Source: Bacteroidales bacterium (GTDB lineage Bacteria; Bacteroidota; Bacteroidia; Bacteroidales; P3). Taken from it: a DNA stretch of 64,000 nt. The stretch spans positions 186,001 to 250,000 of the forward strand of contig JAGBJI010000002.1 in NCBI GenBank assembly GCA_017934545.1, given 5' to 3'. A program made the translations under genes and the position numbers. The notes below the pieces were generated by a model, which did no database searches, had not been told where the DNA came from, and saw nothing but the letters and a program-made list of their open reading frames with translations. Positions 1-64,000 of this stretch are shown in pieces. Positions within the stretch are counted from its first letter, which is position 1. Every line of letters begins with the position of its first letter.

Positions 1-762
1 GTAGACCTTTGCCGTATGGCAGGATTGTATCCTGCTGGTGCTTTGATGGAGATAATGAACGACGATGGGACTATGGCACGGTTGCCTTATTTGCAGGAGT
101 TCGCAGCAAAACATAACCTGAAAATCATTTCAATTGAGGATTTGATTGCCTACCGTTTGGAACATGAAACCTTGATTGAGCGTCACGAAGAAGTGGATTT
201 CCCAACCAAGTGGGGACATTTTAAACTTATTGCTTATACACAGAGGAACAACGGCTTTACACACTTGGTTATCAAAAAAGGAGAGTGGGAAAAAGACGAA
301 CCGGTGTTGGTCAGAATACATTCATGTTGTGCTACGGGCGATATATTCGGCTCAATGCGTTGCGATTGCGGCGACCAACTGCACCAAGCCATGCAAACCA
401 TAGACCGTGAAGGCAAAGGAATGGTGGTTTATATGAATCAAGAAGGTCGTGGCATAGGTCTGGTTAACAAACTTCACGCTTACAAACTTCAGGACGAAGG
501 TATGGACACCGTTCAGGCCAATTTGGCGTTGGGATTCAAAGCCGACGAGAGAAATTACGGCATAGGAGCCCAGATATTGCGTGACATGAACGCTACGCGT
601 GTGCGTCTTATGACCAACAATCCTCTCAAACGCATAGGTTTGGAGGGGTTCGGTATCAAGTTAGTGGAGAGTGTTCCTATTGTAATAGAACCTAACGAGT
701 ACGATTTGCACTATCTTAAGACCAAAAAGGAAAAAATGGGGCATGAATTGCCGTTGGAATAA
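1..762 (+). CDS. ribBA: Bifunctional riboflavin synthesis protein RibBA, 5'-truncated by the window edge
   Basis: The reading frame is open from base 1, so this is the C-terminal 253 residues of a longer protein. The first ~65 residues ([26 protein letters not shown]) match the end of 3,4-dihydroxy-2-butanone-4-phosphate synthase. The rest is GTP cyclohydrolase II, with the zinc cysteines in [16 protein letters not shown] and the NQEGRGIGL substrate loop. Known role of the family: the first steps of both branches of riboflavin synthesis, from GTP and from ribulose-5-phosphate, in the cytoplasm. Both halves look intact as far as visible. An upstream start cannot be judged. Confidence 0.95.
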
Positions 763-801
763 AAATAAAGGAATATTCTTTGTAAATAAAAATAAAAGTA
801 T

Positions 802-809
802 TAAATTTG
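802..809 (+). promoter_or_regulatory. Bacteroidetes-type -7 promoter element for the zapB-like/zapA operon
   Basis: TAAATTTG fits the TAnnTTTG element of the Bacteroidetes primary sigma factor. A CTTTG lies about 20 bp upstream at 778-782. A second match, TAATTTTG, is at 828-835, only 5 nt before the GTG start, so it would give an almost leaderless mRNA. Confidence 0.6.
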
Positions 810-840
810 CAAACTGAATTTATGATATAATTTTGTTGTT

Positions 841-1140
841 GTGGAGCAAATAATTGAAATAACGGAATCAATTGAAAGGAATATAAAACGGTTGGTATCT
901 GAAAAAAAATCACTTGAAACTGAATTAAGCGGTTGTTTGGTGAAGATTGATTATTTGCAAAATCAAATAACAGAATTGGAAAGAGAAAACAGAGAATTGA
1001 AATTAACACAAAATACGGATAACTTAACAAACATTATAAACAACCATTCAGACATTGCTGAAAGTAAACTTATAATAAACGGTTTATTGGACATAATAAA
1101 CAAAAGTATTTCAATAATCAAAGACAGGCAAAATGGATAA
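841..1140 (+). CDS. Short coiled-coil protein upstream of ZapA (ZapB-like)
   Basis: The protein has 99 residues starting at a GTG. Residues ~10-60 form a continuous heptad-like stretch rich in Glu, Lys, Leu and Ile (ITELERENRELKL), as in small division coiled-coil proteins. Its 3' end overlaps zapA by 8 nt, so the two are almost certainly co-transcribed and translationally coupled. A role with ZapA at the FtsZ ring is inferred from position and shape only; I see no diagnostic ZapB motif. No ATG precedes the coiled coil, which supports the GTG start. Confidence 0.7.
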   Translation: MEQIIEITESIERNIKRLVSEKKSLETELSGCLVKIDYLQNQITELERENRELKLTQNTDNLTNIINNHSDIAESKLIINGLLDIINKSISIIKDRQNG

Positions 1141-1447
1141 CGATGCCATAACAGTGAAAATAGATATATTGCAACGCCCTTATACTGTTAAAGTATTGAG
1201 GCAGGACGAAGATATTTTCCGCAAGGCAGGCGTTTCCATAGAGGAATCAATACAAAGATATGCAGCCAAAGGTACGTTGTACCGGGATAATCAGGATTTA
1301 TTGGCGATGGCTTTACTTGAAAGTACTGTAGTAGCACTGAAAAACCGAAGAAAAACTGACGGACAAACGGACGCTTATGAAATTTTGGACAGATTGAAAA
1401 GTATTGATGGGTATATTTCGGCCAATATAGAGCGTAATATTGGTTGA
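1133..1447 (+). CDS. zapA: Cell division protein ZapA
   Basis: A 104-residue protein with the ZapA layout. An N-terminal beta-rich head (ITVKIDILQRPYTVKV) is followed by an alpha-helical dimerisation region that includes the conserved QDLLAMALLESTV stretch. ZapA binds FtsZ filaments and bundles them at midcell. It is followed directly by the structured RNA at 1487-1696, an arrangement known from zapA-ssrS in other bacteria. It overlaps the coiled-coil gene upstream, so both are probably translated from one mRNA. Confidence 0.88.
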   Translation: MDNDAITVKIDILQRPYTVKVLRQDEDIFRKAGVSIEESIQRYAAKGTLYRDNQDLLAMALLESTVVALKNRRKTDGQTDAYEILDRLKSIDGYISANIERNIG

Positions 1448-1486
1448 TGGAAACTAAAGACAGTTTTTTGAAATAACGTAAGGATA

Positions 1487-1696
1487 AGACTGCATCTGTT
1501 TTTAGGACAGCAGTTCGCAAACTCAACAGTTTTAAAGACGGAAACAGGTGCAATTGACGGCTAAAGCAGGCCCCAATTTACATGAATTGTAAATCTTGGT
1601 AACACAAGCGGCGGAAGCTTGATACCGTTTAAAACCTAAATCATGCATATAGGAGTTTTGCAGATACTCCGGTAGTTCTAATCGGGTGCGGTCTTT
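1487..1696 (+). ncRNA. ssrS: Probable 6S RNA (SsrS)
   Basis: The 327-bp gap between zapA and rny has no ORF but folds as one long hairpin. AAGACUGCAUC at 1487-1497 pairs with GGGUGCGGUCUU at 1684-1695 (five Watson-Crick pairs, then G-U and GCA/UGC). An apical hairpin with ATTTAC/GTAAAT arms lies near 1575-1593. Length near 210 nt, a closed terminal stem and the position right after zapA all fit 6S RNA, the RNA polymerase-sigma70 decoy. The central bubble was not modelled. A covariance search would settle it. Confidence 0.7.
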
Positions 1697-1774
1697 ATTG
1701 TTTTTATAATTGAATACGATAAAACGTTTTATGGTTTACTGGCGGCAAATGCTGGATAAAGATAAAACAAAGTC

Positions 1775-3316
1775 ATGAGTATATTAATTAATGTCATTAT
1801 CGCAGCAATCGGATTTGCACTTGGAATGTGGATTGCTGCCACAAAAATGCGGTCAACTCTTGTTAAAAAGAGTCAAGACCTTGTAAAAGAAGCCGAAGAT
1901 AAAGCAGAAATCATCAAAAAAGAGAAGCTTTTGCAGGCTAAAGAGAAGTTCTTGCAGATGAAATCCGACAATGAAAAGGAATGCAGGGAAAGAACAAACA
2001 AAGTAGCACAGAACGAACAAAAGTTAAGACAGAAAGAGCAGGCTTTTAATAAGGAAGTAGAAGAACTGAAGAAGAAAAGCGTTGAGTTTAACAACGCAAA
2101 AGAAGCCTTGAAAAAGCAGGCTGACAAACTTGTGTTGCGTCAACAGGAAGTTGAAAAGGCATACCAAGAAAGTGTAACCAAGTTGGAACAGATAGCAGGT
2201 CTGTCTGCACAGGAAGCAAAAGCTCAATTGATTGAAACACTTACCGAAGAAGCCAAATCGGATGCTATGGGTAAGGTGATGGAAATCGTTGAAGAAGCCA
2301 AGATGACGGCAAATCAACAGGCAAAAAAAATCGTTATAGAATCCATTCAACGTACGGCTGCCGAAACGGCAATAGAAAACACTGTATCGGTATTTAATTT
2401 GGAAAACGAAGAAGTAAAAGGCCGTATCATAGGACGTGAAGGCAGAAACATACGTACGCTTGAAAATCTGACGGGTGTAGAAATCATTATAGACGATTCA
2501 CCTGACGCTATATTGTTGTCATGCTTTGACCCGATAAGAAGGGAGATAGCCCGTTTGTCATTGCATAAACTTGTTACCGACGGCCGTATACATCCTGCAA
2601 GAATAGAAGAAGTTGTAGCCAAAACCAAGAAACAGGTTGAGCAGGAGGTGATGGAAACAGGTAAGAGGGCATGTATAGATTTGGGAATAGTAAATCTTCA
2701 CCACGAATTGGTACGTATGGTCGGCAAGATGAAGTACCGTTCGTCTTACGGTCAGAATTTGTTGCAACACTCACGCGAAGTAGCCAATCTTTGTGCCACA
2801 ATGGCGGCTGAATTGGGCTTGAATCCGAAGATAGCAAAGCGTGCGGGATTGTTGCATGATATAGGCAAAGTGCCTGATGATGAACCTGAACTTCCACATG
2901 CAATACACGGAATGAAATTGGCAGAAAAATTCAAGGAAAAACCTGAAGTCTGCAATGCCATAGGGGCGCATCACGACGAAATGGAGATGACTAGTTTGTA
3001 TGCACCTATCGTTCAGGTGTGCGATGCTATCTCCGGAGCCCGTCCGGGTGCAAGACGCGAAGTTGTGGAGGCGTATATCAACAGGTTGAATAAGTTGGAA
3101 GAGATGGCAATGAGTTACAACGGAGTTGTAAAAACTTATGCCATCCAAGCAGGACGAGAGTTGAGGGTGATAGTTGCGGCTGATAAAATATCGGATACCG
3201 AAGCTACCCAACTTTCTTTGGATTTGAGCAAAAAGATACAGACGGAAATGGTATTCCCGGGTATGATAAAAGTAACTGTTATCAGGGAAACCAGAGCTGT
3301 AAACTATGCAAAATAA
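1775..3316 (+). CDS. rny: Ribonuclease Y
   Basis: 513 residues, the usual length. Residues ~1-22 form a membrane anchor ([18 protein letters not shown]), followed by a long charged coiled coil to ~190. A KH domain carries [15 protein letters not shown] near 215-230. An HD domain carries the metal motif LLHDIGK near 360 and the HHDE histidines near 395. RNase Y is an endonuclease that starts mRNA decay, anchored on the inner face of the membrane. A terminator hairpin follows the stop codon. Confidence 0.96.
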
Positions 3317-3337
3317 ATTTTTCTTGATATATTCCAT

Positions 3338-3375
3338 GAGATACCAGCCGGGAGGTGTAGGTATCTCTTTTTTTT
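3338..3375 (+). terminator. Rho-independent terminator after rny
   Basis: GAGATACC at 3338-3345 pairs with GGTATCTC at 3360-3367 and is followed by a run of eight T. The glycosyltransferase gene starts 13 bp further on. Confidence 0.85.
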
Positions 3376-3388
3376 ATCTTGTAGGATT

Positions 3389-4891
3389 ATGAACAGAATA
3401 AAACAATATTACACAAAAAATCCTCTGACGGTGATTCTGGCGGTTGCATTTATAGCAAGACTTGTCAGCGTATTGTTTGCAAGAGGATACGGCATGCACG
3501 ACGACCATTTTCTTATCATTGAAACCTCACGGTCGTGGGCAAGCGGATTTGATTTTCAGGGTTGGTTGGGCGACAGTCCGCAGGGACACAGCTTTACTTA
3601 CCCTTTGCTGATGTACGTACTGTTTAAATGCCTTATGTTTTTAGGTATTGAAAACCTTGACGTGCAGATGTATTTTGTCAGATTGATACATGCCTTGTTG
3701 TCATTGTTGACAATACTGTTTTCGTACCGCATAGTAATGCGGACAAGCAACGATAAACGCCAGGCAAACATAACTGGGTGGATACTTGCGGTGCTTTGGT
3801 GTATGCCGTGGTTGAGCGTAAGAAATTTGGTTGAGATGGTATGTATGCCGTTTATGGTTTGGGCTACATGGATATACGTCCGAAACGAAAATCCCCGCAC
3901 AAAAGATTTGATATACAGTGCCGTACTGACCGCCGTTGCCTTTGCATTCAGGTTTCAGGTCATCTTTTTTATCGGCGGTATGGGGTTGTCGATGTTGATT
4001 CATAAACAATGGAAAAATGCAGTCGTTTGGACTGTGTCACTGTTGGTTATGTTCAGCCTTACACAACTCTCCGACGTGTTTATATGGCACAAACCTTTCG
4101 CCGAAATGCAACAATACGTCCTGTACAATTTCTTCCATTCGGGGCAATACCCGCAAGGCGGATTTTTCAAATATTTCGGCGTCTTGGCAGGAGTGTTGCT
4201 TCCTCCCGTAAGCATAATGCTTTTGTTCGGATTCTTTTATAATTGGAAGAAATTGTATTTGTTTTTGCCTTCGTTTTGCTTTTTGTTGTTCCACAGCATA
4301 TTTCCTAATAAACAGGAAAGGTTTATATTTCCTATAATACCCTTTGTTGTCATGTTGGGAGTGATGGGTTGCAGGGATTTTTTGATAACTCACCCGTTGA
4401 ATGTCAAATGGCGTAAGGCGGTAAAGGTATGTGTGGTAATATCGTTGGTGTTAAACTTCGTTTTGTTAGTACCCGTGACGGTTCATTATTCCAAAAAATC
4501 ACGCGTGGAAAGCATGGCGTATATGGCACACTACCGTCCGAATGTGAAAAGTTTTATTTACGAGGATACGCCTAACGAAGATTTTGAGCGTATGCCGCGA
4601 ATCTATACTTTGCAAAATTGCACGCAGATAAACGTTATGACAAAAGATTCGTGCCAAGCGGACACAAACGTTGCTTTCGTCTTGTTTGCCGACGGCGTGA
4701 ACTTGAATGAAAGGGTTGCAAATATGAAAAAATATTACCCAGAGTTGCAATACGATACTGTCTTTAAGCCGAGTTTTATTGATGCGTTGATGCGAAAGAT
4801 TAACCGTCACAACAGAAACTATTCATATTTTGTTTACCGCAACGGCGAAGTACAACCGTATCAGCCCCGTCAGAACGCACCAAAGCCTTAA
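3389..4891 (+). CDS. GT-C fold membrane glycosyltransferase, GT22/mannosyltransferase-like
   Basis: 500 residues with about ten hydrophobic segments. An acidic loop after the first membrane helix (YGMHDDHF) is the usual GT-C catalytic Asp site. The late-loop motif HSIFPNKQERFIFP resembles the HKExRF motif of Alg9/PIG-B type (GT22) mannosyltransferases. The enzyme would transfer sugar from a polyprenyl-phosphate donor on the periplasmic side of the inner membrane. Donor and acceptor cannot be read from the sequence. It ends in an RQNAPKP tail, just inside the phased repeat array that follows. Confidence 0.75.
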   Translation: MNRIKQYYTKNPLTVILAVAFIARLVSVLFARGYGMHDDHFLIIETSRSWASGFDFQGWLGDSPQGHSFTYPLLMYVLFKCLMFLGIENLDVQMYFVRLIHALLSLLTILFSYRIVMRTSNDKRQANITGWILAVLWCMPWLSVRNLVEMVCMPFMVWATWIYVRNENPRTKDLIYSAVLTAVAFAFRFQVIFFIGGMGLSMLIHKQWKNAVVWTVSLLVMFSLTQLSDVFIWHKPFAEMQQYVLYNFFHSGQYPQGGFFKYFGVLAGVLLPPVSIMLLFGFFYNWKKLYLFLPSFCFLLFHSIFPNKQERFIFPIIPFVVMLGVMGCRDFLITHPLNVKWRKAVKVCVVISLVLNFVLLVPVTVHYSKKSRVESMAYMAHYRPNVKSFIYEDTPNEDFERMPRIYTLQNCTQINVMTKDSCQADTNVAFVLFADGVNLNERVANMKKYYPELQYDTVFKPSFIDALMRKINRHNRNYSYFVYRNGEVQPYQPRQNAPKP

Positions 4892-5057
4892 GGCTTTTCG
4901 TTTCCGCCCTTTGCGAAAGTAATTGCAAAAAAATCACATTTTTTGCCTCAAAAAAATAGGTTTTTTCAGTAAAAAAATGTGATTTTTTTGCTTTTCTTTT
5001 CAGAAGGGGCGGCGGCAATGCCGCAAAAGGCAAAAATCTTTTGCTAAAGGGCGGAAA
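4863..5057. repeat. Phased dyad array, family B copy 1
   Basis: Core words AAAAAAATCACATTTTTT, AAAAAAATAGGTTTTTT and AAAAAAATGTGATTTTTTT are centred at 4936, 4958.5 and 4980 (22-bp steps). GCC words are centred at 4865, 4886 and 4907, and GGC words near 5009, 5030 and 5051 (21-bp steps), mirror-symmetric about 4958. The TTTCCGCCCTTTGC end at 4901 is matched by GCTAAAGGGCGGAAA. The array lies between two convergent genes and its left end runs into the last codons of the glycosyltransferase. Confidence 0.8.
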
Positions 5058-5079
5058 ATTATTTGGAATTTACTGTCGG

Positions 5080-7419
5080 TTAGTTGTCGGAATGGAAATA
5101 GTTTTTCTCCATCAATTTGTATATCACGTTCTTATCGCCTATAACCCATACGGTATCGTTTTGGCAGAACTTCATCTGCGACGACGGATTGATGATAGGA
5201 GTGTCGTTGCGTTCAATAGCTATGACCATACATTTGTCTTTCATAAGCGTGGAATCAATAAGCGATTTGCCAATCCAATCGCTGCCGCTTTCAATCTGAA
5301 AGGTCAGACAGTGCAACAGTGAAGAGGCGTTGTTTTTTTGTTCAACGTTGAAATCGTTCAGCGTTTTTATTGCCGTGTAATCCAAACTTACGCTGTCGTC
5401 GTCCATATCCAACCGCCTGAGCGAACCTAACGTGCCGAGCATGTAAAGAATGTCGCCGCCGGAAAGCGAAAAATCGCCGTCAGGCAGGCTGTACTCACGG
5501 CCGTCTGTGCGTTTGACAGAGATTACCAACACATTGTATTCTTTTCTGAAGTCCAACTGTTTCAAACTTTTGCCGTTCAGCTTACCGTTTTCCGTTACCA
5601 GATATTCAGCCAAGTACATGTTGGAATCTATCCAATGCAGGTTGTCCAATTCGTTCAGCTTGCTTTTCGTCTTCTTGCTCTGTTCCACTATTTGGCGTGC
5701 GTTGAAGTTTTTGACAAACCGTGATTCTATCCTCCAATTGTAACGCAACAGCCGTTTGCTGTTGAATATCAAGGCAAAAAAGACTATTGCCGCTATGACG
5801 TCAACCCATGACGGAACGTGGGAATACTTGGTTATCACCATGAATGCGAAAAATATTGCCGCCACGTAACGCAATGTGGTGAAAAAGGAGAGAATGAATC
5901 GGTTGTTTGTGCTGTCGGTGTAAAGGGTGAGATACAAGTACGCCTGCTTTCCTGTATTGTGTATCATACCGCGAAGAATGGGAGCCATAACTACCAGAGT
6001 TGCGGCGGCAAATACCAGACGCATTGCCGTAGAGTGACGGCTTGCATCTGTCAACGGCAGCAACATATTGAAACTTATAAGCAACAATGCAATACATATA
6101 ATACTGTACAGAGCCAAGCGTGAAAAATAGGATTTAATGTATTGGCTCCAATCGGATTTTTGACATTCGGTTTTGTCCAAGGAGTGTTCCGTTGCGGTGG
6201 ATTCTGAATTTCTTGCGTCGTAAAGCCGTTTGTGTTTTTCGTAAGGCAGAAGTACCGAAACCAAGTTATAAACGGGTTCGCCCAAGCGTATACTGTACGG
6301 CGTGATGAATGTAGTCAGCACGCTCACTGCTATTGCTACGGGATAGACTTGCGGAGATATCAGCCCCAAAGCAATACCCGTTTGGGCAACTATAAAAGAA
6401 AATTCACCCATCTGCGACATTGAGAATCCCGCACGTATACTTGTTTCAAGGTTTTCGCCAGCCAATCGGACGCCTACTATATAGAAAAACGTCTTGCATA
6501 CAATAGGAATCAGCGATATAATAAGTATGGTTTTGATGTTTGAAGCCAAAACGGCAGGGTCTACCATCATGCCGACGGAAACGAAAAATATCATTCCGAA
6601 GAAATCTTTGAGCGGAGCAACAACCCTTGATATGCGTTCCTGGTCAAGAGTTTCCGCCAATATACTGCCCATCACAAATGCTCCGAGTGCAGAAGAAAAA
6701 CCTACTTTGACAGACAGCATGACCATAGCCAAGCATAATCCGACGGCTATCAGAAGCAATATCTCGTCATTTAGATGCCGTTTGGTTTTGTTCAGAAACG
6801 TAGGTATCAAAAATATACCTACAACTATCCAAATGACTATAAAGAATATCAGACGCACCAAAACCGCCGCCAGTTGCATGCCCGAAAACTGTGCGGAGGC
6901 TGCAAAGGTGGACAGGATTACCATTACCAAGATTGCAAACAGGTCGTCAAAAATCAGAATGCCGAAAACTATCTGGGCAAACTTTTCTTTGCTGTATCCC
7001 ATGTCGGTTAAGGATTTGACAATCATAGCCGTGGAAGACATAACCAGCATTGCACCCAAAAGAATACTGTCCGCAGGATTCCACCCCAAGAGTTTGCCTG
7101 CAAAAAATCCCGTCAGACCCAAGGCAATGATGACAAAGCCGATGGCTTTTGAGCCTATCTTGCCGATAGTGAACAGTTTTTTGAACGAGAAATCCAATCC
7201 CATTCCGAACAAGAGGAATATCACGCCGATGTCAGCCCAAGTGGATATATTTTCCTGCTGCACTGTTTGGAACAAATGAAAATGCGGGCCTGCAATAAAG
7301 CCCGCTATTATATAGCCAAGTACAACTGGTTGTTTCAACCACTTGCATATCAACGCAAACAAAGACCCTAAAATAACAATAACACCTAAATCGGTAATCA
7401 AAGACGGAAGTGAATCCAT
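5080..7419 (-). CDS. CPA2-type monovalent cation:proton antiporter with two TrkA-C domains
   Basis: 779 residues from the ATG at 7419. That start places the first membrane helix (LPSLITDLGVIVILGSLFALI) at the N-terminus; a longer frame to 7620 would run into the repeat array. Residues ~1-390 form the Na+/H+ exchanger domain with about twelve helices, including the GFSSALGAFVMGSILAET segment. A second hydrophobic block follows. Two cytoplasmic ligand-binding modules are at about 610-690 and 705-775 (FSLSGGDILYMLG; FCQNDTVWVIGD). It exchanges K+ or Na+ for protons at the inner membrane. The ion preference is not readable. Confidence 0.88.
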   Translation of the reverse strand: MDSLPSLITDLGVIVILGSLFALICKWLKQPVVLGYIIAGFIAGPHFHLFQTVQQENISTWADIGVIFLLFGMGLDFSFKKLFTIGKIGSKAIGFVIIALGLTGFFAGKLLGWNPADSILLGAMLVMSSTAMIVKSLTDMGYSKEKFAQIVFGILIFDDLFAILVMVILSTFAASAQFSGMQLAAVLVRLIFFIVIWIVVGIFLIPTFLNKTKRHLNDEILLLIAVGLCLAMVMLSVKVGFSSALGAFVMGSILAETLDQERISRVVAPLKDFFGMIFFVSVGMMVDPAVLASNIKTILIISLIPIVCKTFFYIVGVRLAGENLETSIRAGFSMSQMGEFSFIVAQTGIALGLISPQVYPVAIAVSVLTTFITPYSIRLGEPVYNLVSVLLPYEKHKRLYDARNSESTATEHSLDKTECQKSDWSQYIKSYFSRLALYSIICIALLLISFNMLLPLTDASRHSTAMRLVFAAATLVVMAPILRGMIHNTGKQAYLYLTLYTDSTNNRFILSFFTTLRYVAAIFFAFMVITKYSHVPSWVDVIAAIVFFALIFNSKRLLRYNWRIESRFVKNFNARQIVEQSKKTKSKLNELDNLHWIDSNMYLAEYLVTENGKLNGKSLKQLDFRKEYNVLVISVKRTDGREYSLPDGDFSLSGGDILYMLGTLGSLRRLDMDDDSVSLDYTAIKTLNDFNVEQKNNASSLLHCLTFQIESGSDWIGKSLIDSTLMKDKCMVIAIERNDTPIINPSSQMKFCQNDTVWVIGDKNVIYKLMEKNYFHSDN

Positions 7420-7447
7420 AATTTCTTTATTTTTTGTGAGGATTTTG

Positions 7448-7455
7448 CAAAGATA
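7448..7455 (-). promoter_or_regulatory. -7 promoter element for the antiporter
   Basis: On the minus strand the sequence reads TATCTTTG, a match to TAnnTTTG, 28 nt before the ATG at 7419. It supports that start over the longer open frame. Confidence 0.6.
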
Positions 7456-7587
7456 ATGAAATTTTTTCACAATCAGGGAGTTTTCAGCGTCGTTTGCCCG
7501 AATTGTTGAGTTTTTGTTGAATAAAGCAAACGGCATGTTTCGTCCTTTAAACATACATTTAAAAATTCTGTATGCTATTAAAAAACC

Positions 7588-7781
7588 GCCCTTTGACAAA
7601 AAACCGTTGCCTAACGGCAAACAATTTCCGCCCTTTGCGAAAGTAATCGCAAAAAAATCACATTTTTTGCCTCAAAAAAATAGGTTTTTTCAGTAAAAAA
7701 ATGTGATTTTTTTGAATTGTATTCAGAAGGGGCAAAAATAAAATCCGCAAAGGCGGATTTTTTATCACAAAGGGCGGCGGT
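7588..7781. repeat. Phased dyad array, family B copy 2
   Basis: GCC words are centred at 7589, 7610 and 7631 and GGC words at about 7732, 7753 and 7774, all 21 bp apart. They flank core words with TCACA (7660), TAGG (7682.5) and TGTGA (about 7704). The ends TTTCCGCCCTTTGCG and CAAAGGGCGG are inverted copies. It fills most of the 381-bp gap between the antiporter start and the mutS2 stop. No gene is visible in this gap. Confidence 0.8.
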
Positions 7782-7800
7782 AAAAGGCAAAAACAATGGT

Positions 7801-10245
7801 TTATTTCATCTCAATGACCGTTATGCCTTCACCTCCGAAACGTACGTCTTCAGGGTGGAAATCTTTTACGTTGTTGTTTGTTTTCAGATAGTTGCGTATC
7901 ATGGTCTTAAGTATGCCGTTGCCCGTTCCGTGCAGAATGCTTAAATGTTTTTCACCGAGCATTGCCGCCGTATCCAAGAAAGATTCAACCTCTTGGATGG
8001 CTTCCTGCGTACGGTAACCGCGGAGGTCAAGTTTTTCGCTGAACTTTGAACGCACGGCGTTTAAGTCAAAAGTGGTTTTAACGGTAATGTTGCCCGAATT
8101 GTTGCTGCGGCTTTTGCGGTTGTCAGCCTCTTGTTTCAAAAAAGAGGCTTTGTCTATTTTCAAAACACTTGATTTTGTGGTCTTAACTTTTATTTCCCCA
8201 ATGTCAATAAGCAGACGGTTTTTGTCAATGCTTACAACTTTGCCTATGTTTTCGGTTTGCGGGAAAATGACATAGTCACCCGTTTGTATAGGAGTGGTAA
8301 CGGTTTTGATGTTTTCTTTCTTCAGTGCGGGCGGTTGCGTTTGCTGCAATTTTGAATCCGCATTTTCAATGTCCGAAGCAAGCGTTTGAATCTGTGTTTT
8401 AACTTCTTGCTTTATTTGTTTGACGGTGTTTTTGTCGGCCGAAGAAGTTTTAATCTCCATAACGGCGTGTTCAATGCGGCGGTTTGCCGAGTCAAGTATT
8501 TCTTTTGCCTGTTTGCGGGCGTCGTTTAAGATTTTGGTTTTGTTGAGTTCCAATTCCGCAGTCAAGTTCTTGTATTTGTTGACCGTATCAAATAGCATGT
8601 CGTCGTATTGGCGTGCATTGCGTAAATGCTTTTCACTTTCCAATTTGTTGACTTCTATTTGCTGAAGTTTTTCTTCAAATCTTACCGACTGTTGTCCTAA
8701 TTTTTTCTGTGCATTGTCTATAATGAATCCGGGAAGTCCTGTTTTGCGGGCAATGTCAAAGGCAAACGATGACCCCGGAGCTCCGATGCTCAATTTGTAC
8801 AAAGGTTTCATCGCCGCAGTATCAAAAAGCATTGCGGCGTTTTCTATTCCCTCGTTGTCAAATGCCGTATGTTTCAAAACCGAGTAATGAGTTGTCACTA
8901 TGCCGAATGATTTCCTTGCGTTCAAGTGTTCCAATATGCTTTGGGCTATAGCTCCGCCGGCTTCGGGTTCTGTTCCCGTTCCCAGCTCGTCTATTAAAAA
9001 CAGCGTATCTTTATTTGCATTGCGGCAAATCTCGGTCATGTTCTTAAGATGTGAGGAATAGGTGGATAAATCGTCCGAAAGGCTTTGTTCATCTCCTATT
9101 GAAAGATAGATTTTTTGGAATATTCCTGCCGTGGAAACTGATTTCATCGGCACCAACAGCCCGCATTGCAGCATGTATTGCAGTAGTGCTGCGGTTTTCA
9201 AACAAACGGACTTTCCTCCTGCGTTGGGTCCCGAGATTACAAGTATTCTTTGCTTTTGGTTTAACTTGATTGACAGCGGTACAATAGGCTTGGATTTGCG
9301 TTTAAGCACCTGTTCAAGTACGGGGTGACGCGCATCGTACCATTCCATTAAGGGTTTGTCGGTCAGTTGCGGCATTGCAGATTCGGTTTGCAACGCATAA
9401 AGGGCTTTGGCACGGATAAAATCTATGCGGACAATCATTCTGTAAGCCTCAAGCAAGGATTGCATATGCTCACGCAGCAAATCGGAAAACTCGGATAAGA
9501 TTCTGCGGATTTCTTTCTGTTCTTCAAAGTACAATTCTTTGATTTCAAAGTTGAGCGATACTATTTCGTCGGGTTCGATGTAGAACGTCTGACCCGTTTG
9601 TGACGTTCCGTGCAGAATGCCCCGCATATTGCGTTTGTAAGATGCCTTTACGGGAACGACAAACGTCCCGTTACGCACGCTGATACTGTCTTCGTCGTTG
9701 GTCCATCCCTCTTTCTTGCTGCGGAGTATGATACGGTTTATACTGTTCTCTATTTGGCGGCGTTTGGATAAGGTTTGGTTGTAAATATTCTCCAATACAG
9801 GCGAACATGACGGCCGTATGTTGCCCTCGGAGTCGATTATATTGTTGCATTGCCGCAAAATATTTTCTTCAAATTCCAATCCGTTGACAACATTTAACAA
9901 ATCGGGAATATCTTTCGGCTCACAACTGTTCAGAAACGTTAACACGTCTTTTATACATGTTAAACTGTCGGACAGTTGCGGCATATTTTCAAGAGCGATG
10001 TACGACCCTGCGGTTTTCAATTGCAGCAATACTTTCCTCATGTCTATAAAACCCGAATCGGGGAAAGGTTTTACGCCCGACAAAATATTTTTCATCTGAA
10101 CAGTTTGCCGCAAAAGCACTGATATTTGCTCAAAATCCGTTTTGAATTCCATGCTTTGTGCCAATTCTGCGGCACCTGACGTACGGCAAAGCTCACTTAT
10201 GCGGTTTACAACCTGATTGAATTCCGATAATCTTGCTAAATCCAT
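7801..10245 (-). CDS. mutS2: MutS2 family ATPase/endonuclease
   Basis: 814 residues, the family length. An N-terminal helical core/clamp region is followed by the MutS-type ABC ATPase with Walker A GPNAGGKS near residue 335 and Walker B LFLIDELGTGTEP near 410. A coiled-coil hinge lies around 510-640. The C-terminal Smr domain (LDLRGYRTQEAIQEVESFL, LHGTGNG) is near 735-800. MutS2 acts on branched DNA or on stalled ribosomes, not in mismatch repair. The start lies 3 nt after the AI-2E family gene, so they form one operon with queD. Confidence 0.95.
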   Translation of the reverse strand: MDLARLSEFNQVVNRISELCRTSGAAELAQSMEFKTDFEQISVLLRQTVQMKNILSGVKPFPDSGFIDMRKVLLQLKTAGSYIALENMPQLSDSLTCIKDVLTFLNSCEPKDIPDLLNVVNGLEFEENILRQCNNIIDSEGNIRPSCSPVLENIYNQTLSKRRQIENSINRIILRSKKEGWTNDEDSISVRNGTFVVPVKASYKRNMRGILHGTSQTGQTFYIEPDEIVSLNFEIKELYFEEQKEIRRILSEFSDLLREHMQSLLEAYRMIVRIDFIRAKALYALQTESAMPQLTDKPLMEWYDARHPVLEQVLKRKSKPIVPLSIKLNQKQRILVISGPNAGGKSVCLKTAALLQYMLQCGLLVPMKSVSTAGIFQKIYLSIGDEQSLSDDLSTYSSHLKNMTEICRNANKDTLFLIDELGTGTEPEAGGAIAQSILEHLNARKSFGIVTTHYSVLKHTAFDNEGIENAAMLFDTAAMKPLYKLSIGAPGSSFAFDIARKTGLPGFIIDNAQKKLGQQSVRFEEKLQQIEVNKLESEKHLRNARQYDDMLFDTVNKYKNLTAELELNKTKILNDARKQAKEILDSANRRIEHAVMEIKTSSADKNTVKQIKQEVKTQIQTLASDIENADSKLQQTQPPALKKENIKTVTTPIQTGDYVIFPQTENIGKVVSIDKNRLLIDIGEIKVKTTKSSVLKIDKASFLKQEADNRKSRSNNSGNITVKTTFDLNAVRSKFSEKLDLRGYRTQEAIQEVESFLDTAAMLGEKHLSILHGTGNGILKTMIRNYLKTNNNVKDFHPEDVRFGGEGITVIEMK

Positions 10246-10248
10246 AGG

Positions 10249-11373
10249 TTAATCTATCTCTTTGGTCAAAGTCTTTATAAATTTCCATTTATTAAAGAAC
10301 TCTTTGGCTATGATACGCAGGAATGTGTAGACGGGAATTGCGAGAATCATGCCGACAATGCCTCCGATTTCGCCCGCCATAAGTATTATTAAAAATATTT
10401 CCAGCGGTTGTGCTTTGACACTTTTTGAATATATGAACGGCTGAAGAAGAAAATCGTCAATAAGTTTTACCCCTGCGAAGATACATACATATGTTATGAC
10501 CATAGTCAGTACATCGGCCGAAGGGTTTGCAGAAAGCGTGGCGGTAAGAAGTATTATCAAACCGATACCTCCGCCGATTATCACGCCTATATACGGCAAG
10601 ATGACCATAATGCCGCATATGCAGGCAATGAGTATGGCGTTTGCAAATCCTGCAACGGAATATCCTATGCTCAAAAGCGTAATCATAAGCAATATTTCGC
10701 AGAACACTCCGATGAAATAGCGGGTTATCAGGTTGCGGGAGTTCCTTAAAATGTTGTGAACTTCGTTTAAGTATTTGTCAGGTGTGACAGAGTCAATGAA
10801 TTTGGTCACTATATGCGAATCTTTAAGAAAAAAGAATGTTATAAAAGCCGTTATCAAAATCCCCATACCTATTTTGCCCAACAGCGAAAGGGCTATCTGT
10901 GCTATTTGGGGCAGTTTGACGGAATTCAAAACTCCCATCACCTGACTGCTTATATAGGTTTCCAAGTTGACATTGTCGGGCAGAAGGTTGTACTTTGAGA
11001 TAAAACCGTTTATTCTTTCCATCGGAGCGGAATACGACTGCTCTATTTTGTTCATGTCAAGGGTTGAAAATTCCTGTGCCTGCGATATTATCAACGGCAC
11101 AAGCAAATATACTACGGCGGAAATTATCCCTATCTCAACGATAAGCGTTACGGCCGAACACAAAGATTGGTTCAGATGTACTTTTCCTATTTTTATTTTG
11201 CCAAGGGCATTCATCAGCGGTTGTCCTATGATGGAAAGCACCAATGCGATGAATATGCACAAGACCAAAAATCTGAAATACCAAAGCAAATACACCGCAA
11301 TGCCGATACCCAACAGTATTAATATCCATTTGATGACATTGCTTATGCTGTATTTTTCCGAATTGTTTTCCAT
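10249..11373 (-). CDS. AI-2E family transporter (PF01594-type membrane protein)
   Basis: 374 residues with seven to eight hydrophobic segments. These include a paired helix at residues ~15-55 and the conserved late region (ILPYIGVIIGGGIGLIILL and DDFLLQPFIYSKSVKAQPL), a signature of this family. Members export small molecules or ions, and the AI-2 label is historical. Here the substrate is unknown. It sits between queD (15 nt upstream) and mutS2 (3 nt downstream) on one transcript. No shared function with its neighbours is evident. Confidence 0.88.
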   Translation of the reverse strand: MENNSEKYSISNVIKWILILLGIGIAVYLLWYFRFLVLCIFIALVLSIIGQPLMNALGKIKIGKVHLNQSLCSAVTLIVEIGIISAVVYLLVPLIISQAQEFSTLDMNKIEQSYSAPMERINGFISKYNLLPDNVNLETYISSQVMGVLNSVKLPQIAQIALSLLGKIGMGILITAFITFFFLKDSHIVTKFIDSVTPDKYLNEVHNILRNSRNLITRYFIGVFCEILLMITLLSIGYSVAGFANAILIACICGIMVILPYIGVIIGGGIGLIILLTATLSANPSADVLTMVITYVCIFAGVKLIDDFLLQPFIYSKSVKAQPLEIFLIILMAGEIGGIVGMILAIPVYTFLRIIAKEFFNKWKFIKTLTKEID

Positions 11374-11388
11374 TGCTAAAGGACTTTA

Positions 11389-11829
11389 TTAAAGGTTGTC
11401 GTCTTTGCACCACGATGCCTGCGAAGATGCGGTTTCAAAAAGGGTAACCGAATACAGTTCAACGCCTCCGGGCAGAAGCGGACTTATCTTTTCTTTGATG
11501 TAAATGACCAAATTTTCGCATGTAGGTTGAAAATCCACCACCACTTTTTTAGTATCCAACAAATTGATTTGGTTGATAAAAGGCGAATGTTGCTCAATTA
11601 CAAAAGCATGGTCAAACAAATCCAAAACCTCGTGTTGCACTGTCTTTTTGAGTTGGGAGAAATCCATCACCATTCCGTACGAAGACGAAGCGGTATCCGT
11701 ACTCGGAGTGCCGCGAAGGGTGATAAACAATTTGTAACTGTGACCGTGTATGTTGGCACAGGCACCGTTGTAATTGTTAAGACAATGACTCATCTCAAAA
11801 TGAAATTCTTTCGTTATCCTTATTTTCAT
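11389..11829 (-). CDS. queD: 6-carboxytetrahydropterin synthase QueD
   Basis: 146 residues from the ATG at 11829 (MKIRITKEFHFEMSHCL). The frame stays open upstream to 11937 but that part is repeat-derived and not conserved-looking. Zinc-binding His residues are in FEMSH and in CANIHGHSYK, where the catalytic Cys precedes HGH. The late Glu (TLFETASS) fits the pterin site. The enzyme makes 6-carboxy-tetrahydropterin from dihydroneopterin triphosphate for 7-deazaguanine (queuosine) synthesis; Tgt is encoded at 58.4 kb. First gene of the queD/AI-2E/mutS2 operon. Confidence 0.92.
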   Translation of the reverse strand: MKIRITKEFHFEMSHCLNNYNGACANIHGHSYKLFITLRGTPSTDTASSSYGMVMDFSQLKKTVQHEVLDLFDHAFVIEQHSPFINQINLLDTKKVVVDFQPTCENLVIYIKEKISPLLPGGVELYSVTLFETASSQASWCKDDNL

Positions 11830-11834
11830 GTCTG

Positions 11835-11842
11835 CAAAGTTA
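11835..11842 (-). promoter_or_regulatory. -7 promoter element overlapping the queD start region
   Basis: The minus strand reads TAACTTTG and ends 5 nt before the queD ATG. Transcription would begin at or next to the start codon, which predicts a leaderless or nearly leaderless mRNA. Confidence 0.55.
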
Positions 11843-11902
11843 CGAATATTTATTTGAATGAGCAAAATCATAGCCTTATGTACGTTTTTTATCATCTTGC
11901 TT

Positions 11903-12095
11903 CCGCCTTTTTGCATTTTATTTTTGCCTTTTCGCATTCCATTTCCGCCCTTTGCGAAAGTAATTGCGGAAAAATCACATTTTTTACCTCAAAAAAATAG
12001 GTTTTTTTACTGAAAAAATCAGATTTTTTTCAAACTCTTTTCTGAAAGGGCGGAAATAGAAAGGCATAAGGCAAAAATAAAATTAAAAAGGGCGG
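11903..12095. repeat. Phased dyad array, family B copy 3
   Basis: GCC words at 11906, 11927 and 11948 mirror GGC words at 12050, 12071 and 12092 around a centre at 11999. The core holds TCACA (11977), TAGG (11999.5) and TCAGA (12021) inside A/T tracts. The inner arms ATTTCCGCCCTTT (11941) and AAAGGGCGGAAAT (12045-12057) are perfect inverted copies. It occupies the 364-bp gap between the divergent queD and nitroreductase genes. No ORF is visible. Confidence 0.85.
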
Positions 12096-12163
12096 ATTTA
12101 TAATAAGGTATGGTTGTGTTGAAAAATGTTTGTCGGAGTAGTAAAGAAACAGAATGTTTTTCA

Positions 12164-12171
12164 TATCTTTG
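12164..12171 (+). promoter_or_regulatory. -7 promoter element for the nitroreductase gene
   Basis: TATCTTTG fits TAnnTTTG and lies 22 nt before the ATG at 12194. It sits outside the repeat array. Confidence 0.65.
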
Positions 12172-12193
12172 CACTTAAAACATTTAAACAGCT

Positions 12194-12862
12194 ATGGATA
12201 TTTTACAGGCAATGCAAGAGAGGCACAGTGTACGTGCTTACACTGACCGAAGTATAGAAAAGGAAAAAACGGATATACTTTTCAAAGAAATAGAGAGTAT
12301 AAACGCCCAAAGCGGATTGTCATTGCAATTGATTTTAGACGACAAAGATGCGTTTAATTCCATGATGGCACATTACGGAAAATTCGTTAACGTAACGAAT
12401 TATATTGCCGTTGTGGGCAAGAAAAGCGAAGATTTTGACACAAAAGCCGGATACTACGGCGAGAAGTTGGTGCTTTTGGCCCAGACATTGGGGCTTAACA
12501 CCTGTTGGGTGGCTCTTACGTACAACAAAAAGAAAAACAAGATACGTTTGAATGACGGCCAAAGGCTTGCATGCGTTATTGCGTTGGGTTACGGACAGAC
12601 GCAAGGAGTGCAGCACAAGATAAAAACCTACGAACAAGTGGTTAAAAACCCTTCACCTTCGGATGCACAATGGTTCAAACAGGGAGTGCATGCCGCACTG
12701 TTAGCTCCCACTGCAATGAATCAACAAAAGTTTAAATTTGAACTTGACGGCAACAAGGTAAAACTCCGCAAGGGTTGGGGTTTTTACACAAAATTGGATT
12801 TGGGTATAGTGAAATATCACTTTGAAGCGGCGGCAGGCACGGACAATTTTACTTGGCAGTGA
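12194..12862 (+). CDS. Nitroreductase family protein (TM1586-like)
   Basis: 222 residues. The N-terminal MQERHSVRAYTDRSIEKEK is the FMN-phosphate binding start of the nitroreductase fold. YYGEKLVLLAQTLGLNTCWVAL is the dimer-interface helix region, and HAALLAPTAMNQQKFKF lies near 170-185, repeating the fold's second FMN contact. This arrangement fits the TM1586 subgroup. It probably reduces quinones, nitro or flavin compounds with NAD(P)H; the physiological substrate is not known. The stop overlaps the start of the next gene (TGATG), so the pair is translationally coupled. Confidence 0.85.
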   Translation: MDILQAMQERHSVRAYTDRSIEKEKTDILFKEIESINAQSGLSLQLILDDKDAFNSMMAHYGKFVNVTNYIAVVGKKSEDFDTKAGYYGEKLVLLAQTLGLNTCWVALTYNKKKNKIRLNDGQRLACVIALGYGQTQGVQHKIKTYEQVVKNPSPSDAQWFKQGVHAALLAPTAMNQQKFKFELDGNKVKLRKGWGFYTKLDLGIVKYHFEAAAGTDNFTWQ

Positions 12863-14073
12863 TGTCCGAGGCTTATCCGTTCAGAGTAGCCGCAGTAGGA
12901 GGGGGAGCGGCGGGCTTTTTCTTTGCCGTGAATCTCAAAGAAATGTTGCCCGAAGCAGATGTCACCGTTTTTGAAAGTACGGACAAAGTGCTTTCAAAGG
13001 TTTTGGTTTCGGGCGGAGGGCGTTGCAATTGTACCAATTCGTTTGAAAACATCAGCGATTTGTCGCTTTGCTACCCGCGGGGCAGCCGTTTGATGAAACG
13101 GTTGTTCAATGTTTTTTCGCCCCGTGACGCTTACCGTTGGTTTGAATCGCACGGCGTTAAACTCAAAACCGAACCTGACGGCAGAGTGTTCCCTTTGAGC
13201 GATGATTCCCGCACAATTGTCAACATGTTTTTGCACCTTGCCGCAAAATATGACATACATATCCGCCTCAATTCCGCAGTTGAAAGCCTTGAAGAGTTGC
13301 AAAAACATTACAATGCCGTGTGCCTGACTACTGGAGGCACGCTTCACGGCAAGCATATCAACACTTTGATTGAAGACAAATCCGTGCTGATAAACCCCGT
13401 TGCCTCTTTGTTCGGATTGAAAACCGATGACACTGAACTGAAAGCCCTGTCGGGCGTTTCAATAGATGAAGTCTGTATAAAAATACCGCAAACCAAGATT
13501 AAATCCTGCGGTTCGGTTTTGATGACACGGCACGGCATAAGCGGACCTTGTGTTTTGAAGTTGACGGGTTATGCAGCCAGATTTTTAAATGAACGGAATT
13601 ACAAAACCAAGTTGCTTGTCAATTGGGCAGGATGCAACGACGTTCAAGCAGTGCAGCGTTTGAGTGAAACGGTTTTGCAAAACGGCAACAAGACAATAAC
13701 CAATTACAATTGTTTTTCTTTGCCCCAACGGTTTTGGCACTACATTGTTTGCCGTACAATGCCGTTGCGGACGGATATAAAATACAAAGACTTAACCAAA
13801 AAAGAAATCAACCGCCTTGCAGACAGACTTTGCAACAGCGAGGTGAATATCACGGGGCGTGCGGCGGGCAATGATGAGTTTGTAACCTGCGGCGGAGTGG
13901 ATATAAATGCCGTTGACTGTAATACCATGCAATTAAAAACCGGCAGGAATATATTCCTTGCCGGTGAAGTGTTGGATGCGGACGGTATTACGGGCGGTTT
14001 CAATTTTCAAGCAGCGTGGACAACCGCCTACGTTGCCGCTTTGGGTGTAAAGAAACTGTACAAACAGTTGTGA
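12862..14073 (+). CDS. HI0933/YhiN-type FAD-dependent oxidoreductase
   Basis: 403 residues from the ATG that overlaps the upstream stop codon. A TTG at 12853 and a GTG at 12859 are also in frame but overlap the upstream gene more. Residues ~8-20 (VAAVGGGAAGFFFAV) are the FAD dinucleotide-binding motif. SGGGRCNCTN near 48 and GEVLDADGITGGFNFQAAW near the C-terminus are family signatures. The biochemical role of this family is poorly known. No membrane segments are seen, so it is cytoplasmic. Confidence 0.9.
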   Translation: MSEAYPFRVAAVGGGAAGFFFAVNLKEMLPEADVTVFESTDKVLSKVLVSGGGRCNCTNSFENISDLSLCYPRGSRLMKRLFNVFSPRDAYRWFESHGVKLKTEPDGRVFPLSDDSRTIVNMFLHLAAKYDIHIRLNSAVESLEELQKHYNAVCLTTGGTLHGKHINTLIEDKSVLINPVASLFGLKTDDTELKALSGVSIDEVCIKIPQTKIKSCGSVLMTRHGISGPCVLKLTGYAARFLNERNYKTKLLVNWAGCNDVQAVQRLSETVLQNGNKTITNYNCFSLPQRFWHYIVCRTMPLRTDIKYKDLTKKEINRLADRLCNSEVNITGRAAGNDEFVTCGGVDINAVDCNTMQLKTGRNIFLAGEVLDADGITGGFNFQAAWTTAYVAALGVKKLYKQL

Positions 14074-14093
14074 TTTATAGGTTTTGTTACTTT

Positions 14094-16277
14094 TTAGTTC
14101 TGAACGGAAAACACCAACTGCGAGTTTTTGCAATCCAAATTTATGTTCAACGGATTGTTGGCGTTGATTTGGACATTGTGTTTTGAGTCATCAAGCAAAA
14201 ACATTGACAATTTGTCGGTGACCAAACGTTGTATTGCACGTTTTACAGGCCTTGCTCCCAATTGCGGGTCGTAACCTTTGTCGGTCAGAAAGTCTATTGC
14301 CTGCGGCGTATAGTGCAACAAAATGTTTTTTGTCTTTAACGTGTTTAACAGACGTTGCATTTGCATTATGACAATGTTGCGTACCTGTTCTTTGAACAGA
14401 GGTTTGAACACGATGATTTCATCTATACGGTTGAGAAACTCGGGACGTATGGTCTTTTTCATCAGTTCCGACACTTTGTTTTGTGCTTCTGCCCAAGCAT
14501 GTTCAAATTCCGCCCCGTCGGATTCTATTGCCTGTTGCAAAAATTCCGCCCCCAAGTTGCTCGTCATTATGATTATCGTATTTTTAAAGTCAACTATACG
14601 TCCTTTTCCGTCGGTTAAACGTCCGTCTTCCAAGACTTGCAACAATATATTGAATATATCGGGGTGTGCTTTCTCTATTTCGTCAAGCAGAACTATGGAA
14701 TAAGGTTTTCTTCTTACCGCTTCGGTCAACTGTCCCCCCTCTTCGTAACCCACATATCCCGGAGGTGCGCCGATAAGACGCGATACCGAAAATCTTTCTT
14801 GATATTCCGACATATCAATCCTTACCATCAGGTTCTCATCATCAAACAACAGTTCCGCCAAAGCCCTTGCCAATTCCGTTTTTCCTACGCCCGTAGAACC
14901 CAAAAAGGCAAACGAACCTATCGGACGCTTCGTATCGCTCAAACCCGAACGCGAACGGCGGATGCAGTTTGAGATTGCTTCAATGGCTTCCTGTTGTCCT
15001 ATTACACGTTTTTGCAGTTCCTGTTCCAAGTGAAGCAGTTTTTCTTTTTCCGAAGTCATCATACGCGAAACAGGTATGCCCGTCCACCGCGATACAACTT
15101 CGGCTATGTGGTTTTCGTCCACTTCTTCGGTTATCATGGCTTCGCCCTGTTGCAAAGCGGACAGCTTTTCCTTGTAAGAAGACAAGTCTTTTTCGGCTTG
15201 TTTTATCTTTCCGTAACGCAATTCCGCCACCTTGCCGTAATCGCCGTCACGTTCTGCGTTTTGGGCTTGCGTTTTGTACGTTTCAATCTTGCGTACTTCG
15301 TCCTGTATGGCGTCAACCAATGCTTTTTCGTTCTTCCATTTTTCGGTCAAAACGTCTTTTTGTTTTTGCAAAGCATTGATTTCGTCGTTCAACTGTTCTA
15401 CTTTTGCTTTGTCGTTTTCTTTTTTTATAGCCACGCGTTCTATTTCCAACTGACGCAGTTTGCGGTTGGTTTCGTCTATTTCTTCGGGCGACGAATCTAT
15501 TTCCATACGCAGTTTGGCTGCGGCTTCGTCTATCAAATCTATAGCCTTATCTGGCAGAAACCTATTTGTGATGTAACGGTTTGACATCTCGGCTGCGGCT
15601 ATTATTGCGGAGTCTTTGATACGCACATGGTGGTGAACTTCGTATTTTTCTTTCAGTCCTCTCAATATACTGATAGTATCGTCAACGGTAGGTTCGTCAA
15701 CCATCACCATTTGGAAACGCCTTTCCAAAGCCTTGTCTTTTTCGAAATATTTTTGATATTCGTCCAAAGTAGTAGCACCTATTGCCCGCAAATCACCGCG
15801 TGCCAATGCGGGCTTAAGTATATTGGCTGCGTCCATCGCACCTTCACCTCCGCCTGCACCTACTAAAGTGTGGATTTCGTCAATAAACAATACCACGTCG
15901 CCGTTTGATTTGACTACATCGTTTACTACACTTTTCAGTCTTTCTTCAAATTCTCCCTTGTACTTTGCACCGGCTACCAATGCTCCCATGTCCAAAGAAT
16001 AAAGTTTTTTGTGCTTTAAATTCTCCGGTACGTCGTTTTGGCTTATACGCTGTGCCAATCCTTCGGCGATGGCTGTCTTACCAACGCCCGGTTCTCCTAC
16101 AAGTACGGGATTGTTTTTAGTTCGGCGTGAAAGTATTTGCAATACACGCCTTATTTGTTCGTCCCTTCCTATTACGGGGTCAAGTTTGTTTTCTTTTGCC
16201 TTGTCGGTTAAATTAACGGCAAACCTTTCAAGGTTAGGATATTTTGAGTTTGCCGTGTTGTTATATGTATTTTCCAT
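14094..16277 (-). CDS. clpB: ClpB disaggregase lacking the N-terminal substrate domain
   Basis: 727 residues against about 860 for full ClpB. The protein begins almost directly at the first AAA+ module ([19 protein letters not shown], Walker A GEPGVGKT). A coiled-coil M-domain lies at about 255-380, then the second AAA+ module ([29 protein letters not shown]) and the C-terminal domain. Presence of the M-domain says ClpB rather than ClpA. The ~145-residue Clp_N domain is absent and upstream sequence in any frame does not resemble it. The start at 16277 gives [17 protein letters not shown]. It should act with DnaK to rescue aggregated proteins. Confidence 0.9.
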
Positions 16278-16441
16278 GATTTTAAATGTATATATAAATT
16301 GTTGTGTAATTTGTTTTTGTTTGAAACGATGGCAAACAAATAATGTTCTAAACCTAAATTGCTGCAAAAATGTCTTGAAAACTAATTGTTTAGATGACAA
16401 AAATGCCTGTTTTTACGTCTTTTGACTGACAAAAATTCATG

Positions 16442-16640
16442 CCTTTTGATTGCCTTTAGCGAAACGGCGGATGCTTTTTCACATTTAATTTTTGCCCTTT
16501 GCGAAAGTAATTGCAAAAAAATCACATTTTTTGATGCAAAAAAATAGATTTTTTACCCCAAAAAACCTATTTTTTTTGAAACTCTTTTCTGAAAGGGCAA
16601 AAACCAAATGCTAAAAAGCACCCTTACTTTTGCAAAGGGC
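16442..16640. repeat. Phased dyad array, family B copy 4
   Basis: Core words with TCACA (16524), TAGA (16546.5) and CCTA (16567.5) lie in A/T tracts. GCC/GCT words at 16453, 16474 and 16495 mirror GGC/AGC words at 16597, 16618 and 16639. The inner arms TTTTTGCCCTTT (16489-16500) and AAAGGGCAAAAA (16592-16603) are perfect inverted copies. This is the 411-bp gap between clpB and the symporter gene; no ORF is visible in it. Confidence 0.8.
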
Positions 16641-16688
16641 GGAAATCTTTTGGTTTAATATATAGGTATGAATACAAAAAAACGGTTG

Positions 16689-18140
16689 TCAGGCTTGGGT
16701 TTTATCCGCTTTTTTGCTGATAAGCATAAGTCCGGCAAAGGTTAAAAGTCCGTTAAGAACCAAGAGTTCAAAGTCAAACGAATAGTTGAACCATTGAACC
16801 GAGTTGTTGTTCAGAACGAAACATATTACGGGAGCGGCAATGCACACAAAAGGAACGTATTTGTCGGTTACCCTGCGTTTGGTTGCAAGTCCGAAGAAAA
16901 ACAATCCTAACAAAGGTCCGTAAGTTATTGACGCCACTTGGTACAAAATATCAATCAGGTGTTCGTTTTGGTTGTGATAATAGAATATTATTATAAGCGT
17001 GAACAGCAAAGCGAAAGAAAGATGTACGCAATGGCGTATCTTGGTTTTTTGTTTTTCGGCTTTGTCTTCTCTGTCGGCAAAATGCAAAAAGTCAAAACAA
17101 AACGCAGTGGTCAGCGATGTCAACGCACCGTCGGCACTTGGGAACAGAGCCGAGATAAGCCCGATTATAAACACTACGGACGCTGCCGCAGGCAGACAGT
17201 TGATGGCTATTTCGGGGAAAAGTGCATCTCCGCTGGCTTGGATTGCGTTTTGGGTTTTGTATATGTACAACGCACTGCCGAGCATTAAGAACAAAAAGTT
17301 GACAACGAACAATATCAAAGAAAAAGTTATCATATTCTTTTGGGCGCTTTTAAGATTTTTGCAGCTCAAATTCTTTTGCATCATCTCTTGGTCCAATCCT
17401 GTCATGGCAATACATATAAACGCTCCGCCAAGCAGTTGTTTCCACCAACAATTGCGGCTCATTGAGTCGGTTTCTATGAATGTGAAGTATTCGGATTGCG
17501 AAACGGTGTGAACCATTCCGCTGAAACTAAAGCCCAATTCGTGTGCTATCATCACAAAGCACATAACCAATGCCGCAAGCATGAAAGTTGTTTGCAGCGT
17601 ATCAGTCCATATTATAGTCTTTACGCCTCCGCGTAAGGTGAAGAGCAATATCAGTGCTAAAAACAGTGCAACCGTTACCTCAAAAGGCAGTCCCCATTGT
17701 TTGAAAACAAAGTTGTACAGCACTATTATCACAATAAACATCCTTAAACTTGCACCCAAACACCGTGAAAGCAGAAAAAAGAAACTTCCCGTGCGGTGCG
17801 AATGTTTTCCGTAGCGGGTTTGCAGGTATGTGTATATGCTTACCAAGTTCAGTTTGTAGTAAACGGGCATCAAAACGAAGGCTATGACCAGATAACCTAT
17901 AAAATAGCCCGCCACCATCAGCATATAGGTGAACATTCTGTCGTTTACCCATCCCGGAACCGACATAAAAGTCACTCCCGACAGTGATGCACCAATCATT
18001 CCGTACGCTACGACAAACCACGGCGACTTTTTGTTGCCTTGGAAAAACGATTTACTGTCGGCTTTGCGCGAAGTTATGTAAGTGATAAGGAACAGCAGCA
18101 GGGTATAAGCTGCAAAAGATATAAAGATAATGGTTTCCAT
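16689..18140 (-). CDS. Sodium:solute symporter (SSS family)
   Basis: 483 residues with about thirteen membrane segments. The early FVVAYGMIGASLSGVTFMSVPG is the conserved SSS helix 1-2 region. GGVKTIIWTDTLQTTFMLAAL and GLDQEMMQKNLSCKNLKSAQKN are further family landmarks, as is the late FPSADGALTSLTTAF. It couples uptake of an organic solute to the Na+ gradient at the inner membrane. The solute cannot be told. It lies 21 nt downstream of comB on the same strand, likely one operon. Confidence 0.9.
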   Translation of the reverse strand: METIIFISFAAYTLLLFLITYITSRKADSKSFFQGNKKSPWFVVAYGMIGASLSGVTFMSVPGWVNDRMFTYMLMVAGYFIGYLVIAFVLMPVYYKLNLVSIYTYLQTRYGKHSHRTGSFFFLLSRCLGASLRMFIVIIVLYNFVFKQWGLPFEVTVALFLALILLFTLRGGVKTIIWTDTLQTTFMLAALVMCFVMIAHELGFSFSGMVHTVSQSEYFTFIETDSMSRNCWWKQLLGGAFICIAMTGLDQEMMQKNLSCKNLKSAQKNMITFSLILFVVNFLFLMLGSALYIYKTQNAIQASGDALFPEIAINCLPAAASVVFIIGLISALFPSADGALTSLTTAFCFDFLHFADREDKAEKQKTKIRHCVHLSFALLFTLIIIFYYHNQNEHLIDILYQVASITYGPLLGLFFFGLATKRRVTDKYVPFVCIAAPVICFVLNNNSVQWFNYSFDFELLVLNGLLTFAGLMLISKKADKTQA

Positions 18141-18161
18141 GTTGTGAATATGTGAATTTGA

Positions 18162-18872
18162 TTATGCTTTTATGATTTTTCCGTTCCGTAAAACAGGAAC
18201 GCAACGGCATGTATTCAACGTAAAAGTGTATTGGAATACGTCGTCAAAATGTGCTTTACGCAATCGGTGAATGTGCGAAGCCTTTTCCAAGTATTGCAAT
18301 ATGTCTTCCTTGGCGGCATTCCACAAATCAACGGCGGCAAAGGTGGAATCGTCCTTGCTGGTGAACCCTTCATTGAAAAGCATTGTGCTTAAAGCACCTG
18401 CAAACAACGTGTCTTCAAGACAGAACGTGTTTTGCCAACCCGACAACAATATTTCAACGTCGCAGCCGGCCTTTACTAAAAAATCTTTCAACGCATTGAT
18501 GTTTGAAAACGCCCCTATGACCGTTTGTTTTGGCTTGTAGTCTTGGGCAAGTGCTATGGCACGGGTTCCGTTGGTGGTTGTATGGACAATGGTTTTGCCT
18601 TTTATTTCGTCGGTTCGGAACAATAGGGCGGAATTGCCGAAATCCGCAAAGTCCAAAGTTCGCTCTATTCTTTCGCCTGCAACTAAAAAACCTTTGCGTT
18701 TGTATTCCCTTGCCTCTTCTACTGAACTTACGGGTATGAGTTCAGCTCCGAATTCAACGGCGGTACACATCGTGGTAGTGGCACGCAGTATGTCAACAAC
18801 TACGCATATATACTGTTCGCTTCTTTTGCAATAAGGATAAAGTGCGGGCGAAAATACGGTGGTTATGTTCAT
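18162..18872 (-). CDS. comB: 2-phosphosulfolactate phosphatase family protein (ComB-like)
   Basis: 236 residues, the family length. Landmarks are VVVDILRATTTMCTAVEFGA near 27-46, LVAGERIERTLDFADFGNS near 75, TTTNGTRAI near 98 and the late EDTLFAGALSTML. The family hydrolyses (2R)-phosphosulfolactate in coenzyme M synthesis in archaea. In Bacteroidota, which do not make coenzyme M, the real substrate is uncertain, and a sulfolactate-related sulfolipid or osmolyte role is inference. It is probably co-transcribed with the symporter downstream. Confidence 0.85.
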   Translation of the reverse strand: MNITTVFSPALYPYCKRSEQYICVVVDILRATTTMCTAVEFGAELIPVSSVEEAREYKRKGFLVAGERIERTLDFADFGNSALLFRTDEIKGKTIVHTTTNGTRAIALAQDYKPKQTVIGAFSNINALKDFLVKAGCDVEILLSGWQNTFCLEDTLFAGALSTMLFNEGFTSKDDSTFAAVDLWNAAKEDILQYLEKASHIHRLRKAHFDDVFQYTFTLNTCRCVPVLRNGKIIKA

Positions 18873-18903
18873 AGTTTACGGGAAATAAAAACAGGGTTAA
18901 ACA

Positions 18904-19329
18904 TTATTCTTTGCAATAAACCAGCACGGGACGGTCGTTTTTGTACAGATACAAGTCCTCGTCAATGATTTTAAATGAGTCCACGTCGTTGAGATTGTTT
19001 AGATAAATGCGTTCGTTGGCAGTGTTGTCGTCCGGGCATGCCATGCGGGTGGAACCAATTGAGCGGAAAAGGATGTGATTGCGTTTTATGACCACCTGCG
19101 ATACATAAGTGTTGCAACCGCTTGAGCCGCTTGCGTATTCGTTTTCGCGTGTTATGACCAAGGTTATGCGTTGCTCGGGGTCGGAATAAGATATTTTTTT
19201 GTTGTTAAGCCTCGTCAGCACCCACACACGGTCATATATTTCTTCCTGTTGGGCGGAATAATCTGTTTGGGCGTTGAGTTGCCAAACCGAAAACATTGCC
19301 AGCAACAGTGTAAATGCGTATTTTTTCAT
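18904..19329 (-). CDS. Secreted META/HslJ-domain protein
   Basis: 141 residues. Residues 1-20 are a signal peptide (AFTLLLAMFSVWQLNAQ, cleavage after NAQ likely). The mature part carries the META-domain pattern W-V/L-T, then SGSSGCNTYVSQV and IGSTRMACPDD near 85-125, as in HslJ. It is probably periplasmic or on the outer membrane surface. HslJ of E. coli is linked to novobiocin tolerance; no function can be assigned here. The two Cys residues (CN, CP) could form a disulfide. Confidence 0.8.
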   Translation of the reverse strand: MKKYAFTLLLAMFSVWQLNAQTDYSAQQEEIYDRVWVLTRLNNKKISYSDPEQRITLVITRENEYASGSSGCNTYVSQVVIKRNHILFRSIGSTRMACPDDNTANERIYLNNLNDVDSFKIIDEDLYLYKNDRPVLVYCKE

Positions 19330-19360
19330 ACCTTAATATAATATACGGTGTTATCATCTG

Positions 19361-19368
19361 CAAAGGTA
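19361..19368 (-). promoter_or_regulatory. -7 promoter element for the META-domain gene
   Basis: The minus strand reads TACCTTTG, a TAnnTTTG match 31 nt before the ATG at 19329. Confidence 0.55.
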
Positions 19369-19498
19369 CAAAAAATATTCCGAAACACAGTTTTCCGGTG
19401 CATATGCGTTGAAATTCTTTTCTTGCTTTGCCGTGGCGGGTAATGCAATAAAAACAACCGAAACGGCGTTATATGCTGAAAAACACACAAAAAATAAT

Positions 19499-19756
19499 AT
19501 GAAACAGTTGACATACAAAACGCAGGGTACATGTTCGCAGTTTATAGACGTGGAATTGGACGGCGAAACCATAACGAACGTTAATTTTATCGGAGGTTGC
19601 CACGGTAATACGCAGGGTGTGGCTGCCCTTGTCAGAGGAATGGATGTTAATCAGGCAATAAAGCGTTTGAAAGGCATAGACTGCAAAGGCAAAGGCACAA
19701 GTTGTCCCGACCAGTTGGCTATTGCATTGCAGCAATGCCTTGATAAAAAAGAATAA
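19499..19756 (+). CDS. TSCPD domain protein, TIGR03905 family
   Basis: 85 residues from the ATG at 19499; the longer open frame to 19409 crosses a promoter-like region and is unlikely. The sequence has the family pattern TQGTCSQFIDVELDGETI, a GGCHGNTQG turn and the terminal GTSCPDQLAIAL, which is the TSCPD motif. Four cysteines (TCS, GCH, DCK, SCP) suggest a metal site. TSCPD domains also occur at the C-terminus of B12-dependent ribonucleotide reductases. The function of the free-standing form is unknown. Confidence 0.85.
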   Translation: MKQLTYKTQGTCSQFIDVELDGETITNVNFIGGCHGNTQGVAALVRGMDVNQAIKRLKGIDCKGKGTSCPDQLAIALQQCLDKKE

Positions 19757-19797
19757 CCGCAACATTTAATCATTTTTATTTTTTTGTTCCGTAACCG

Positions 19798-19835
19798 TTG
19801 ATTACACAAAACAATAATTTGTTTTGTGTAATCAA
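19798..19835. terminator. Long hairpin after the TSCPD gene
   Basis: TTGATTACACAAAAC pairs with GTTTTGTGTAATCAA (15 bp, 8-nt loop). It lies between convergent genes. There is no clean T-run on either side, so its use as a terminator is likely but not certain. Confidence 0.5.
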
Positions 19836-19839
19836 AACT

Positions 19840-20028
19840 GCCTTTTTGCGTAAAAATTTTGCCTTACGCCGTTTGATTTTTGCCCCTTGCGAAAGTAATT
19901 GCAAAAAAATCACATTTTTTGATGCGAAAAAATAGATTTTTTTACCCAAAAAACCTATTTTTTTTGAAACTCTTTTCTGAAAGGGCAGAAGCCGAACGCA
20001 GTTCGGCTTGAGTTTTTTGCTAAAGGGT
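19840..20028. repeat. Phased dyad array, family B copy 5
   Basis: GCC words at 19841, 19862 and 19883 mirror GGC words at 19985 and 20006 and a GGG at 20026, centred on 19934. Core words have TCACA (19912), TAGA (19934.5) and CCTAT (about 19956). It lies between the convergent TSCPD and ABC ATPase genes (304-bp gap, no other gene). Confidence 0.8.
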
Positions 20029-20060
20029 TGATGTTATTTGTTTTGCAATCAGTGAAAGGT

Positions 20061-21722
20061 TTACTTGTAAATGGAATCAATCAATGTCTTGGTGTATTGC
20101 GTTTGCGGATTGGTATAGATTTGTTCGGCAAGTCCTTGTTCGGCAATGCTGCCTTTTTGCATTACAATGATTCTGTCTGACATGTATTTCACTACCGACA
20201 AATCGTGCGATATGAATATATATGTAAAACCATAATCTTTTTTCAAATCGTTCAATAAGTTCAACACCTGTGCCTGCACGCTTACGTCCAATGCAGCCAC
20301 GCTTTCGTCACATATTATCAGTTTGGGTTGCAACGCCAAGGCTCTTGCTATGCCCACTCTCTGACGTTGTCCGCCCGAAAGTTCAAAAGGATAGCGTTTG
20401 GCGTAGTTTTCCTCCAGTCCGACTTGGTTCAACAGTTTCAAAACCTCTTTCTTTCTTTTCGAAGCCGTGTGCATGCGGTATACAATCATGGGTTCTTCTA
20501 TGCAATCGCCTATCGTCTTTCGCGGATTGAGGGAAGAGTAGGGGTCTTGGAAGATTATTTGAATGTCTTTACGCAACGCATGTTGTTCTTTTTTGCTTAA
20601 CAGACCGAGGTTTTTGCCTTCAAAGGTTATATTGCCCGAAGATATGTCAATCAAATGCGTCAACGCCCGTCCTATTGTAGTTTTTCCGCAACCGCTTTCG
20701 CCTACCAATCCCAAGGTTTCGCCTTTGTACACATTGAACGATACATTGCCTACGGCACGGAAGCTTTTTGTCACCCGCCCGGCTATGTTGCGTTTCAAGG
20801 CATAGTCAACTTCAAGGTTTTTAACCTCCATCAACGGCTCTTGAGCGTACAATTCACGGTTGTGTTTTTCGGTCTGTTCTTTTGTGATTATCTTTACGTC
20901 CGTGTCTTTATGGTTTATAAAATCGTCAATAGTCAAAAGCCTTTCGGGTTTTGTGTCCGTAGGCGGACGGGATGCTATAAGACTTTTGGTATAAATATGT
21001 TTGGGATTGTGAAAGATATTGTCCGCAGTGTCGGTTTCAACAATATCGCCGTGATAAATAACGGCTATTCTGTCCGAAATGCCGTGTACCACTCCCAAAT
21101 CGTGCGAAATGAACAGTACGGACATACCGTTTTGGCGTTGAATGTTGAGTATAAGTTCCAAAACCGACTTTTGAACCGTTACGTCCAATGCCGTAGTGGG
21201 TTCATCGGCTATAAGCAGGTCGGGATTGCAACTTAAAGCCATGGCAATCATCACTCTTTGCCTTTGTCCTCCTGAAAGTTCGAACGGATAAGCACTATAT
21301 GCCCGTTTAACATCGGGAAGTAATACCTGCGAAAACAGTTCCAATGTTTTTTCTTTGGCTTGACGGGCGGACAAATGCTCATGGGTGCGTATCATTTCGT
21401 CCACTTGCCCTCCGCATTTCTTTATAGGATTCAACGCCGTCATAGGTTCTTGGAAAATCATTGCCTTGTTTTTGCCGTTGAAAATAATTTCCCCGTCGGT
21501 TTGGCGGCTTATTTTTTTGTCCAAAAGATTCATCACGGCAAGCGAAGTTACGCTTTTGCCGCTTCCGCTCTCACCTACAAGTCCTAAAATTTCGCCTCTG
21601 TTTACGGATAAGGAGATATGATGCAAGACTTCCGTCCAATCTTTTTGATTTTTGAAAGAAATACTCAGATTATTTATTTCCAATATTTTGTCCGAGTCAG
21701 TATTCGTTTTTTCAGTATTCAT
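20061..21722 (-). CDS. Double ABC ATPase of a peptide/nickel-type importer (DppD-DppF fusion)
   Basis: 553 residues with two complete ABC ATPase domains. The first has Walker A GESGSGKS near 55, signature [12 protein letters not shown] and Walker [13 protein letters not shown]. The second has Walker A GESGCGKT near 345, [12 protein letters not shown] and [12 protein letters not shown]. The sequence [29 protein letters not shown] identifies the oligopeptide/dipeptide family. It would energise an OppB/OppC type importer at the inner membrane. No permease lies nearby; an OppC-type gene sits 41 kb away at the right edge. Its relation to that gene is unknown. Confidence 0.92.
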
Positions 21723-21766
21723 AATTGCAAAATTAAAAACTTTTTTTGAAAAAAACGGAAAAATAT

Positions 21767-21797
21767 TTTGTCAGATTAATAATTTATTATAATTTTG
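21767..21797 (+). promoter_or_regulatory. Promoter of tRNA-Gln
   Basis: TAATTTTG at 21790-21797 with TTTG at 21767-21770, 19 bp apart, a near-ideal Bacteroidetes promoter. Confidence 0.75.
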
Positions 21798-21829
21798 CAA
21801 ACGCATTTTTAAGGGGTGCTGAAACAGAT

Positions 21830-21900
21830 TGTCCCATGGTGTAATGGTAACACAGCAGATTTTGGTTCTGTCGTTTCAAGTTCGAGTCTTGATGGGACAA
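21830..21900 (+). tRNA. tRNA-Gln(UUG)
   Basis: The acceptor arms TGTCCCA and TGGGACA pair fully with A as discriminator base. The anticodon arm GCAGA/TCTGT encloses the loop TTTTGGT, which gives anticodon TTG at 21862-21864. The T-arm contains GTTCGAGTC. CCA is not encoded. Confidence 0.95.
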
Positions 21901-21926
21901 CACATAAAAAGAGAAAATAATTCAGT

Positions 21927-21972
21927 AAAGCGGCGGTAAGATTTATTAAAATCTCACCGCCGCTTTGTTTTA
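21927..21972 (+). terminator. Rho-independent terminator of tRNA-Gln
   Basis: AAAGCGGCGGT and ACCGCCGCTTT form an 11-bp stem extended by AGATTT/AAATCT, followed by GTTTT. From here to 22286 (about 310 bp) I see no gene or structure. Confidence 0.85.
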
Positions 21973-22286
21973 ATAATGTTTCTTCGGCGTACGAAGTGCT
22001 TTTATTTCATTTAATTCTGTTCGCACGGTGCTTTTTCGGCTTTTGAATGTATGTTAAAACTGTCTTTAATGGGTTGAATTCAGAAATGCAACTGACAGAA
22101 ACAGATTTTAAATCCGTATTATAAGCATTTATCACCTAAATTTTTACTCCTTATTAATATATAAGTATAAATTATTCGGATTTTTTCAGAATGGAATATC
22201 TTTAAAATTGCTTTCGGATAATGCGATAAGGAATTTTTCTGAAATATTTTCTGCGTGAAATCGGCGTAAAACCGATGAAAACAAAA

Positions 22287-22314
22287 ATAAGACACTTGAA
22301 ACCAAGTGTCTTAT
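22287..22314 (-). terminator. Displaced terminator of tRNA-Asp, outside the element
   Basis: ATAAGACACTTG and CAAGTGTCTTAT form a 12-bp stem with a 4-nt loop; on the minus strand it is followed by TTTTT. It lies 10 bp outside attL. In the uninterrupted chromosome it would directly follow tRNA-Asp, which is now 6.7 kb away. Confidence 0.7.
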
Positions 22315-22323
22315 CTCTTTTAG

Positions 22324-22341
22324 AAGCGGTCTGGACGAGAC
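22324..22341. repeat. attL core, 18-bp direct repeat
   Basis: AAGCGGTCTGGACGAGAC is identical to the copy at 29025-29042 and to the 3' end of tRNA-Asp. The bases on each side differ (G/A left, C/T right), which sets the limit of the core. Confidence 0.92.
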
Positions 22342-22443
22342 CGAGACAACTATTTTTCTATACTTTTAAATTTGCTTTAAATATTCATATTATCAGTAAG
22401 TTACAAAATAATAAAAATTATTAAGAAGTAAAGAAAAGTACAA

Positions 22444-22467
22444 AAATAAGGTACAAAATAAGGTACG
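22444..22467. promoter_or_regulatory. Left integrase arm-type sites
   Basis: Two tandem AAATAAGGTAC-like 11-mers form a 24-bp block that recurs exactly at 28969-28992. The block ends 16 bp before the -7 element of the integrase promoter, so integrase binding could repress its own gene. Confidence 0.65.
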
Positions 22468-22483
22468 GTTTTGAAAAATGTTG

Positions 22484-22491
22484 TAACTTTG
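22484..22491 (+). promoter_or_regulatory. -7 promoter element of the integrase gene
   Basis: TAACTTTG lies 25 nt before the ATG at 22517, directly downstream of the arm-type repeats. Confidence 0.65.
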
Positions 22492-22516
22492 CAACTGAAA
22501 TTAAATTTTTGACAAA

Positions 22517-23749
22517 ATGACTACAAAATTTTATCTTAAAAAAGGACGTAAGAAAATATTTCTACGGGTCTGTATTGGAAAGGAGCAAAACGACTATACA
22601 ACAGGTTTAAGTGCCGATACTCAATATTGGGATAGCAAAAGGCAAAGAATTAAGCATACAGCCGTTTTATTGGATAAAGTCTATATAAACAATATTCTGA
22701 ACGATATAGACACACAATTAAAGACGTTTGAGTATCAATGTAGGTTAGAACATAAAGAAATAAACCAAGATGATATAAAACGACTATTAAGCAATGTTAT
22801 AAACGGCAAAGATGAAGATAAACCAAAGACATTAAGGCAATTTATATCTGAATATGTTGAGCAGGCAAAACACCGCCAAAGTATAACCACAGGCAAACCA
22901 CTAACAGAGGACACAATCAGAAAGTTTAAGAATTTTCAGAGTTTATTTGATGAGTATTGCAAGGCAAAACACAAAGAGTTTGATTTTGCCGATATAAATA
23001 TATCGTTTTATGATGATTTTAAAGAGTTTTTACAGAATACAAAACAATATGCAATAAACACTATCGGCAAATATATAAGAACGTTTAAAACAATACTCAA
23101 TGAAGCCACAACAAGCGGTACAAATACCAATTTAATTTATCAGAATGCAAGATTTAAGGTAACGAATGAAGATGTAAGCAAAATTTATTTGTCTGTTGAA
23201 GAATTGGAGAAAATAGAGGCGTTAAACCTCAACGATGAATTAAATAAAACAAGGCAGGCGTTTTTATTGGGTTGTTATACAGGGTTGAGGTATAGCGATT
23301 ATTCACGTTTGACAAATGACAATATTTCAGAAAACAAGTACATAAGGACTATACAACAAAAGACAGGCGGCGAGGTTGTAATACCGTTGTTTCCTTATGT
23401 AAGAAACTTAATAAACAATAACCGATTGGAAAATATCGCCGATGTACCCGATTGGAAAATAAACCGAGAAATAAAAACTATTTGCCAAAGGGCAGGTATA
23501 AATGACAAAGTTATAAAAGTTCAAACAAAGGGCGGTAAAAAACAGCAGACTACAACGGAGAAATGGGAAGAAGTAAGTACCCACACGGCAAGGAGAAGTT
23601 TTGCAACTAACCTATATTTACAGGGCGTTCCTACAACTACTATAATGAAAATAACGGGGCATAAAACAGAAACAGCGTTTTTAAAGTATATAAGAATAAC
23701 AAATAAAGAAAACGCCGATTTATTAGCAGAAACAATTAAAAAAGCGTAA
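22517..23749 (+). CDS. int: Tyrosine recombinase (integrase) of the element
   Basis: 410 residues. The N-terminal arm-binding domain (residues 1-90, FYLKKGRKKIFLRVCIG, WDSKRQRI) and a SAM-like core-binding domain (~105-200) precede the catalytic domain. Catalytic residues visible: Arg in CYTGLRYSD, the HTARRSFATN box (His and Arg), the TGHKT box, and the nucleophile Tyr in AFLKYIRIT. This is the Bacteroidetes conjugative-transposon/phage integrase type. It should recombine the 18-bp att cores. The gene lies at the end of the element distal to the intact tRNA. Confidence 0.95.
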   Translation: MTTKFYLKKGRKKIFLRVCIGKEQNDYTTGLSADTQYWDSKRQRIKHTAVLLDKVYINNILNDIDTQLKTFEYQCRLEHKEINQDDIKRLLSNVINGKDEDKPKTLRQFISEYVEQAKHRQSITTGKPLTEDTIRKFKNFQSLFDEYCKAKHKEFDFADINISFYDDFKEFLQNTKQYAINTIGKYIRTFKTILNEATTSGTNTNLIYQNARFKVTNEDVSKIYLSVEELEKIEALNLNDELNKTRQAFLLGCYTGLRYSDYSRLTNDNISENKYIRTIQQKTGGEVVIPLFPYVRNLINNNRLENIADVPDWKINREIKTICQRAGINDKVIKVQTKGGKKQQTTTEKWEEVSTHTARRSFATNLYLQGVPTTTIMKITGHKTETAFLKYIRITNKENADLLAETIKKA

Positions 23750-23760
23750 TAAAATAGAAT

Positions 23761-23804
23761 AAAATGTATAATTATTATGTTTTATTGAGAAAAAATGTAT
23801 AATT
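23761..23804. promoter_or_regulatory. Candidate HigA operator repeats at the higBA promoter
   Basis: AAAATGTATAATT occurs at 23761-23773 and again at 23792-23804, 31 bp apart (three helical turns). The second copy overlaps the -7 element. Antitoxins of this family bind such promoter sites; the assignment is inference. Confidence 0.4.
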
Positions 23805-23807
23805 TTG
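23800..23807 (+). promoter_or_regulatory. -7 promoter element of higBA
   Basis: TAATTTTG lies 19 nt before the higB ATG at 23827. Confidence 0.65.
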
Positions 23808-23826
23808 CAAACAGAAATAAAAGAGT

Positions 23827-24150
23827 ATGGAAATAGTTTTTAAAGATAAGGATTTACAGGAATTAATAACGACAGGAAAAAATAAGCACTATAAACGTAT
23901 TGCAAAGGACAGTGTATTAATGAATGGACTAACAAGGGTATATACCACGTTGTTATTTGCCGAGAATATAACAGAGGTACAAAATACAAGTTATTTGCAC
24001 TATGAGAAACTGAAACACGGATATAGCGGTATTAGTAGCGTTAGGATTGTACAGAACCGAGTAGAACGATTGCTATTTACCGAGAATGAAAATAAGATTG
24101 AAATAACATTGTTAAAAATAGATACAACACACTATGGAAACAAGAAATAA
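23827..24150 (+). CDS. higB: HigB-type (RelE superfamily) toxin
   Basis: 107 residues, the usual HigB length. The order is a short N-terminal strand, a helix (DLQELITTGKNKHYKRIAKD), the middle LHYEKLKHGYSGISSVRIVQNRVERLLF and a C-terminal strand (KIEITLLKIDTTHYGN), typical of HigB/RelE ribosome-dependent mRNases. Arg residues in SVRIVQNRVERL correspond to the active region. The 3' end overlaps higA by 17 nt. In the element the pair would favour stable inheritance. Toxin-first order is the standard for higBA. Confidence 0.85.
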   Translation: MEIVFKDKDLQELITTGKNKHYKRIAKDSVLMNGLTRVYTTLLFAENITEVQNTSYLHYEKLKHGYSGISSVRIVQNRVERLLFTENENKIEITLLKIDTTHYGNKK

Positions 24151-24535
24151 CATAATGCCATACAAGGCAGTTCATCCAGGCGAGATTTTAAAGGAGGAAT
24201 TGGAAGCAAGGGGTATCAAGCAAAAGGATTTTGCACAATCAATAGGAATGATACCAAGCAATTTAAACGCTATAATCAACGGCAAACGGAATATAACCGA
24301 GCGTATAGCGGAAAGGATAGCAGAGCAATTACAAGGGATTTCATCTGGCTTTTGGGTAAGAGTGCAAAAAGGTTATAATGAAACCGTCAAACAAGCGGTA
24401 AAGAGCGAGGAAAAACAGACGGTAAGCGTAAAACCTCAACAACAAGAAGAAAGTACCGATATTGCAATATTAAGGCACTTTTCAATAATAGAAAGCGAGA
24501 TATTGCAATTAAGACGGCTACTAATTACAAAATAA
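24134..24535 (+). CDS. higA: HigA-type XRE antitoxin
   Basis: 133 residues. VHPGEILKEELEARGIKQKDFAQSIG and the following SNLNAIINGKRNITERIAERIAEQL form the HTH of the HigA/VapI family; HPGEILKEEL is its signature. GISSGFWVRVQKGYNE is the conserved post-HTH helix. The tail (residues ~90-133) is polar with a short predicted helix. It should bind HigB and repress the operon promoter. A second ATG at 24155 (MPYKAVHPG) would also give a full domain; the first allows coupling to higB. Confidence 0.9.
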   Translation: METRNNIMPYKAVHPGEILKEELEARGIKQKDFAQSIGMIPSNLNAIINGKRNITERIAERIAEQLQGISSGFWVRVQKGYNETVKQAVKSEEKQTVSVKPQQQEESTDIAILRHFSIIESEILQLRRLLITK

Positions 24536-24570
24536 AAGATTGAATACTAATATAATAAACAAATAGAGAA

Positions 24571-25527
24571 ATGGCAGATTTTTATAGAATCCAATATTCA
24601 AAGCCTTTAAACTCAGACAATACCTATTTTGGCTACAAAGATATTGATGCCCGTAGAGAAAAAGGAACGCCAACAGATAAGAGTATTATTGACTTTTTAG
24701 CAAGTAATAGAGTTAATAAATATATTTGCAGTTCAACACTAAATTTTGAAAGTGGAGTTATTATGGCAAATATAGATTTTATGATTAATGAAATGCAGAA
24801 AACTCCAAAACCTACAAAAGACGCTTTAGTAAATATTGCCAGCAGGGGAATGAACGATAAAAAATATATGACAGTGTTAGTGTGTGGGCTATTTATAGTA
24901 AAGATACTTAAGGATTATCATTATTTAAAAGAGACTATTGTATTTGAACAAGTAAAGCGATATATGGACGGTTATACATATTTATCTTTAAAAAAGGATG
25001 AATATAGGGAAAGTTTATTATCCGATGTCTTTAATACACAAACACCAGAAGAAAAACACGAAAGCGAAGAGTTGCAAAAAGTAAAAGAAAGGGTGGAAAA
25101 AGTAGAAGATAATATAAAAATACACAATGAATATTTTGCAGGGGAAAAGACACTCAAGCAGACAGATAAAGAAACTAAAAACTTATATAAAGAAGACGAT
25201 AATAACGATAAAACAGAAGCACAAATTTTATTAACAAATAATGAATTTATGCAGGTTATGGTAACAGCAGAAAAAAATAATTATGTACAATCTGAGGGGT
25301 GGCGTTTTGAATGGAAAGATACCAAAAGGAATTTAGCCCATTTTGTTAGATGTGCAAATAAAAAATTTAATTTATATGCAAAAGGGACAGACGGGGGTAA
25401 CAATCCAAGAATAAATTGGCAACCGTTTGAGAAATTATTTAAACAAAAAAGACAGTCCCTAAAACAAGTATTCAAGGATATAAAAGAAGACGATACACCC
25501 GAGGAAATAACAAATTTATTTAACTAA
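24571..25527 (+). CDS. Hypothetical element protein, 318 residues
   Basis: I do not recognise the family with confidence. Residues 1-150 are a mixed alpha/beta region with no known motif. Residues ~165-215 are strongly charged with a predicted coiled coil (ELQKVKERVEKVEDNI). The C-terminal ~85 residues (YVQSEGWRFEWKDTKRNLAHFVRCANKKFNL, then WQPFEKLFKQKRQSLKQ) resemble a compact module often found in proteins of Bacteroides mobile elements. No membrane segment or signal peptide. It follows higA by 35 nt and ends at a terminator, so it may be part of the higBA transcript. Confidence 0.55.
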   Translation: MADFYRIQYSKPLNSDNTYFGYKDIDARREKGTPTDKSIIDFLASNRVNKYICSSTLNFESGVIMANIDFMINEMQKTPKPTKDALVNIASRGMNDKKYMTVLVCGLFIVKILKDYHYLKETIVFEQVKRYMDGYTYLSLKKDEYRESLLSDVFNTQTPEEKHESEELQKVKERVEKVEDNIKIHNEYFAGEKTLKQTDKETKNLYKEDDNNDKTEAQILLTNNEFMQVMVTAEKNNYVQSEGWRFEWKDTKRNLAHFVRCANKKFNLYAKGTDGGNNPRINWQPFEKLFKQKRQSLKQVFKDIKEDDTPEEITNLFN

Positions 25528-25550
25528 TAAACAATTATTTATTGTTTTAA

Positions 25551-25587
25551 AGAAATACACGTGGGGTTACACGTGTATTTCTTTTTT
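25551..25587 (+). terminator. Rho-independent terminator inside the element
   Basis: AGAAATACACGTG and CACGTGTATTTCT form a 13-bp stem with a 6-nt loop and a T6 tail. It separates the int-higBA-hypothetical block from the rep block. Confidence 0.9.
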
Positions 25588-25600
25588 GTGCCTGTATATC

Positions 25601-25608
25601 TAATTTTG
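25601..25608 (+). promoter_or_regulatory. -7 promoter element of the rep block
   Basis: TAATTTTG follows the terminator by 13 bp and lies 53 nt before the HTH gene. Confidence 0.6.
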
Positions 25609-25661
25609 CAACTGAAAACGATTAAGAAAAATTTTTATTAATTTTAAATACTTTTAAAACT

Positions 25662-25931
25662 ATGGAAAAAGGAATTTTCATAACAGGGATTACCCGAGAG
25701 GAATTTTTTACAGCGTTACAAGGTTGTAAAATTGCAAGTGATGAGGTTAAACCTCAACCCGATGAAATGATAACAAGACAGGAAGCGTGCAAACGTCTAA
25801 ATGTTTGTTTGAGTACAATTGATAATTGGATTAAGTCGGGTTTATTACCTTATTCAAAGGTAGGGCGTAGAGTGTTATTGCAACGTGCCGATGTAGTAGA
25901 GTTGATAACTAAAAACAAAGTGAAGAAATGA
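25662..25931 (+). CDS. Helix-turn-helix protein, excisionase-like (HTH_17)
   Basis: 89 residues. Residues ~37-85 are a MerR/excisionase-type winged HTH: MITRQEACKRLNVCLSTIDNWIKSGLLPYSKVGRRVLLQRADVVELI. This small module is common as directionality factor or regulator in Bacteroidetes integrative elements. It is the first gene after an internal promoter and overlaps the next gene by 4 nt (ATGA). It may control excision, rep expression or both. Confidence 0.82.
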   Translation: MEKGIFITGITREEFFTALQGCKIASDEVKPQPDEMITRQEACKRLNVCLSTIDNWIKSGLLPYSKVGRRVLLQRADVVELITKNKVKK

Positions 25932-26482
25932 ATAAAATCAACGTACAGCCTACAATAGAGGCACAAATAAGGTATTATGCCGTTATGGAGTTTGTAAAAG
26001 GCAATAAACCGATAAAAACGCCAAAATATGAAATAACACAATGGGCAGGGGATTATCCTCCTATGGAGCAATTAAAGGGAAAAAATGGGCGTATTTCATT
26101 TTACCTAATGGAGAAAAGAAGTAAAAAAGAAAATGCCCCCGAGTATTATTTACAGGCAAAAGGCAGTTTTAATTTTACAGGTTTAAAAGATTACTTTATA
26201 GACAATAAACCGAGTAAATATGCCTATGGTTACCCGTTAGCAGTGCAAACATACTCAAAAGAAAGGCGTATTAATCCATTTTATGAGTATAGAACTGACG
26301 GATTTTTATTCATATTTCATTTTGAGAATAATACCTCAACGCCCGAGAAAATAGAACTACTTGTATTAAAAGGAGCAAAAACCTTTATTGAATGGCATAA
26401 TAAAGCACTTATGCAAGGCGGTTATAATGATATATTGGAAGATTTAAGACAGCAAGCCAAAAATAACCAAGTTCTATTATAA
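25928..26482 (+). CDS. Hypothetical element protein upstream of rep
   Basis: 184 residues, soluble, no motif I recognise. Aromatic-rich beta-like stretches (YYLQAKGSFNFTG, FLFIFHFENN) are followed by a helical C-terminus. It overlaps the HTH gene by 4 nt, so they are co-translated. Its last four codons (VLL and the stop) are encoded by the first 47-bp origin-like repeat. It could be an accessory replication protein, but that is position-based guesswork. Confidence 0.55.
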   Translation: MNKINVQPTIEAQIRYYAVMEFVKGNKPIKTPKYEITQWAGDYPPMEQLKGKNGRISFYLMEKRSKKENAPEYYLQAKGSFNFTGLKDYFIDNKPSKYAYGYPLAVQTYSKERRINPFYEYRTDGFLFIFHFENNTSTPEKIELLVLKGAKTFIEWHNKALMQGGYNDILEDLRQQAKNNQVLL

Positions 26483-26515
26483 CAAGTGGAATTTAATCAA
26501 AGAAACTTTGAATTT
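26469..26515 (+). repeat. Origin-like 47-bp direct repeat, copy 1
   Basis: Identical over 47 bp to 27455-27501. It contains GTTCTATTATAACAAGTGGA followed by a hairpin TCAAAG-AAA-CTTTGA. The layout resembles the filamentous-phage f1 plus-strand origin, where the gene II protein nicks in TTCTTTAATAGTGGACTC just before a hairpin (recalled from knowledge, not aligned by tool). It ends 2 nt before the rep ATG. Confidence 0.75.
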
Positions 26516-26517
26516 TT

Positions 26518-27456
26518 ATGTTTGACAAAGTTACATTGTTTCAGTTTGCCGATGAGGTCAAAAAAGATAATGAGAATATCATTAATCAATTTGACAATGC
26601 AGAGGAAAAAGTCAATTTGCAAACAGGGGAAACCTCAATATCTGGCAATATTGGGACAATGAAACTTTGTCTATCTATTAGAGGATTAAAAATAAGGGGA
26701 AGTTTGCCAAAATATCTATATGGAAATAATATTTATCCACTTGACAGAAAAACGACCAAACAGGCGTTAGAGAAATTAAGCAATAATTTACATATAGACG
26801 TAACAAAAGCAAAGGTTTCAGCGTTAGAGTTTGGAAATACTTTTTTAATGAGTAATGATGTTAAATGGTATCTTATACGATTAGGTAATATGCCGAGATA
26901 TAATCGGGCGAGTTATGCCGATGATACCCTTTATTATAGAACTAACGGTAAAAGAAAAAGTAAAGAATTTTGTTTTTATAATAAAGGCGAGGAAATGAGA
27001 AAGAAAAACGTCCCTATACCTGAGTTATTGGAGAGGCAAAACCTATTAAAGTATGAAATACGTTTATATGGACGGATTGCACAACAATTAAGAATGCAAG
27101 AAGTAACGGGACAAACATTAACGGAATATGAAATAAATAAAAGGCTTTTGGAAATGTACAAAGAAGTCTTTATGTCAATAAATAAAGTGCCACAAATACC
27201 AATTACAGCAATGGAGAATATAACAACAGTAAAAGGAGCAAAAGACTATTTATTTGCATATTTATTAAGACAGGCAGGCATAGACAAAATAAACGACTTT
27301 ATTACTAATTGCAGATGTGCCGATATGTTTAAAAATAAGCAAGAATATTCACGTTTAAAATCTGAATTAATAAAACTTACTTCTTTTGATGGTTCAGATG
27401 ATGAATTATTAGAAGAATTAAAAAACGATATTTTGAATACAGGGCAAAATTTGTAA
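26518..27456 (+). CDS. rep: Replication initiator of the filamentous-phage gene II/X family
   Basis: 312 residues. MFDKVTLF at the start, then KLCLSIRGLKIRGSLPKYLYG and NIYPLDRKTTKQALEKLSNNL, AKVSALEFG and LLKYEIRLYGRI are hallmarks of the phage/plasmid replication protein II/X family (Phage_CRI/gene II like). Such proteins nick a double-strand origin and start rolling-circle replication. The gene lies exactly between two identical origin-like repeats. The start follows the first repeat by 2 nt, so the 5' leader of rep is the putative origin itself, allowing autoregulation. No Zot or coat gene accompanies it. Confidence 0.85.
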   Translation: MFDKVTLFQFADEVKKDNENIINQFDNAEEKVNLQTGETSISGNIGTMKLCLSIRGLKIRGSLPKYLYGNNIYPLDRKTTKQALEKLSNNLHIDVTKAKVSALEFGNTFLMSNDVKWYLIRLGNMPRYNRASYADDTLYYRTNGKRKSKEFCFYNKGEEMRKKNVPIPELLERQNLLKYEIRLYGRIAQQLRMQEVTGQTLTEYEINKRLLEMYKEVFMSINKVPQIPITAMENITTVKGAKDYLFAYLLRQAGIDKINDFITNCRCADMFKNKQEYSRLKSELIKLTSFDGSDDELLEELKNDILNTGQNL

Positions 27457-27501
27457 GTTCTATTATAACAAGTGGAATTTAATCAAAGAAACTTTGAATT
27501 T
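27455..27501 (+). repeat. Origin-like 47-bp direct repeat, copy 2
   Basis: Exact second copy, same orientation, 986 bp after copy 1 and starting inside the rep stop codon. Sequence 3' of the repeat diverges from the rep start. Confidence 0.75.
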
Positions 27502-27564
27502 GTGTTTTGGAAAAGTCAATAAAAATAAATTCTAAAATAGAAAGAAATAGAGGGGATTTAGAAA

Positions 27565-27885
27565 ATGATAGAAAAGAGGAAAAAGACAGGCGGACGGAAA
27601 AAAGGAACGCCTAACAAGGTAACAAAAGATATAAAAAGTTGGATTGAAAAAATAATAAATGACAATTTTCAACAGATACAAGCGGATTTGTCGGCGATGA
27701 AACCCGATGAAAGATTTAAGGCGATTGTTTCCTTATTGCCGTATGTAATACCAAAACAACAAAGTGTATCAATAGAGGCACAGATTGAGGCAGAAATGAA
27801 AGCGATAAATAAAGCACTTGAAACGGCAGACGATGAGGTATTAAGTAAGATTGCAGATAAAATGCTAAAAAATATAAAAGATTAA
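27565..27885 (+). CDS. Small basic DUF5681-like protein
   Basis: 106 residues. The N-terminus KKTGGRKKGTPNKVTKDIK is the basic GGRKKGTPN motif seen in DUF5681-like proteins of phages and mobile elements. A helical middle follows, with LPYVIPKQQSVSIEAQIEAEM near 60-80, which is also typical of Bacteroidetes element versions. The basic head could bind DNA in AT-hook fashion. A phage terminase small-subunit link has been proposed for some relatives, but no terminase is present here. Confidence 0.65.
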   Translation: MIEKRKKTGGRKKGTPNKVTKDIKSWIEKIINDNFQQIQADLSAMKPDERFKAIVSLLPYVIPKQQSVSIEAQIEAEMKAINKALETADDEVLSKIADKMLKNIKD

Positions 27886-27890
27886 ACATT

Positions 27891-28139
27891 ATGCAGATAA
27901 AATTAAATACAGAAAGAAAAAGGTATTTACTTCAAGCAATAACAAAAGAGGCGTTAGAATGGGATATTTTGGCAGAATGGGTAGAATTGCAAGAAGATAG
28001 AGATATATCCGATAACACAAAAGAGAGTTTGCAAAAGTATTGTGAAATGTTAAAGAAATGTGGTTTGTGTGAGAAAGGAAAACCTTTAACAATGCAAGAG
28101 GCAAGGGAACTTATAAAAAGAATTGAAAGTGAAATTTAA
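27891..28139 (+). CDS. Small hypothetical protein, possibly cut by a premature stop
   Basis: 82 residues, helical and charged, no known motif. It starts 5 nt after the previous stop, so it is in the same operon. After its TAA the same frame stays open for 22 more codons to a TAA at 28204-28206 and reads like protein (FENELEALRLKYPFDEKY). That suggests a recent nonsense change shortened the protein from about 105 residues, or that the stop is read through at times. Confidence 0.5.
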   Translation: MQIKLNTERKRYLLQAITKEALEWDILAEWVELQEDRDISDNTKESLQKYCEMLKKCGLCEKGKPLTMQEARELIKRIESEI

Positions 28140-28213
28140 GGAAATGTAACGTTTGAAAATGAGTTAGAAGCGTTGAGGTTGAAATATCCGTTTGATGAAA
28201 AGTATTAAAAAAT

Positions 28214-28244
28214 TTTGCCAGGAACTAAAAAGGTACTAATTTTG
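28214..28244 (+). promoter_or_regulatory. Promoter of the structured leader
   Basis: TAATTTTG at 28237-28244 with TTTG at 28214-28217, 19 bp apart. The expected start point, near 28249-28250, falls on the first paired base of the leader fold. Confidence 0.75.
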
Positions 28245-28248
28245 CAAT

Positions 28249-28419
28249 ACCTAACAAATACAACCATAAATAGAGGTTAAACCTCAACGATTAAGGCGGT
28301 ATGTACCCCCGTGTAAATTTGTAATGGATTTACAAACTACTAATGGTTGTGTAGTTAGGTAACGGGAAAGGCACACCGTTTTTTATTTGTGCCAAAACCT
28401 AAACAAAACAACCATAAAA
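28249..28419 (+). ncRNA. Structured 5' leader or regulatory RNA with pseudoknot
   Basis: ACCTAAC (28249-28255) pairs with GTTAGGT (28354-28360) and ACAACCAT (28260-28267) with ATGGTTGT (28343-28350). Inside are hairpins GAGGTTAAACCTC (28273-28285) and TGTAAAT/ATTTACA (28312-28334). Downstream AACGG (28361-28365) pairs with CCGTT (28376-28380), and GGCACA in that loop pairs with TGTGCC (28388-28393), an H-type pseudoknot. A 19/22 copy of the 5' strand lies at 28397-28418, just before the ATG, and could compete for the same partner. I cannot assign it to a known riboswitch class. Confidence 0.6.
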
Positions 28420-28818
28420 ATGACACAAGAACAAAGAAACGCTATTTTAAGCGATTTAGAGCAAAAAAGAGAGATTGGAAGAAGTAATCAATCAACAAAA
28501 GAAAACGCCCCAGAAAGTGAATTAGAGGTATTAGAAAGCGATTTTATCTACCAAAGCAAGACAGAGGATTTGAACACGGTTAAATTATCCTCAACAACAA
28601 AAGAACTCTTTAAGTTAGTTTTGAAGTTGGAAAATGTAAAGTCAATTTCTTATGAACTGATAAGGGAAGTAATGCCCAATGACGACATTTTAGGGAAAAT
28701 GAACGACATAACGGATTATGTAGAAAATTTAGAAGATAATTTGTTGGACGTTGCAATACTAAACATTCAGAAAAACCTTATCGGTGATGATGAGCAATAT
28801 TCAATACAGGAAATTTAA
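28420..28818 (+). CDS. Hypothetical acidic protein behind the structured leader
   Basis: 132 residues from the ATG at 28420. A TTG at 28387 is in frame but lies inside the pseudoknot stem, so it is an unlikely start. The protein is acidic and largely helical with no motif I recognise; residues ~55-130 look like a compact helical domain (TTKELFKLVLKLENVKSISYELIREVM). It is the last gene of the element and has its own promoter and a 170-nt folded leader, so its expression is likely controlled at RNA level. Confidence 0.55.
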   Translation: MTQEQRNAILSDLEQKREIGRSNQSTKENAPESELEVLESDFIYQSKTEDLNTVKLSSTTKELFKLVLKLENVKSISYELIREVMPNDDILGKMNDITDYVENLEDNLLDVAILNIQKNLIGDDEQYSIQEI

Positions 28819-28832
28819 CAGAGAAAACAAAA

Positions 28833-28862
28833 TTGTAAAATGATAAAATTTTTGTAATTTTG
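28833..28862 (+). promoter_or_regulatory. Orphan promoter near the right end of the element
   Basis: TAATTTTG at 28855-28862 with TTG at 28833-28835, 19 bp apart. No ORF follows, but a terminator does. Confidence 0.6.
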
Positions 28863-28867
28863 CAAAG

Positions 28868-28929
28868 TCAAAAATTTAATTTCATTGTGTTTCATTAAGG
28901 CGATTTTGTCAGAGTGAAACACTTTTTTT
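28868..28929 (+). ncRNA. Candidate small RNA of about 60 nt
   Basis: It runs from the predicted start of the promoter at 28833-28862 to a terminator hairpin GTGTTTCA (28887-28894)/TGAAACAC (28915-28922) with a T7 tail. The 20-nt loop would be exposed for pairing. There is no ATG ORF inside. Confidence 0.45.
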
Positions 28930-28961
28930 GTCTAAAAATATGATGAGGTAAAACAAAAAAT

Positions 28962-28992
28962 GTACCTTAAATAAGGTACAAAATAAGGTACG
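28962..28992. promoter_or_regulatory. Right integrase arm-type sites
   Basis: The 24-bp block at 28969-28992 equals the left block at 22444-22467. An inverted copy just before it makes the palindrome GTACCTTAAATAAGGTAC at 28962-28979. It lies 32 bp inside the right att core. Confidence 0.65.
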
Positions 28993-29004
28993 TTTTAATG
29001 TAAA

Positions 29005-29021
29005 ATATTGAAAATCAATAT
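29005..29021 (-). terminator. Element-supplied terminator for tRNA-Asp
   Basis: On the minus strand ATATTGA-TTT-TCAATAT is followed by TTTAC and lies directly after tRNA-Asp. It appears to replace the chromosomal terminator displaced to 22287. Confidence 0.5.
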
Positions 29022-29024
29022 AAA

Positions 29025-29042
29025 AAGCGGTCTGGACGAGAC
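29025..29042. repeat. attR core, 18-bp direct repeat at the tRNA-Asp 3' end
   Basis: Identical to 22324-22341. It covers the 3' acceptor strand and part of the T-arm of tRNA-Asp, so integration regenerates the tRNA gene. Confidence 0.92.
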
Positions 29043-29102
29043 TCGAACTCGCGACCCCATGCGTGACAGGCATGTATTCTAACCAAGCTGAACTACCAGA
29101 CC
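29028..29102 (-). tRNA. tRNA-Asp(GUC), integration target
   Basis: 75 nt on the minus strand. The acceptor arms GGTCTGG and CCAGACC pair with discriminator G. The anticodon GTC corresponds to plus positions 29065-29067 in loop CTGTCAC. The T-arm is GCGAGTTCGAGTCTCG. CCA is not encoded. Its 3' end is the att core of the element. Confidence 0.96.
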
Positions 29103-29177
29103 GTTTTACTTTCGTATTTTTAAGAACTTTTGCAATCCGTGACTCGTCCTAACTGACCACCCCCTGAATTGCGTTTG

Positions 29178-29209
29178 CAAAATTACTGCCTTTTTTTATT
29201 CTGACCAAA
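29178..29209 (-). promoter_or_regulatory. Promoter of tRNA-Asp
   Basis: Minus strand TAATTTTG (29178-29185) with TTTG (29206-29209) 20 bp upstream. The remaining stretch to 29440 holds no gene, only a CGCTTTAAA/TTTAAGCG hairpin near 29382 and a lone CATATG word at 29355. Confidence 0.75.
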
Positions 29210-29447
29210 TATTTTTGAAAAAAAATGTTGAATTGAGGTGAATTATTTTAGTAAGTGATTGATTTTGTGTTGAAAATATTTTTGTAAAAATTTTGCTTTG
29301 TTTCGCTCAAAATATGCCTTGCTAAACCCTTTTCACACATGGGTTTATAAAATACATATGTTTTTTAAAAACAGAACTTCGCTTTAAATTTTTTTAAGCG
29401 GCGATAAAAAAATGTAAAGCAAGTAACGGTTTTTTATAAAAATGTTT

Positions 29448-29455
29448 TACTTTTG
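29448..29455 (+). promoter_or_regulatory. -7 promoter element of the CPBP-uvrD operon
   Basis: TACTTTTG lies 72 nt before the ATG at 29528. Confidence 0.6.
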
Positions 29456-29527
29456 CACAGTAATGCATGTAAGGCGGACAGAGGGCGGAAAAAACCTACG
29501 CCTGCGGCGGTTTAAAGACAGAGGAAA

Positions 29528-30376
29528 ATGAAACTATATAATAAGGAAGAGAAAGCATGGAGAAAATTTGCAGTCTTTGTTGCAATATTTTTTGCATGTA
29601 TGCTCGTGGCAACGGCAGCCGGTATGGTGATGATGAGGTTTTCTGACAATATGTTGTTGATGCAAGCCGTTACAAGTATTATCATGTTCGGTTTGGCGGC
29701 ATTTGAGTACGGATGTTTGTACGAAAGAAAAAATTTTTTTAAAGGCCTGTTTTTTACAAAGGTAAAATGGCAGTGGTTAGCGGCGGCGTTGTGCGTGTGG
29801 ATTGTGGGGCTGCCGTTTATAGAAGCTGTTTCAGTGGATTCCGATTACGGCAAGATGATTGAGATGTTGGTATCCGATACGTCAATAGGTGGTTTGGTTG
29901 CCTTGATAATAGTAATGGCTTTGCTGCCTGCAGTATTGGAAGAATGGTTTTTCAGAGGCGTTTTGCAAAGGCTGTTTATAAGTTGGACCAAGCGTGTTTG
30001 GGTCGGCTTGATTTTAGCCTCTACGGTATTTTCACTTATTCATTTTGATTTGCCGAACTTCTTTGCCCGCTTTGTGTTGGGAATGATGCTCGGCATGTTG
30101 TATCTTTACAGCGGCAATATTTGGACAAACATAACTTATCACTTTATTAACAATGCCGCAGCGGCAATATCAATGTGGTATTGTGCAAGACAGGGCGGCG
30201 GATGCAGCGACGGATTTGATTTTCCGGTGATTGTATCGGTTGTTTCTGTATTGGCAGTGGTTGCATGTGTGTTTTATTGCATACGGAAACTGAAACCTAA
30301 TACCGCATTTGATGAATTGTTAACGGCAAACGAGCCTATGGTTGAAACTGAAGGCGAAACTATGACCGAACTATGA
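29528..30376 (+). CDS. CPBP family intramembrane metalloprotease
   Basis: 282 residues with about seven to eight membrane helices. The catalytic motifs are all present: EEWFFRG (Glu-Glu and Arg) near 137-143, FSLIHFD with the zinc His near 175, and HFINNAAAA with His and Asn near 208. This is the CAAX protease/bacteriocin-processing (ABI) family of the inner membrane. Its substrate is unknown. The stop overlaps the helicase start (ATGA), so both are in one operon. Confidence 0.9.
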   Translation: MKLYNKEEKAWRKFAVFVAIFFACMLVATAAGMVMMRFSDNMLLMQAVTSIIMFGLAAFEYGCLYERKNFFKGLFFTKVKWQWLAAALCVWIVGLPFIEAVSVDSDYGKMIEMLVSDTSIGGLVALIIVMALLPAVLEEWFFRGVLQRLFISWTKRVWVGLILASTVFSLIHFDLPNFFARFVLGMMLGMLYLYSGNIWTNITYHFINNAAAAISMWYCARQGGGCSDGFDFPVIVSVVSVLAVVACVFYCIRKLKPNTAFDELLTANEPMVETEGETMTEL

Positions 30377-32706
30377 TAACTGACGGATTGAACGACGTAC
30401 AAAGACGGGCGGTGGAACAAAAAGAAGGCCCGATACTTATAATCGCAGGAGCGGGAAGCGGCAAAACACGTACGCTGACTTACCGCATTGCTTATCTTTT
30501 GCAGCAAGGCGTTTCCCCTTATTCAATAATGGCGTTGACATTTACGAACAAGGCCGCCAAGGAAATGCAGGACAGAATAACGGAATTGGTGGGCGTCAAG
30601 GCCAAAGCCATATTGATGGGTACGTTTCACAGTATATTTTCCCGTATATTGAGAATAGACGGTTACAGAATGGGGTATATGTCCAACTATACCATATATG
30701 ACGACGATGACAGCAAGAAACTTATCGGCAGTATAATAAAGGAGATGAATCTTAACGATAAGGCTTACCGTAAGGACAGAATATTGAAGCGTATATCCAA
30801 GGCCAAATGTGCTTTGTTCTCACCGTCGGATTATGAAAAGAATCCCGTCTTCAGACAGGAGGATACGCAGGCTCAAATAGAGGCAACGTACAGAATTTAT
30901 GCAGTATATCAACGCCGTTTAAGACAGGCTATGGCGATGGATTTTGACGATATATTGTTTAATATGAATGTATTGCTGCGTGATTTTCCAGATGTGCTGG
31001 AGAAATATCAACACAGGTTTCAGTATATTTTGGTTGACGAGTACCAAGATACTAATTATGCACAGTATCTTATTGTTAAAAAGTTGGCGGATTATTACAA
31101 AAATATATGCGTAGTAGGTGACGATGCACAGAGTATATATTCTTTCCGCGGTGCAAGTATAGAAAATATTCTTTCGTTCAGAAACAATTACCCCGATGCA
31201 TCGGTTTACAAGTTGGAACAAAACTACCGTTCAACCAAAAACATAATCAATGCCGCCAACAGCGTAATAGAAAATAACGAAAACCAAATTCCGAAGAATC
31301 TTTACACGGACAATCAGCCCGGAGATAAGTTGGTTTATTGCATGTTGCCTTCCGACAGGGAAGAAGCGTTGTGGGTGGCAGACAAGATAGATTATTTTTC
31401 CCGTCACGGCGTGCAGTACAGGGATATGGCTATATTGTACCGCACCAATTCGCAGTCGCGTTCGTTTGAAGATTGCCTTAGGTTGAAAAATATTCCGTAC
31501 ATAATATACGGAGGTACGTCTTTTTATGCGAGAAAAGAGATAAAAGATTGTGTGGCATACTTACGGTTGGTTGTAAACAATGACGACGACGAAGCATTTG
31601 AGAGAATAATCAATTACCCTTCACGCGGAATAGGCCAAACTACTATAGACAGGTTGAAATTGGCAAGGGAAAACTTCGGTGTTTCGTTGTTTAAAACAGC
31701 TCAAAAGATAGAGCATAACAACGGATTTAAGATAGCAACCAAGGCGGTTAACGAGTTGAACCGCTTTTGCGACATGATATCGTCGTTTTCCGTACGGGTG
31801 AAAGAGGAAAATGCCTATGCGTTGGGCAGTGAGGTGATAGAGCGGTCGGGTATTGTCAATGATTTGCGGCTGTTGCGTGATGCCGATGACAAAGACCGTA
31901 TAGAAAACATAGATGAATTGATAGGAGCGTTGCAGTCTTTTGTGGAATCTGACGAAGAAAACATTGTTGACAGTTTGACGGGCGAAGAAATATCAATAAA
32001 AGACAAAACCCTTGACGTTTTTTTGCAACAAGTGTCTTTGATAACAAGTACGGATAAGGAAGAAAACGACGAAGATAATTTCGTTAAGTTGATGACCGTC
32101 CATGCTTCAAAGGGATTGGAGTTTGACACGGTGTTCGTTGCGGGAATGGAAGAGAATATATTTCCGTCGGTAATGAACTTCGCCGCTTTGGACAACATAG
32201 AAGAAGAACGCAGATTGTTTTATGTGGCTATCACAAGGGCCAAACAACATTTGCTTCTCTCGTCGGCAAACGTCAGATATAAGTTCGGCGAGGCTACGTT
32301 CGGTGAAACGAGCCGCTTTATCAAAGAAATAAATCCAAGTTTCATTGTTTATGAAAACGCAATAGGGACAAAAGAACCGCCGGAGCAGTTTTCTTTGAAC
32401 TTCAAACGCAAAGAGGCGTTTAGTAAAAAGACGGTTTCGTCGCTCAGATACAATTCTCTGACCTCTAACCGTCCCGAATTGAAGTTGAAAAAGAAAGACA
32501 AAGAAGAAGACGGTGAGTATGAAACCGTGCCGATAGACAAGATAAAAGAATCAATGACGGTTTACCATTCAAAATTCGGACGCGGTAAGGTCGGTCAAGT
32601 GTATAAAGAAGGCGGCGATTTGCGTGCTAAAGTTTTGTTTGACGCATATCCTGAAGAAAAAACATTGATATTGAAATTTGCAAAATTGAAAATAAAATTA
32701 CGGTAA
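30373..32706 (+). CDS. UvrD/PcrA-type ATP-dependent DNA helicase
   Basis: 777 residues. Superfamily 1A motifs in order: LNDVQRRAV (Q motif), AGAGSGKTRTLTYRI (Walker A), TFTNKAAKEM, DEYQDTNYAQY (motif II), VVGDDAQSIYSFRGA (motif III), LEQNYRSTKNI, and VTIMTVHASKGLEF-type motif V followed by EERRLFYVAITRA. A basic C-terminal tail (LKLKKKDKEE) is followed by a small PcrA-type terminal domain (VYHSKFGRGKVGQVY), as in PcrA. It unwinds DNA in repair and removes blocks to replication. The first ATG overlaps the CPBP stop. Confidence 0.94.
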   Translation: MITDGLNDVQRRAVEQKEGPILIIAGAGSGKTRTLTYRIAYLLQQGVSPYSIMALTFTNKAAKEMQDRITELVGVKAKAILMGTFHSIFSRILRIDGYRMGYMSNYTIYDDDDSKKLIGSIIKEMNLNDKAYRKDRILKRISKAKCALFSPSDYEKNPVFRQEDTQAQIEATYRIYAVYQRRLRQAMAMDFDDILFNMNVLLRDFPDVLEKYQHRFQYILVDEYQDTNYAQYLIVKKLADYYKNICVVGDDAQSIYSFRGASIENILSFRNNYPDASVYKLEQNYRSTKNIINAANSVIENNENQIPKNLYTDNQPGDKLVYCMLPSDREEALWVADKIDYFSRHGVQYRDMAILYRTNSQSRSFEDCLRLKNIPYIIYGGTSFYARKEIKDCVAYLRLVVNNDDDEAFERIINYPSRGIGQTTIDRLKLARENFGVSLFKTAQKIEHNNGFKIATKAVNELNRFCDMISSFSVRVKEENAYALGSEVIERSGIVNDLRLLRDADDKDRIENIDELIGALQSFVESDEENIVDSLTGEEISIKDKTLDVFLQQVSLITSTDKEENDEDNFVKLMTVHASKGLEFDTVFVAGMEENIFPSVMNFAALDNIEEERRLFYVAITRAKQHLLLSSANVRYKFGEATFGETSRFIKEINPSFIVYENAIGTKEPPEQFSLNFKRKEAFSKKTVSSLRYNSLTSNRPELKLKKKDKEEDGEYETVPIDKIKESMTVYHSKFGRGKVGQVYKEGGDLRAKVLFDAYPEEKTLILKFAKLKIKLR

Positions 32707-32724
32707 GAAAAAATATATAATAAT

Positions 32725-33354
32725 ATGGAGTATAATACAAAAAGGGAAGTCCTTGTTGTCCCTGAATACGGGCGGAACGTTCAGAAAATGGTGGAATATT
32801 GTCTTACCATAGAGGACAGGGAAAAACGCAATGAGTACGCACAAAGTATTATCGTGGCAATGGGACAGGTCAATCCTGCGGGTAAAGACAGCCCGAACTA
32901 CGAACGCAGGTTGTGGGACCACCTTTTCATAATATCGGATTACAAATTGGATGTGGACTCTCCTTATCCCAAACCGTTGAAAGCCGAAAAAGACGCAAAA
33001 CCAGAGCGTTTGCATTACAAGAACAGCAATATTACGTTCAGAACTTACGGTACTTTGTTGGAGAAAATGATAAAAAAAGTTTCCGTAATGGAAGACGGAG
33101 AGGAGAAAAAATATCTTGTAGGTCAATTGGCACAGGAATTAAAGAAAGCACATCTGCAATGGAATATAAACACTTGCGATGACGATGTCATATTGAAGCA
33201 TTTGAGCGTTTTGTCTGACGGTAAACTCAACGTTGAAGAGGGATTTCAATTCAAAACAACGAAGGAAATACTTGCCAAAAAGACAAATACGGTTAAAAAT
33301 CAGCCGCAAAAGAAACAGAAAAAAGTAATTGCGTCTAATAATAAACAGAAATGA
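32725..33354 (+). CDS. DUF4290 protein
   Basis: 209 residues. MEYNTKREVLVVPEYGRNVQKMVEY and LWDHLFIISDYKLDVDSPYP are the recognisable parts of DUF4290, a family restricted to Bacteroidota. The C-terminal ~25 residues are very basic (KKQKKVIASNNKQK), which suggests nucleic-acid contact. The function is unknown. The 3' end overlaps murA by 4 nt, a neighbourhood that is common in the phylum. Confidence 0.85.
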   Translation: MEYNTKREVLVVPEYGRNVQKMVEYCLTIEDREKRNEYAQSIIVAMGQVNPAGKDSPNYERRLWDHLFIISDYKLDVDSPYPKPLKAEKDAKPERLHYKNSNITFRTYGTLLEKMIKKVSVMEDGEEKKYLVGQLAQELKKAHLQWNINTCDDDVILKHLSVLSDGKLNVEEGFQFKTTKEILAKKTNTVKNQPQKKQKKVIASNNKQK

Positions 33355-34658
33355 GTTCGTTCAGAATTATAGGCGGTAAGCGTTTGAAAGGAGAAATTCA
33401 GGTACAGGGTGCAAAGAACGAAGCCTTGCAGGTTATTTGTGCCGTGTTGTTGACCGATGAACCTGTTGTAATAGAGAATATACCTGATATAAGGGACGTT
33501 AACAACTTGATAAGCATACTTGAATTTATAGGATGTAAGGTTTTGAAGATTGCTGACGGCACTTATTCGTTTCAATGTGACGATATAGATTTGGACAAAA
33601 TATATTCGGACAAATACAGGCGTATGGCTGCTTCGTTGAGAGGCAGTATAATGCTGACTGGACCTATGTTGGCAAGATTCCGTACAGCACATATTCCGAT
33701 GCCGGGCGGAGATAAGATAGGCAGACGGCGTTTGGATACCCACTTCAACAGTTTTGTTAAGATAGGGGCTGAATTCAGTTATGACGAAAGCGGCAAGGCT
33801 TACGATTTGCAAGGAAAGAATCTGACGGGTACTTACATGCTTTTGGACGAATCAAGCGTTACGGGTACGGCTAATATAATTATGGCATCGGTATTTGCAC
33901 AGGGCGAAACCACAATATTCAATGCAGCTTGCGAACCGTACATTTTGCAGTTGTGCCGTATGCTTACAAACATGGGAGCGAAGATTGACGGCATAGGAAG
34001 CAACCTGTTGACAATACACGGTGTGGAAAAACTGCACGGATGCCGCCACAGACTGTTGCCCGATATGATTGAGATAGGTTCTTTTATAGGAATGGCGGCG
34101 ATGACACGCAGTGAGATAATGATGAAGAACGTTCACTACAAAGAATTGGGTATAATCCCCGAGGTGTTTTCACGTTTGGGTATAAAAATTATACATGCCA
34201 ATGACGATATTCTTATTCCCGGACAGGACATATATGAAATAGAAAAATTTATGGACGGCTCTATTATGACCATTGCCGATGCACCGTGGCCGGGATTTAC
34301 TCCTGATTTAATATCTATAGCATTGGTTGTGGCAACACAGGCAAAAGGTTCTGTTCTTATACATCAAAAAATGTTTGAAAGCCGGTTGTTTTTTGTTGAT
34401 AAGTTGATTGACATGGGTGCCCAGATAATTTTGTGCGACCCGCACCGCGCCACAGTCATAGGAAATGAGAGAAAATACAAACTGAAAGGCATTAGAATGG
34501 CCTCACCAGACATCAGAGCGGGAGTGGCATTGCTTATTGCGGCGATGAGTGCTGACGGGGTAAGCATTATTGATAACATTGAGCAGATAGACCGTGGATA
34601 CGAAAGAATAGACGAACGTTTGAACGCCATAGGAGCGGATATAGAACGTATTAATTAG
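33351..34658 (+). CDS. murA: UDP-N-acetylglucosamine 1-carboxyvinyltransferase MurA with Asp in the active-site loop
   Basis: 435 residues with the EPSP-synthase fold (RIIGGKRLKGEIQVQGAKNEAL at the N-terminus, DIRAGVALLIAA near the end). It transfers enolpyruvate from PEP to UDP-GlcNAc, the first committed step of peptidoglycan synthesis, in the cytoplasm. The flexible loop reads MPGGDKIGRRRLD where E. coli has PGGCAIG: the catalytic Cys that fosfomycin alkylates is Asp. That exchange is known to give intrinsic fosfomycin resistance in other bacteria and appears usual for Bacteroidota. Confidence 0.95.
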   Translation: MSSFRIIGGKRLKGEIQVQGAKNEALQVICAVLLTDEPVVIENIPDIRDVNNLISILEFIGCKVLKIADGTYSFQCDDIDLDKIYSDKYRRMAASLRGSIMLTGPMLARFRTAHIPMPGGDKIGRRRLDTHFNSFVKIGAEFSYDESGKAYDLQGKNLTGTYMLLDESSVTGTANIIMASVFAQGETTIFNAACEPYILQLCRMLTNMGAKIDGIGSNLLTIHGVEKLHGCRHRLLPDMIEIGSFIGMAAMTRSEIMMKNVHYKELGIIPEVFSRLGIKIIHANDDILIPGQDIYEIEKFMDGSIMTIADAPWPGFTPDLISIALVVATQAKGSVLIHQKMFESRLFFVDKLIDMGAQIILCDPHRATVIGNERKYKLKGIRMASPDIRAGVALLIAAMSADGVSIIDNIEQIDRGYERIDERLNAIGADIERIN

Positions 34659-34667
34659 TAAAGCAAT

Positions 34668-35852
34668 ATGACACAATCTGAATTTTTACAATATTTTAAC
34701 CCTGTTTCATTGAAAGAAATAGGCTTTGAGTTGAACAAAGGCTTTGAAAAATGGGGTGATAAACTTATTATTAATCTTGCCGATACGCCGTTGCCGCAGA
34801 TAGACAATACCATCAGCATGGCTTTTATCGGAATTACCGAAGACAGAGCGAGTGTTAGCAACAAAGGTTGTTCGCATACGCCCGATGAGGTGCGTCGTTA
34901 TTTCTATCCTCTTATGCCCCAGAAGACGGATATAAAGATTCTGGACTTGGGAAATCTGCGTTTGGGAAGCGATGTTCAGAATACATACTTTGCATTGGGC
35001 GAAGTGATGGCTTTTTTGCTGGAAAGACGGATTACACCTGTTATTATAGGAGGCAGTAACGACTTGGCGATAGGAGCATACCGTGCATACGTCAACCTTT
35101 CGCAGATAATAAATATTTTTGCATTGGATGCTAAATTTGACCTTGTCGGAGATGACGAACCGGTAAGCGACGAAAATTTCCTTCACGAAATCATTTGTTC
35201 CGAACCGAACTACTTGTTTGATTACACACATGCGGGTTACCAAACTTATTTTGTGGATAGCAAAGCGTTGGATTTGCTTGACGATTTGCGTTTTGAGCGT
35301 TTGAGATTGGGACAGATACAAAACAATATAGAACGTGCTGAACCTTTGGTCAGGGATGCTGATATGGTAGTGGTGGATATGAACTGTGTCAGAGCCTCTG
35401 ATGCTCCTTCTTCGCCGTCACCTCACGGTTTTTACGGCGAAGAGCTGTGCAAGATAGTCAATTATGCAGGAATGAGCGACAAGTTAACCTCTATCGGATT
35501 TTTCGGTAACAATGTTTTGTTTGATTTAGGAGGAAGAACATCGCATATAATAGCCCACGCCATTTATTATTTTATTGACGGATACCTATGGCGTAAAAAC
35601 GATTATCCGTACAATGATGACGACAACTATATAAGGTTTAACGTAATGCTGAACGACTTTGAAGATGAGATAGTGTTTTACAAAAGCAAAAAAAGTGACA
35701 GATGGTGGGTGCAGGTGCCGTGTACCAATGAGATGAAACGCAAATACATGCGGCATTATATGGTGCCTTGTCTGTATTCGGACTACCAATCGGCAGGGCA
35801 GGGACAGGTTCCTGCAAGATGGTTGGTCGCTTACAATAAATTGAATATATAA
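34668..35852 (+). CDS. Arginase/formiminoglutamase-fold protein with degenerate metal site
   Basis: 394 residues. The fold is recognisable from TPVIIGGSNDLAIGAYRAY, INIFALDAKFDLV and ADMVVVDMNCVRASDAP, which correspond to the three manganese motifs GGDHS, DAHxD and DxDxxDP. Here they read GGSND, DAKFD and DMNCVRASD, so both His ligands and one Asp ligand are replaced. A C-terminal extension of ~90 residues is aromatic-rich (DRWWVQVPCTNEMKRKYMRHY). It is probably not a ureohydrolase. It lies 9 nt after murA in the same operon. Confidence 0.82.
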   Translation: MTQSEFLQYFNPVSLKEIGFELNKGFEKWGDKLIINLADTPLPQIDNTISMAFIGITEDRASVSNKGCSHTPDEVRRYFYPLMPQKTDIKILDLGNLRLGSDVQNTYFALGEVMAFLLERRITPVIIGGSNDLAIGAYRAYVNLSQIINIFALDAKFDLVGDDEPVSDENFLHEIICSEPNYLFDYTHAGYQTYFVDSKALDLLDDLRFERLRLGQIQNNIERAEPLVRDADMVVVDMNCVRASDAPSSPSPHGFYGEELCKIVNYAGMSDKLTSIGFFGNNVLFDLGGRTSHIIAHAIYYFIDGYLWRKNDYPYNDDDNYIRFNVMLNDFEDEIVFYKSKKSDRWWVQVPCTNEMKRKYMRHYMVPCLYSDYQSAGQGQVPARWLVAYNKLNI

Positions 35853-35949
35853 ACAGCGGCGTTGCGAAGCAAAGACGTTTTGATTGAACGGCACAAAAAC
35901 TTTGCATAATATATATAAAGGTATGGAAAATTAAACTTTGGTTGTTGCA

Positions 35950-37119
35950 ATGTACAGTATATTGATAATAGATGATGAACGGGCTATACGCAGGGCGTTG
36001 AAAGATATTTTGGAATTGGAAAATTATTCCGTTTTTGAGGCAACTGACGGCCGTGACGGGTTGAATAAACTTAAAACACAGATGGTTGACCTTATCTTTT
36101 GTGACATAAAAATGCCGCAGATGGACGGAATAGAATTTTTGGATAAGTACAAAGATTATTCTTCCGCCCCCGTGGTGATGATTTCGGGTCACGGTACTAT
36201 TGAAACAGCGGTGGAAAGTTTGAAGAAAGGTGCGGTTGACTATATTGAAAAGCCGTTGGATTTGAACAAAGTACTGAACGTGTGCCGTGCCAACATAGAC
36301 AAAAATCCTCAACAAATACCTCCGCAAACAAAACCTGTAAGAAAATCTAAAACCTCTTCGCAATCTACGGCTGCAACTTGTATTATCGGCAAATCGCAGG
36401 CAGTAAAGCAGATGATGGCAATGATAGATAAGGTTGCACCTACTGATGCAAAAGTTTTGATAACGGGTTCTAACGGAACGGGAAAGGAATTGGTTGCCAA
36501 GATGTTGTTTGAAAAATCGCTGCGGAACAAGAATCCTTTTGTTGAATTGAACTGTGCGGCAATACCCAACGAGTTGATTGAAAGCGAACTCTTCGGTCAT
36601 GAGAAAGGTTCTTTTACAACTGCGGTTTCAAAACAAAAAGGTAAGTTCCAACTTGCAGACAGCGGTACATTGTTTTTAGACGAAATAGGCGACATGTCCT
36701 TAAACACCCAAAGCAAAGTGTTGCAGGCAATACAGGAAAAGAAGATTCTGCCCGTAGGAAGCGAGAAAGAAATATTCGTGGACGTGCGAATAATATCGGC
36801 AACCAACAAAAACTTGAGGGAAGAAATAGCTTTGGGGCGGTTCAGGGAAGATTTGTACCATAGAATCAACGTTATAGAGATAAAAGTACCTGATTTGAAC
36901 GACAGAAGAGAGGACATTCCGTTGCTTACTGATTATTTCCTTACGCTTTTTGCACAGGAAAGCAACACCGAAAAGATGAAAATCGAGAAAAATGCTGTGA
37001 AATATTTGCAAGACTTTGACTATACGGGCAACATACGTCAATTGCGTAACATAACGGAACGTCTTTGTATTTTGTGCGAAAATACGATTACTTTGAACGA
37101 TATTAAAAATTATTTATAA
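35950..37119 (+). CDS. NtrC-type response regulator without a DNA-binding domain
   Basis: 389 residues from the ATG at 35950; a TTG at 35938 is also in frame. Receiver domain residues 1-120 with phospho-acceptor Asp in IFCDIKMP. The AAA+ sigma-54 domain (~145-380) has Walker A GSNGTGKE and Walker B TLFLDEIGD. The sigma-54 contact loop reads GSFTTA where GAFTGA is canonical. The protein ends at TGNIRQLRNITERL plus ~20 residues, so the C-terminal Fis-type HTH is missing. It could act on sigma-54 from solution, or have changed role. No kinase gene is adjacent. Confidence 0.88.
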   Translation: MYSILIIDDERAIRRALKDILELENYSVFEATDGRDGLNKLKTQMVDLIFCDIKMPQMDGIEFLDKYKDYSSAPVVMISGHGTIETAVESLKKGAVDYIEKPLDLNKVLNVCRANIDKNPQQIPPQTKPVRKSKTSSQSTAATCIIGKSQAVKQMMAMIDKVAPTDAKVLITGSNGTGKELVAKMLFEKSLRNKNPFVELNCAAIPNELIESELFGHEKGSFTTAVSKQKGKFQLADSGTLFLDEIGDMSLNTQSKVLQAIQEKKILPVGSEKEIFVDVRIISATNKNLREEIALGRFREDLYHRINVIEIKVPDLNDRREDIPLLTDYFLTLFAQESNTEKMKIEKNAVKYLQDFDYTGNIRQLRNITERLCILCENTITLNDIKNYL

Positions 37120-37163
37120 CCTAAAATGACTGTAAATTTTTTAAACGGCGTTTTATAAAAACT

Positions 37164-37217
37164 CTTTTCAGAAAAGAAAAAATTCTTTTCTGAAAACAAT
37201 TTTTTCTTTTCTGAAAA
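37164..37217. repeat. Phased word array, family C
   Basis: TTTTCAGAAAA, TTTTCTGAAAA and TTTTCTGAAAA words are centred at 37170, 37191 and 37212, exactly 21 bp apart, between the regulator gene and the next membrane protein. Confidence 0.75.
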
Positions 37218-37287
37218 GAATTTTGCCGAATGCAAACGTATGGTAAACAGTCGGTAATATTATAATTGCAAAAAGAAGAAAAACATT

Positions 37288-37758
37288 ATGAAAATATATC
37301 TTCAAATACTTAAAAAATCGTGGGCGGTGAATTTAATTCTGATGACTCTGCCCGCAGCGGCGGCATTGATTCTTTGGGCAATGAACCACAGACAATGGAC
37401 GGGCTTTGAAACACGTTATATATACCCTACATATGTTTGTATGCTGGCTATAATAGCATTGGTCGTGCTTGCAGACAGACAGTTTAAGAAAAAAATCAAG
37501 CAAATACAGAAAAAAGAATTGGCGGACAAACTCTCCCAGTACAAGACTGCATATTCCAAAAAATTGCAGTGCTACGATATTATCGGAGTATTGGTGTTAG
37601 TCATGGTTGCATTCATTCACCAGATAACTCCGATGGTGTTTTATTTGCTTGCGTTGTTGCTTGTGATAACCAACCGTTCCACAGAGATTAAACTGAAATA
37701 CGAACTGTCGCTTTCAAAAGAGGAAACGGAAAAATTTAAATACTTAAAATTCAGTTAG
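37288..37758 (+). CDS. Small membrane protein of unknown function
   Basis: 156 residues with four hydrophobic segments in two pairs: about 15-33 and 48-64, then 98-114 and 117-132. A basic, Lys/Gln-rich loop lies between the pairs (FKKKIKQIQKKELADKLSQYK). The C-terminus is charged and cytoplasmic by the positive-inside rule. I recognise no family. It stands alone between two phased or promoter regions. Confidence 0.6.
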   Translation: MKIYLQILKKSWAVNLILMTLPAAAALILWAMNHRQWTGFETRYIYPTYVCMLAIIALVVLADRQFKKKIKQIQKKELADKLSQYKTAYSKKLQCYDIIGVLVLVMVAFIHQITPMVFYLLALLLVITNRSTEIKLKYELSLSKEETEKFKYLKFS

Positions 37759-37779
37759 AGTTCAAAAAAACAAGTTGAT

Positions 37780-37812
37780 TTTGTTGATTTAACGAAATTA
37801 TTATTATATTTG
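37780..37812 (+). promoter_or_regulatory. Promoter of the barrel gene pair
   Basis: TATATTTG at 37805-37812 with TTTG at 37780-37783, 21 bp apart. It lies 21 nt before the ATG at 37834. Confidence 0.65.
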
Positions 37813-37833
37813 CAAATTAAAACCGTTAACAAT

Positions 37834-38772
37834 ATGGGAAAATTACGATATACAGTGCTTTTATGTCTTGTTTTTGCAGCATTCGGAAGCAGCCTTTACG
37901 CACAAAGATACTTGGATAACGCTATCAGACGCCCCGATGATTACCGTCAAAAGATAAGATTGGGATTGCGGGCAGGCGTTAATATGAGCGATTTGACCAG
38001 TGCCGAAGGGTTGGATGTGTGGAACGGATTGGCATATTGGAATTTGAAAGAAGAATATATAGGCTTTACTGACACCAAACCGTTTAAGATGGGTTTCAAT
38101 GCAGGCCTTACCGCACAATTGCACCTTACCGGCAATTGGTATACGCAGGCCAGCATCATGTATACCACCAAAGGATACAAGATAAGTTCACAACAGGTTG
38201 ACATAACGGCAACGTGCAACTATATGCAGTTGCCTGTTGAACTTTTGTACAAGTATCCTGCGGGCGATATAGAGCTTGTAGGGTCGTTAGGTCTGTTTTT
38301 AGGAGTGGGAGTTAACGGTTTTACCGAATTTATTGACCATTACGGCGAAACCGATGAGCCGAGATTGTTCCACCAAGACCTGCAACAGCCGTATGTAAAC
38401 GAAGAATTGGGTTCTACGAACTTGGTCGGCTGCGATTATACCGTACACGGAGCCAAAAACTATTGGTATGACAAAGACGATTCGTTCAATACCGAGGGCA
38501 ATTACCGCATTGATGCAGGTCTGCAGATAGGTTTGGGCGTAGAATGGTGGAGATTTCAACTAATGTTTACTTATCAGTATTCTTTGACTTATCTTTACAA
38601 CTACGGTTATGACTTTTCTTACCGTTACAATGAGGCCGGCGGCAAGTATACAGGCTATCACAACTCGTTTGAATTCTTTAATATGGATAAGTTGACCTCA
38701 CCGCGTCAGCATGTGTTGATGTTTACCTTGTCATATTTCTTTGATAATTGGAATCACGGTCTGAAGATATGA
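37834..38772 (+). CDS. Outer membrane beta-barrel protein (porin/PorT-like)
   Basis: 312 residues from the ATG at 37834. Residues 1-24 are a signal peptide ending in SSLYAQ. The mature part has alternating hydrophobic strands with many Tyr, Trp and Gly (LRAGVNMSDLT, AGLTAQLHLTGNWYTQASIMYTTKGYKI, GLQIGLGVEWWRFQLMFTYQYSLTYLY) and a C-terminal strand (VLMFTLSYFF) with terminal aromatic residues. This fits the outer-membrane-beta-barrel (PF13568-like) group. Substrate or partner unknown. The stop overlaps the next start (ATGA). Confidence 0.8.
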   Translation: MGKLRYTVLLCLVFAAFGSSLYAQRYLDNAIRRPDDYRQKIRLGLRAGVNMSDLTSAEGLDVWNGLAYWNLKEEYIGFTDTKPFKMGFNAGLTAQLHLTGNWYTQASIMYTTKGYKISSQQVDITATCNYMQLPVELLYKYPAGDIELVGSLGLFLGVGVNGFTEFIDHYGETDEPRLFHQDLQQPYVNEELGSTNLVGCDYTVHGAKNYWYDKDDSFNTEGNYRIDAGLQIGLGVEWWRFQLMFTYQYSLTYLYNYGYDFSYRYNEAGGKYTGYHNSFEFFNMDKLTSPRQHVLMFTLSYFFDNWNHGLKI

Positions 38773-39281
38773 GAAAATTTTTTGTTTTGACGTTTGCATT
38801 ACTGTGCTTGGTTGCAGCAAAAGCACAACAGGATACATCCGATGTCGGTTTTGATGCTACGCAGCGAACTGTTGTTCATTCTTCCGTTGAGTTTGGCAGG
38901 GGAGTATTCGGAGAAAACTATGCAATGTCTTCAATCGGTGTTGATTACAGCAGAAAAGTGAACGACCGAGTTGCATTTTTCGGCGGTGTAAGTTTGTTTG
39001 ATATGAGTTTTACGCCGCAACCCGTTGATTTGGCACCGAGAAACAAAAAAGCGATGCAGGTCTATGCAGGTGCATCGTACAAAGCAAGCGATAAATTTAT
39101 TTTTTCGGGAAGCGTGTTCTACAACGGTTTGTTTAATGAGGCGGGTGCCAACATTGACATGGTGTACCGCTTTACCGAAAACAGTTATTTGGAGTTTTCG
39201 GCAACATTTGTCCACCCTCTAAATACGTCTGACTGCCATTATCCCGTCCCTTATGGGTATTATAATATTTTCCACCCGTAA
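38769..39281 (+). CDS. Small secreted beta-barrel-like protein
   Basis: 170 residues from the ATG overlapping the upstream stop. Signal peptide 1-19 (LTFALLCLVAAKAQ). The mature part is made of short amphipathic strands (SSIGVDYSRKVNDRVAFFGGVSLF, KFIFSGSVFYNGLF, YLEFSATFVH), as in an eight-strand outer membrane protein. The last ~21 residues are read from the antisense strand of the convergent methyltransferase gene, a 63-bp overlap. The natural end may have been near SATFVHP, with the stop lost. It is translationally coupled to the barrel protein before it. Confidence 0.65.
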   Translation: MRKFFVLTFALLCLVAAKAQQDTSDVGFDATQRTVVHSSVEFGRGVFGENYAMSSIGVDYSRKVNDRVAFFGGVSLFDMSFTPQPVDLAPRNKKAMQVYAGASYKASDKFIFSGSVFYNGLFNEAGANIDMVYRFTENSYLEFSATFVHPLNTSDCHYPVPYGYYNIFHP

Positions 39282-39926
39282 ATCTTTGGTTGCCATTTCG
39301 TTGAACTGACGTATTGCGGCGGTTTCCTTGTCGTTTACGTTATCCAAAACCACTTTTCCGTACCACAGAATATTGTCCGCCAAGAGCAATCCGCCTTGCT
39401 TGAGCATGTCAACCAGCAAAGGATAGTACAAAGGGTAGTGTACTTTTTCCGCATCCAAGAAAATAAGGTCGTACTTTTTGTCTTGCAAAGTTTTGATTAC
39501 CTCCAAACCCTGTCCGAAATGGATTTTAATCTTGTGCATGACATTGTTCTTAATAAAGTTTTCCCTTAAAAACGGTTCATATTCCTGCATGGCTTCAACG
39601 GTGTCTATTTTGCAATCATCGTCCGTTGCAAGAGCAAAACATGTGGTGGCATAACCCGAAAACGTTCCTATTTCCAAGATACGTTTGGGCTTAAAAAGTC
39701 TGCACAACATCATCAAAAATTCCCCTTGCCATGCCCCCGTAACCATGTTGGGCTTGACAAATTTGAGATGGGTCTGACGGTTAAGTTCTTCTAATGCAGG
39801 GTTGTCATTGCTGTGCATACGCTGACAGTACTGTTCAATCCTTGCGTCAGTCAGCGGGTGTATATATCTTTCTTTTTTATCTGTTTTGGTCGTTTCGCTC
39901 ATATGTTTTGTTTTTGTAAAATTCAT
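39219..39926 (-). CDS. Class I SAM-dependent O-methyltransferase (catechol/caffeoyl-CoA type)
   Basis: 235 residues from 39926, or 227 from an internal ATG at 39902 (MSETTKTDKK), which is equally plausible. Motif I ILEIGTFSGYATTCFA binds SAM. IDTVEAMQEY carries the acidic ribose contact, and DLIFLDAEKVHYPLYYPL is the metal-binding Asp region of this family, with GLLLADNILWYGKV after it. It methylates a catechol-like hydroxyl with Mg2+ in the cytoplasm; the acceptor is unknown. It converges on, and overlaps, the barrel gene. Confidence 0.9.
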   Translation of the reverse strand: MNFTKTKHMSETTKTDKKERYIHPLTDARIEQYCQRMHSNDNPALEELNRQTHLKFVKPNMVTGAWQGEFLMMLCRLFKPKRILEIGTFSGYATTCFALATDDDCKIDTVEAMQEYEPFLRENFIKNNVMHKIKIHFGQGLEVIKTLQDKKYDLIFLDAEKVHYPLYYPLLVDMLKQGGLLLADNILWYGKVVLDNVNDKETAAIRQFNEMATKDLRVENIIIPIRDGIMAVRRI

Positions 39927-39937
39927 GCAAATTTTTT

Positions 39938-40106
39938 GCCCTTTGTTACCATGATGCTGCCTTTTGTTGTTTTTCCGCCGCCCCTTCTGAATTTAATGCG
40001 GAAAAAAACAGATTTTTTCGGTGAAAAAAATAGGTTTTTTGTGTCAAAAAAATAGGTTTTTTCGGGATTACTTCCGCAAAGGGCGGAAACCTTTTCGCAA
40101 AAGGCG
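39938..40106. repeat. Phased dyad array, family B copy 6 (inverted orientation)
   Basis: GCC words at 39939, 39960 and 39981 and GGC words at 40083 and 40104 are 21 bp apart. Core words CAGA (40010.5), TAGG (40032.5) and TAGG (40054.5) are at 22-bp steps. Compared with copies 1-5 the element is inverted: CAGAAGGGGCGGCGG is the reverse complement of its left end. It fills the gap up to the kamC stop. Confidence 0.8.
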
Positions 40107-40107
40107 T

Positions 40108-41475
40108 CTATTGACAGTGAAAAAGCCAATCTTTGTCTATGCCTAAAAGCCGGCAAAGGTTCAACGCTTCCACGGGAACGGAGTCGGAGTTGTCCTCAAT
40201 AAGCGAGTAGTCAATGTTTTCCGACAGGTTGGCAATGGAAATGGGTGCGGTAAGATTTTTGTTTATAAATCCTTTGACTCTCATTCGTATACAGTCGGCG
40301 TTGATGTTGGAATAGTGCGTTGTGACTACGCAAAACGAGTTGCCCGTGTTTACAACGGATATAAAGCCGTTAAGCAATTTCACGCCCTCAATAGGATTGG
40401 TCGTCCGGGCCAATTCATCGGCTGCGACAAGGTAACGTTTCTGCGTTTTGACTTTCTGTACTATGTCGTTCAACGTAAGCATCTCCGAAGCAAACGATGA
40501 AAGTCCTTGGTTTTCGTCTTGATTGTCGCCGATGGAGAACAATATGTCTTCAACAGGGCAAATATCGGCTGCAGTACATGCGGTAAAGAATCCGAACTGC
40601 GCAAGAAGTTGGTTGAGAATCAGTGTTTTCAATATAACGGTTTTGCCTGCCATGTTCGCTCCTGTAATAAGCATGGTCTGCCGACCTATTTTTATGTCAA
40701 TAGGTTGGAAGTTCTTGCCTTTTTTGTTAAGATGTTCCTTGATAACAGGGTTGAACATCTGTTTGTATTCAGTATGTGAGGAGTTTAAATCTGGTTTTGT
40801 CAAGGTTAACAACATGTTCAGTTCAGCCTTTGCTATACTTATGTCCAGTATGGCTATTTGCATGACGGCATGTTTCAATTCCTGCACATAAGGGCGTAAT
40901 TCGCCGCAAAGCCTTTGGCGTACGGCGTTTTCCGTTTCAAGTATGGCGTTGTAGATTTCTGCACTTGCGGGCGAATCTTCAAGTTTCAACTTCTCAAATT
41001 CATTACGCATTTTCTCCAAATCTTTGTGGTATGCGTTGTAAATATAAAACTGTTTGGTACGTAGGCCTTCGGGGTCAAGTATGTCTATAACGTTTTCAAA
41101 TGTTTGGGGTATCAATTCAAGGCTTTTGAGATTGCAAAGCATGGAGTTGAGTTGGCGGCAACTCAAGCAAAAGGCTTTGATTTCAAACAAGGCTATATCG
41201 TCAAGGGTTTGTGAGTTTTCAATCATGTTGAGCGACCCCGAGATGTTGTGAATGTCGTACATGACGCATTCCAACAGCATTTTATCGTTGTCTTTCATAT
41301 GTGCGATGAATTCTTGGCACTCTTGCGTAAGACGGTATTGCGTTTTGAGCCATTGGACGTCGGACGAAAATTCGGTACTGAACAAATAATCCCTGCCCAT
41401 TGACGTTTTGATAATCAAATGTTCATAAACGGCTTTGAGTTGGGGGTGTTTGTTTACGGCTTGTTTGAAATTCAT
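40108..41475 (-). CDS. kamC: MutS-like ATPase of the lysine aminomutase cluster (KamC)
   Basis: 455 residues. An N-terminal helical region with no mismatch-recognition domain precedes a MutS domain V ATPase: Walker A GANMAGKT near 270, signature DNQDENQGLSSFASEM, Walker B YLVAADELARTTNP and TTHYSNI. Proteins of this size sit next to lysine aminomutase genes in lysine fermentation clusters of clostridia and Porphyromonas, where they are called kamC and are suspected to maintain the lysine 5,6-aminomutase. Here it follows kamB by 4 nt. It is not a DNA repair MutS by architecture. Confidence 0.8.
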   Translation of the reverse strand: MNFKQAVNKHPQLKAVYEHLIIKTSMGRDYLFSTEFSSDVQWLKTQYRLTQECQEFIAHMKDNDKMLLECVMYDIHNISGSLNMIENSQTLDDIALFEIKAFCLSCRQLNSMLCNLKSLELIPQTFENVIDILDPEGLRTKQFYIYNAYHKDLEKMRNEFEKLKLEDSPASAEIYNAILETENAVRQRLCGELRPYVQELKHAVMQIAILDISIAKAELNMLLTLTKPDLNSSHTEYKQMFNPVIKEHLNKKGKNFQPIDIKIGRQTMLITGANMAGKTVILKTLILNQLLAQFGFFTACTAADICPVEDILFSIGDNQDENQGLSSFASEMLTLNDIVQKVKTQKRYLVAADELARTTNPIEGVKLLNGFISVVNTGNSFCVVTTHYSNINADCIRMRVKGFINKNLTAPISIANLSENIDYSLIEDNSDSVPVEALNLCRLLGIDKDWLFHCQ

Positions 41476-41479
41476 TTTC

Positions 41480-42493
41480 TTAAAGGTTGATATTTCTTAT
41501 ATTATAAATAGGTAACGGTATTTTTTGGCGTAAAGACGACAGTATTTTTTCGCTTTCTATCTTAAAACCTTGCGGAGATACGGGGTTGACAGTTATTGCC
41601 AACAGATTGGTTTTATACAAGCACATAATCTTTCCGCCTTTGTTCAAAAACCAATATGTATTGAGTTCGTCGGAAAATATATGTGTGAAATCCTTTGTTA
41701 TAAGCGTGAATTCTTCGGGGTGGTTTTGTGTTTTCAAAAGCTCAATAAGTTTGTCGGTAATCATGCCCGGTATGTACAGAGTGCGGGATACGGAAAATAT
41801 TTTGTCTTTGTATTTGTCCAACATCAGCATTGACGGTATGTTTAAGTCAACGGCGTTGCCTTCGGGTGTGATTGCAAAGACGCCTCTGTGCTTTTGGGAC
41901 AATTGTTTTGTTAATTCATGCGGTGCTTCGGGTAGTTTAGTCATGTTGTACAAGAAAAGAGTTTTTTGAGTTATCTTTTCAACCGAAGCGGATAAGACTG
42001 CACCGGTTGAAAGTATCATCGCATCGGTAATAGAGGGCGAAGCAAAGGATTTTCTTGACAATGCACCGTCAATCAAACATAAATCGTTTTGCTGCAACAG
42101 TTGTTTGATGAGATTTTTCAGCCACGTGCTGTCCGTAGGACCTGAAAGCATAACATTGCCGTATGTTTTGCTTTGTGCAGTTATAAGTCTGCCGAGCGTA
42201 GTTCCAGCTTCGGACACGTCGGTTATAGAAGCAAAAATTTCTTTTTTAGGATACAGTTGTTCGGAAGTTACAAACGTGTTTTCTGGGTATATAAACACCC
42301 TCGGCTTTGAAGTATCCGTCACTTGGTCTATAGTTTCTCCGTCAATACCGATAGAAGTGACGGAAACTTTTACATTATTGAAAGAATGCAGGCGAGAGAG
42401 TACATAATTCAATGCTTCTGTTTTGCCTGCATTCTTGTCCATGCCGACAAAAGAGATACTTTTGTATTGAAGTAAATCCTTTATAAACGGCAT
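41480..42493 (-). CDS. kamB: P-loop protein of the lysine aminomutase cluster (KamB)
   Basis: 337 residues. A P-loop near the N-terminus (VGMDKNAGKTEAL) and LCLIDGALSRKSFASPSITDAMILSTGA, with a nucleotide-binding-like Asp, are visible. The rest is mixed alpha/beta without known domains. Position between kamA and the MutS-like kamC matches the conserved kamABC order of lysine fermentation clusters. A role in reactivating the B12-dependent aminomutase is inferred from that context, not shown. Spacing to kamA (14 nt) and kamC (4 nt) supports one operon. Confidence 0.75.
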   Translation of the reverse strand: MPFIKDLLQYKSISFVGMDKNAGKTEALNYVLSRLHSFNNVKVSVTSIGIDGETIDQVTDTSKPRVFIYPENTFVTSEQLYPKKEIFASITDVSEAGTTLGRLITAQSKTYGNVMLSGPTDSTWLKNLIKQLLQQNDLCLIDGALSRKSFASPSITDAMILSTGAVLSASVEKITQKTLFLYNMTKLPEAPHELTKQLSQKHRGVFAITPEGNAVDLNIPSMLMLDKYKDKIFSVSRTLYIPGMITDKLIELLKTQNHPEEFTLITKDFTHIFSDELNTYWFLNKGGKIMCLYKTNLLAITVNPVSPQGFKIESEKILSSLRQKIPLPIYNIRNINL

Positions 42494-42507
42494 ATTACTG
42501 TTGATTT

Positions 42508-43761
42508 TTATCTCTTGGAATTTCTTTGGTGGCGTTCCAAATCCTTAGGTTCCATTGCCATGCGTTTGTTTTCAAGCAATGACAACACACCTTCCTGTTC
42601 TATTTCCTCGCCTTTCAAAAAGTCTACGTCGCACTGTCCCGGAGTATAGTCCAAAGGTTCGGTATAAGTAGTGATAACGCCTTCGTAGTTACGCAACACC
42701 ACTTTGCCCGGTGCCTGCGATATGATGTATTGCGGCATAACAGGGGTCTTGCCTCCGCCTCCCGGTGCATCGACAACGAATGTCGGAACGGCATAACCCG
42801 AAGTGTGACCGCGTAAACCTTCCATTATTTCAATACCTTTTGATACTGTTGTACGGAAATGCTCCAATCCCATACTCAAATCACATTGGTATATATAGTA
42901 AGGGCGTACTCTCATGCTGACAAGTTTTTGTACCAACTTACGCATAACCCTTACGTCGTCGTTAACGCCTCTTAACAATACGCTTTGGTTTCCCAAAGGA
43001 ATACCTGCATTGGCCAGTTTGGCACAAGCCTGCTTTGCCTCTTCGGTACATTCGTTAGGATGGTTGAAATGCGTGTTCAACCAAATAGGATGGTACTTTT
43101 TAAGCATATTGCACAAGTTGTCGGTTATACGCATAGGACAAACGACAGGCGTTCTTGAACCAAGGCGGACAATCTCCACATGGGGTATTTGACGCAACCT
43201 GCTGATGATGCTTTCCAACATTTCGTCACTGACCATCAAGCAATCACCGCCCGAAAGCAACACGTCGCGTATTTGCGGAGTGCGTGCGATGTAGTCAATG
43301 CCTGCTTGGATGCGGTCTTTGGTCACTTCGCAGTCGTTTTGTCCTGCAAAACGGCGGCGGGTGCAGTGACGGCAATACATGGAACACATATCGGTAATCA
43401 AAAACAAACATCTGTCAGGGTAACGGTGGGTTATACCCGGAACGGGTGAGTCTTCGTCTTCGTGCAACGGGTCTAACAAATCGGCCTGTGCCTGATGGGT
43501 TTCTTTGATTGTCGGTATAGCCTGCAAACGTACGGGGTCGTTAGGGTTGTTAGGGTCTATAAGGCTCAAATAGTACGGGGTGATAGCCATACGTAAGGTT
43601 TTCAAAGCGGCTTTTACGCCGTCTTCTTCTTCCGAAGTAAGGTTGACGTATTTTTTCAATTCGTCCAAAGTTTCTATTCTGTTCCTTACCTGCCAATGCC
43701 AATCGTTCCATTGTTCGTCGGTGACATTAGGGAACAATTCTTTTCTTCTGTTTACTTGCAT
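42508..43761 (-). CDS. kamA: L-lysine 2,3-aminomutase
   Basis: 417 residues, the length of the Porphyromonas/Clostridium enzyme. The radical SAM cluster motif is CSMYCRHCTRR near 125-135, followed by LLSGGDCLMVSDEMLE. PLP-lysine lies in the late region TFVVDAPGGGGKTPVMPQY, which is diagnostic. It converts L-lysine to L-beta-lysine, the first step of lysine fermentation to butyrate and acetate. The partner genes kamD/kamE and kdd/kce/kal/kat are not in this window. First gene of kamABC. Confidence 0.95.
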   Translation of the reverse strand: MQVNRRKELFPNVTDEQWNDWHWQVRNRIETLDELKKYVNLTSEEEDGVKAALKTLRMAITPYYLSLIDPNNPNDPVRLQAIPTIKETHQAQADLLDPLHEDEDSPVPGITHRYPDRCLFLITDMCSMYCRHCTRRRFAGQNDCEVTKDRIQAGIDYIARTPQIRDVLLSGGDCLMVSDEMLESIISRLRQIPHVEIVRLGSRTPVVCPMRITDNLCNMLKKYHPIWLNTHFNHPNECTEEAKQACAKLANAGIPLGNQSVLLRGVNDDVRVMRKLVQKLVSMRVRPYYIYQCDLSMGLEHFRTTVSKGIEIMEGLRGHTSGYAVPTFVVDAPGGGGKTPVMPQYIISQAPGKVVLRNYEGVITTYTEPLDYTPGQCDVDFLKGEEIEQEGVLSLLENKRMAMEPKDLERHQRNSKR

Positions 43762-43802
43762 ATTTATATTGTGTTTAGATTATTTGCACATAGTTCAAAA
43801 CG

Positions 43803-43810
43803 CAAAGTTA
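43803..43810 (-). promoter_or_regulatory. -7 promoter element of kamABC
   Basis: Minus strand TAACTTTG, 41 nt before the kamA ATG at 43761. It lies next to the family D array. Confidence 0.6.
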
Positions 43811-43865
43811 CGAATTTTTTGCCGAATACTTAAAATATTTTTCCCACTTGTTACAATATTTTTGT

Positions 43866-43986
43866 CTTTTCAGAAATGGTTTTTGTTCAGACGGTTCAAA
43901 ACCAAGTTTTGAACCGTCTGAAATGCACTTTCGGACGGTCTGAAATATAGTTTTGGACGGTCTGAAACAAAATATTTTCAGAAAAA
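43866..43986. repeat. Phased word array, family D
   Basis: Four CGTCTGAA/GGTCTGAA units of ~18 bp are centred at 43893.5 (inverted), 43914.5, 43936.5 and 43958.5. TTTTCAGAAA words flank them at 43872 and 43980, so six words are spaced 21-22 bp. The first two units form a perfect 15-bp hairpin arm (CAGACGGTTCAAAAC, loop CAA). Located between divergent kamA and xseA. Confidence 0.8.
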
Positions 43987-44021
43987 AGAAATTTTCGTTC
44001 ACAAGGCAATAAAATAAATCG

Positions 44022-44029
44022 TAACTTTG
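44022..44029 (+). promoter_or_regulatory. -7 promoter element of xseAB
   Basis: TAACTTTG lies 28 nt before the xseA ATG at 44058. Confidence 0.65.
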
Positions 44030-44057
44030 CAATTCTCAAAGCAAAACAGACTGTTGT

Positions 44058-45257
44058 ATGGATACGGAACAAATGTTTGCAGGCGGATTGAACGGAACAA
44101 GGGAGGTGTTTTCCTTGTCGCAGGTCTTGCATTCGTTGGAAAATACCGTTAGAAAAGAGTTCCCGTATTCCTTTTGGCTAAAGGCGGACATATCAAAACT
44201 GAATTTTTACAAGTATTCGGGGCATTGCTATCCCGATTTGGTTGAAAAAGAAGACGGCGTGGTGACGGCACAAATGCGTGCTATTATATGGAGGAATGAT
44301 TATCAGCGTATTAACGAAAAGTTTTTGCAAACCGTACGCCAACCTTTGCAGGACGGAATCAGTATAGTGTGCAACGCCAAGATAACTTTCCACGCTTTGT
44401 ACGGGTTGTCTTTGATTATCTACGATATTGACCCCGCTTTGACGTTAGGCCAGATGGAAAAAGAGCGGGCGGAGTGCATTCAAAGGTTGAAAGAAGGCAA
44501 TATATTTGACCTTAACCGCAAAAAAGCCATACCCGAATTGCCAAAACGGTTGGCCGTTGTGAGCGTTCCGACAAGCAAAGGTTACAACGATTTCGTCCAA
44601 ACAGTTGAACCATATAAAGACCGCTACGGAATAAGAATGCATCTGTTTGCTTCGTTGTTGCAGGGCGATGCTGCAGCGTATCAACTGACGGAAGCTCTGA
44701 ACGCAATCCGAAGTGTTGTGCATCATTTTGATTGCGTGTTGATTATACGCGGCGGCGGAGGAGATATAGGCATGAATTGTTACAACGACTACGGGCTTTG
44801 CCGCACTGTAGCCGAGTTTCCTCTGCCCGTGTTGACGGGTATAGGACATTCAACCAACGAAACGGTTGCCGAGATGGTCGCATGCCGCAATTTCATCACA
44901 CCGACGGCTCTTGCAGAGTTTATAGTCGGAGTGTTTGCCGAAAAAGAGCGGCAATTGACCGATGCAACATCCGATATTGCCAAAGTGAGCGGCTTTTTCA
45001 TGCGGGAGGAACATAAAAATTTGGAGTACATACGCAGTTTGCTCTCCGTCAACGTCCGCAATATATTTGACAAACATTACAGGGATTTGGATTCTTTTGC
45101 AAAATATTTAAGTGCGGTCAATCCGCAGAATATTTTAAACAAGGGCTATACCATTACAACCGTAAACGGCGAAATAGTAAAGAGTATCAGTCAGATAAAA
45201 CCGCACATGAAAATTGTTACACGCACTGCGGACGGTGAGTTTGAGTCCGTTACATAA
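44058..45257 (+). CDS. xseA: Exodeoxyribonuclease VII large subunit
   Basis: 399 residues. An N-terminal OB-fold (LSQVLHSLENTVRKEFPYSFWLKADISKLNF) precedes the catalytic domain with LPKRLAVVSVPTSKGYNDF, VLIIRGGGGDIGMNCYNDY and VLTGIGHSTNETVAEMVA, all hallmark motifs (the family Asp-Thr pair is in GHSTNETV). A helical C-terminal region follows. With XseB it degrades single-stranded DNA from both ends. xseB follows after 20 nt, so they form an operon. Confidence 0.95.
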   Translation: MDTEQMFAGGLNGTREVFSLSQVLHSLENTVRKEFPYSFWLKADISKLNFYKYSGHCYPDLVEKEDGVVTAQMRAIIWRNDYQRINEKFLQTVRQPLQDGISIVCNAKITFHALYGLSLIIYDIDPALTLGQMEKERAECIQRLKEGNIFDLNRKKAIPELPKRLAVVSVPTSKGYNDFVQTVEPYKDRYGIRMHLFASLLQGDAAAYQLTEALNAIRSVVHHFDCVLIIRGGGGDIGMNCYNDYGLCRTVAEFPLPVLTGIGHSTNETVAEMVACRNFITPTALAEFIVGVFAEKERQLTDATSDIAKVSGFFMREEHKNLEYIRSLLSVNVRNIFDKHYRDLDSFAKYLSAVNPQNILNKGYTITTVNGEIVKSISQIKPHMKIVTRTADGEFESVT

Positions 45258-45277
45258 AGATAAAAAATGACATTATT

Positions 45278-45487
45278 ATGGAAAACAGTGAAATGACATA
45301 CAGCCAAGCGTACGATGAACTCCGCAGGATAATGTCCTGTATTGAGCAGGGCGGAATATCGGTTGATGAGTTGACCGAAAACATAAGCAAAGCCTCGCAG
45401 TTGATTGCTTTTTGCAAAGAAAAACTGCACAAAATTGAACTTGACACCGACAAATTGCTTGAAGACTTGGAGCAAAGTAATGCCTAA
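45278..45487 (+). CDS. xseB: Exodeoxyribonuclease VII small subunit
   Basis: 69 residues, the usual size. YSQAYDELRRIMSCIEQGGISVDELTENISKASQLIAFCKEKL is the XseB family pattern of two helices joined by the GG-I-DEL turn. Several XseB copies bind one XseA. The last codons lie within 10 nt of the minus-strand terminator that serves pyrG or the small transcript downstream. Confidence 0.93.
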   Translation: MENSEMTYSQAYDELRRIMSCIEQGGISVDELTENISKASQLIAFCKEKLHKIELDTDKLLEDLEQSNA

Positions 45488-45492
45488 AGAAG

Positions 45493-45527
45493 AAAGGAGG
45501 GATTATCGTTTGAATAATCTCTCCTTT
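45493..45527 (-). terminator. Minus-strand terminator hairpin
   Basis: A 14-bp stem: AAAGGAGGGATTAT at 45493-45506 pairs with ATAATCTCTCCTTT at 45514-45527 (one G-U). On the minus strand it is followed by CTTCTTT. It ends the pyrG-side transcript or a short RNA starting near 45594. Confidence 0.65.
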
Positions 45528-45599
45528 GACATTAAGAAAGGAATGTCCTTATAGTTATTAACCCTTATATTAAAATATTTTTTCTTGTTTTCGGTATTG

Positions 45600-45630
45600 C
45601 AAAATTATAACCTTTTTGCAATCCGTGCAA
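45600..45630 (-). promoter_or_regulatory. Minus-strand promoter downstream of pyrG
   Basis: Minus strand TAATTTTG at 45600-45607 with TTG at 45628-45630, 20 bp apart. It would drive a ~110-nt RNA to the hairpin at 45493-45527. Confidence 0.45.
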
Positions 45631-45662
45631 TACTCATTTGTAGGTATTTTGATATTTTTTAA

Positions 45663-47291
<1,629 letters not shown>

Positions 47292-47329
47292 TTAAATAGT
47301 GTGCGTAAAAAATTATTTTAATTCTTCAT

Positions 47330-48322
47330 TCAGGCTTGGTCGGCCGAGCCTAAAACGTTTTTACATTTGTGAATATACAATTGTTTCAACCTTTCCCTTG
47401 CAGGACCTAAGTATTTACGAGGGTCAAATACTGAAGGCTCATCAGCAAGAACTTCCCTTACTGCGGCAGTCATAGCCAAACGTCCGTCGGAATCTATGTT
47501 TATTTTGCATACAGCACTCTTGCTTGCCTGCCGAAGTTGGTCTTCAGGGATACCTATTGCGTCTTTAAGGGCTCCTCCGTGCTGATTGATACTTTTAACA
47601 AGGTCTTGCGGAACGGAAGACGAGCCGTGTAATACGATAGGGAAGCCCGGTATGCGTTTTTCTATTTCTTCCAAGATGTCAAAACGCAATGCAGGCGGTA
47701 CCAATATGCCTTCTGCGTTGCGTGTACACTGTTCGGGTTTGAATTTGTTGGCTCCGTGCGATGTTCCTATAGATATTGCCAACGAGTCAACGCCCGTTTT
47801 GCTTACGAAATCCTCAACATCTTCGGGTCTTGTGTAAACATGCGAAGCTGCAACTACGTCATCTTCTATTCCGGCCAACACTCCGAGTTCGCCTTCCACC
47901 GTTACGTCGTATTGATGTGCGTATTCCACAACTTTTCTTGTCAAGGCAACGTTTTCGTCGTACGGATGGGCAGAGCCGTCAATCATTACGGAAGAAAAAC
48001 CGTACTCAATACAAGACTTGCAAAGCTCAAACGAGTCGCCGTGGTCAAGATGCAAAACAATAGGAATAGCATAGCCCAACTCCTTTGCATACTCCACTGC
48101 ACCCTGTGCCATGTATCTCAAAAGAGTTTGATTTGCGTATTTTCTTGCTCCTGAAGACACTTGAAGTATTACGGGAGATTTGGCTTCAACACAAGCTTGT
48201 ATTATAGCCTGCATTTGTTCCATGTTGTTGAAGTTAAAAGCAGGTATTGCATAACCTCCTTTTACGGCCTTTTTAAACAATTCCCTTGAGTTTACAAGGC
48301 CTAAATCTTTATAATTAACCAT
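47330..48322 (-). CDS. fba: Class II fructose-bisphosphate aldolase
   Basis: 330 residues. YAIPAFNFNNMEQMQAI at the N-terminus, IVLHLDHGDSFELCK with the zinc His and catalytic Asp, VTVEGELGVLAG, and SIGTSHGANKF and VLHGSSSVP (further zinc and phosphate ligands) define the zinc-dependent class II enzyme. It splits fructose-1,6-bisphosphate in glycolysis and acts in reverse in gluconeogenesis. It follows dapA by 14 nt on the same strand and precedes pyrG by 50 nt, so a shared transcript is possible. Confidence 0.95.
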   Translation of the reverse strand: MVNYKDLGLVNSRELFKKAVKGGYAIPAFNFNNMEQMQAIIQACVEAKSPVILQVSSGARKYANQTLLRYMAQGAVEYAKELGYAIPIVLHLDHGDSFELCKSCIEYGFSSVMIDGSAHPYDENVALTRKVVEYAHQYDVTVEGELGVLAGIEDDVVAASHVYTRPEDVEDFVSKTGVDSLAISIGTSHGANKFKPEQCTRNAEGILVPPALRFDILEEIEKRIPGFPIVLHGSSSVPQDLVKSINQHGGALKDAIGIPEDQLRQASKSAVCKINIDSDGRLAMTAAVREVLADEPSVFDPRKYLGPARERLKQLYIHKCKNVLGSADQA

Positions 48323-48336
48323 GATTCTTTTTTGAT

Positions 48337-49227
48337 TTAATGTTGATTTATATCTTTTATTATTACTTGCAAACGGTTGTAAAGCGTTTTTGATACTTTG
48401 GCAAGCGGCAGGCGGACAACGTTTTGCGTTATGCCCAAAATCTCAAGTGCGGCTTTTATACCGCAAGGGTTGCCTTCTTCAAACACTGCATTGGTAAAAG
48501 GCAACAAAGCGTTATGTATCGCAGCGGCTTTGCGGAAATTGTCTTTCAATGCAAGGTTGACCATTTCGTTTACTTGTTTGGGAAAAGCGTTTGCAGTTAC
48601 CGAGATAACGCCTTTTGCTCCGCAGGCAATCAAAGGCAATGTCAGTGCATCTTCACCGCTTATAAGTTCGAAGTTTTTAGGTTTTGACCTTAATATTTCC
48701 ATACATTGAGCCATGTTTCCGCTTGCTTCTTTGATTCCTGCTATGTTTTTGCATTCTTCGGCAAGTTTCAGCGTGGTTTCGGCCGAAATATTTGACCCTG
48801 TACGGCCCGGAACGTTGTATATAATCACGGGAACGGGGCATGAATTGGCAACCATTCGGAAATGTTCCAACAATCCTTTTTGCGTAGGTTTGTTATAATA
48901 AGGTGCAACCGAAAGCACTGCCGATATACCGTTGTAATCCGTCTTTGTTATATGGTTTACAAGTTCCCTTGTGTCGTTTCCGCCCATGCCAAGCACTATC
49001 GGAACGCGTCCGTCGGCCGTTTCGGCGGTAAATTCCCTGATTGCCGACATTTCTTTTTCGGTAAGGGTGGGATATTCGCTTGTCGTACCCAAGCAAACCA
49101 AGTAGTCTGCACCGTTGTCTATGCAATGGTTGATAAGTTTGCCGAAACTTGTAAAATCCACGTTGCCCTGCTTGTCAAAGGGTGTAACCAAGGCTACGCC
49201 CGTTCCTTTTATATTAAAATCTTTCAT
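48337..49227 (-). CDS. dapA: 4-hydroxy-tetrahydrodipicolinate synthase
   Basis: 296 residues, a single TIM-barrel domain. GTTSEYPTL carries the conserved Thr pair. IIYNVPGRTGSNI has the catalytic Tyr, and NIAGIKEASGN the Schiff-base Lys. GVISVTANAFPKQ is near 200. It condenses pyruvate with aspartate semialdehyde at the branch point to lysine and diaminopimelate. The predicted promoter is 32 nt upstream of the start. fba follows after 14 nt. Confidence 0.96.
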   Translation of the reverse strand: MKDFNIKGTGVALVTPFDKQGNVDFTSFGKLINHCIDNGADYLVCLGTTSEYPTLTEKEMSAIREFTAETADGRVPIVLGMGGNDTRELVNHITKTDYNGISAVLSVAPYYNKPTQKGLLEHFRMVANSCPVPVIIYNVPGRTGSNISAETTLKLAEECKNIAGIKEASGNMAQCMEILRSKPKNFELISGEDALTLPLIACGAKGVISVTANAFPKQVNEMVNLALKDNFRKAAAIHNALLPFTNAVFEEGNPCGIKAALEILGITQNVVRLPLAKVSKTLYNRLQVIIKDINQH

Positions 49228-49258
49228 CTATAAATTCCGTTCGGTTATGATTGAATTT

Positions 49259-49266
49259 CAAAATTA
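49259..49266 (-). promoter_or_regulatory. -7 promoter element of dapA
   Basis: Minus strand TAATTTTG, 31 nt before the ATG at 49227. Confidence 0.6.
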
Positions 49267-49363
49267 CTACAAATTTCATTACCTGCAAAATTTATTTTCA
49301 AATTTTTTTCATTCCCTTACCGCCCCGAAACCATGCCTTGTATATGCGGGTTCGGAAAAGGAA

Positions 49364-49450
49364 ATAAAAAAACATATGTATTTTGAAGAAAAAACATATG
49401 TTTTTCAATCAAAAAACATATGTATTTTTATCCGAAAACATATGTTTTTG
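49364..49450. repeat. Phased CATATG array, family A copy 1
   Basis: Four A-tract/CATATG/T-tract words with CATATG starting at 49373, 49395, 49417 and 49439, exactly 22 bp apart. It lies between the divergent dapA and histidine kinase genes. Confidence 0.9.
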
Positions 49451-49483
49451 AAAATTCAAATGCGGTTTTATAAAAATTAATCT

Positions 49484-49491
49484 TAAATTTG
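49484..49491 (+). promoter_or_regulatory. -7 promoter element of the histidine kinase gene
   Basis: TAAATTTG lies 25 nt before the ATG at 49517, just right of the CATATG array. Confidence 0.55.
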
Positions 49492-49516
49492 CATAAATTT
49501 AATCACAAAACGGTTT

Positions 49517-51052
49517 ATGAAAAAGTTTCTTAAAAATCCGAGAACGGGCTGGTACATACTGTCGGCGGGATTTGTGATAATACTGTTGCTATTCATACCG
49601 ATGACAAAGATGATTTCACGGCTTAGGATTGAAGAACAAAAAAAAGTGGAACTGTGGGCCAATGCCGTAAGTCACAAAGCGGCGATAGTAGACAAGACCG
49701 AAAAATTTTACGGCAATGTGACCCAAAACGAAAAAGTAAGATTGCAACAGTTCATAGAGGCGTATAAAATCATTATGTCGCAGCCCGAAGACGTTGATTT
49801 GTCCTCGCCCAAACTCAGATTCTACACCAATATAATTATGGACAACAAATCCATTCCCGTAATCATAACCGATGAATTTAACAATATAGTTTTCTCTCAA
49901 AACGTCAACATTGACAAAAACCAATCCGTACTTGTCGGCGATTTGTACAGAAGATTTTCCCAGAACCCGCCGTATGAGTACGAGGTATACGGAATGAAAT
50001 TCAGGCTTTACTATACCGAAAGCGTCATATACTCGGATTTACGCAGCGTGTTGAACGATGTTTCCGATTATGTGCTGACCGATATTACCGACAACACGGT
50101 ATTTGTTCCCGTGTTGATAACCGACTCTTCGCAAACCAAAATCCTTGCCTTCGGAAACATAACCAAGGACAAGGTTTCGCCGCAAAACGCCGCCGTAACC
50201 ATAGAAGAGATGAAAAACGCCAACACTCCTATACGTATATCGCTGCCCGAGGGCAAGTACGGCTATATATTGTACGAAAAAAGTGCCACTTTGACCATTT
50301 TGAAATACTATCCATTGTTGTATATAGTGCTTTTGGTACTTGCGGGAGCATTGTTTTTCAAAGTATACCAAACAATCAAAGTGTCACAACAAAATTCCCT
50401 TTGGGTGGGAATGAGCAAGGAAACCGCCCATCAGCTCGGTACTCCTATTTCTTCGCTTGTTGCGTGGATTGAACTGTTAAAGATGAACCCCGAAAACAGT
50501 GAAACCTGCAGGGAAATGGCAAAGGACGTAGACAGGTTGAATCTTATAGCCGACAGATTCTCACAAATAGGTTCCGTACCCGAGTTGAAAATGCACGATA
50601 TAGTGGAAGTTATTGACAATACGGTGGCGTACATGACTGTACGCAGTCCTAAAAAAGTTGTCTTTACGTTAGACATTCCCCAAGACGGAAAAATTTTTAT
50701 TCCGATGAATAAATCTTTGATTGAATGGACGTTTGAAAACATTATAAAGAACGCCGTTGACGCTATGGAGGGCAACGGCAACATTACAATCAAACTTGAA
50801 GACAAACAAAGCCATATTCACTTGGATATACAGGACACGGGCAAGGGTATGATGAAAAAACAATTCAAGCAAGTGTTCCAACCCGGCTATACAACCAAAA
50901 AACGCGGTTGGGGATTGGGGCTTTCGCTTGTCAGACGTATAATTGAGGAGTATCACAACGGCCGTATATATGTCAAAAACTCCGTTGTGGGCAAAGGAAC
51001 TACGTTCAGAATAGAATTGCCTAAAGATATTAAAAACGGCAAACGGCCTTAA
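49517..51052 (+). CDS. Membrane sensor histidine kinase
   Basis: 511 residues. Membrane helices at ~10-30 and ~257-277 enclose a periplasmic sensor domain of about 225 residues without known motif. The phosphoacceptor region reads SKETAHQLGTPISSLVAWIELL near 298. The ATPase domain has NIIKNAVDAMEGNG (N box), DTGKGMMKKQFKQVF (G1) and RGWGLGLSLVRRI (G2). The AHQLGTP type H-box is common in Bacteroidota. No response regulator gene is adjacent; the NtrC-like protein at 36 kb is a conceivable partner. hemW follows after 7 nt. Confidence 0.9.
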   Translation: MKKFLKNPRTGWYILSAGFVIILLLFIPMTKMISRLRIEEQKKVELWANAVSHKAAIVDKTEKFYGNVTQNEKVRLQQFIEAYKIIMSQPEDVDLSSPKLRFYTNIIMDNKSIPVIITDEFNNIVFSQNVNIDKNQSVLVGDLYRRFSQNPPYEYEVYGMKFRLYYTESVIYSDLRSVLNDVSDYVLTDITDNTVFVPVLITDSSQTKILAFGNITKDKVSPQNAAVTIEEMKNANTPIRISLPEGKYGYILYEKSATLTILKYYPLLYIVLLVLAGALFFKVYQTIKVSQQNSLWVGMSKETAHQLGTPISSLVAWIELLKMNPENSETCREMAKDVDRLNLIADRFSQIGSVPELKMHDIVEVIDNTVAYMTVRSPKKVVFTLDIPQDGKIFIPMNKSLIEWTFENIIKNAVDAMEGNGNITIKLEDKQSHIHLDIQDTGKGMMKKQFKQVFQPGYTTKKRGWGLGLSLVRRIIEEYHNGRIYVKNSVVGKGTTFRIELPKDIKNGKRP

Positions 51053-51059
51053 CGTAAAA

Positions 51060-52175
51060 ATGTCTTCGCTTTATATCCACATACCTTTCTGCCGTCACAA
51101 ATGTATTTATTGTGCTTTCTATTCCGTAGCGGGAAAAAGGGACACTGATTTGTATGTTGACAGCATTGTCAGGGAAATGCACGCCCGCAAAGACTTTGCC
51201 GACAAAAACCTTTACACCGTTTATTTCGGCGGAGGCACGCCCTCGCTTTTGGAAATTAAGCATGTGCAGCTTATAATGCAGCAAATACACAGCGTGTATA
51301 ACACCTGCGGCTTGCAGGAGGTGACTTTTGAGATTAATGCCGAAGATGCAGAATTTGAATACTTAAAAGCCTTGAAGCAAACAGGCATAAACCGATTGAG
51401 TATAGGCACAGAAAGTTTTGACAATGAGAATTTAAAATCTTTGAACCGCACACACGGGGCGTTGCAGGGCATACGTGCGGCGGAAAACGCCAAGGCGGCG
51501 GGATTTGATAATATTTCAATAGATTTGATGTATTCTCTGCCGTTTTCAAGTTTTGAAAAATGGCAGAAGGATTTGCAAACGTTTCTTTCGTTGGATGTTC
51601 CCCATGTGTCATGCTATACTTTGATGGTTGACGAAGGCACGATGTTGGAAAAACTTGTGCAAAAAGGTAAATACAAACCCTTGAGTGAAGAGGAATCTTT
51701 GCGTCAGGCGGACTATACAACCGATGTTTTGCAAAGCCACGGCTACATTCACTACGAAACTTCGTCCTATTGCAAACCCGGATTTCACTCCAAACACAAT
51801 ACGGTGTATTGGACAGAAGGGCAATATACGGGTTTGGGGGCGGGAGCCCATTCGTTTGACGGCACGGTACGCTATTGGAACAAAAACGATATAGACCTTT
51901 ACTGCCGTGCAATGCAGACAAACGGCTCGCAGCCGTGCTTTGAATACGAACGATTGAGCGGAGAACAAATGTACAACGAATACGTAATGCTGCACTCACG
52001 CATGGCACACGGTTTGGATGCGGATTATGTCAAAAAGAGATTTCCTTTGTATTATCCGCATTTTGCTTTGCAATTGAAAAAATTAATATCCTGCGGATTG
52101 CTTAACAACGATTGCTCGCTTACCAAACAGGGTTGGCATTTGCAGGACAGAATAATATTGGAATTAGCCGTATAA
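51060..52175 (+). CDS. hemW: Radical SAM protein HemW (heme chaperone)
   Basis: 371 residues. LYIHIPFCRHKCIYCAFYS contains the CxxxCxxC cluster motif, with the extra following pattern typical of HemW. YFGGGTPSLL and EVTFEINAED come next, then the late GLGAGAHSFDG region, and a C-terminal HemN-C domain. HemW binds heme and passes it to client proteins; older annotation as oxygen-independent coproporphyrinogen oxidase is usually wrong for this type. It lies 7 nt after the kinase gene, so is likely co-transcribed. Confidence 0.92.
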   Translation: MSSLYIHIPFCRHKCIYCAFYSVAGKRDTDLYVDSIVREMHARKDFADKNLYTVYFGGGTPSLLEIKHVQLIMQQIHSVYNTCGLQEVTFEINAEDAEFEYLKALKQTGINRLSIGTESFDNENLKSLNRTHGALQGIRAAENAKAAGFDNISIDLMYSLPFSSFEKWQKDLQTFLSLDVPHVSCYTLMVDEGTMLEKLVQKGKYKPLSEEESLRQADYTTDVLQSHGYIHYETSSYCKPGFHSKHNTVYWTEGQYTGLGAGAHSFDGTVRYWNKNDIDLYCRAMQTNGSQPCFEYERLSGEQMYNEYVMLHSRMAHGLDADYVKKRFPLYYPHFALQLKKLISCGLLNNDCSLTKQGWHLQDRIILELAV

Positions 52176-52201
52176 ACAAATCTTTAAATTCAGAACGTAA
52201 A

Positions 52202-52290
52202 GAAAAAAACATATGTTTTTTAAACGAAAAACATATGTTTTTTGATTAAAATTCATATGTTTTTTCTTTCAAAAACATATGTTTTTTTTT
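52202..52290. repeat. Phased CATATG array, family A copy 2
   Basis: CATATG at 52210, 52232, 52254 and 52276, exactly 22 bp apart. The third word has ATTCATATG. The two middle words and their spacer match copy 3 nearly base for base. Confidence 0.9.
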
Positions 52291-52319
52291 AATTTAAGCG
52301 AAGAAACAAAAATTTGTTT

Positions 52320-52327
52320 TACTTTTG
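52320..52327 (+). promoter_or_regulatory. -7 promoter element of the Sel1 gene
   Basis: TACTTTTG lies 34 nt before the ATG at 52362. It argues against the longer frame starting at 52314, which overlaps the promoter. Confidence 0.65.
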
Positions 52328-52361
52328 CAGTGTATTAAACAAAGGAAAATCTGCAAAAGAT

Positions 52362-52868
52362 ATGAAAACAACAATCAGAAATATAATATTTGCCTCGGCG
52401 TTAATTGCATTTTGTTTTTGCAATGCCCAAAAAGCGTCGGACTACAAACGCAAGGCCGAACAGGGCGACGCTTCTTCGCAGATGTTGCTCGGAATTTGCT
52501 TTAAAGACGGTAAGGGTACAACGCAGGATTATCAGCAGGCGGTGTATTGGTTTGAGAAAGCAGCCAAGCAGGGTTTGTCAGAAGCACAGGTATTGTTGGG
52601 TGATTGTTACCGTTACGGCACGGGAGTGGAAAAAGATTCCTTAAAGGCCTATCAGTTGTACGAAACGGCTGTGATGTGCGGTGCTTCTATGGCGTTGGAC
52701 GCTATGGGCGACAGTTATTATTACGGAATAGGCGTTGAAAGGGACGTTATCCGTGCCAGACATTACTATATGCGTGCAATGCAACGGGGATTTAAAAAGT
52801 CAAAAGCCAAATACGAAAAAATACGTAACGCTTCGCAGGACGGCGAAATATTGGATTTTAATTCTTAA
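52362..52868 (+). CDS. Secreted Sel1-repeat protein
   Basis: 168 residues from the ATG at 52362. Signal peptide 1-22 (IIFASALIAFCFCNAQ). Three Sel1-like repeats: DASSQMLLGICFKDGKGTTQDYQQAVYWFEKAAKQG, then SEAQVLLGDCYRYGTGVEKDS, then SMALDAMGDSYYYGIGVERD, spanning ~30-150. Such alpha-solenoids mediate protein contacts, often in the periplasm. The partner is unknown. It stands alone between the CATATG array and a bidirectional terminator. Confidence 0.85.
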   Translation: MKTTIRNIIFASALIAFCFCNAQKASDYKRKAEQGDASSQMLLGICFKDGKGTTQDYQQAVYWFEKAAKQGLSEAQVLLGDCYRYGTGVEKDSLKAYQLYETAVMCGASMALDAMGDSYYYGIGVERDVIRARHYYMRAMQRGFKKSKAKYEKIRNASQDGEILDFNS

Positions 52869-52927
52869 TTCTTTGGCTTTATCTGCAATCATCTAAATCA
52901 ATTTGAAAATTATATAAAGATAAAATA

Positions 52928-52969
52928 AAAACAGGGTTACTTAATTGTGGGTAACCCTGTTTTGTTTTT
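52928..52969. terminator. Bidirectional terminator between convergent genes
   Basis: AAAACAGGGTTAC and GTAACCCTGTTTT form a 13-bp stem with a 10-nt loop. A T-rich tail follows on the plus strand and A-runs (T on the minus strand) precede it. Confidence 0.85.
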
Positions 52970-52990
52970 GTTTATATGCTGAACAAAAAC

Positions 52991-55585
52991 TTAGTTTTCT
53001 TGTTTGGTTTTTCTTTTCTTTATAAACGGCACGGCTGCAACGCCCAATATGAATACCAATGCCGCAACTGAACCTATTACAGATACGGTTTTGCCTTTTT
53101 TCAACGTATCGCTGTAACATTTAAACTCTACCGTGTGATTGCCTTTCGGAATGTAAAGTCCGCGTAGTATGTAATCAACGCAGAAATGCGGCACTTGCTT
53201 GCCGTCAATGAACGCATGCCATGAATCACCGTAGTATATTTCGGAGAAAACAGCCAATTGGTCGGACGCAGAGGTAAACTTGTAGGTCAGATGTGTTATA
53301 TCCGAATTGTTTTTGTCCAATACTATTGTAGCATTTTCATCAACGTTTTGCGGTATACGGGCAAGGGATTGGAATTTTTTGTTGATTACCGCCGTTTGTT
53401 TCGGGTTGAAATTGTCCAAAGCCTTAATCTCTTTATCTGCATTGTCTGCCCACTTTATTTGTTTGACAAACCACGCTTCGTTGCAGTGTTCGGTGTTTTC
53501 TATAAAGTTGTCCGGGCTTAATATAATGTATCTTGTGTCCAGCATGTTCAGTATTCCCATGTTCGGCATAGGGAATTCTTTCACGTCTTTGTATTGGCTG
53601 AACAATTGTCTTGCAGGATTGGTTCTTAAAAGCAAGGTATCGTCAATGTCGTTTTGCCTGTACGAAGTGTTGGTAAGGTAAAAGTCTATAATATCTTGGT
53701 ACCTTTGCAGTTTGGCAGCGGAATATCCTCCTATTGAAGGCAGGTTGTAAGATGTGTTGGCTTCGTTGAACGCTCCCGAAATGCCGTTTGAAAGGTTGTA
53801 AACCCTGAAATGACTGATGTTTTGTTGCTCTGCAAGTTGTTCAATATTGTTTTCGGCGTTGGTAGCCATTATCATGCTTTCGCTTTTGTGACTGAACGAT
53901 GATTTGTTTAAATATCTGCGGTCAACGCCCCATAAATCTATCACCGCCATAACGCCGATAAGCACTACGGCTATCAGTTCTTTCTTTATTTTGTTGCCGT
54001 TGTAAAGCCACAAAACCACGCCCGACAGGGCTATAAAGATAAACGAACGCATGGCGTCGTGAACGAACATACTCTCTCTGTCCTGTTGCAAAGCGTCAAC
54101 GAATGCTTTGCCCAAGTGTTGCATGAAAACATCGTCTTTAGGCGAAGAAAAATCGGAGAACAACGACGGGGCAACGGCTGCAATCAACGTTATGCCGCCC
54201 GCAACAGCCAAACTGATATAAAGCGATAAGGTTTTCTTTTTTTGATTTGTGCTTTCCAAGAAAGTTTTCAAGCCCATAGCGGCTGCAATGCACATAGTGA
54301 CGTTGGCAATTACCAATGCCATTGACGGAGTACGGAACTTGCTGTAAAAAGGCATATGGTTGAACAGCCATGAGTTAATTGTTGCGGCATTGCTTCCCCA
54401 TGCCAAGACACAGGAAACTAAAGTTGCCGCCAACAACCACCATCTCCATTTATTGTCAAGTATTAAAAATCCGAGCAAAGCAAGGAAGACTACAATTGAA
54501 CCGAAGTATACGGGTCCTGCAGTGAAAGGTTGGTCGCCGTAGTACGAAGACGAGAAATAGTGGTTGGCTACCTGTTGCAATGCCTGCGGGTTTGTCTGCA
54601 AAGGAGTGTTGTTTTTAAAAGCGTCGGCACGGTTTTTAAGTATGGGCGAATCGTTTTCGCTGACGCGGGTGTCGGCACTGCCGCCGCCTTTGTAGTCGGC
54701 AATAAGCAGGGTCATCGTTTCGCCTTTGCCGTACGACCATTTGAAAGCATAGTCTATGTCCAAACCGTTTTTGTTTATGTTTCCTGCATCGGAAGTAGGG
54801 TGAACGGTCAATTCGCTTCCGCCCCTCATGGTGTGTTTTGCGTATTCATTGTTCACGGACAGATGTCCCACGGATGGCAACAGTGCTATAAAAGCACAGC
54901 ATATAAGAGCAAGTACGCTGAATGCGAAATTTTTCAGTTCTTTTTCCTTTACGGCAAAGCAAAAATAAGATATGCCGAGTATAACTGCGGTGATAAGCGT
55001 GTAGTAAGTTATTTGTATGTGGTTGAAAGTCAATTGCAGGGCAAGCGAAAGTGTAAAGACAATGATGCCTGCCGTATATTTTCTTCTCATTACCAAAATC
55101 ATTCCGCCCAAAACAGGAGCAATCATAGCCATTGCCCATGCTTTGGTTATATGTCCTACACCTATAATTATTATATTATAAGACCCCAAAGCATAGATAA
55201 GCCCTGCGAAAAGAGCAAGCCAAGAATTTGCACCCATACATACCATGAACACATAAAAACCTAAAGCCAGCAGGAAGAAAATGCCAGCCGACATCTGATA
55301 TTTGCCCAATGTGAGCGGTTGCATTATGTATTGGAACACGTTGCCAGCCTTTCCGTACTCTATTTGGTAGGACGGCATGCCCGAAAACATGTTCGGCGTC
55401 CATTCGGAGTGCTTTCCCGTCGCTTTGGTATAGTCCGCAAGGGCTTTGTTCATGCCTTGGAACTGGCTCATATCCGATTGGTTGATTTGTTTGTTGTCAA
55501 ATACCGCAGGGGAGAAGTAAACAAAACTTGCGGCAATGAATATAACTACCGCACAAACGTGTATTAAAATGTTTTTCTTGTTCAT
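52991..55585 (-). CDS. YfhO family membrane protein
   Basis: 864 residues with about thirteen membrane helices. The first extracytoplasmic loop carries DMSQFQGMNKALADY and WTPNMFSGMPSYQIEYG, a region conserved in YfhO proteins and similar in placement to GT-C catalytic loops. The last ~230 residues before the final helix form a soluble beta-rich domain (AVFSEIYYGDSWHAFIDGKQVPHFCVDYILRG). Gram-positive relatives are linked to glycosylation of envelope polymers. The role here is unknown. It is transcribed alone. Confidence 0.85.
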   Translation of the reverse strand: MNKKNILIHVCAVVIFIAASFVYFSPAVFDNKQINQSDMSQFQGMNKALADYTKATGKHSEWTPNMFSGMPSYQIEYGKAGNVFQYIMQPLTLGKYQMSAGIFFLLALGFYVFMVCMGANSWLALFAGLIYALGSYNIIIIGVGHITKAWAMAMIAPVLGGMILVMRRKYTAGIIVFTLSLALQLTFNHIQITYYTLITAVILGISYFCFAVKEKELKNFAFSVLALICCAFIALLPSVGHLSVNNEYAKHTMRGGSELTVHPTSDAGNINKNGLDIDYAFKWSYGKGETMTLLIADYKGGGSADTRVSENDSPILKNRADAFKNNTPLQTNPQALQQVANHYFSSSYYGDQPFTAGPVYFGSIVVFLALLGFLILDNKWRWWLLAATLVSCVLAWGSNAATINSWLFNHMPFYSKFRTPSMALVIANVTMCIAAAMGLKTFLESTNQKKKTLSLYISLAVAGGITLIAAVAPSLFSDFSSPKDDVFMQHLGKAFVDALQQDRESMFVHDAMRSFIFIALSGVVLWLYNGNKIKKELIAVVLIGVMAVIDLWGVDRRYLNKSSFSHKSESMIMATNAENNIEQLAEQQNISHFRVYNLSNGISGAFNEANTSYNLPSIGGYSAAKLQRYQDIIDFYLTNTSYRQNDIDDTLLLRTNPARQLFSQYKDVKEFPMPNMGILNMLDTRYIILSPDNFIENTEHCNEAWFVKQIKWADNADKEIKALDNFNPKQTAVINKKFQSLARIPQNVDENATIVLDKNNSDITHLTYKFTSASDQLAVFSEIYYGDSWHAFIDGKQVPHFCVDYILRGLYIPKGNHTVEFKCYSDTLKKGKTVSVIGSVAALVFILGVAAVPFIKKRKTKQEN

Positions 55586-55615
55586 TATTCAATGTATTTT
55601 ATTCATTAACGGCTG

Positions 55616-55623
55616 CAAAACTA
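55616..55623 (-). promoter_or_regulatory. -7 promoter element of the YfhO gene
   Basis: Minus strand TAGTTTTG, 30 nt before the ATG at 55585. Confidence 0.5.
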
Positions 55624-55721
55624 CAAAAAAAATATGATATGGTAAAATAAAATCCGTTTCTTACCCCGCAATAATATATGTATTTTACCTTCGCAGCAAT
55701 TTCTTTTCAGAACATAAAAAT

Positions 55722-55806
55722 AAAAAACATATGTTTTTGAAAAGAAAAACATATGTTTTTTGATTAAAATTCATATGTTTTTTTGAAAAAATCCATATGT
55801 TTTTTT
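55722..55806. repeat. Phased CATATG array, family A copy 3
   Basis: CATATG at 55728, 55750, 55772 and 55794, exactly 22 bp apart, in the 353-bp gap between the YfhO start and the GNAT stop. The rest of the gap (55807-55938) shows no gene or structure. Confidence 0.9.
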
Positions 55807-55938
55807 ATTTTACTTTCTAAAAAAGAGTTTTCTTTTTTGTAATAAAAATGCAATCAACGGGAATTTTATATTAAAACAAAGGCGGATTGCAAGTGAAAGG
55901 ACGGAAGAAAAGAGTTCGGAGTTGAAATAAAAGTAAAA

Positions 55939-56469
55939 TTATTGTACGCCGTAGACTTTTGAATACAAAACAGAGCGGATGTAATCAAAGGTTAAAGCGT
56001 CGCTGTCGGACATTATTTTCATTTCAACGGAGTTTAAACCTTTTTTATAAGGCGGTTGGAGATAAAAATAATTGTGCATAAAAAATCCGTTTCTTCTGTA
56101 AAACTCCGCACGGCGTTCGGATATGCAGTCATTGGGTACATCAATTTCCAGTACGATAGGTTTTTGGTACAATGCTTTCAACTCCTCAAGCACTTTGCTG
56201 CCTATTCCGTGGCAGCGTTTGGCTTTAGATATTGCAAAATGCTCAATGTAAACCATTTTTTCAAACACCCACACGGATGCAATGCCTGCAAATTCACCGT
56301 TAAATGTGACAGAGAAAAAATTAAAACAGGTGTTGTCGGTTTGCAACCTATATATATCTTCCCAAAGCCGCCGTTCGTCTTTGGGAAACGAAGCAAAATA
56401 CAATTGTTTGCAGTTTTCAGTTTTGTCAGAATCTGAAAAACACAATTTTGAAAGACTTACCGTTGGCAT
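55939..56469 (-). CDS. GNAT family N-acetyltransferase
   Basis: 176 residues. The acetyl-CoA binding loop reads KAKRCHGIGSKVLEEL (Q/RxxGxG/A pattern) near 85-100. It is preceded by the strand MVYIEHFAIS and followed by PIVLEIDVPNDCISERRAEFYRRNGF, the standard motif B region with the late Tyr and Asn. The acceptor is unknown. It ends the minus-strand GT2/ECF/GNAT series; it starts 10 nt after the sigma factor gene. Confidence 0.88.
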   Translation of the reverse strand: MPTVSLSKLCFSDSDKTENCKQLYFASFPKDERRLWEDIYRLQTDNTCFNFFSVTFNGEFAGIASVWVFEKMVYIEHFAISKAKRCHGIGSKVLEELKALYQKPIVLEIDVPNDCISERRAEFYRRNGFFMHNYFYLQPPYKKGLNSVEMKIMSDSDALTFDYIRSVLYSKVYGVQ

Positions 56470-56479
56470 TAAGTACCCT

Positions 56480-57118
56480 TTATTTTTGGGGATTTTGGCG
56501 TATTATCTCCTGCAAAAGAATTCTTGCCCTGAAAAGTTTTGCTTTTACCGAACCCAAAGGCATGTTCAGTTGTTTTGAGATTTCTTCGTACGACATTTCG
56601 TCAAAGTATCTCATCTCCACAAGCGTTTTGTAATGGGGCTTAAGTTTGGATACAATATTGCGGATATAGTTTTTTTGTTGCAAAGAAATCAATTCGTCTT
56701 CGGGCGAAACTGTTTCCGAAGCCATATTGCGTACCTGCGTTGCCACATAACCGGGATTGCTTTCGTTGTCGTCGTCCATTGATATGGTCTGGGCGCGGTT
56801 TTTTCTGATAAAGTCTATACAGTTGTTCGTTGCTATGCGGAAAAGCCATGTTGAAAAAGCATACTCGGGCGAATAGTCGTCAAGGCATCTGAATGCTTTG
56901 CCGAATGCTTCTATGGTTAAGTCGTCGGCGTCAAGCGTAGAGCGGGTCATCTTCAACAACATGTAGTAAACGGGTTCCCTGTACGCTTCCAACAAATCGG
57001 CATAGGCTTTTTGGTCGCCTTTGTCGCGTGCCAACATCACCAATTCATAATCTCTTTTAGCTTTTTCGGTCATAAGGTGCAGTTTTTCTTTGTTTTTACG
57101 GCAATATATCAATCCCAT
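56480..57118 (-). CDS. ECF-type RNA polymerase sigma factor
   Basis: Up to 212 residues; an internal ATG at 57073 (MTEKAKRDYELVML) gives 197 and matches usual family starts better. Region 2: DLLEAYREPVYYMLLKM and DADDLTIEAFGKAFRCLDDYSPEYAFSTWLFRIATNNCIDFIRKN. Region 4: LKPHYKTLVEMRYFDEMSYEEISKQLNMPLGSVKAKLFRARILL. The linker lacks region 3, as in ECF factors. No anti-sigma gene is adjacent. From 57118 it overlaps the GT2 gene by 10 nt. Confidence 0.93.
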   Translation of the reverse strand: MGLIYCRKNKEKLHLMTEKAKRDYELVMLARDKGDQKAYADLLEAYREPVYYMLLKMTRSTLDADDLTIEAFGKAFRCLDDYSPEYAFSTWLFRIATNNCIDFIRKNRAQTISMDDDNESNPGYVATQVRNMASETVSPEDELISLQQKNYIRNIVSKLKPHYKTLVEMRYFDEMSYEEISKQLNMPLGSVKAKLFRARILLQEIIRQNPQK

Positions 57119-58299
57119 CTTATTTTTTTCTGCCTCTTGCGGAAGAATAAAACCTTAATTCTTACCGCAAAGTTGAAGAAATAAAAGAATATTTCCGCCA
57201 GTGGCGACCATATCCAATACTTCTCCGGGTAGAATTTTCCCATACATTTTTTGTAAAAAATCATATGGAGTATCCATTTTATAACGACAGAGGCGGCAAT
57301 ATATTGCCAAGGGAAGCCAAAAATGAACAATAAAATCAGATTTATATAGAATAAAAATGACAATACGGGGAATATTGACAACAAAATCTTGTCTTGCCAA
57401 GCCAAAGCCTTATGCGAAAGACTTGAAGCGAATTTGCATCTGTAAAAACCTTTGAAAGACGAATACGCAGGCAGGTATAAAAACGAATCGTTGTCAACAA
57501 CCACTGCGGTGTTTTTCCTGTTTGCATAGCGGTGTACAAGATAGTCTTCCTGGTTGCAGTTGTTTGAATATTGCGAAATAAAACAACCGTTTTTTATAAG
57601 GAAGTTTTTGTCGTAGCACATGTTCATTCCGCACGATGTATACGGATTTCCTAACAATGTATATGAGATAAGGTTGATGTAAGACGTGGTTTCGTCATGT
57701 TTTTCAAGCATACCTGCAGCACCCGACGACTTTTCCCTTAAACAAATGCCCGTTACGAATTTTATTTTCCCGTTTTCGTTAAGCGGTTTCATCATATGCT
57801 CAAGCCAATCGTAACTTTTAGGTTGGCAGCTTACGTCAGTAAGCAGAACATAATCAAATTTTGCGGAGCGTATTCCTATTGCTACGGAAAATTTATTGCT
57901 TTCAAACTTGTTGGCATTCTGTCCTAAGTTGATAACTTTCAGTGACGGATAATTTTCTTGCAGAACGTAAAGTATGAATTCCGTATCGTCGGATGAATTT
58001 TCGTTGACAACCACGACTTCAAACAGCGGATAATCCTGTTCCAATAACTGAATAAGGCATTCGCGCAATGCATCGGCATTGTTGTTTGTCACAATAACAA
58101 CGCTGACTCCCTTTGTATCGCCGTAAAGTGAAGATACGGCGTTTTCTTTTTTGCTTTGCTTGTTTTTTCTTCTGAAAAAGGAAAGAAAAGTTCCGTATAC
58201 CGTGAAATAATAAATTACTTGAAAAACGAATATTGCCCCTGCAGTCAAGGCAAGCACCAATGCTGCGTCGGAGAACTTATAATTGAGAAAATCTAACAT
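57109..58299 (-). CDS. Membrane-bound family 2 glycosyltransferase
   Basis: 396 residues from the ATG at 58299 (MLDFLNYKFSD). A membrane helix at ~10-32 is followed by the GT-A domain: VSVVIVTNNNADALRECLIQLL, then VVVVNENSSDDTEF, FDYVLLTDVSC (DxD-like site) and late NQEDYLVHRYANR (ED near the acceptor). Two C-terminal membrane helices follow at ~310-350 (LLSIFPVLSFLFYINLILLFIFGF). It likely builds an envelope glycan from a nucleotide sugar. Co-transcribed with the sigma factor. Confidence 0.88.
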   Translation of the reverse strand: MLDFLNYKFSDAALVLALTAGAIFVFQVIYYFTVYGTFLSFFRRKNKQSKKENAVSSLYGDTKGVSVVIVTNNNADALRECLIQLLEQDYPLFEVVVVNENSSDDTEFILYVLQENYPSLKVINLGQNANKFESNKFSVAIGIRSAKFDYVLLTDVSCQPKSYDWLEHMMKPLNENGKIKFVTGICLREKSSGAAGMLEKHDETTSYINLISYTLLGNPYTSCGMNMCYDKNFLIKNGCFISQYSNNCNQEDYLVHRYANRKNTAVVVDNDSFLYLPAYSSFKGFYRCKFASSLSHKALAWQDKILLSIFPVLSFLFYINLILLFIFGFPWQYIAASVVIKWILHMIFYKKCMGKFYPEKYWIWSPLAEIFFYFFNFAVRIKVLFFRKRQKKIRWD

Positions 58300-58350
58300 A
58301 ATGTTTAAAATTATTAACAACAAAATTATTAATTATTCAGCTTTTAGAAG

Positions 58351-58358
58351 TATCTTTG
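58351..58358 (+). promoter_or_regulatory. -7 promoter element of the tgt operon
   Basis: TATCTTTG lies 40 nt before the ATG at 58399. Confidence 0.65.
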
Positions 58359-58398
58359 TAAAAAATTTTTCTAAACACTTATTGTTAATAACTTTTAA

Positions 58399-59529
58399 AT
58401 GAACTATCAAATAATAACTGCATCAAAAGATTGCAAAGCCAGAACAGGAAAGATAAAAACCGCACACGGTGATATAGATACTCCTATATTTATGCCTGTC
58501 GGCACTGTGGGCAGCGTTAAAGGCGTAGGTGCGGACATTCTTGCCGGTGAAGTGAAAGCCCAAATCATTTTGGGCAATACTTACCATCTGTATTTGCGGC
58601 CCGGAACCGATATTATAGAAAAAGCAGGCGGTATTCAGAAATTTAACTCATGGAATAAGCCTATGTTGACCGACAGCGGCGGCTTTCAGGTTTATTCTTT
58701 GGGAAAGATAAGAAAGATAACTCAAAACGGATGTACGTTCCAATCGCATATAGACGGCTCAAGGCATGAATTCACTCCCGAAAAAGTAATAGACATTCAG
58801 CGTAAAATAGGTGCCGATATTATTATGGCGTTTGATGAATGCACGCCGTATCCTTGTGAATACAATTATGCTAAAAAATCACTTGGCATAACTCATAAAT
58901 GGTTGCAGCGATGCTTTGACAGATTTTTCTCTTCGCAGGAACTATACGGATATTCACAGAGTTTGTTTCCCATAGTACAAGGCAGCGTATACGAAGATTT
59001 AAGAATACAAAGTTGCAACGAAGTAATCAGATACAATGCAGACGGATATGCCATCGGCGGATTGTCGGTCGGAGAACCCGAACAGACAATGTACGATATT
59101 GTAGACACATGTACCGATATTCTTCCGTACAACAGACCACGTTATCTTATGGGAGTAGGAACGCCGAAAAATATATTGGAATGTATAGAACGCGGAATTG
59201 ATATGTTTGATTGTGTTATGCCGACCCGTAACGGCAGAAATGCCATGTTGTTTACATGGAACGGCACAATGAATATGCGTAATCAAAAGTGGGCAAACGA
59301 CTTTTCGCCGTTGGACCCAGTGGGAACTGCAAGCGTTGACCGCTTATATACAAAAGCATATTTAAGACATTTGTTCGTAAGCAAAGAATTGTTGGCTTTG
59401 GAAATTGCTTCCGTACATAATTTAGCATTTTATTTGGATTTGGTTTCCCAAGCAAGAATTCATATCAACGCAAACGACTACAAGGAATGGAAAGATTTTG
59501 TTTTGCAAAAAATATCCGTGAAATTATAA
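58399..59529 (+). CDS. tgt: Queuine/preQ1 tRNA-guanine transglycosylase
   Basis: 376 residues, the bacterial length. TPIFMPVGTVGSVKG at the start, LTDSGGFQVYSLG with the general-base Asp, GGLSVGEP, and RYLMGVGTPKNILECIERGIDMFDCVMPTRNGRNA with the nucleophile Asp. The usual zinc motif CxCxxC is not visible in the region after NMRNQKWANDFSPLDPVGTASVDRLY, where the Cys residues are replaced. It exchanges guanine 34 for preQ1 in GUN tRNAs, including the tRNA-Asp encoded here. Confidence 0.92.
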   Translation: MNYQIITASKDCKARTGKIKTAHGDIDTPIFMPVGTVGSVKGVGADILAGEVKAQIILGNTYHLYLRPGTDIIEKAGGIQKFNSWNKPMLTDSGGFQVYSLGKIRKITQNGCTFQSHIDGSRHEFTPEKVIDIQRKIGADIIMAFDECTPYPCEYNYAKKSLGITHKWLQRCFDRFFSSQELYGYSQSLFPIVQGSVYEDLRIQSCNEVIRYNADGYAIGGLSVGEPEQTMYDIVDTCTDILPYNRPRYLMGVGTPKNILECIERGIDMFDCVMPTRNGRNAMLFTWNGTMNMRNQKWANDFSPLDPVGTASVDRLYTKAYLRHLFVSKELLALEIASVHNLAFYLDLVSQARIHINANDYKEWKDFVLQKISVKL

Positions 59530-59537
59530 AACGCAAA

Positions 59538-60635
59538 ATGAATTCCGACAAGAAAATACTGAACATTATAGACCTTTATATTATAAGAAAGATTCTTACA
59601 ACATTCTTCATTGCAATAATGTTGATAAGTTTTATTATCATTATTATTGATTTGAGTTTTAAGTTGGACGATTACATTGACCACCATGCTCCTGTAAAAG
59701 CAATCGTTTTCAATTATTATTTGAATACAATACCGCATTATTTTGATTTGTACGGATATTTATTCTTCTTTATATCGGTTGTTTTTGTTACATCCAATCT
59801 TACGGCCAAGAGTGAAACGGTTGCCATATTGTGCGGCGGCATTTCGTTCGGAAGATTCTTACGTCCTTTTATTATAAGTTCTGTTTTTATAGGACTGCTC
59901 AGTCTTATTATCTCCAATTTTCTTATTCCTCATGTGAATATATCCTTGTATGAATTTGACCAAAAGTATTACCGCAATAAATACGTCAACTCTTTTGTGG
60001 ATATTCACATCCAATCAACCGATTCAACACAGGTTTACGTCCATCATTTTGACAACAAAACCAACACCGGATTTCTTTTTACTAAAGAAACTTTTGCAAA
60101 CAACAGGATAAAAGAGAAAGTCTACGCCGATATAATTAATTATGATACGGCAAAGAGAGAATGGATTATGACCAATTACTCCGTAAGACACATTAACGGC
60201 AAAAATGAAAACCTTACTTTCGGAATTTCTTCCAAGATAGACATAAACGGATTGGAACCTAACGACTTTAACAAGATTTTGAAAGCCGACCAATTGAACT
60301 TCAATCAGCTTAACCGTGCCATAGACAGAGAAAGAATGAAAGGGTCGTCGGCAGTGAGAGATTTACTTATAATAAAATACCAACGGTTGCTTACTCCGAT
60401 TGCTTACATCATACTTACACTGATAGGCGTTTCGCTTTCATGCAAAAAAACACGCGGAGGAACGGGACTGAATATCGCTGCGGGAATCGCACTTGCCTTT
60501 TCGCTGATACTGCTTATGAAAATATTCAATGTTTTTGCCACAAACGGCTCATTGCCTCCGTTTTTGGCACCGCTGATACCTCTTTTGATTTTTACTTTTA
60601 CTGCAATATATTTAACCAAGATAGCACCTAAATAA
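59538..60635 (+). CDS. LptF/LptG family lipopolysaccharide export permease
   Basis: 365 residues from the ATG at 59538, 8 nt after tgt. A longer frame from 59487 overlaps tgt and is unlikely. Three membrane helices near the N-terminus (IIDLYIIRKILTTFFIAIMLISFIIIIIDL split over 10-40, then 60-80 and 95-120) are followed by a periplasmic jelly-roll domain of ~170 residues and three C-terminal helices. LDLYIIRKIL-like start and KYQRLLTPIAYIILTLIGVSL are family hallmarks. It moves lipopolysaccharide from the inner membrane to the Lpt bridge together with LptB and LptC. Confidence 0.9.
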   Translation: MNSDKKILNIIDLYIIRKILTTFFIAIMLISFIIIIIDLSFKLDDYIDHHAPVKAIVFNYYLNTIPHYFDLYGYLFFFISVVFVTSNLTAKSETVAILCGGISFGRFLRPFIISSVFIGLLSLIISNFLIPHVNISLYEFDQKYYRNKYVNSFVDIHIQSTDSTQVYVHHFDNKTNTGFLFTKETFANNRIKEKVYADIINYDTAKREWIMTNYSVRHINGKNENLTFGISSKIDINGLEPNDFNKILKADQLNFNQLNRAIDRERMKGSSAVRDLLIIKYQRLLTPIAYIILTLIGVSLSCKKTRGGTGLNIAAGIALAFSLILLMKIFNVFATNGSLPPFLAPLIPLLIFTFTAIYLTKIAPK

Positions 60636-60647
60636 AATAATATCAAT

Positions 60648-62159
60648 ATGCCGTTCAACAGTTTAATAAATAAAATAATGTTAAGGCGTATTCCGCAGAT
60701 AGAAGCCTTTATGAAAGACCCTGCGGGAGTGCAAAACAAAGTTTTCACTGAACTTATAAACAATGCCAAAAACACGGTGTGGGGCAATTTTTATGATTTT
60801 AAAAGCATTAAAACCCAACAAACTTTTGCTCAACGTGTACCTGTCAATACTTACGATGACTTGTTGCCTTTTTTTGAACGGATTTTAAAAGGCGAACAAA
60901 ATGTTTTGTGGAATACGGATATCAAATGGTTCTCCAAATCCAGCGGAACCACTTCAACGAGAAGTAAGTTTATACCTGTCAGTAAAGAATCGCTGGAAGA
61001 ATGTCATTACAAGGGTGGGAAAGATATGCTGGCTATATACTGCAACAATCACCCCGACAGCAATATATTCAACGGTTCTTCGCTTGCATTGGGAGGTTCA
61101 AGGCAGGAAAACGCAGTGGGCAGCGATATGTTCTTGGGTGACGTGTCTGCAATCTTGATAGACAATCTTCCGTTCTGGGCTGAATGGTACAGAGTGCCGA
61201 AAAAAGAGATTGCTCTTATGCCCGAGTGGGAGGAAAAGCTGCAAAAAATGATTCAGAGCGTAAGCAACGAAAACGTTTCTTCGCTTTCGGGCGTTCCGTC
61301 GTGGATGATGGTGTTGTTGAAAGGCATAATACAATATACAGGTAAGCAAATACAGCAAGTGTGGCCTAATTTGGAAGTGTATTTTCACGGAGGCGTTAGT
61401 TTCAAACCATACAGTAAGCAATATTCGGAGATATTGCCCGAAAGTATGAACTACATGGAAACGTACAATGCAAGCGAAGGATTTTTCGGATTGCAGGACC
61501 GCACGGATTCATCGTCCATGTTGCTGCTTTTGGACTACGGAATATATTATGAATTCATACCGTTTGAGGATTTGGAAAAACAAAATCCGAAAACTCTTCC
61601 GCTTGAAGACGTGGAGCTGAACAAGAACTACGCCATGCTTATCTCAACCAACGGCGGTCTTTGGCGGTATATGATAGGCGATACGGTGATGTTTACCGAA
61701 AAATATCCGTACAGGTTTAAGATAACGGGAAGAACGAAAAACTATATCAATATCTGCGGGGAAGAACTTATAGTAAACAATACCGACAAGGCGATAAACA
61801 TTGCCGCAAGGGCTACAAACGCATTGGTCAAAGACTATACGGGCGCTCCTTTGTTTGATAAACAAAACAACACGGCAAGACATCAATGGATTGTGGAGTT
61901 CAGTCAACAACCAGACAGTTTGGAAAAATTCACCGAAATCTTTGACGTATCGCTGCGTAATGTCAATTCGGATTACGATGCCAAGCGTTACAAAAACCTG
62001 GTTCTGCAAGTGCCTGAAGTAATATCCGCACCCGAAGACACCTTTTATAAATGGCTGAAACAAAAAGGCAAATTGGGCGGACAGCACAAGGTGCCGCGTT
62101 TAGCCAATGACAGAATTTTTATAGACCAATTGCTTGCAATAATAAATCAAAACCAATAA
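60648..62159 (+). CDS. GH3 auxin-responsive-promoter family protein (acyl-adenylate/amido synthetase fold)
   Basis: 503 residues. WFSKSSGTTSTRSKFIPVS is the P-loop-like ATP site of the adenylate-forming superfamily. YNASEGFFGLQ (A5-like) and RYMIGDTVMFTEKYPYRFKITGRTKNYINICGEEL (A7/A8-like, hinge) follow in order, as in GH3 proteins. Plant GH3 enzymes conjugate amino acids to hormones; bacterial substrates are unknown. It lies 12 nt after the LptF/G-type gene and 14 nt before sufE. Confidence 0.88.
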   Translation: MPFNSLINKIMLRRIPQIEAFMKDPAGVQNKVFTELINNAKNTVWGNFYDFKSIKTQQTFAQRVPVNTYDDLLPFFERILKGEQNVLWNTDIKWFSKSSGTTSTRSKFIPVSKESLEECHYKGGKDMLAIYCNNHPDSNIFNGSSLALGGSRQENAVGSDMFLGDVSAILIDNLPFWAEWYRVPKKEIALMPEWEEKLQKMIQSVSNENVSSLSGVPSWMMVLLKGIIQYTGKQIQQVWPNLEVYFHGGVSFKPYSKQYSEILPESMNYMETYNASEGFFGLQDRTDSSSMLLLLDYGIYYEFIPFEDLEKQNPKTLPLEDVELNKNYAMLISTNGGLWRYMIGDTVMFTEKYPYRFKITGRTKNYINICGEELIVNNTDKAINIAARATNALVKDYTGAPLFDKQNNTARHQWIVEFSQQPDSLEKFTEIFDVSLRNVNSDYDAKRYKNLVLQVPEVISAPEDTFYKWLKQKGKLGGQHKVPRLANDRIFIDQLLAIINQNQ

Positions 62160-62173
62160 ACAAAAACATCATC

Positions 62174-62608
62174 ATGTCAATACAAGAGATTGAAAAAGAG
62201 ATTGAACAGGAGTTTGCCATGTTTGACGATTGGATGGACAAATACAATTATCTTATAGAAACTGGTGACCAATGTCCTGTGATAGACGAAAAGGATAAAA
62301 ACGAAAAAAATCTCATCAAAGGCTGCCAATCAAAAGTGTGGGTCAGTGCAGAAATGAACGGGGACAGAATGCAGATAAAAGCCGATTCGGATGCGGTTAT
62401 AACCAAAGGTATAATCACATTGCTTTTGCGTGTGTTCAACAACCAAAAACCCGAAGATATAGTCAATGCAGACTTGCATTTCATAGACACAATAGGGCTT
62501 ACGCAACATCTTTCGCCTACCCGCAGCAACGGATTGTTGGCAATGATAAAACAGATAAAGCTTTACGCCATGGCTTTTACCATCGGACAAAAACAAACGG
62601 ATAATTAA
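62174..62608 (+). CDS. sufE: SufE family sulfur acceptor protein
   Basis: 144 residues. The N-terminal IEKEIEQEFAMFDDWMDKYNYLIETG and the active-site Cys in LIKGCQSKVWV (near residue 51) are diagnostic, as is the late IGLTQHLSPTRSNGLLAMI. SufE accepts persulfide from SufS and stimulates its desulfurase activity for Fe-S cluster assembly. Standing next to sufT, but the SufBCD and SufS genes are not in view. Confidence 0.94.
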   Translation: MSIQEIEKEIEQEFAMFDDWMDKYNYLIETGDQCPVIDEKDKNEKNLIKGCQSKVWVSAEMNGDRMQIKADSDAVITKGIITLLLRVFNNQKPEDIVNADLHFIDTIGLTQHLSPTRSNGLLAMIKQIKLYAMAFTIGQKQTDN

Positions 62609-62644
62609 CAGACGCTTTTTTCTTTTTTTAATACAAATACTTCT

Positions 62645-62959
62645 ATGGACGAGAAAGAAATATTGAAAGACCGCATAATCCAAACGCTGCGTACCATCTA
62701 CGACCCCGAGATTCCGGTAAACATTTGGGACATGGGATTGATATACAAATTGGATATAGACGACGATATGTTCGTTTTGATAGAGATGACTCTCACCGCA
62801 CCCAACTGTCCTGTTGCCGAAAGCTTGCCGGCGGACGTTGAAAATGCGGTAAAGAATACGGACGGAGTTAAAAACGTGCAGGTTCAACTTACTTTTGAGC
62901 CGCCTTGGGACATACGTATGTTGTCCGACGAAGCCAAAGTGGAACTGAACCTTATATAA
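62645..62959 (+). CDS. sufT: SufT/MIP18 family (DUF59) Fe-S assembly protein
   Basis: 104 residues. IIQTLRTIYDPEIPVNIWDMGLIYKLDI with the DPE motif, and MTLTAPNCPVAESLPADV with the conserved Cys, define the MIP18/DUF59 family. VQLTFEPPWDIRMLSDEAKVEL is the conserved end. The family helps to mature Fe-S proteins. Together with the adjacent sufE it suggests a small Fe-S maintenance operon. Confidence 0.92.
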   Translation: MDEKEILKDRIIQTLRTIYDPEIPVNIWDMGLIYKLDIDDDMFVLIEMTLTAPNCPVAESLPADVENAVKNTDGVKNVQVQLTFEPPWDIRMLSDEAKVELNLI

Positions 62960-62965
62960 AATCAC

Positions 62966-64000
62966 ATGGAGCAGGACAGAAGCATAGTAAAAAAACTTTT
63001 GAAAAACCCTTTGGCGGTAGTTTCCATAGCAGTAATCATTGTCTTTACACTTATTGCACTGTTGGGTTATACCATTACGCCCGACAAAACTCCCTATGCC
63101 AACGAACAACATTTGGAATTGGCGGTTAAAAAGCCGGGTTTCAAAGTCAAAATGCTGATAATACACGACAAAGAGGAAAAACATTACTCTTTCTTTCACA
63201 ATATGTTGTTCGGAACTCCGCAACAGACGACAAACATTCCTATAAGCAATTACGCATTGAGCAGTGATAAGAAAACTCTTTACTATACTCCTTTTAGTCA
63301 AGCAACCGATAACAATGACATATCCGAAAGACAAACCCTTGACACCAAGATTAAATACGAGATAAAACAGAAAACATATCCTTTGGGTACGGACAGATAC
63401 GGCCGTTGTTTGCTTTCGCAGATGATGATAGGCACGCGTGTGTCGTTGAGCGTTGGTTTTATTGCAGTTGTTATTGCTTTGGTTATAGGAATAACGCTCG
63501 GTGCGGTGGCAGGATATTATCAGGGCTGGGCGGATAAGGTGATTATGTGGATAATCAACGTGGTTTGGTCGGTGCCTACCATCTTGCTGGTCATAGCCGT
63601 TACTTTTGCTTTGGGCAAAGGTTTTTGGCAGGTGTTCGTTGCAGTAGGCCTGACAATGTGGGTGGACATTGCCAGAATGGTACGCGGACAGGTGATGTCA
63701 ATAAAAGAAAAAGAATTCATACTTGCAGGAAAAGCTTTGGGCTTTTCAGATTTCAGAATCATTTTCCGCCACATACTGCCAAACGTTGTAAACGCCGTAA
63801 CGGTAATCGTTGCAAGCAATTTCGCCACGGCCATATTGCAAGAGGCGGGATTGAGTTTTTTAGGCATAGGCGTTCAGCCTCCGATGCCCTCATGGGGTAC
63901 TATGATTAAAGAAAACTACGGATATATAATCCTTGATGCAGCCTATATGGCGGTAATACCCGGAATAGCCATAATGCTTTTGGTGCTTGCCTTCTTCCTT
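62966..64000 (+). CDS. OppC/DppC-type ABC transporter permease, 3'-truncated by the window edge
   Basis: 345 residues are visible from the ATG at 62966, 6 nt after sufT. The first helix is at ~20-40. It is followed by a large periplasmic insert (~45-145), longer than in E. coli DppC. The permease domain starts at PLGTDRYGRCLLSQMMIGTRVSLSVG, the OppC signature, then helices and the cytoplasmic coupling loop AGKALGFSDFRIIFRHILPN (EAA motif). LQEAGLSFLGIGVQPPMPSWGTM is the family's conserved end region. It should pair with an OppB-type permease and an ATPase such as the one at 20.1 kb. Confidence 0.92.
   Translation, partial: MEQDRSIVKKLLKNPLAVVSIAVIIVFTLIALLGYTITPDKTPYANEQHLELAVKKPGFKVKMLIIHDKEEKHYSFFHNMLFGTPQQTTNIPISNYALSSDKKTLYYTPFSQATDNNDISERQTLDTKIKYEIKQKTYPLGTDRYGRCLLSQMMIGTRVSLSVGFIAVVIALVIGITLGAVAGYYQGWADKVIMWIINVVWSVPTILLVIAVTFALGKGFWQVFVAVGLTMWVDIARMVRGQVMSIKEKEFILAGKALGFSDFRIIFRHILPNVVNAVTVIVASNFATAILQEAGLSFLGIGVQPPMPSWGTMIKENYGYIILDAAYMAVIPGIAIMLLVLAFFL

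Follow-up and report, generated by a model that had tools for sequence, protein, structure and literature searches.

The window analysed here, a stretch of 64,000 nucleotides taken at its full length, contains a 6.7-kb element (about 22324-29042) integrated in a tRNA-Asp gene. The integration target, tRNA-Asp(gtc), is on the minus strand at 29027-29102 (ARAGORN, RF00005), and its 3' end carries the right att core (29025-29042), which is an exact 18-bp repeat of the left att core AAGCGGTCTGGACGAGAC at 22324-22341. An exact 24-bp repeat, possibly an integrase arm site, is located just inside the att cores at 22444-22467 and 28969-28992. A tyrosine integrase of 410 aa is encoded at 22517-23749 on the plus strand (PF00589, 4e-15; PF13102; PF17293). 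With this integrase, a tRNA 3'-end target and flanking att repeats, the tyrosine-integrase element named in the original prediction is real.

The other genes of the element are likewise on the plus strand. The integrase gene is followed by a candidate HigB/RelE-like toxin (23827-24150; phrog_3066, 6.9e-5; PF05015, 0.015, below the cut-off), a HigA-family antitoxin (24134-24535; TIGR02607, 8.2e-15), an ORF of 318 aa with chance-level family matches and none in PADLOC (24571-25527), and an HTH/excisionase-like protein (25662-25931; TIGR01764, 2.3e-11; PF12728, 2.4e-12). The next gene, orf3 (25928-26482, 184 aa), was followed across elements by HMM and alignment and is found directly 5' of the rep gene in relatives, where its product ranges from about 130 to 200 aa. 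No Pfam, PHROG or NCBIfam family was matched by orf3, which might encode a gene V-like ssDNA-binding protein. Behind rep, a 106-aa protein of group cl4 (27565-27885; the window protein was itself among the search seeds) is followed by ORFs of 82 aa (27891-28139) and 132 aa (28420-28818), both without family match. A cl4 gene was detected behind rep in 18 of the 30 related elements described below, and more weakly in one more; the cl4 member of locus L074 is a DUF5681 protein (PF18932, 1.4e-6), and the window protein has no PF18932 match. Neither an inovirus Zot/pI-type assembly ATPase nor coat genes were found among the ten ORFs of the element, which was thus not classed as a filamentous-phage prophage.

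The rep gene (26518-27456, plus strand) encodes a gene II/G2P-type rolling-circle initiator of 312 aa. Residues 54-194 match PF05144 (G2P/Phage_CRI) at 1.6e-12 and 48.1 bits, above the cut-off of 21.7, which places Rep in this family. Alignment of 25 Reps showed that Y154, K156 and E159 are invariant (Y-x-K-x-x-E context), and the window Rep is 23-33% identical to the other 24. The Rep profile did not match the f1 gene II protein significantly by itself (probability 0.7, E 0.077); in this non-significant profile alignment, the FYDK motif of Rep was aligned beside f1 YLKHVE, whose tyrosine is Tyr197 by count and which we take to be the active residue of the f1 protein. No match to the window Rep was obtained in the PDB sequence search, in plasmid and phage records at E 0.01, or in viral-contig scans using single Reps; the viral-contig scans using Rep alignments returned three loci each.

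The rep gene is flanked by an exact 47-bp direct repeat on the plus strand, with copy 1 at 26469-26515 and copy 2 at 27455-27501, 986 apart from start to start, confirming the original prediction. The TCAAAG/CTTTGA hairpin claimed for each copy was also found, as TCAAAG-AAA-CTTTGA at 26497-26511 and 27483-27497. Copy 1 contains the stop codon of orf3 and ends 2 bases before the rep ATG, and copy 2 starts inside the rep stop codon. When up to 3 mismatches were allowed, the 21-base core of the repeat was found at two places in the window, both of them the repeat copies (0.01 expected from shuffles), and with up to 2 mismatches it was unique to the same two places across the genome assembly of 2.38 Mb (14 contigs). 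The covariance-model scores were 28.8 bits for copy 1 and 26.2 bits for copy 2, the window copies being part of the training set of the model. Two further long exact repeats of the window, at 4901-4990 (total 70 bp, spacing 2724) and 16515-16599 (46 bp, spacing 3388), are unrelated to the rep element.

Copy 1 is arranged like an f1-type origin: it lies upstream of rep and carries, on the rep-sense strand, a nick-site motif and then a hairpin. Copy 2, behind rep, has the same layout. A model (R1) trained on these elements alone, with f1 excluded, was used to scan positions 5400-6400 of the f1 record J02448. The best match (5769-5814, gene II sense strand) is weak, with 11.0 bits and E 0.086, and the next match, with 10.4 bits, lies elsewhere on the other strand. 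The best match covers the f1 plus-origin cut site, given as TTCTTT/AATA (cut at the slash) in the available text of PMC4403547. The f1-like layout named in the original prediction is therefore supported on J02448, since the f1 plus origin is the best, though weak, match of the model and lies on the right strand. The nick in copy 1 is predicted between 26477 and 26478 by alignment to the f1 cut site, and that in copy 2 would fall between 27463 and 27464 when mapped via the model.

The window Rep was matched in 16 of 190 genomes of its family and, for its order, in 14 of the 393 genomes sampled, and a profile search of the phylum gave 13 of 395, its own genome being counted each time. Further members were taken from 22 named GTDB-genome loci (mostly Bacteroidales and other Bacteroidota MAGs) and from IMG/VR contigs. 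Among the relatives gathered, none is close to the window's own element. A set of 30 elements was selected for rep and orf3; int was present in 25 and the HTH gene in 28, with some contigs ending too early to tell. Six duplicates (L057, L065, L067, L071, L073, L076), L075, which is the same place as the distant homologue L006, and nine loci with a Rep that is short, broken or at a contig end (L024, L045, L049, L069, L072, L077, L080, L123, L126) were left out of the 43-row tree. Also outside the 30-element set are L078 (which has the pair and a truncated orf3), L120 (weak pair, orf3 not detected) and L121 (no pair).

The recurrence of the pair was examined by comparing a region made up of the 200 nt ahead of rep and its first 130 nt with up to 300 nt past its stop codon. 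A matching direct-repeat pair around rep scored above all 200 shuffles in 20 of the 30 elements, and in 0 of 12 distant Rep homologues; the shuffles preserve base content only, and the elements and the regions compared were picked after pairs had been seen. The same test with 100 shuffles again gave 20/30 and 0/12, and in this run the element's own pair beat every mismatched element pair in 17 of the 20, the exceptions being L056, L059 and L060. The weakest pairs scored 12.5 against a shuffle maximum of 12.0 (L056), 15.5 against 12.5 (L060) and 16.0 against 13.5 (L055). With wider regions and 40 shuffles, the distant homologues L025 (13.0 versus 12.0) and L124 (14.0 versus 12.0) rose slightly above the shuffles; neither was above them in the 200-shuffle test.

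L074 failed the pair test, its second copy lying at +568 behind a 181-aa gene, and this copy was found by the covariance model. The close relative L079 (91-96% identity in three aligned stretches, about 3.4 of its 4.3 kb) has the same second copy at +9 without the 181-aa gene. The extra gene, of no known family, is thus located between the rep stop and the second copy (L074:7961-8506 versus L079:4094-4150). The search of other genomes that the original prediction had suggested therefore shows paired sites around rep in 21 of 30 related elements (20 by the shuffle test and L074 by the model), or in 23 of 33 when L078, L120 and L121 are added. The upstream copy ends at most about 50 nt from the start codon in most two-copy elements. 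Additional copies were observed in L018, with a third copy 67 bp further on, and in L068, where the copy-2 region is tandemly duplicated over 186 bp, giving the third copy.

The remaining nine of the 30 elements have an intact rep and only the upstream copy was detected, by the core or the model in L044, L046, L047, L054, L061, L118 and L119 and by eye in L048 and L050, indicating that the second copy is common but dispensable. By eye, a decayed second copy may remain in L061. The presence of copy 2 changes 6 times on the 43-row tree when the weak pairs of L043, L055, L056 and L120 are scored as two-copy. Two broken-rep loci outside the 30, L045 and L024 (the latter from the window's own genus), have the downstream copy only. 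The rep of L024 (10829-11814) is split in two frames and apparently decayed, with an origin-like copy of 28.2 bits at its 3' end.

Alignment of 45 copies showed a nearly invariant TATAGTAAG-like core, then a spacer, then the hairpin, and the core is kept in copy 2 as in copy 1. With the alignment made and the structure chosen by the analyst, the hairpin is paired in 81% of cells across the 45 copies, compared with 29-52% when the partner is slid. Double changes in the hairpin number 34, where the shuffles average 12 and 0 of 500 reach the observed value, while two of the five covariation measures remained within the shuffles (pairs with double changes, 81/500; further pair types, 49/500). In the 17 two-copy elements compared, identity between an element's own copies was 89% in the spacer and 71% in the left flank, versus 52% and 34% between elements. 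This within-element identity was reached by 0 of 5000 permutations, in which shared ancestry remains, and is what would be expected of two sites that a single Rep has to read. The nearest neighbour of the downstream copy was the copy of its own element in 9 of 17 only. Among sister pairs, within-element similarity was higher in L062/L063, L019/L020 and L062/L064, mixed in L058/L059 and L041/L042, and lower in L074/L079, in which copy 1 and copy 2 are conserved separately across the pair.

These observations are best explained, as far as comparison of sequences goes, by a real and recurrent paired-origin arrangement of a known Rep class, of which a minicircle is the testable consequence. The repeats would then be paired Rep recognition sites, an initiator and a terminator, that release a 986-nt ssDNA rep circle, a reading which we consider about evenly balanced between right and wrong. 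Rep would nick the rep-sense strand at copy 1, polymerase would displace the rep strand, and Rep would cut and rejoin at copy 2. The product would be a circle of 986 nt holding rep and one hybrid origin, formed from the integrated or the excised element, and replication begun at copy 2 of the excised circle would instead yield the rest, about 5.7 kb lacking rep. The nicking, the stop at copy 2, the circle and any advantage from it are all inferred; amplification of rep, or the halting of stray replication before it enters the chromosome, are possible benefits. No terminal repeat was found in three IMG/VR contigs (4.3-4.9 kb), and nothing convincing was obtained when contig ends among the loci were considered as circle junctions. 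Of these contigs, only that of L072 stops 2 nt past the rep stop codon; that of L080 starts with the rep start codon, which may be a trimmed boundary.

Same-strand Rep origins around rep should cut the element in two, and yet 21 of the 30 elements sampled, from a family spread over many genera, carry the pair. If both origins were fully active, the excised element should be split, and keeping it whole would need a control that is not visible in the element; both window copies look complete and nothing marks copy 2 as terminator-only. The persistence of the element suggests that one site is usually silent as an initiator, or that termination is leaky or subject to regulation. There are natural rep minicircles, or else the second origin is a control device of Rep elements. 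A bolder form of the paired-site reading, which we put forward tentatively and hold to be doubtful, is that these elements are natural two-origin replicators, in which Rep releases a self-amplifying rep-only ssDNA minicircle of ~1 kb apart from a rep-less integrase/cargo circle; in the L074 version, the minicircle would carry rep and one cargo gene. If true, one mobile element would be divided into a replication module and an integration module and kept so across Bacteroidota.

The second copy may have a role that involves no consequential circle. Copy 1 would then be the working origin and the rep operator, with copy 2 as a second binding site, a spare origin or a decoy. This is unlikely, though it accounts for several observations: the upstream copy is the one retained in the nine intact single-copy relatives, it lies near the start codon (about 50 nt in most, 2 bases in the window), and two sites read by one Rep would likewise stay matched. 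However, the nick-like core is conserved in copy 2 too, more than a mere binding site should need, and the broken-rep loci L024 and L045 have retained the downstream copy rather than the upstream one. There is also the gene II precedent, in which, according to the available text of PMC4403547, two same-orientation sites yield a circle. That copy 2 is instead a functionless by-product of local duplication and gene conversion appears improbable. The 100% identity of the window pair, the tandem duplication at L068, the three copies of L018 and the lack of a detected copy 2 in 9 of 30 elements would all fit such an origin, but the pairs recur across many genera with hairpins kept in copy 2, and the L074/L079 copies have drifted apart, yet each is intact across the pair. 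We give equally little credence to Rep being mainly a relaxase, with the sites as transfer origins of an integrative mobilizable element (IME) and their doubling serving mobilization. The available text of PMC5704250 and PMC7563843 describes putative relaxases of the RCR-initiator type in most putative streptococcal IMEs and one Rep_trans type with a demonstrated role in transfer, and PF02486 is matched weakly by the window Rep (2.3e-4, below the cut-off). Against this, the ten element ORFs scanned include no recognisable gene for a coupling protein or for another mobilization function, and known Bacteroidetes IMEs are described with canonical relaxases in the available text of a review.

The original prediction had also allowed that strand transfer by Rep had put a dso-rep module into an older origin, that is, a mobile cassette or nested HUH transposon. 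This is very improbable and is not supported by the comparison of loci. A single-gene unit with a direct repeat at either end is what such a cassette would look like, and the extra 181-aa gene between rep and copy 2 in L074, absent from L079, would also suit it. However, in the loci compared (the 30 having been selected for orf3) the unit is directly behind orf3 in the same element type, the nine intact single-copy relatives keep the upstream copy, and the main split is the same in the Rep and orf3 trees. At L068 the trees conflict, and a grouping of its Rep with the clade of its orf3 was rejected (AU p value 2.65e-7); the best BLAST matches of int, HTH and rep are like those of L018, L058 and L059, and orf3 alone is foreign. 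An exchange of the rep cassette at L068 was accordingly rejected, orf3 having moved rather than rep. The Rep tree also disagrees with the orf3 tree on the positions of W and of L056/L074/L079, which it supports weakly. A separate rep cassette was found neither in the loci compared nor in a strict screen of the 190 family genomes with model R1, which gave seven sites around rep in three genomes, with origin pairs only there, and one solo site (G189) with no element genes beside it, possibly by chance. The screen missed the window's own copies, so that absence elsewhere is only moderately informative. Occurrence of the unit at many unrelated sites, as for IS91-like elements, was not seen; it has a fixed place in one element type. 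In L068, from a MAG titled Prevotellaceae, the orf3 of a different clade (2453-2908) was swapped in just upstream of the origin.

To our knowledge, paired origins of this kind were known previously only as an f1 engineering trick. In the engineered f1 'microphage' or Ff-nano, pII starts at ori1 and ends at a shortened ori2 to give a small ssDNA circle, and the likeness lies in two gene II-type plus origins around a segment (PMC4403547, available text). That system is man-made; its origins enclose a packaging signal but no gene, helper phage is the source of pII, and ori2 is terminator-only (PMC4403547, same text). The window element, in contrast, is natural, with rep between origins that both look complete, and its circle is predicted. 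For CTXphi, free ssDNA is made by an RCR-like process between tandem prophages, and CTXphi/RS1 shares a phage-encoded HUH initiator and direct origin copies in the chromosome, whereas whole genomes are in tandem there, at dif via Xer recombination (PMC4439123, in the text available). The window has a single element with its own integrase and rep alone between the origins. The IMEs with RCR-type Reps are similar in combining a small integrase element with an RCR-initiator-type protein; those described in the accessible text of PMC5704250 and PMC7563843 are streptococcal, and paired origins around rep are not mentioned there.

IS91 and Helitrons resemble the unit in having an HUH-type enzyme between an initiation and a termination site and an ssDNA circle model, and differ for IS91 in that two distinct terminal regions, ori91 and ter91, are named and the element moves to new sites (PMC5714925, available part). 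The window unit was not seen to move. Its ends are near-identical, whereas ori91 and ter91 differ in sequence. The staphylococcal DSO-gene-SSO arrangement, in which RCR origins are proposed to delimit a gene travelling as ssDNA, has a dso on one side and an sso on the other side of a plasmid-borne resistance gene (PMC5037232, as far as its available text goes). Full-text literature searches, covering titles and abstract starts with subscription papers largely outside, returned no natural rep between two plus origins in Bacteroidota elements.

The Rep of L059 (BNVH01000087.1, titled Synergistales) is sister to that of L058, from a MAG titled Dysgonamonadaceae, which points to misbinning or transfer. 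The MAG of L061, also titled Dysgonamonadaceae, holds a full element and, besides it, a second, inverted rep (L061:440-2152) with one origin-like copy, which adjoins a CRISPR-like array.
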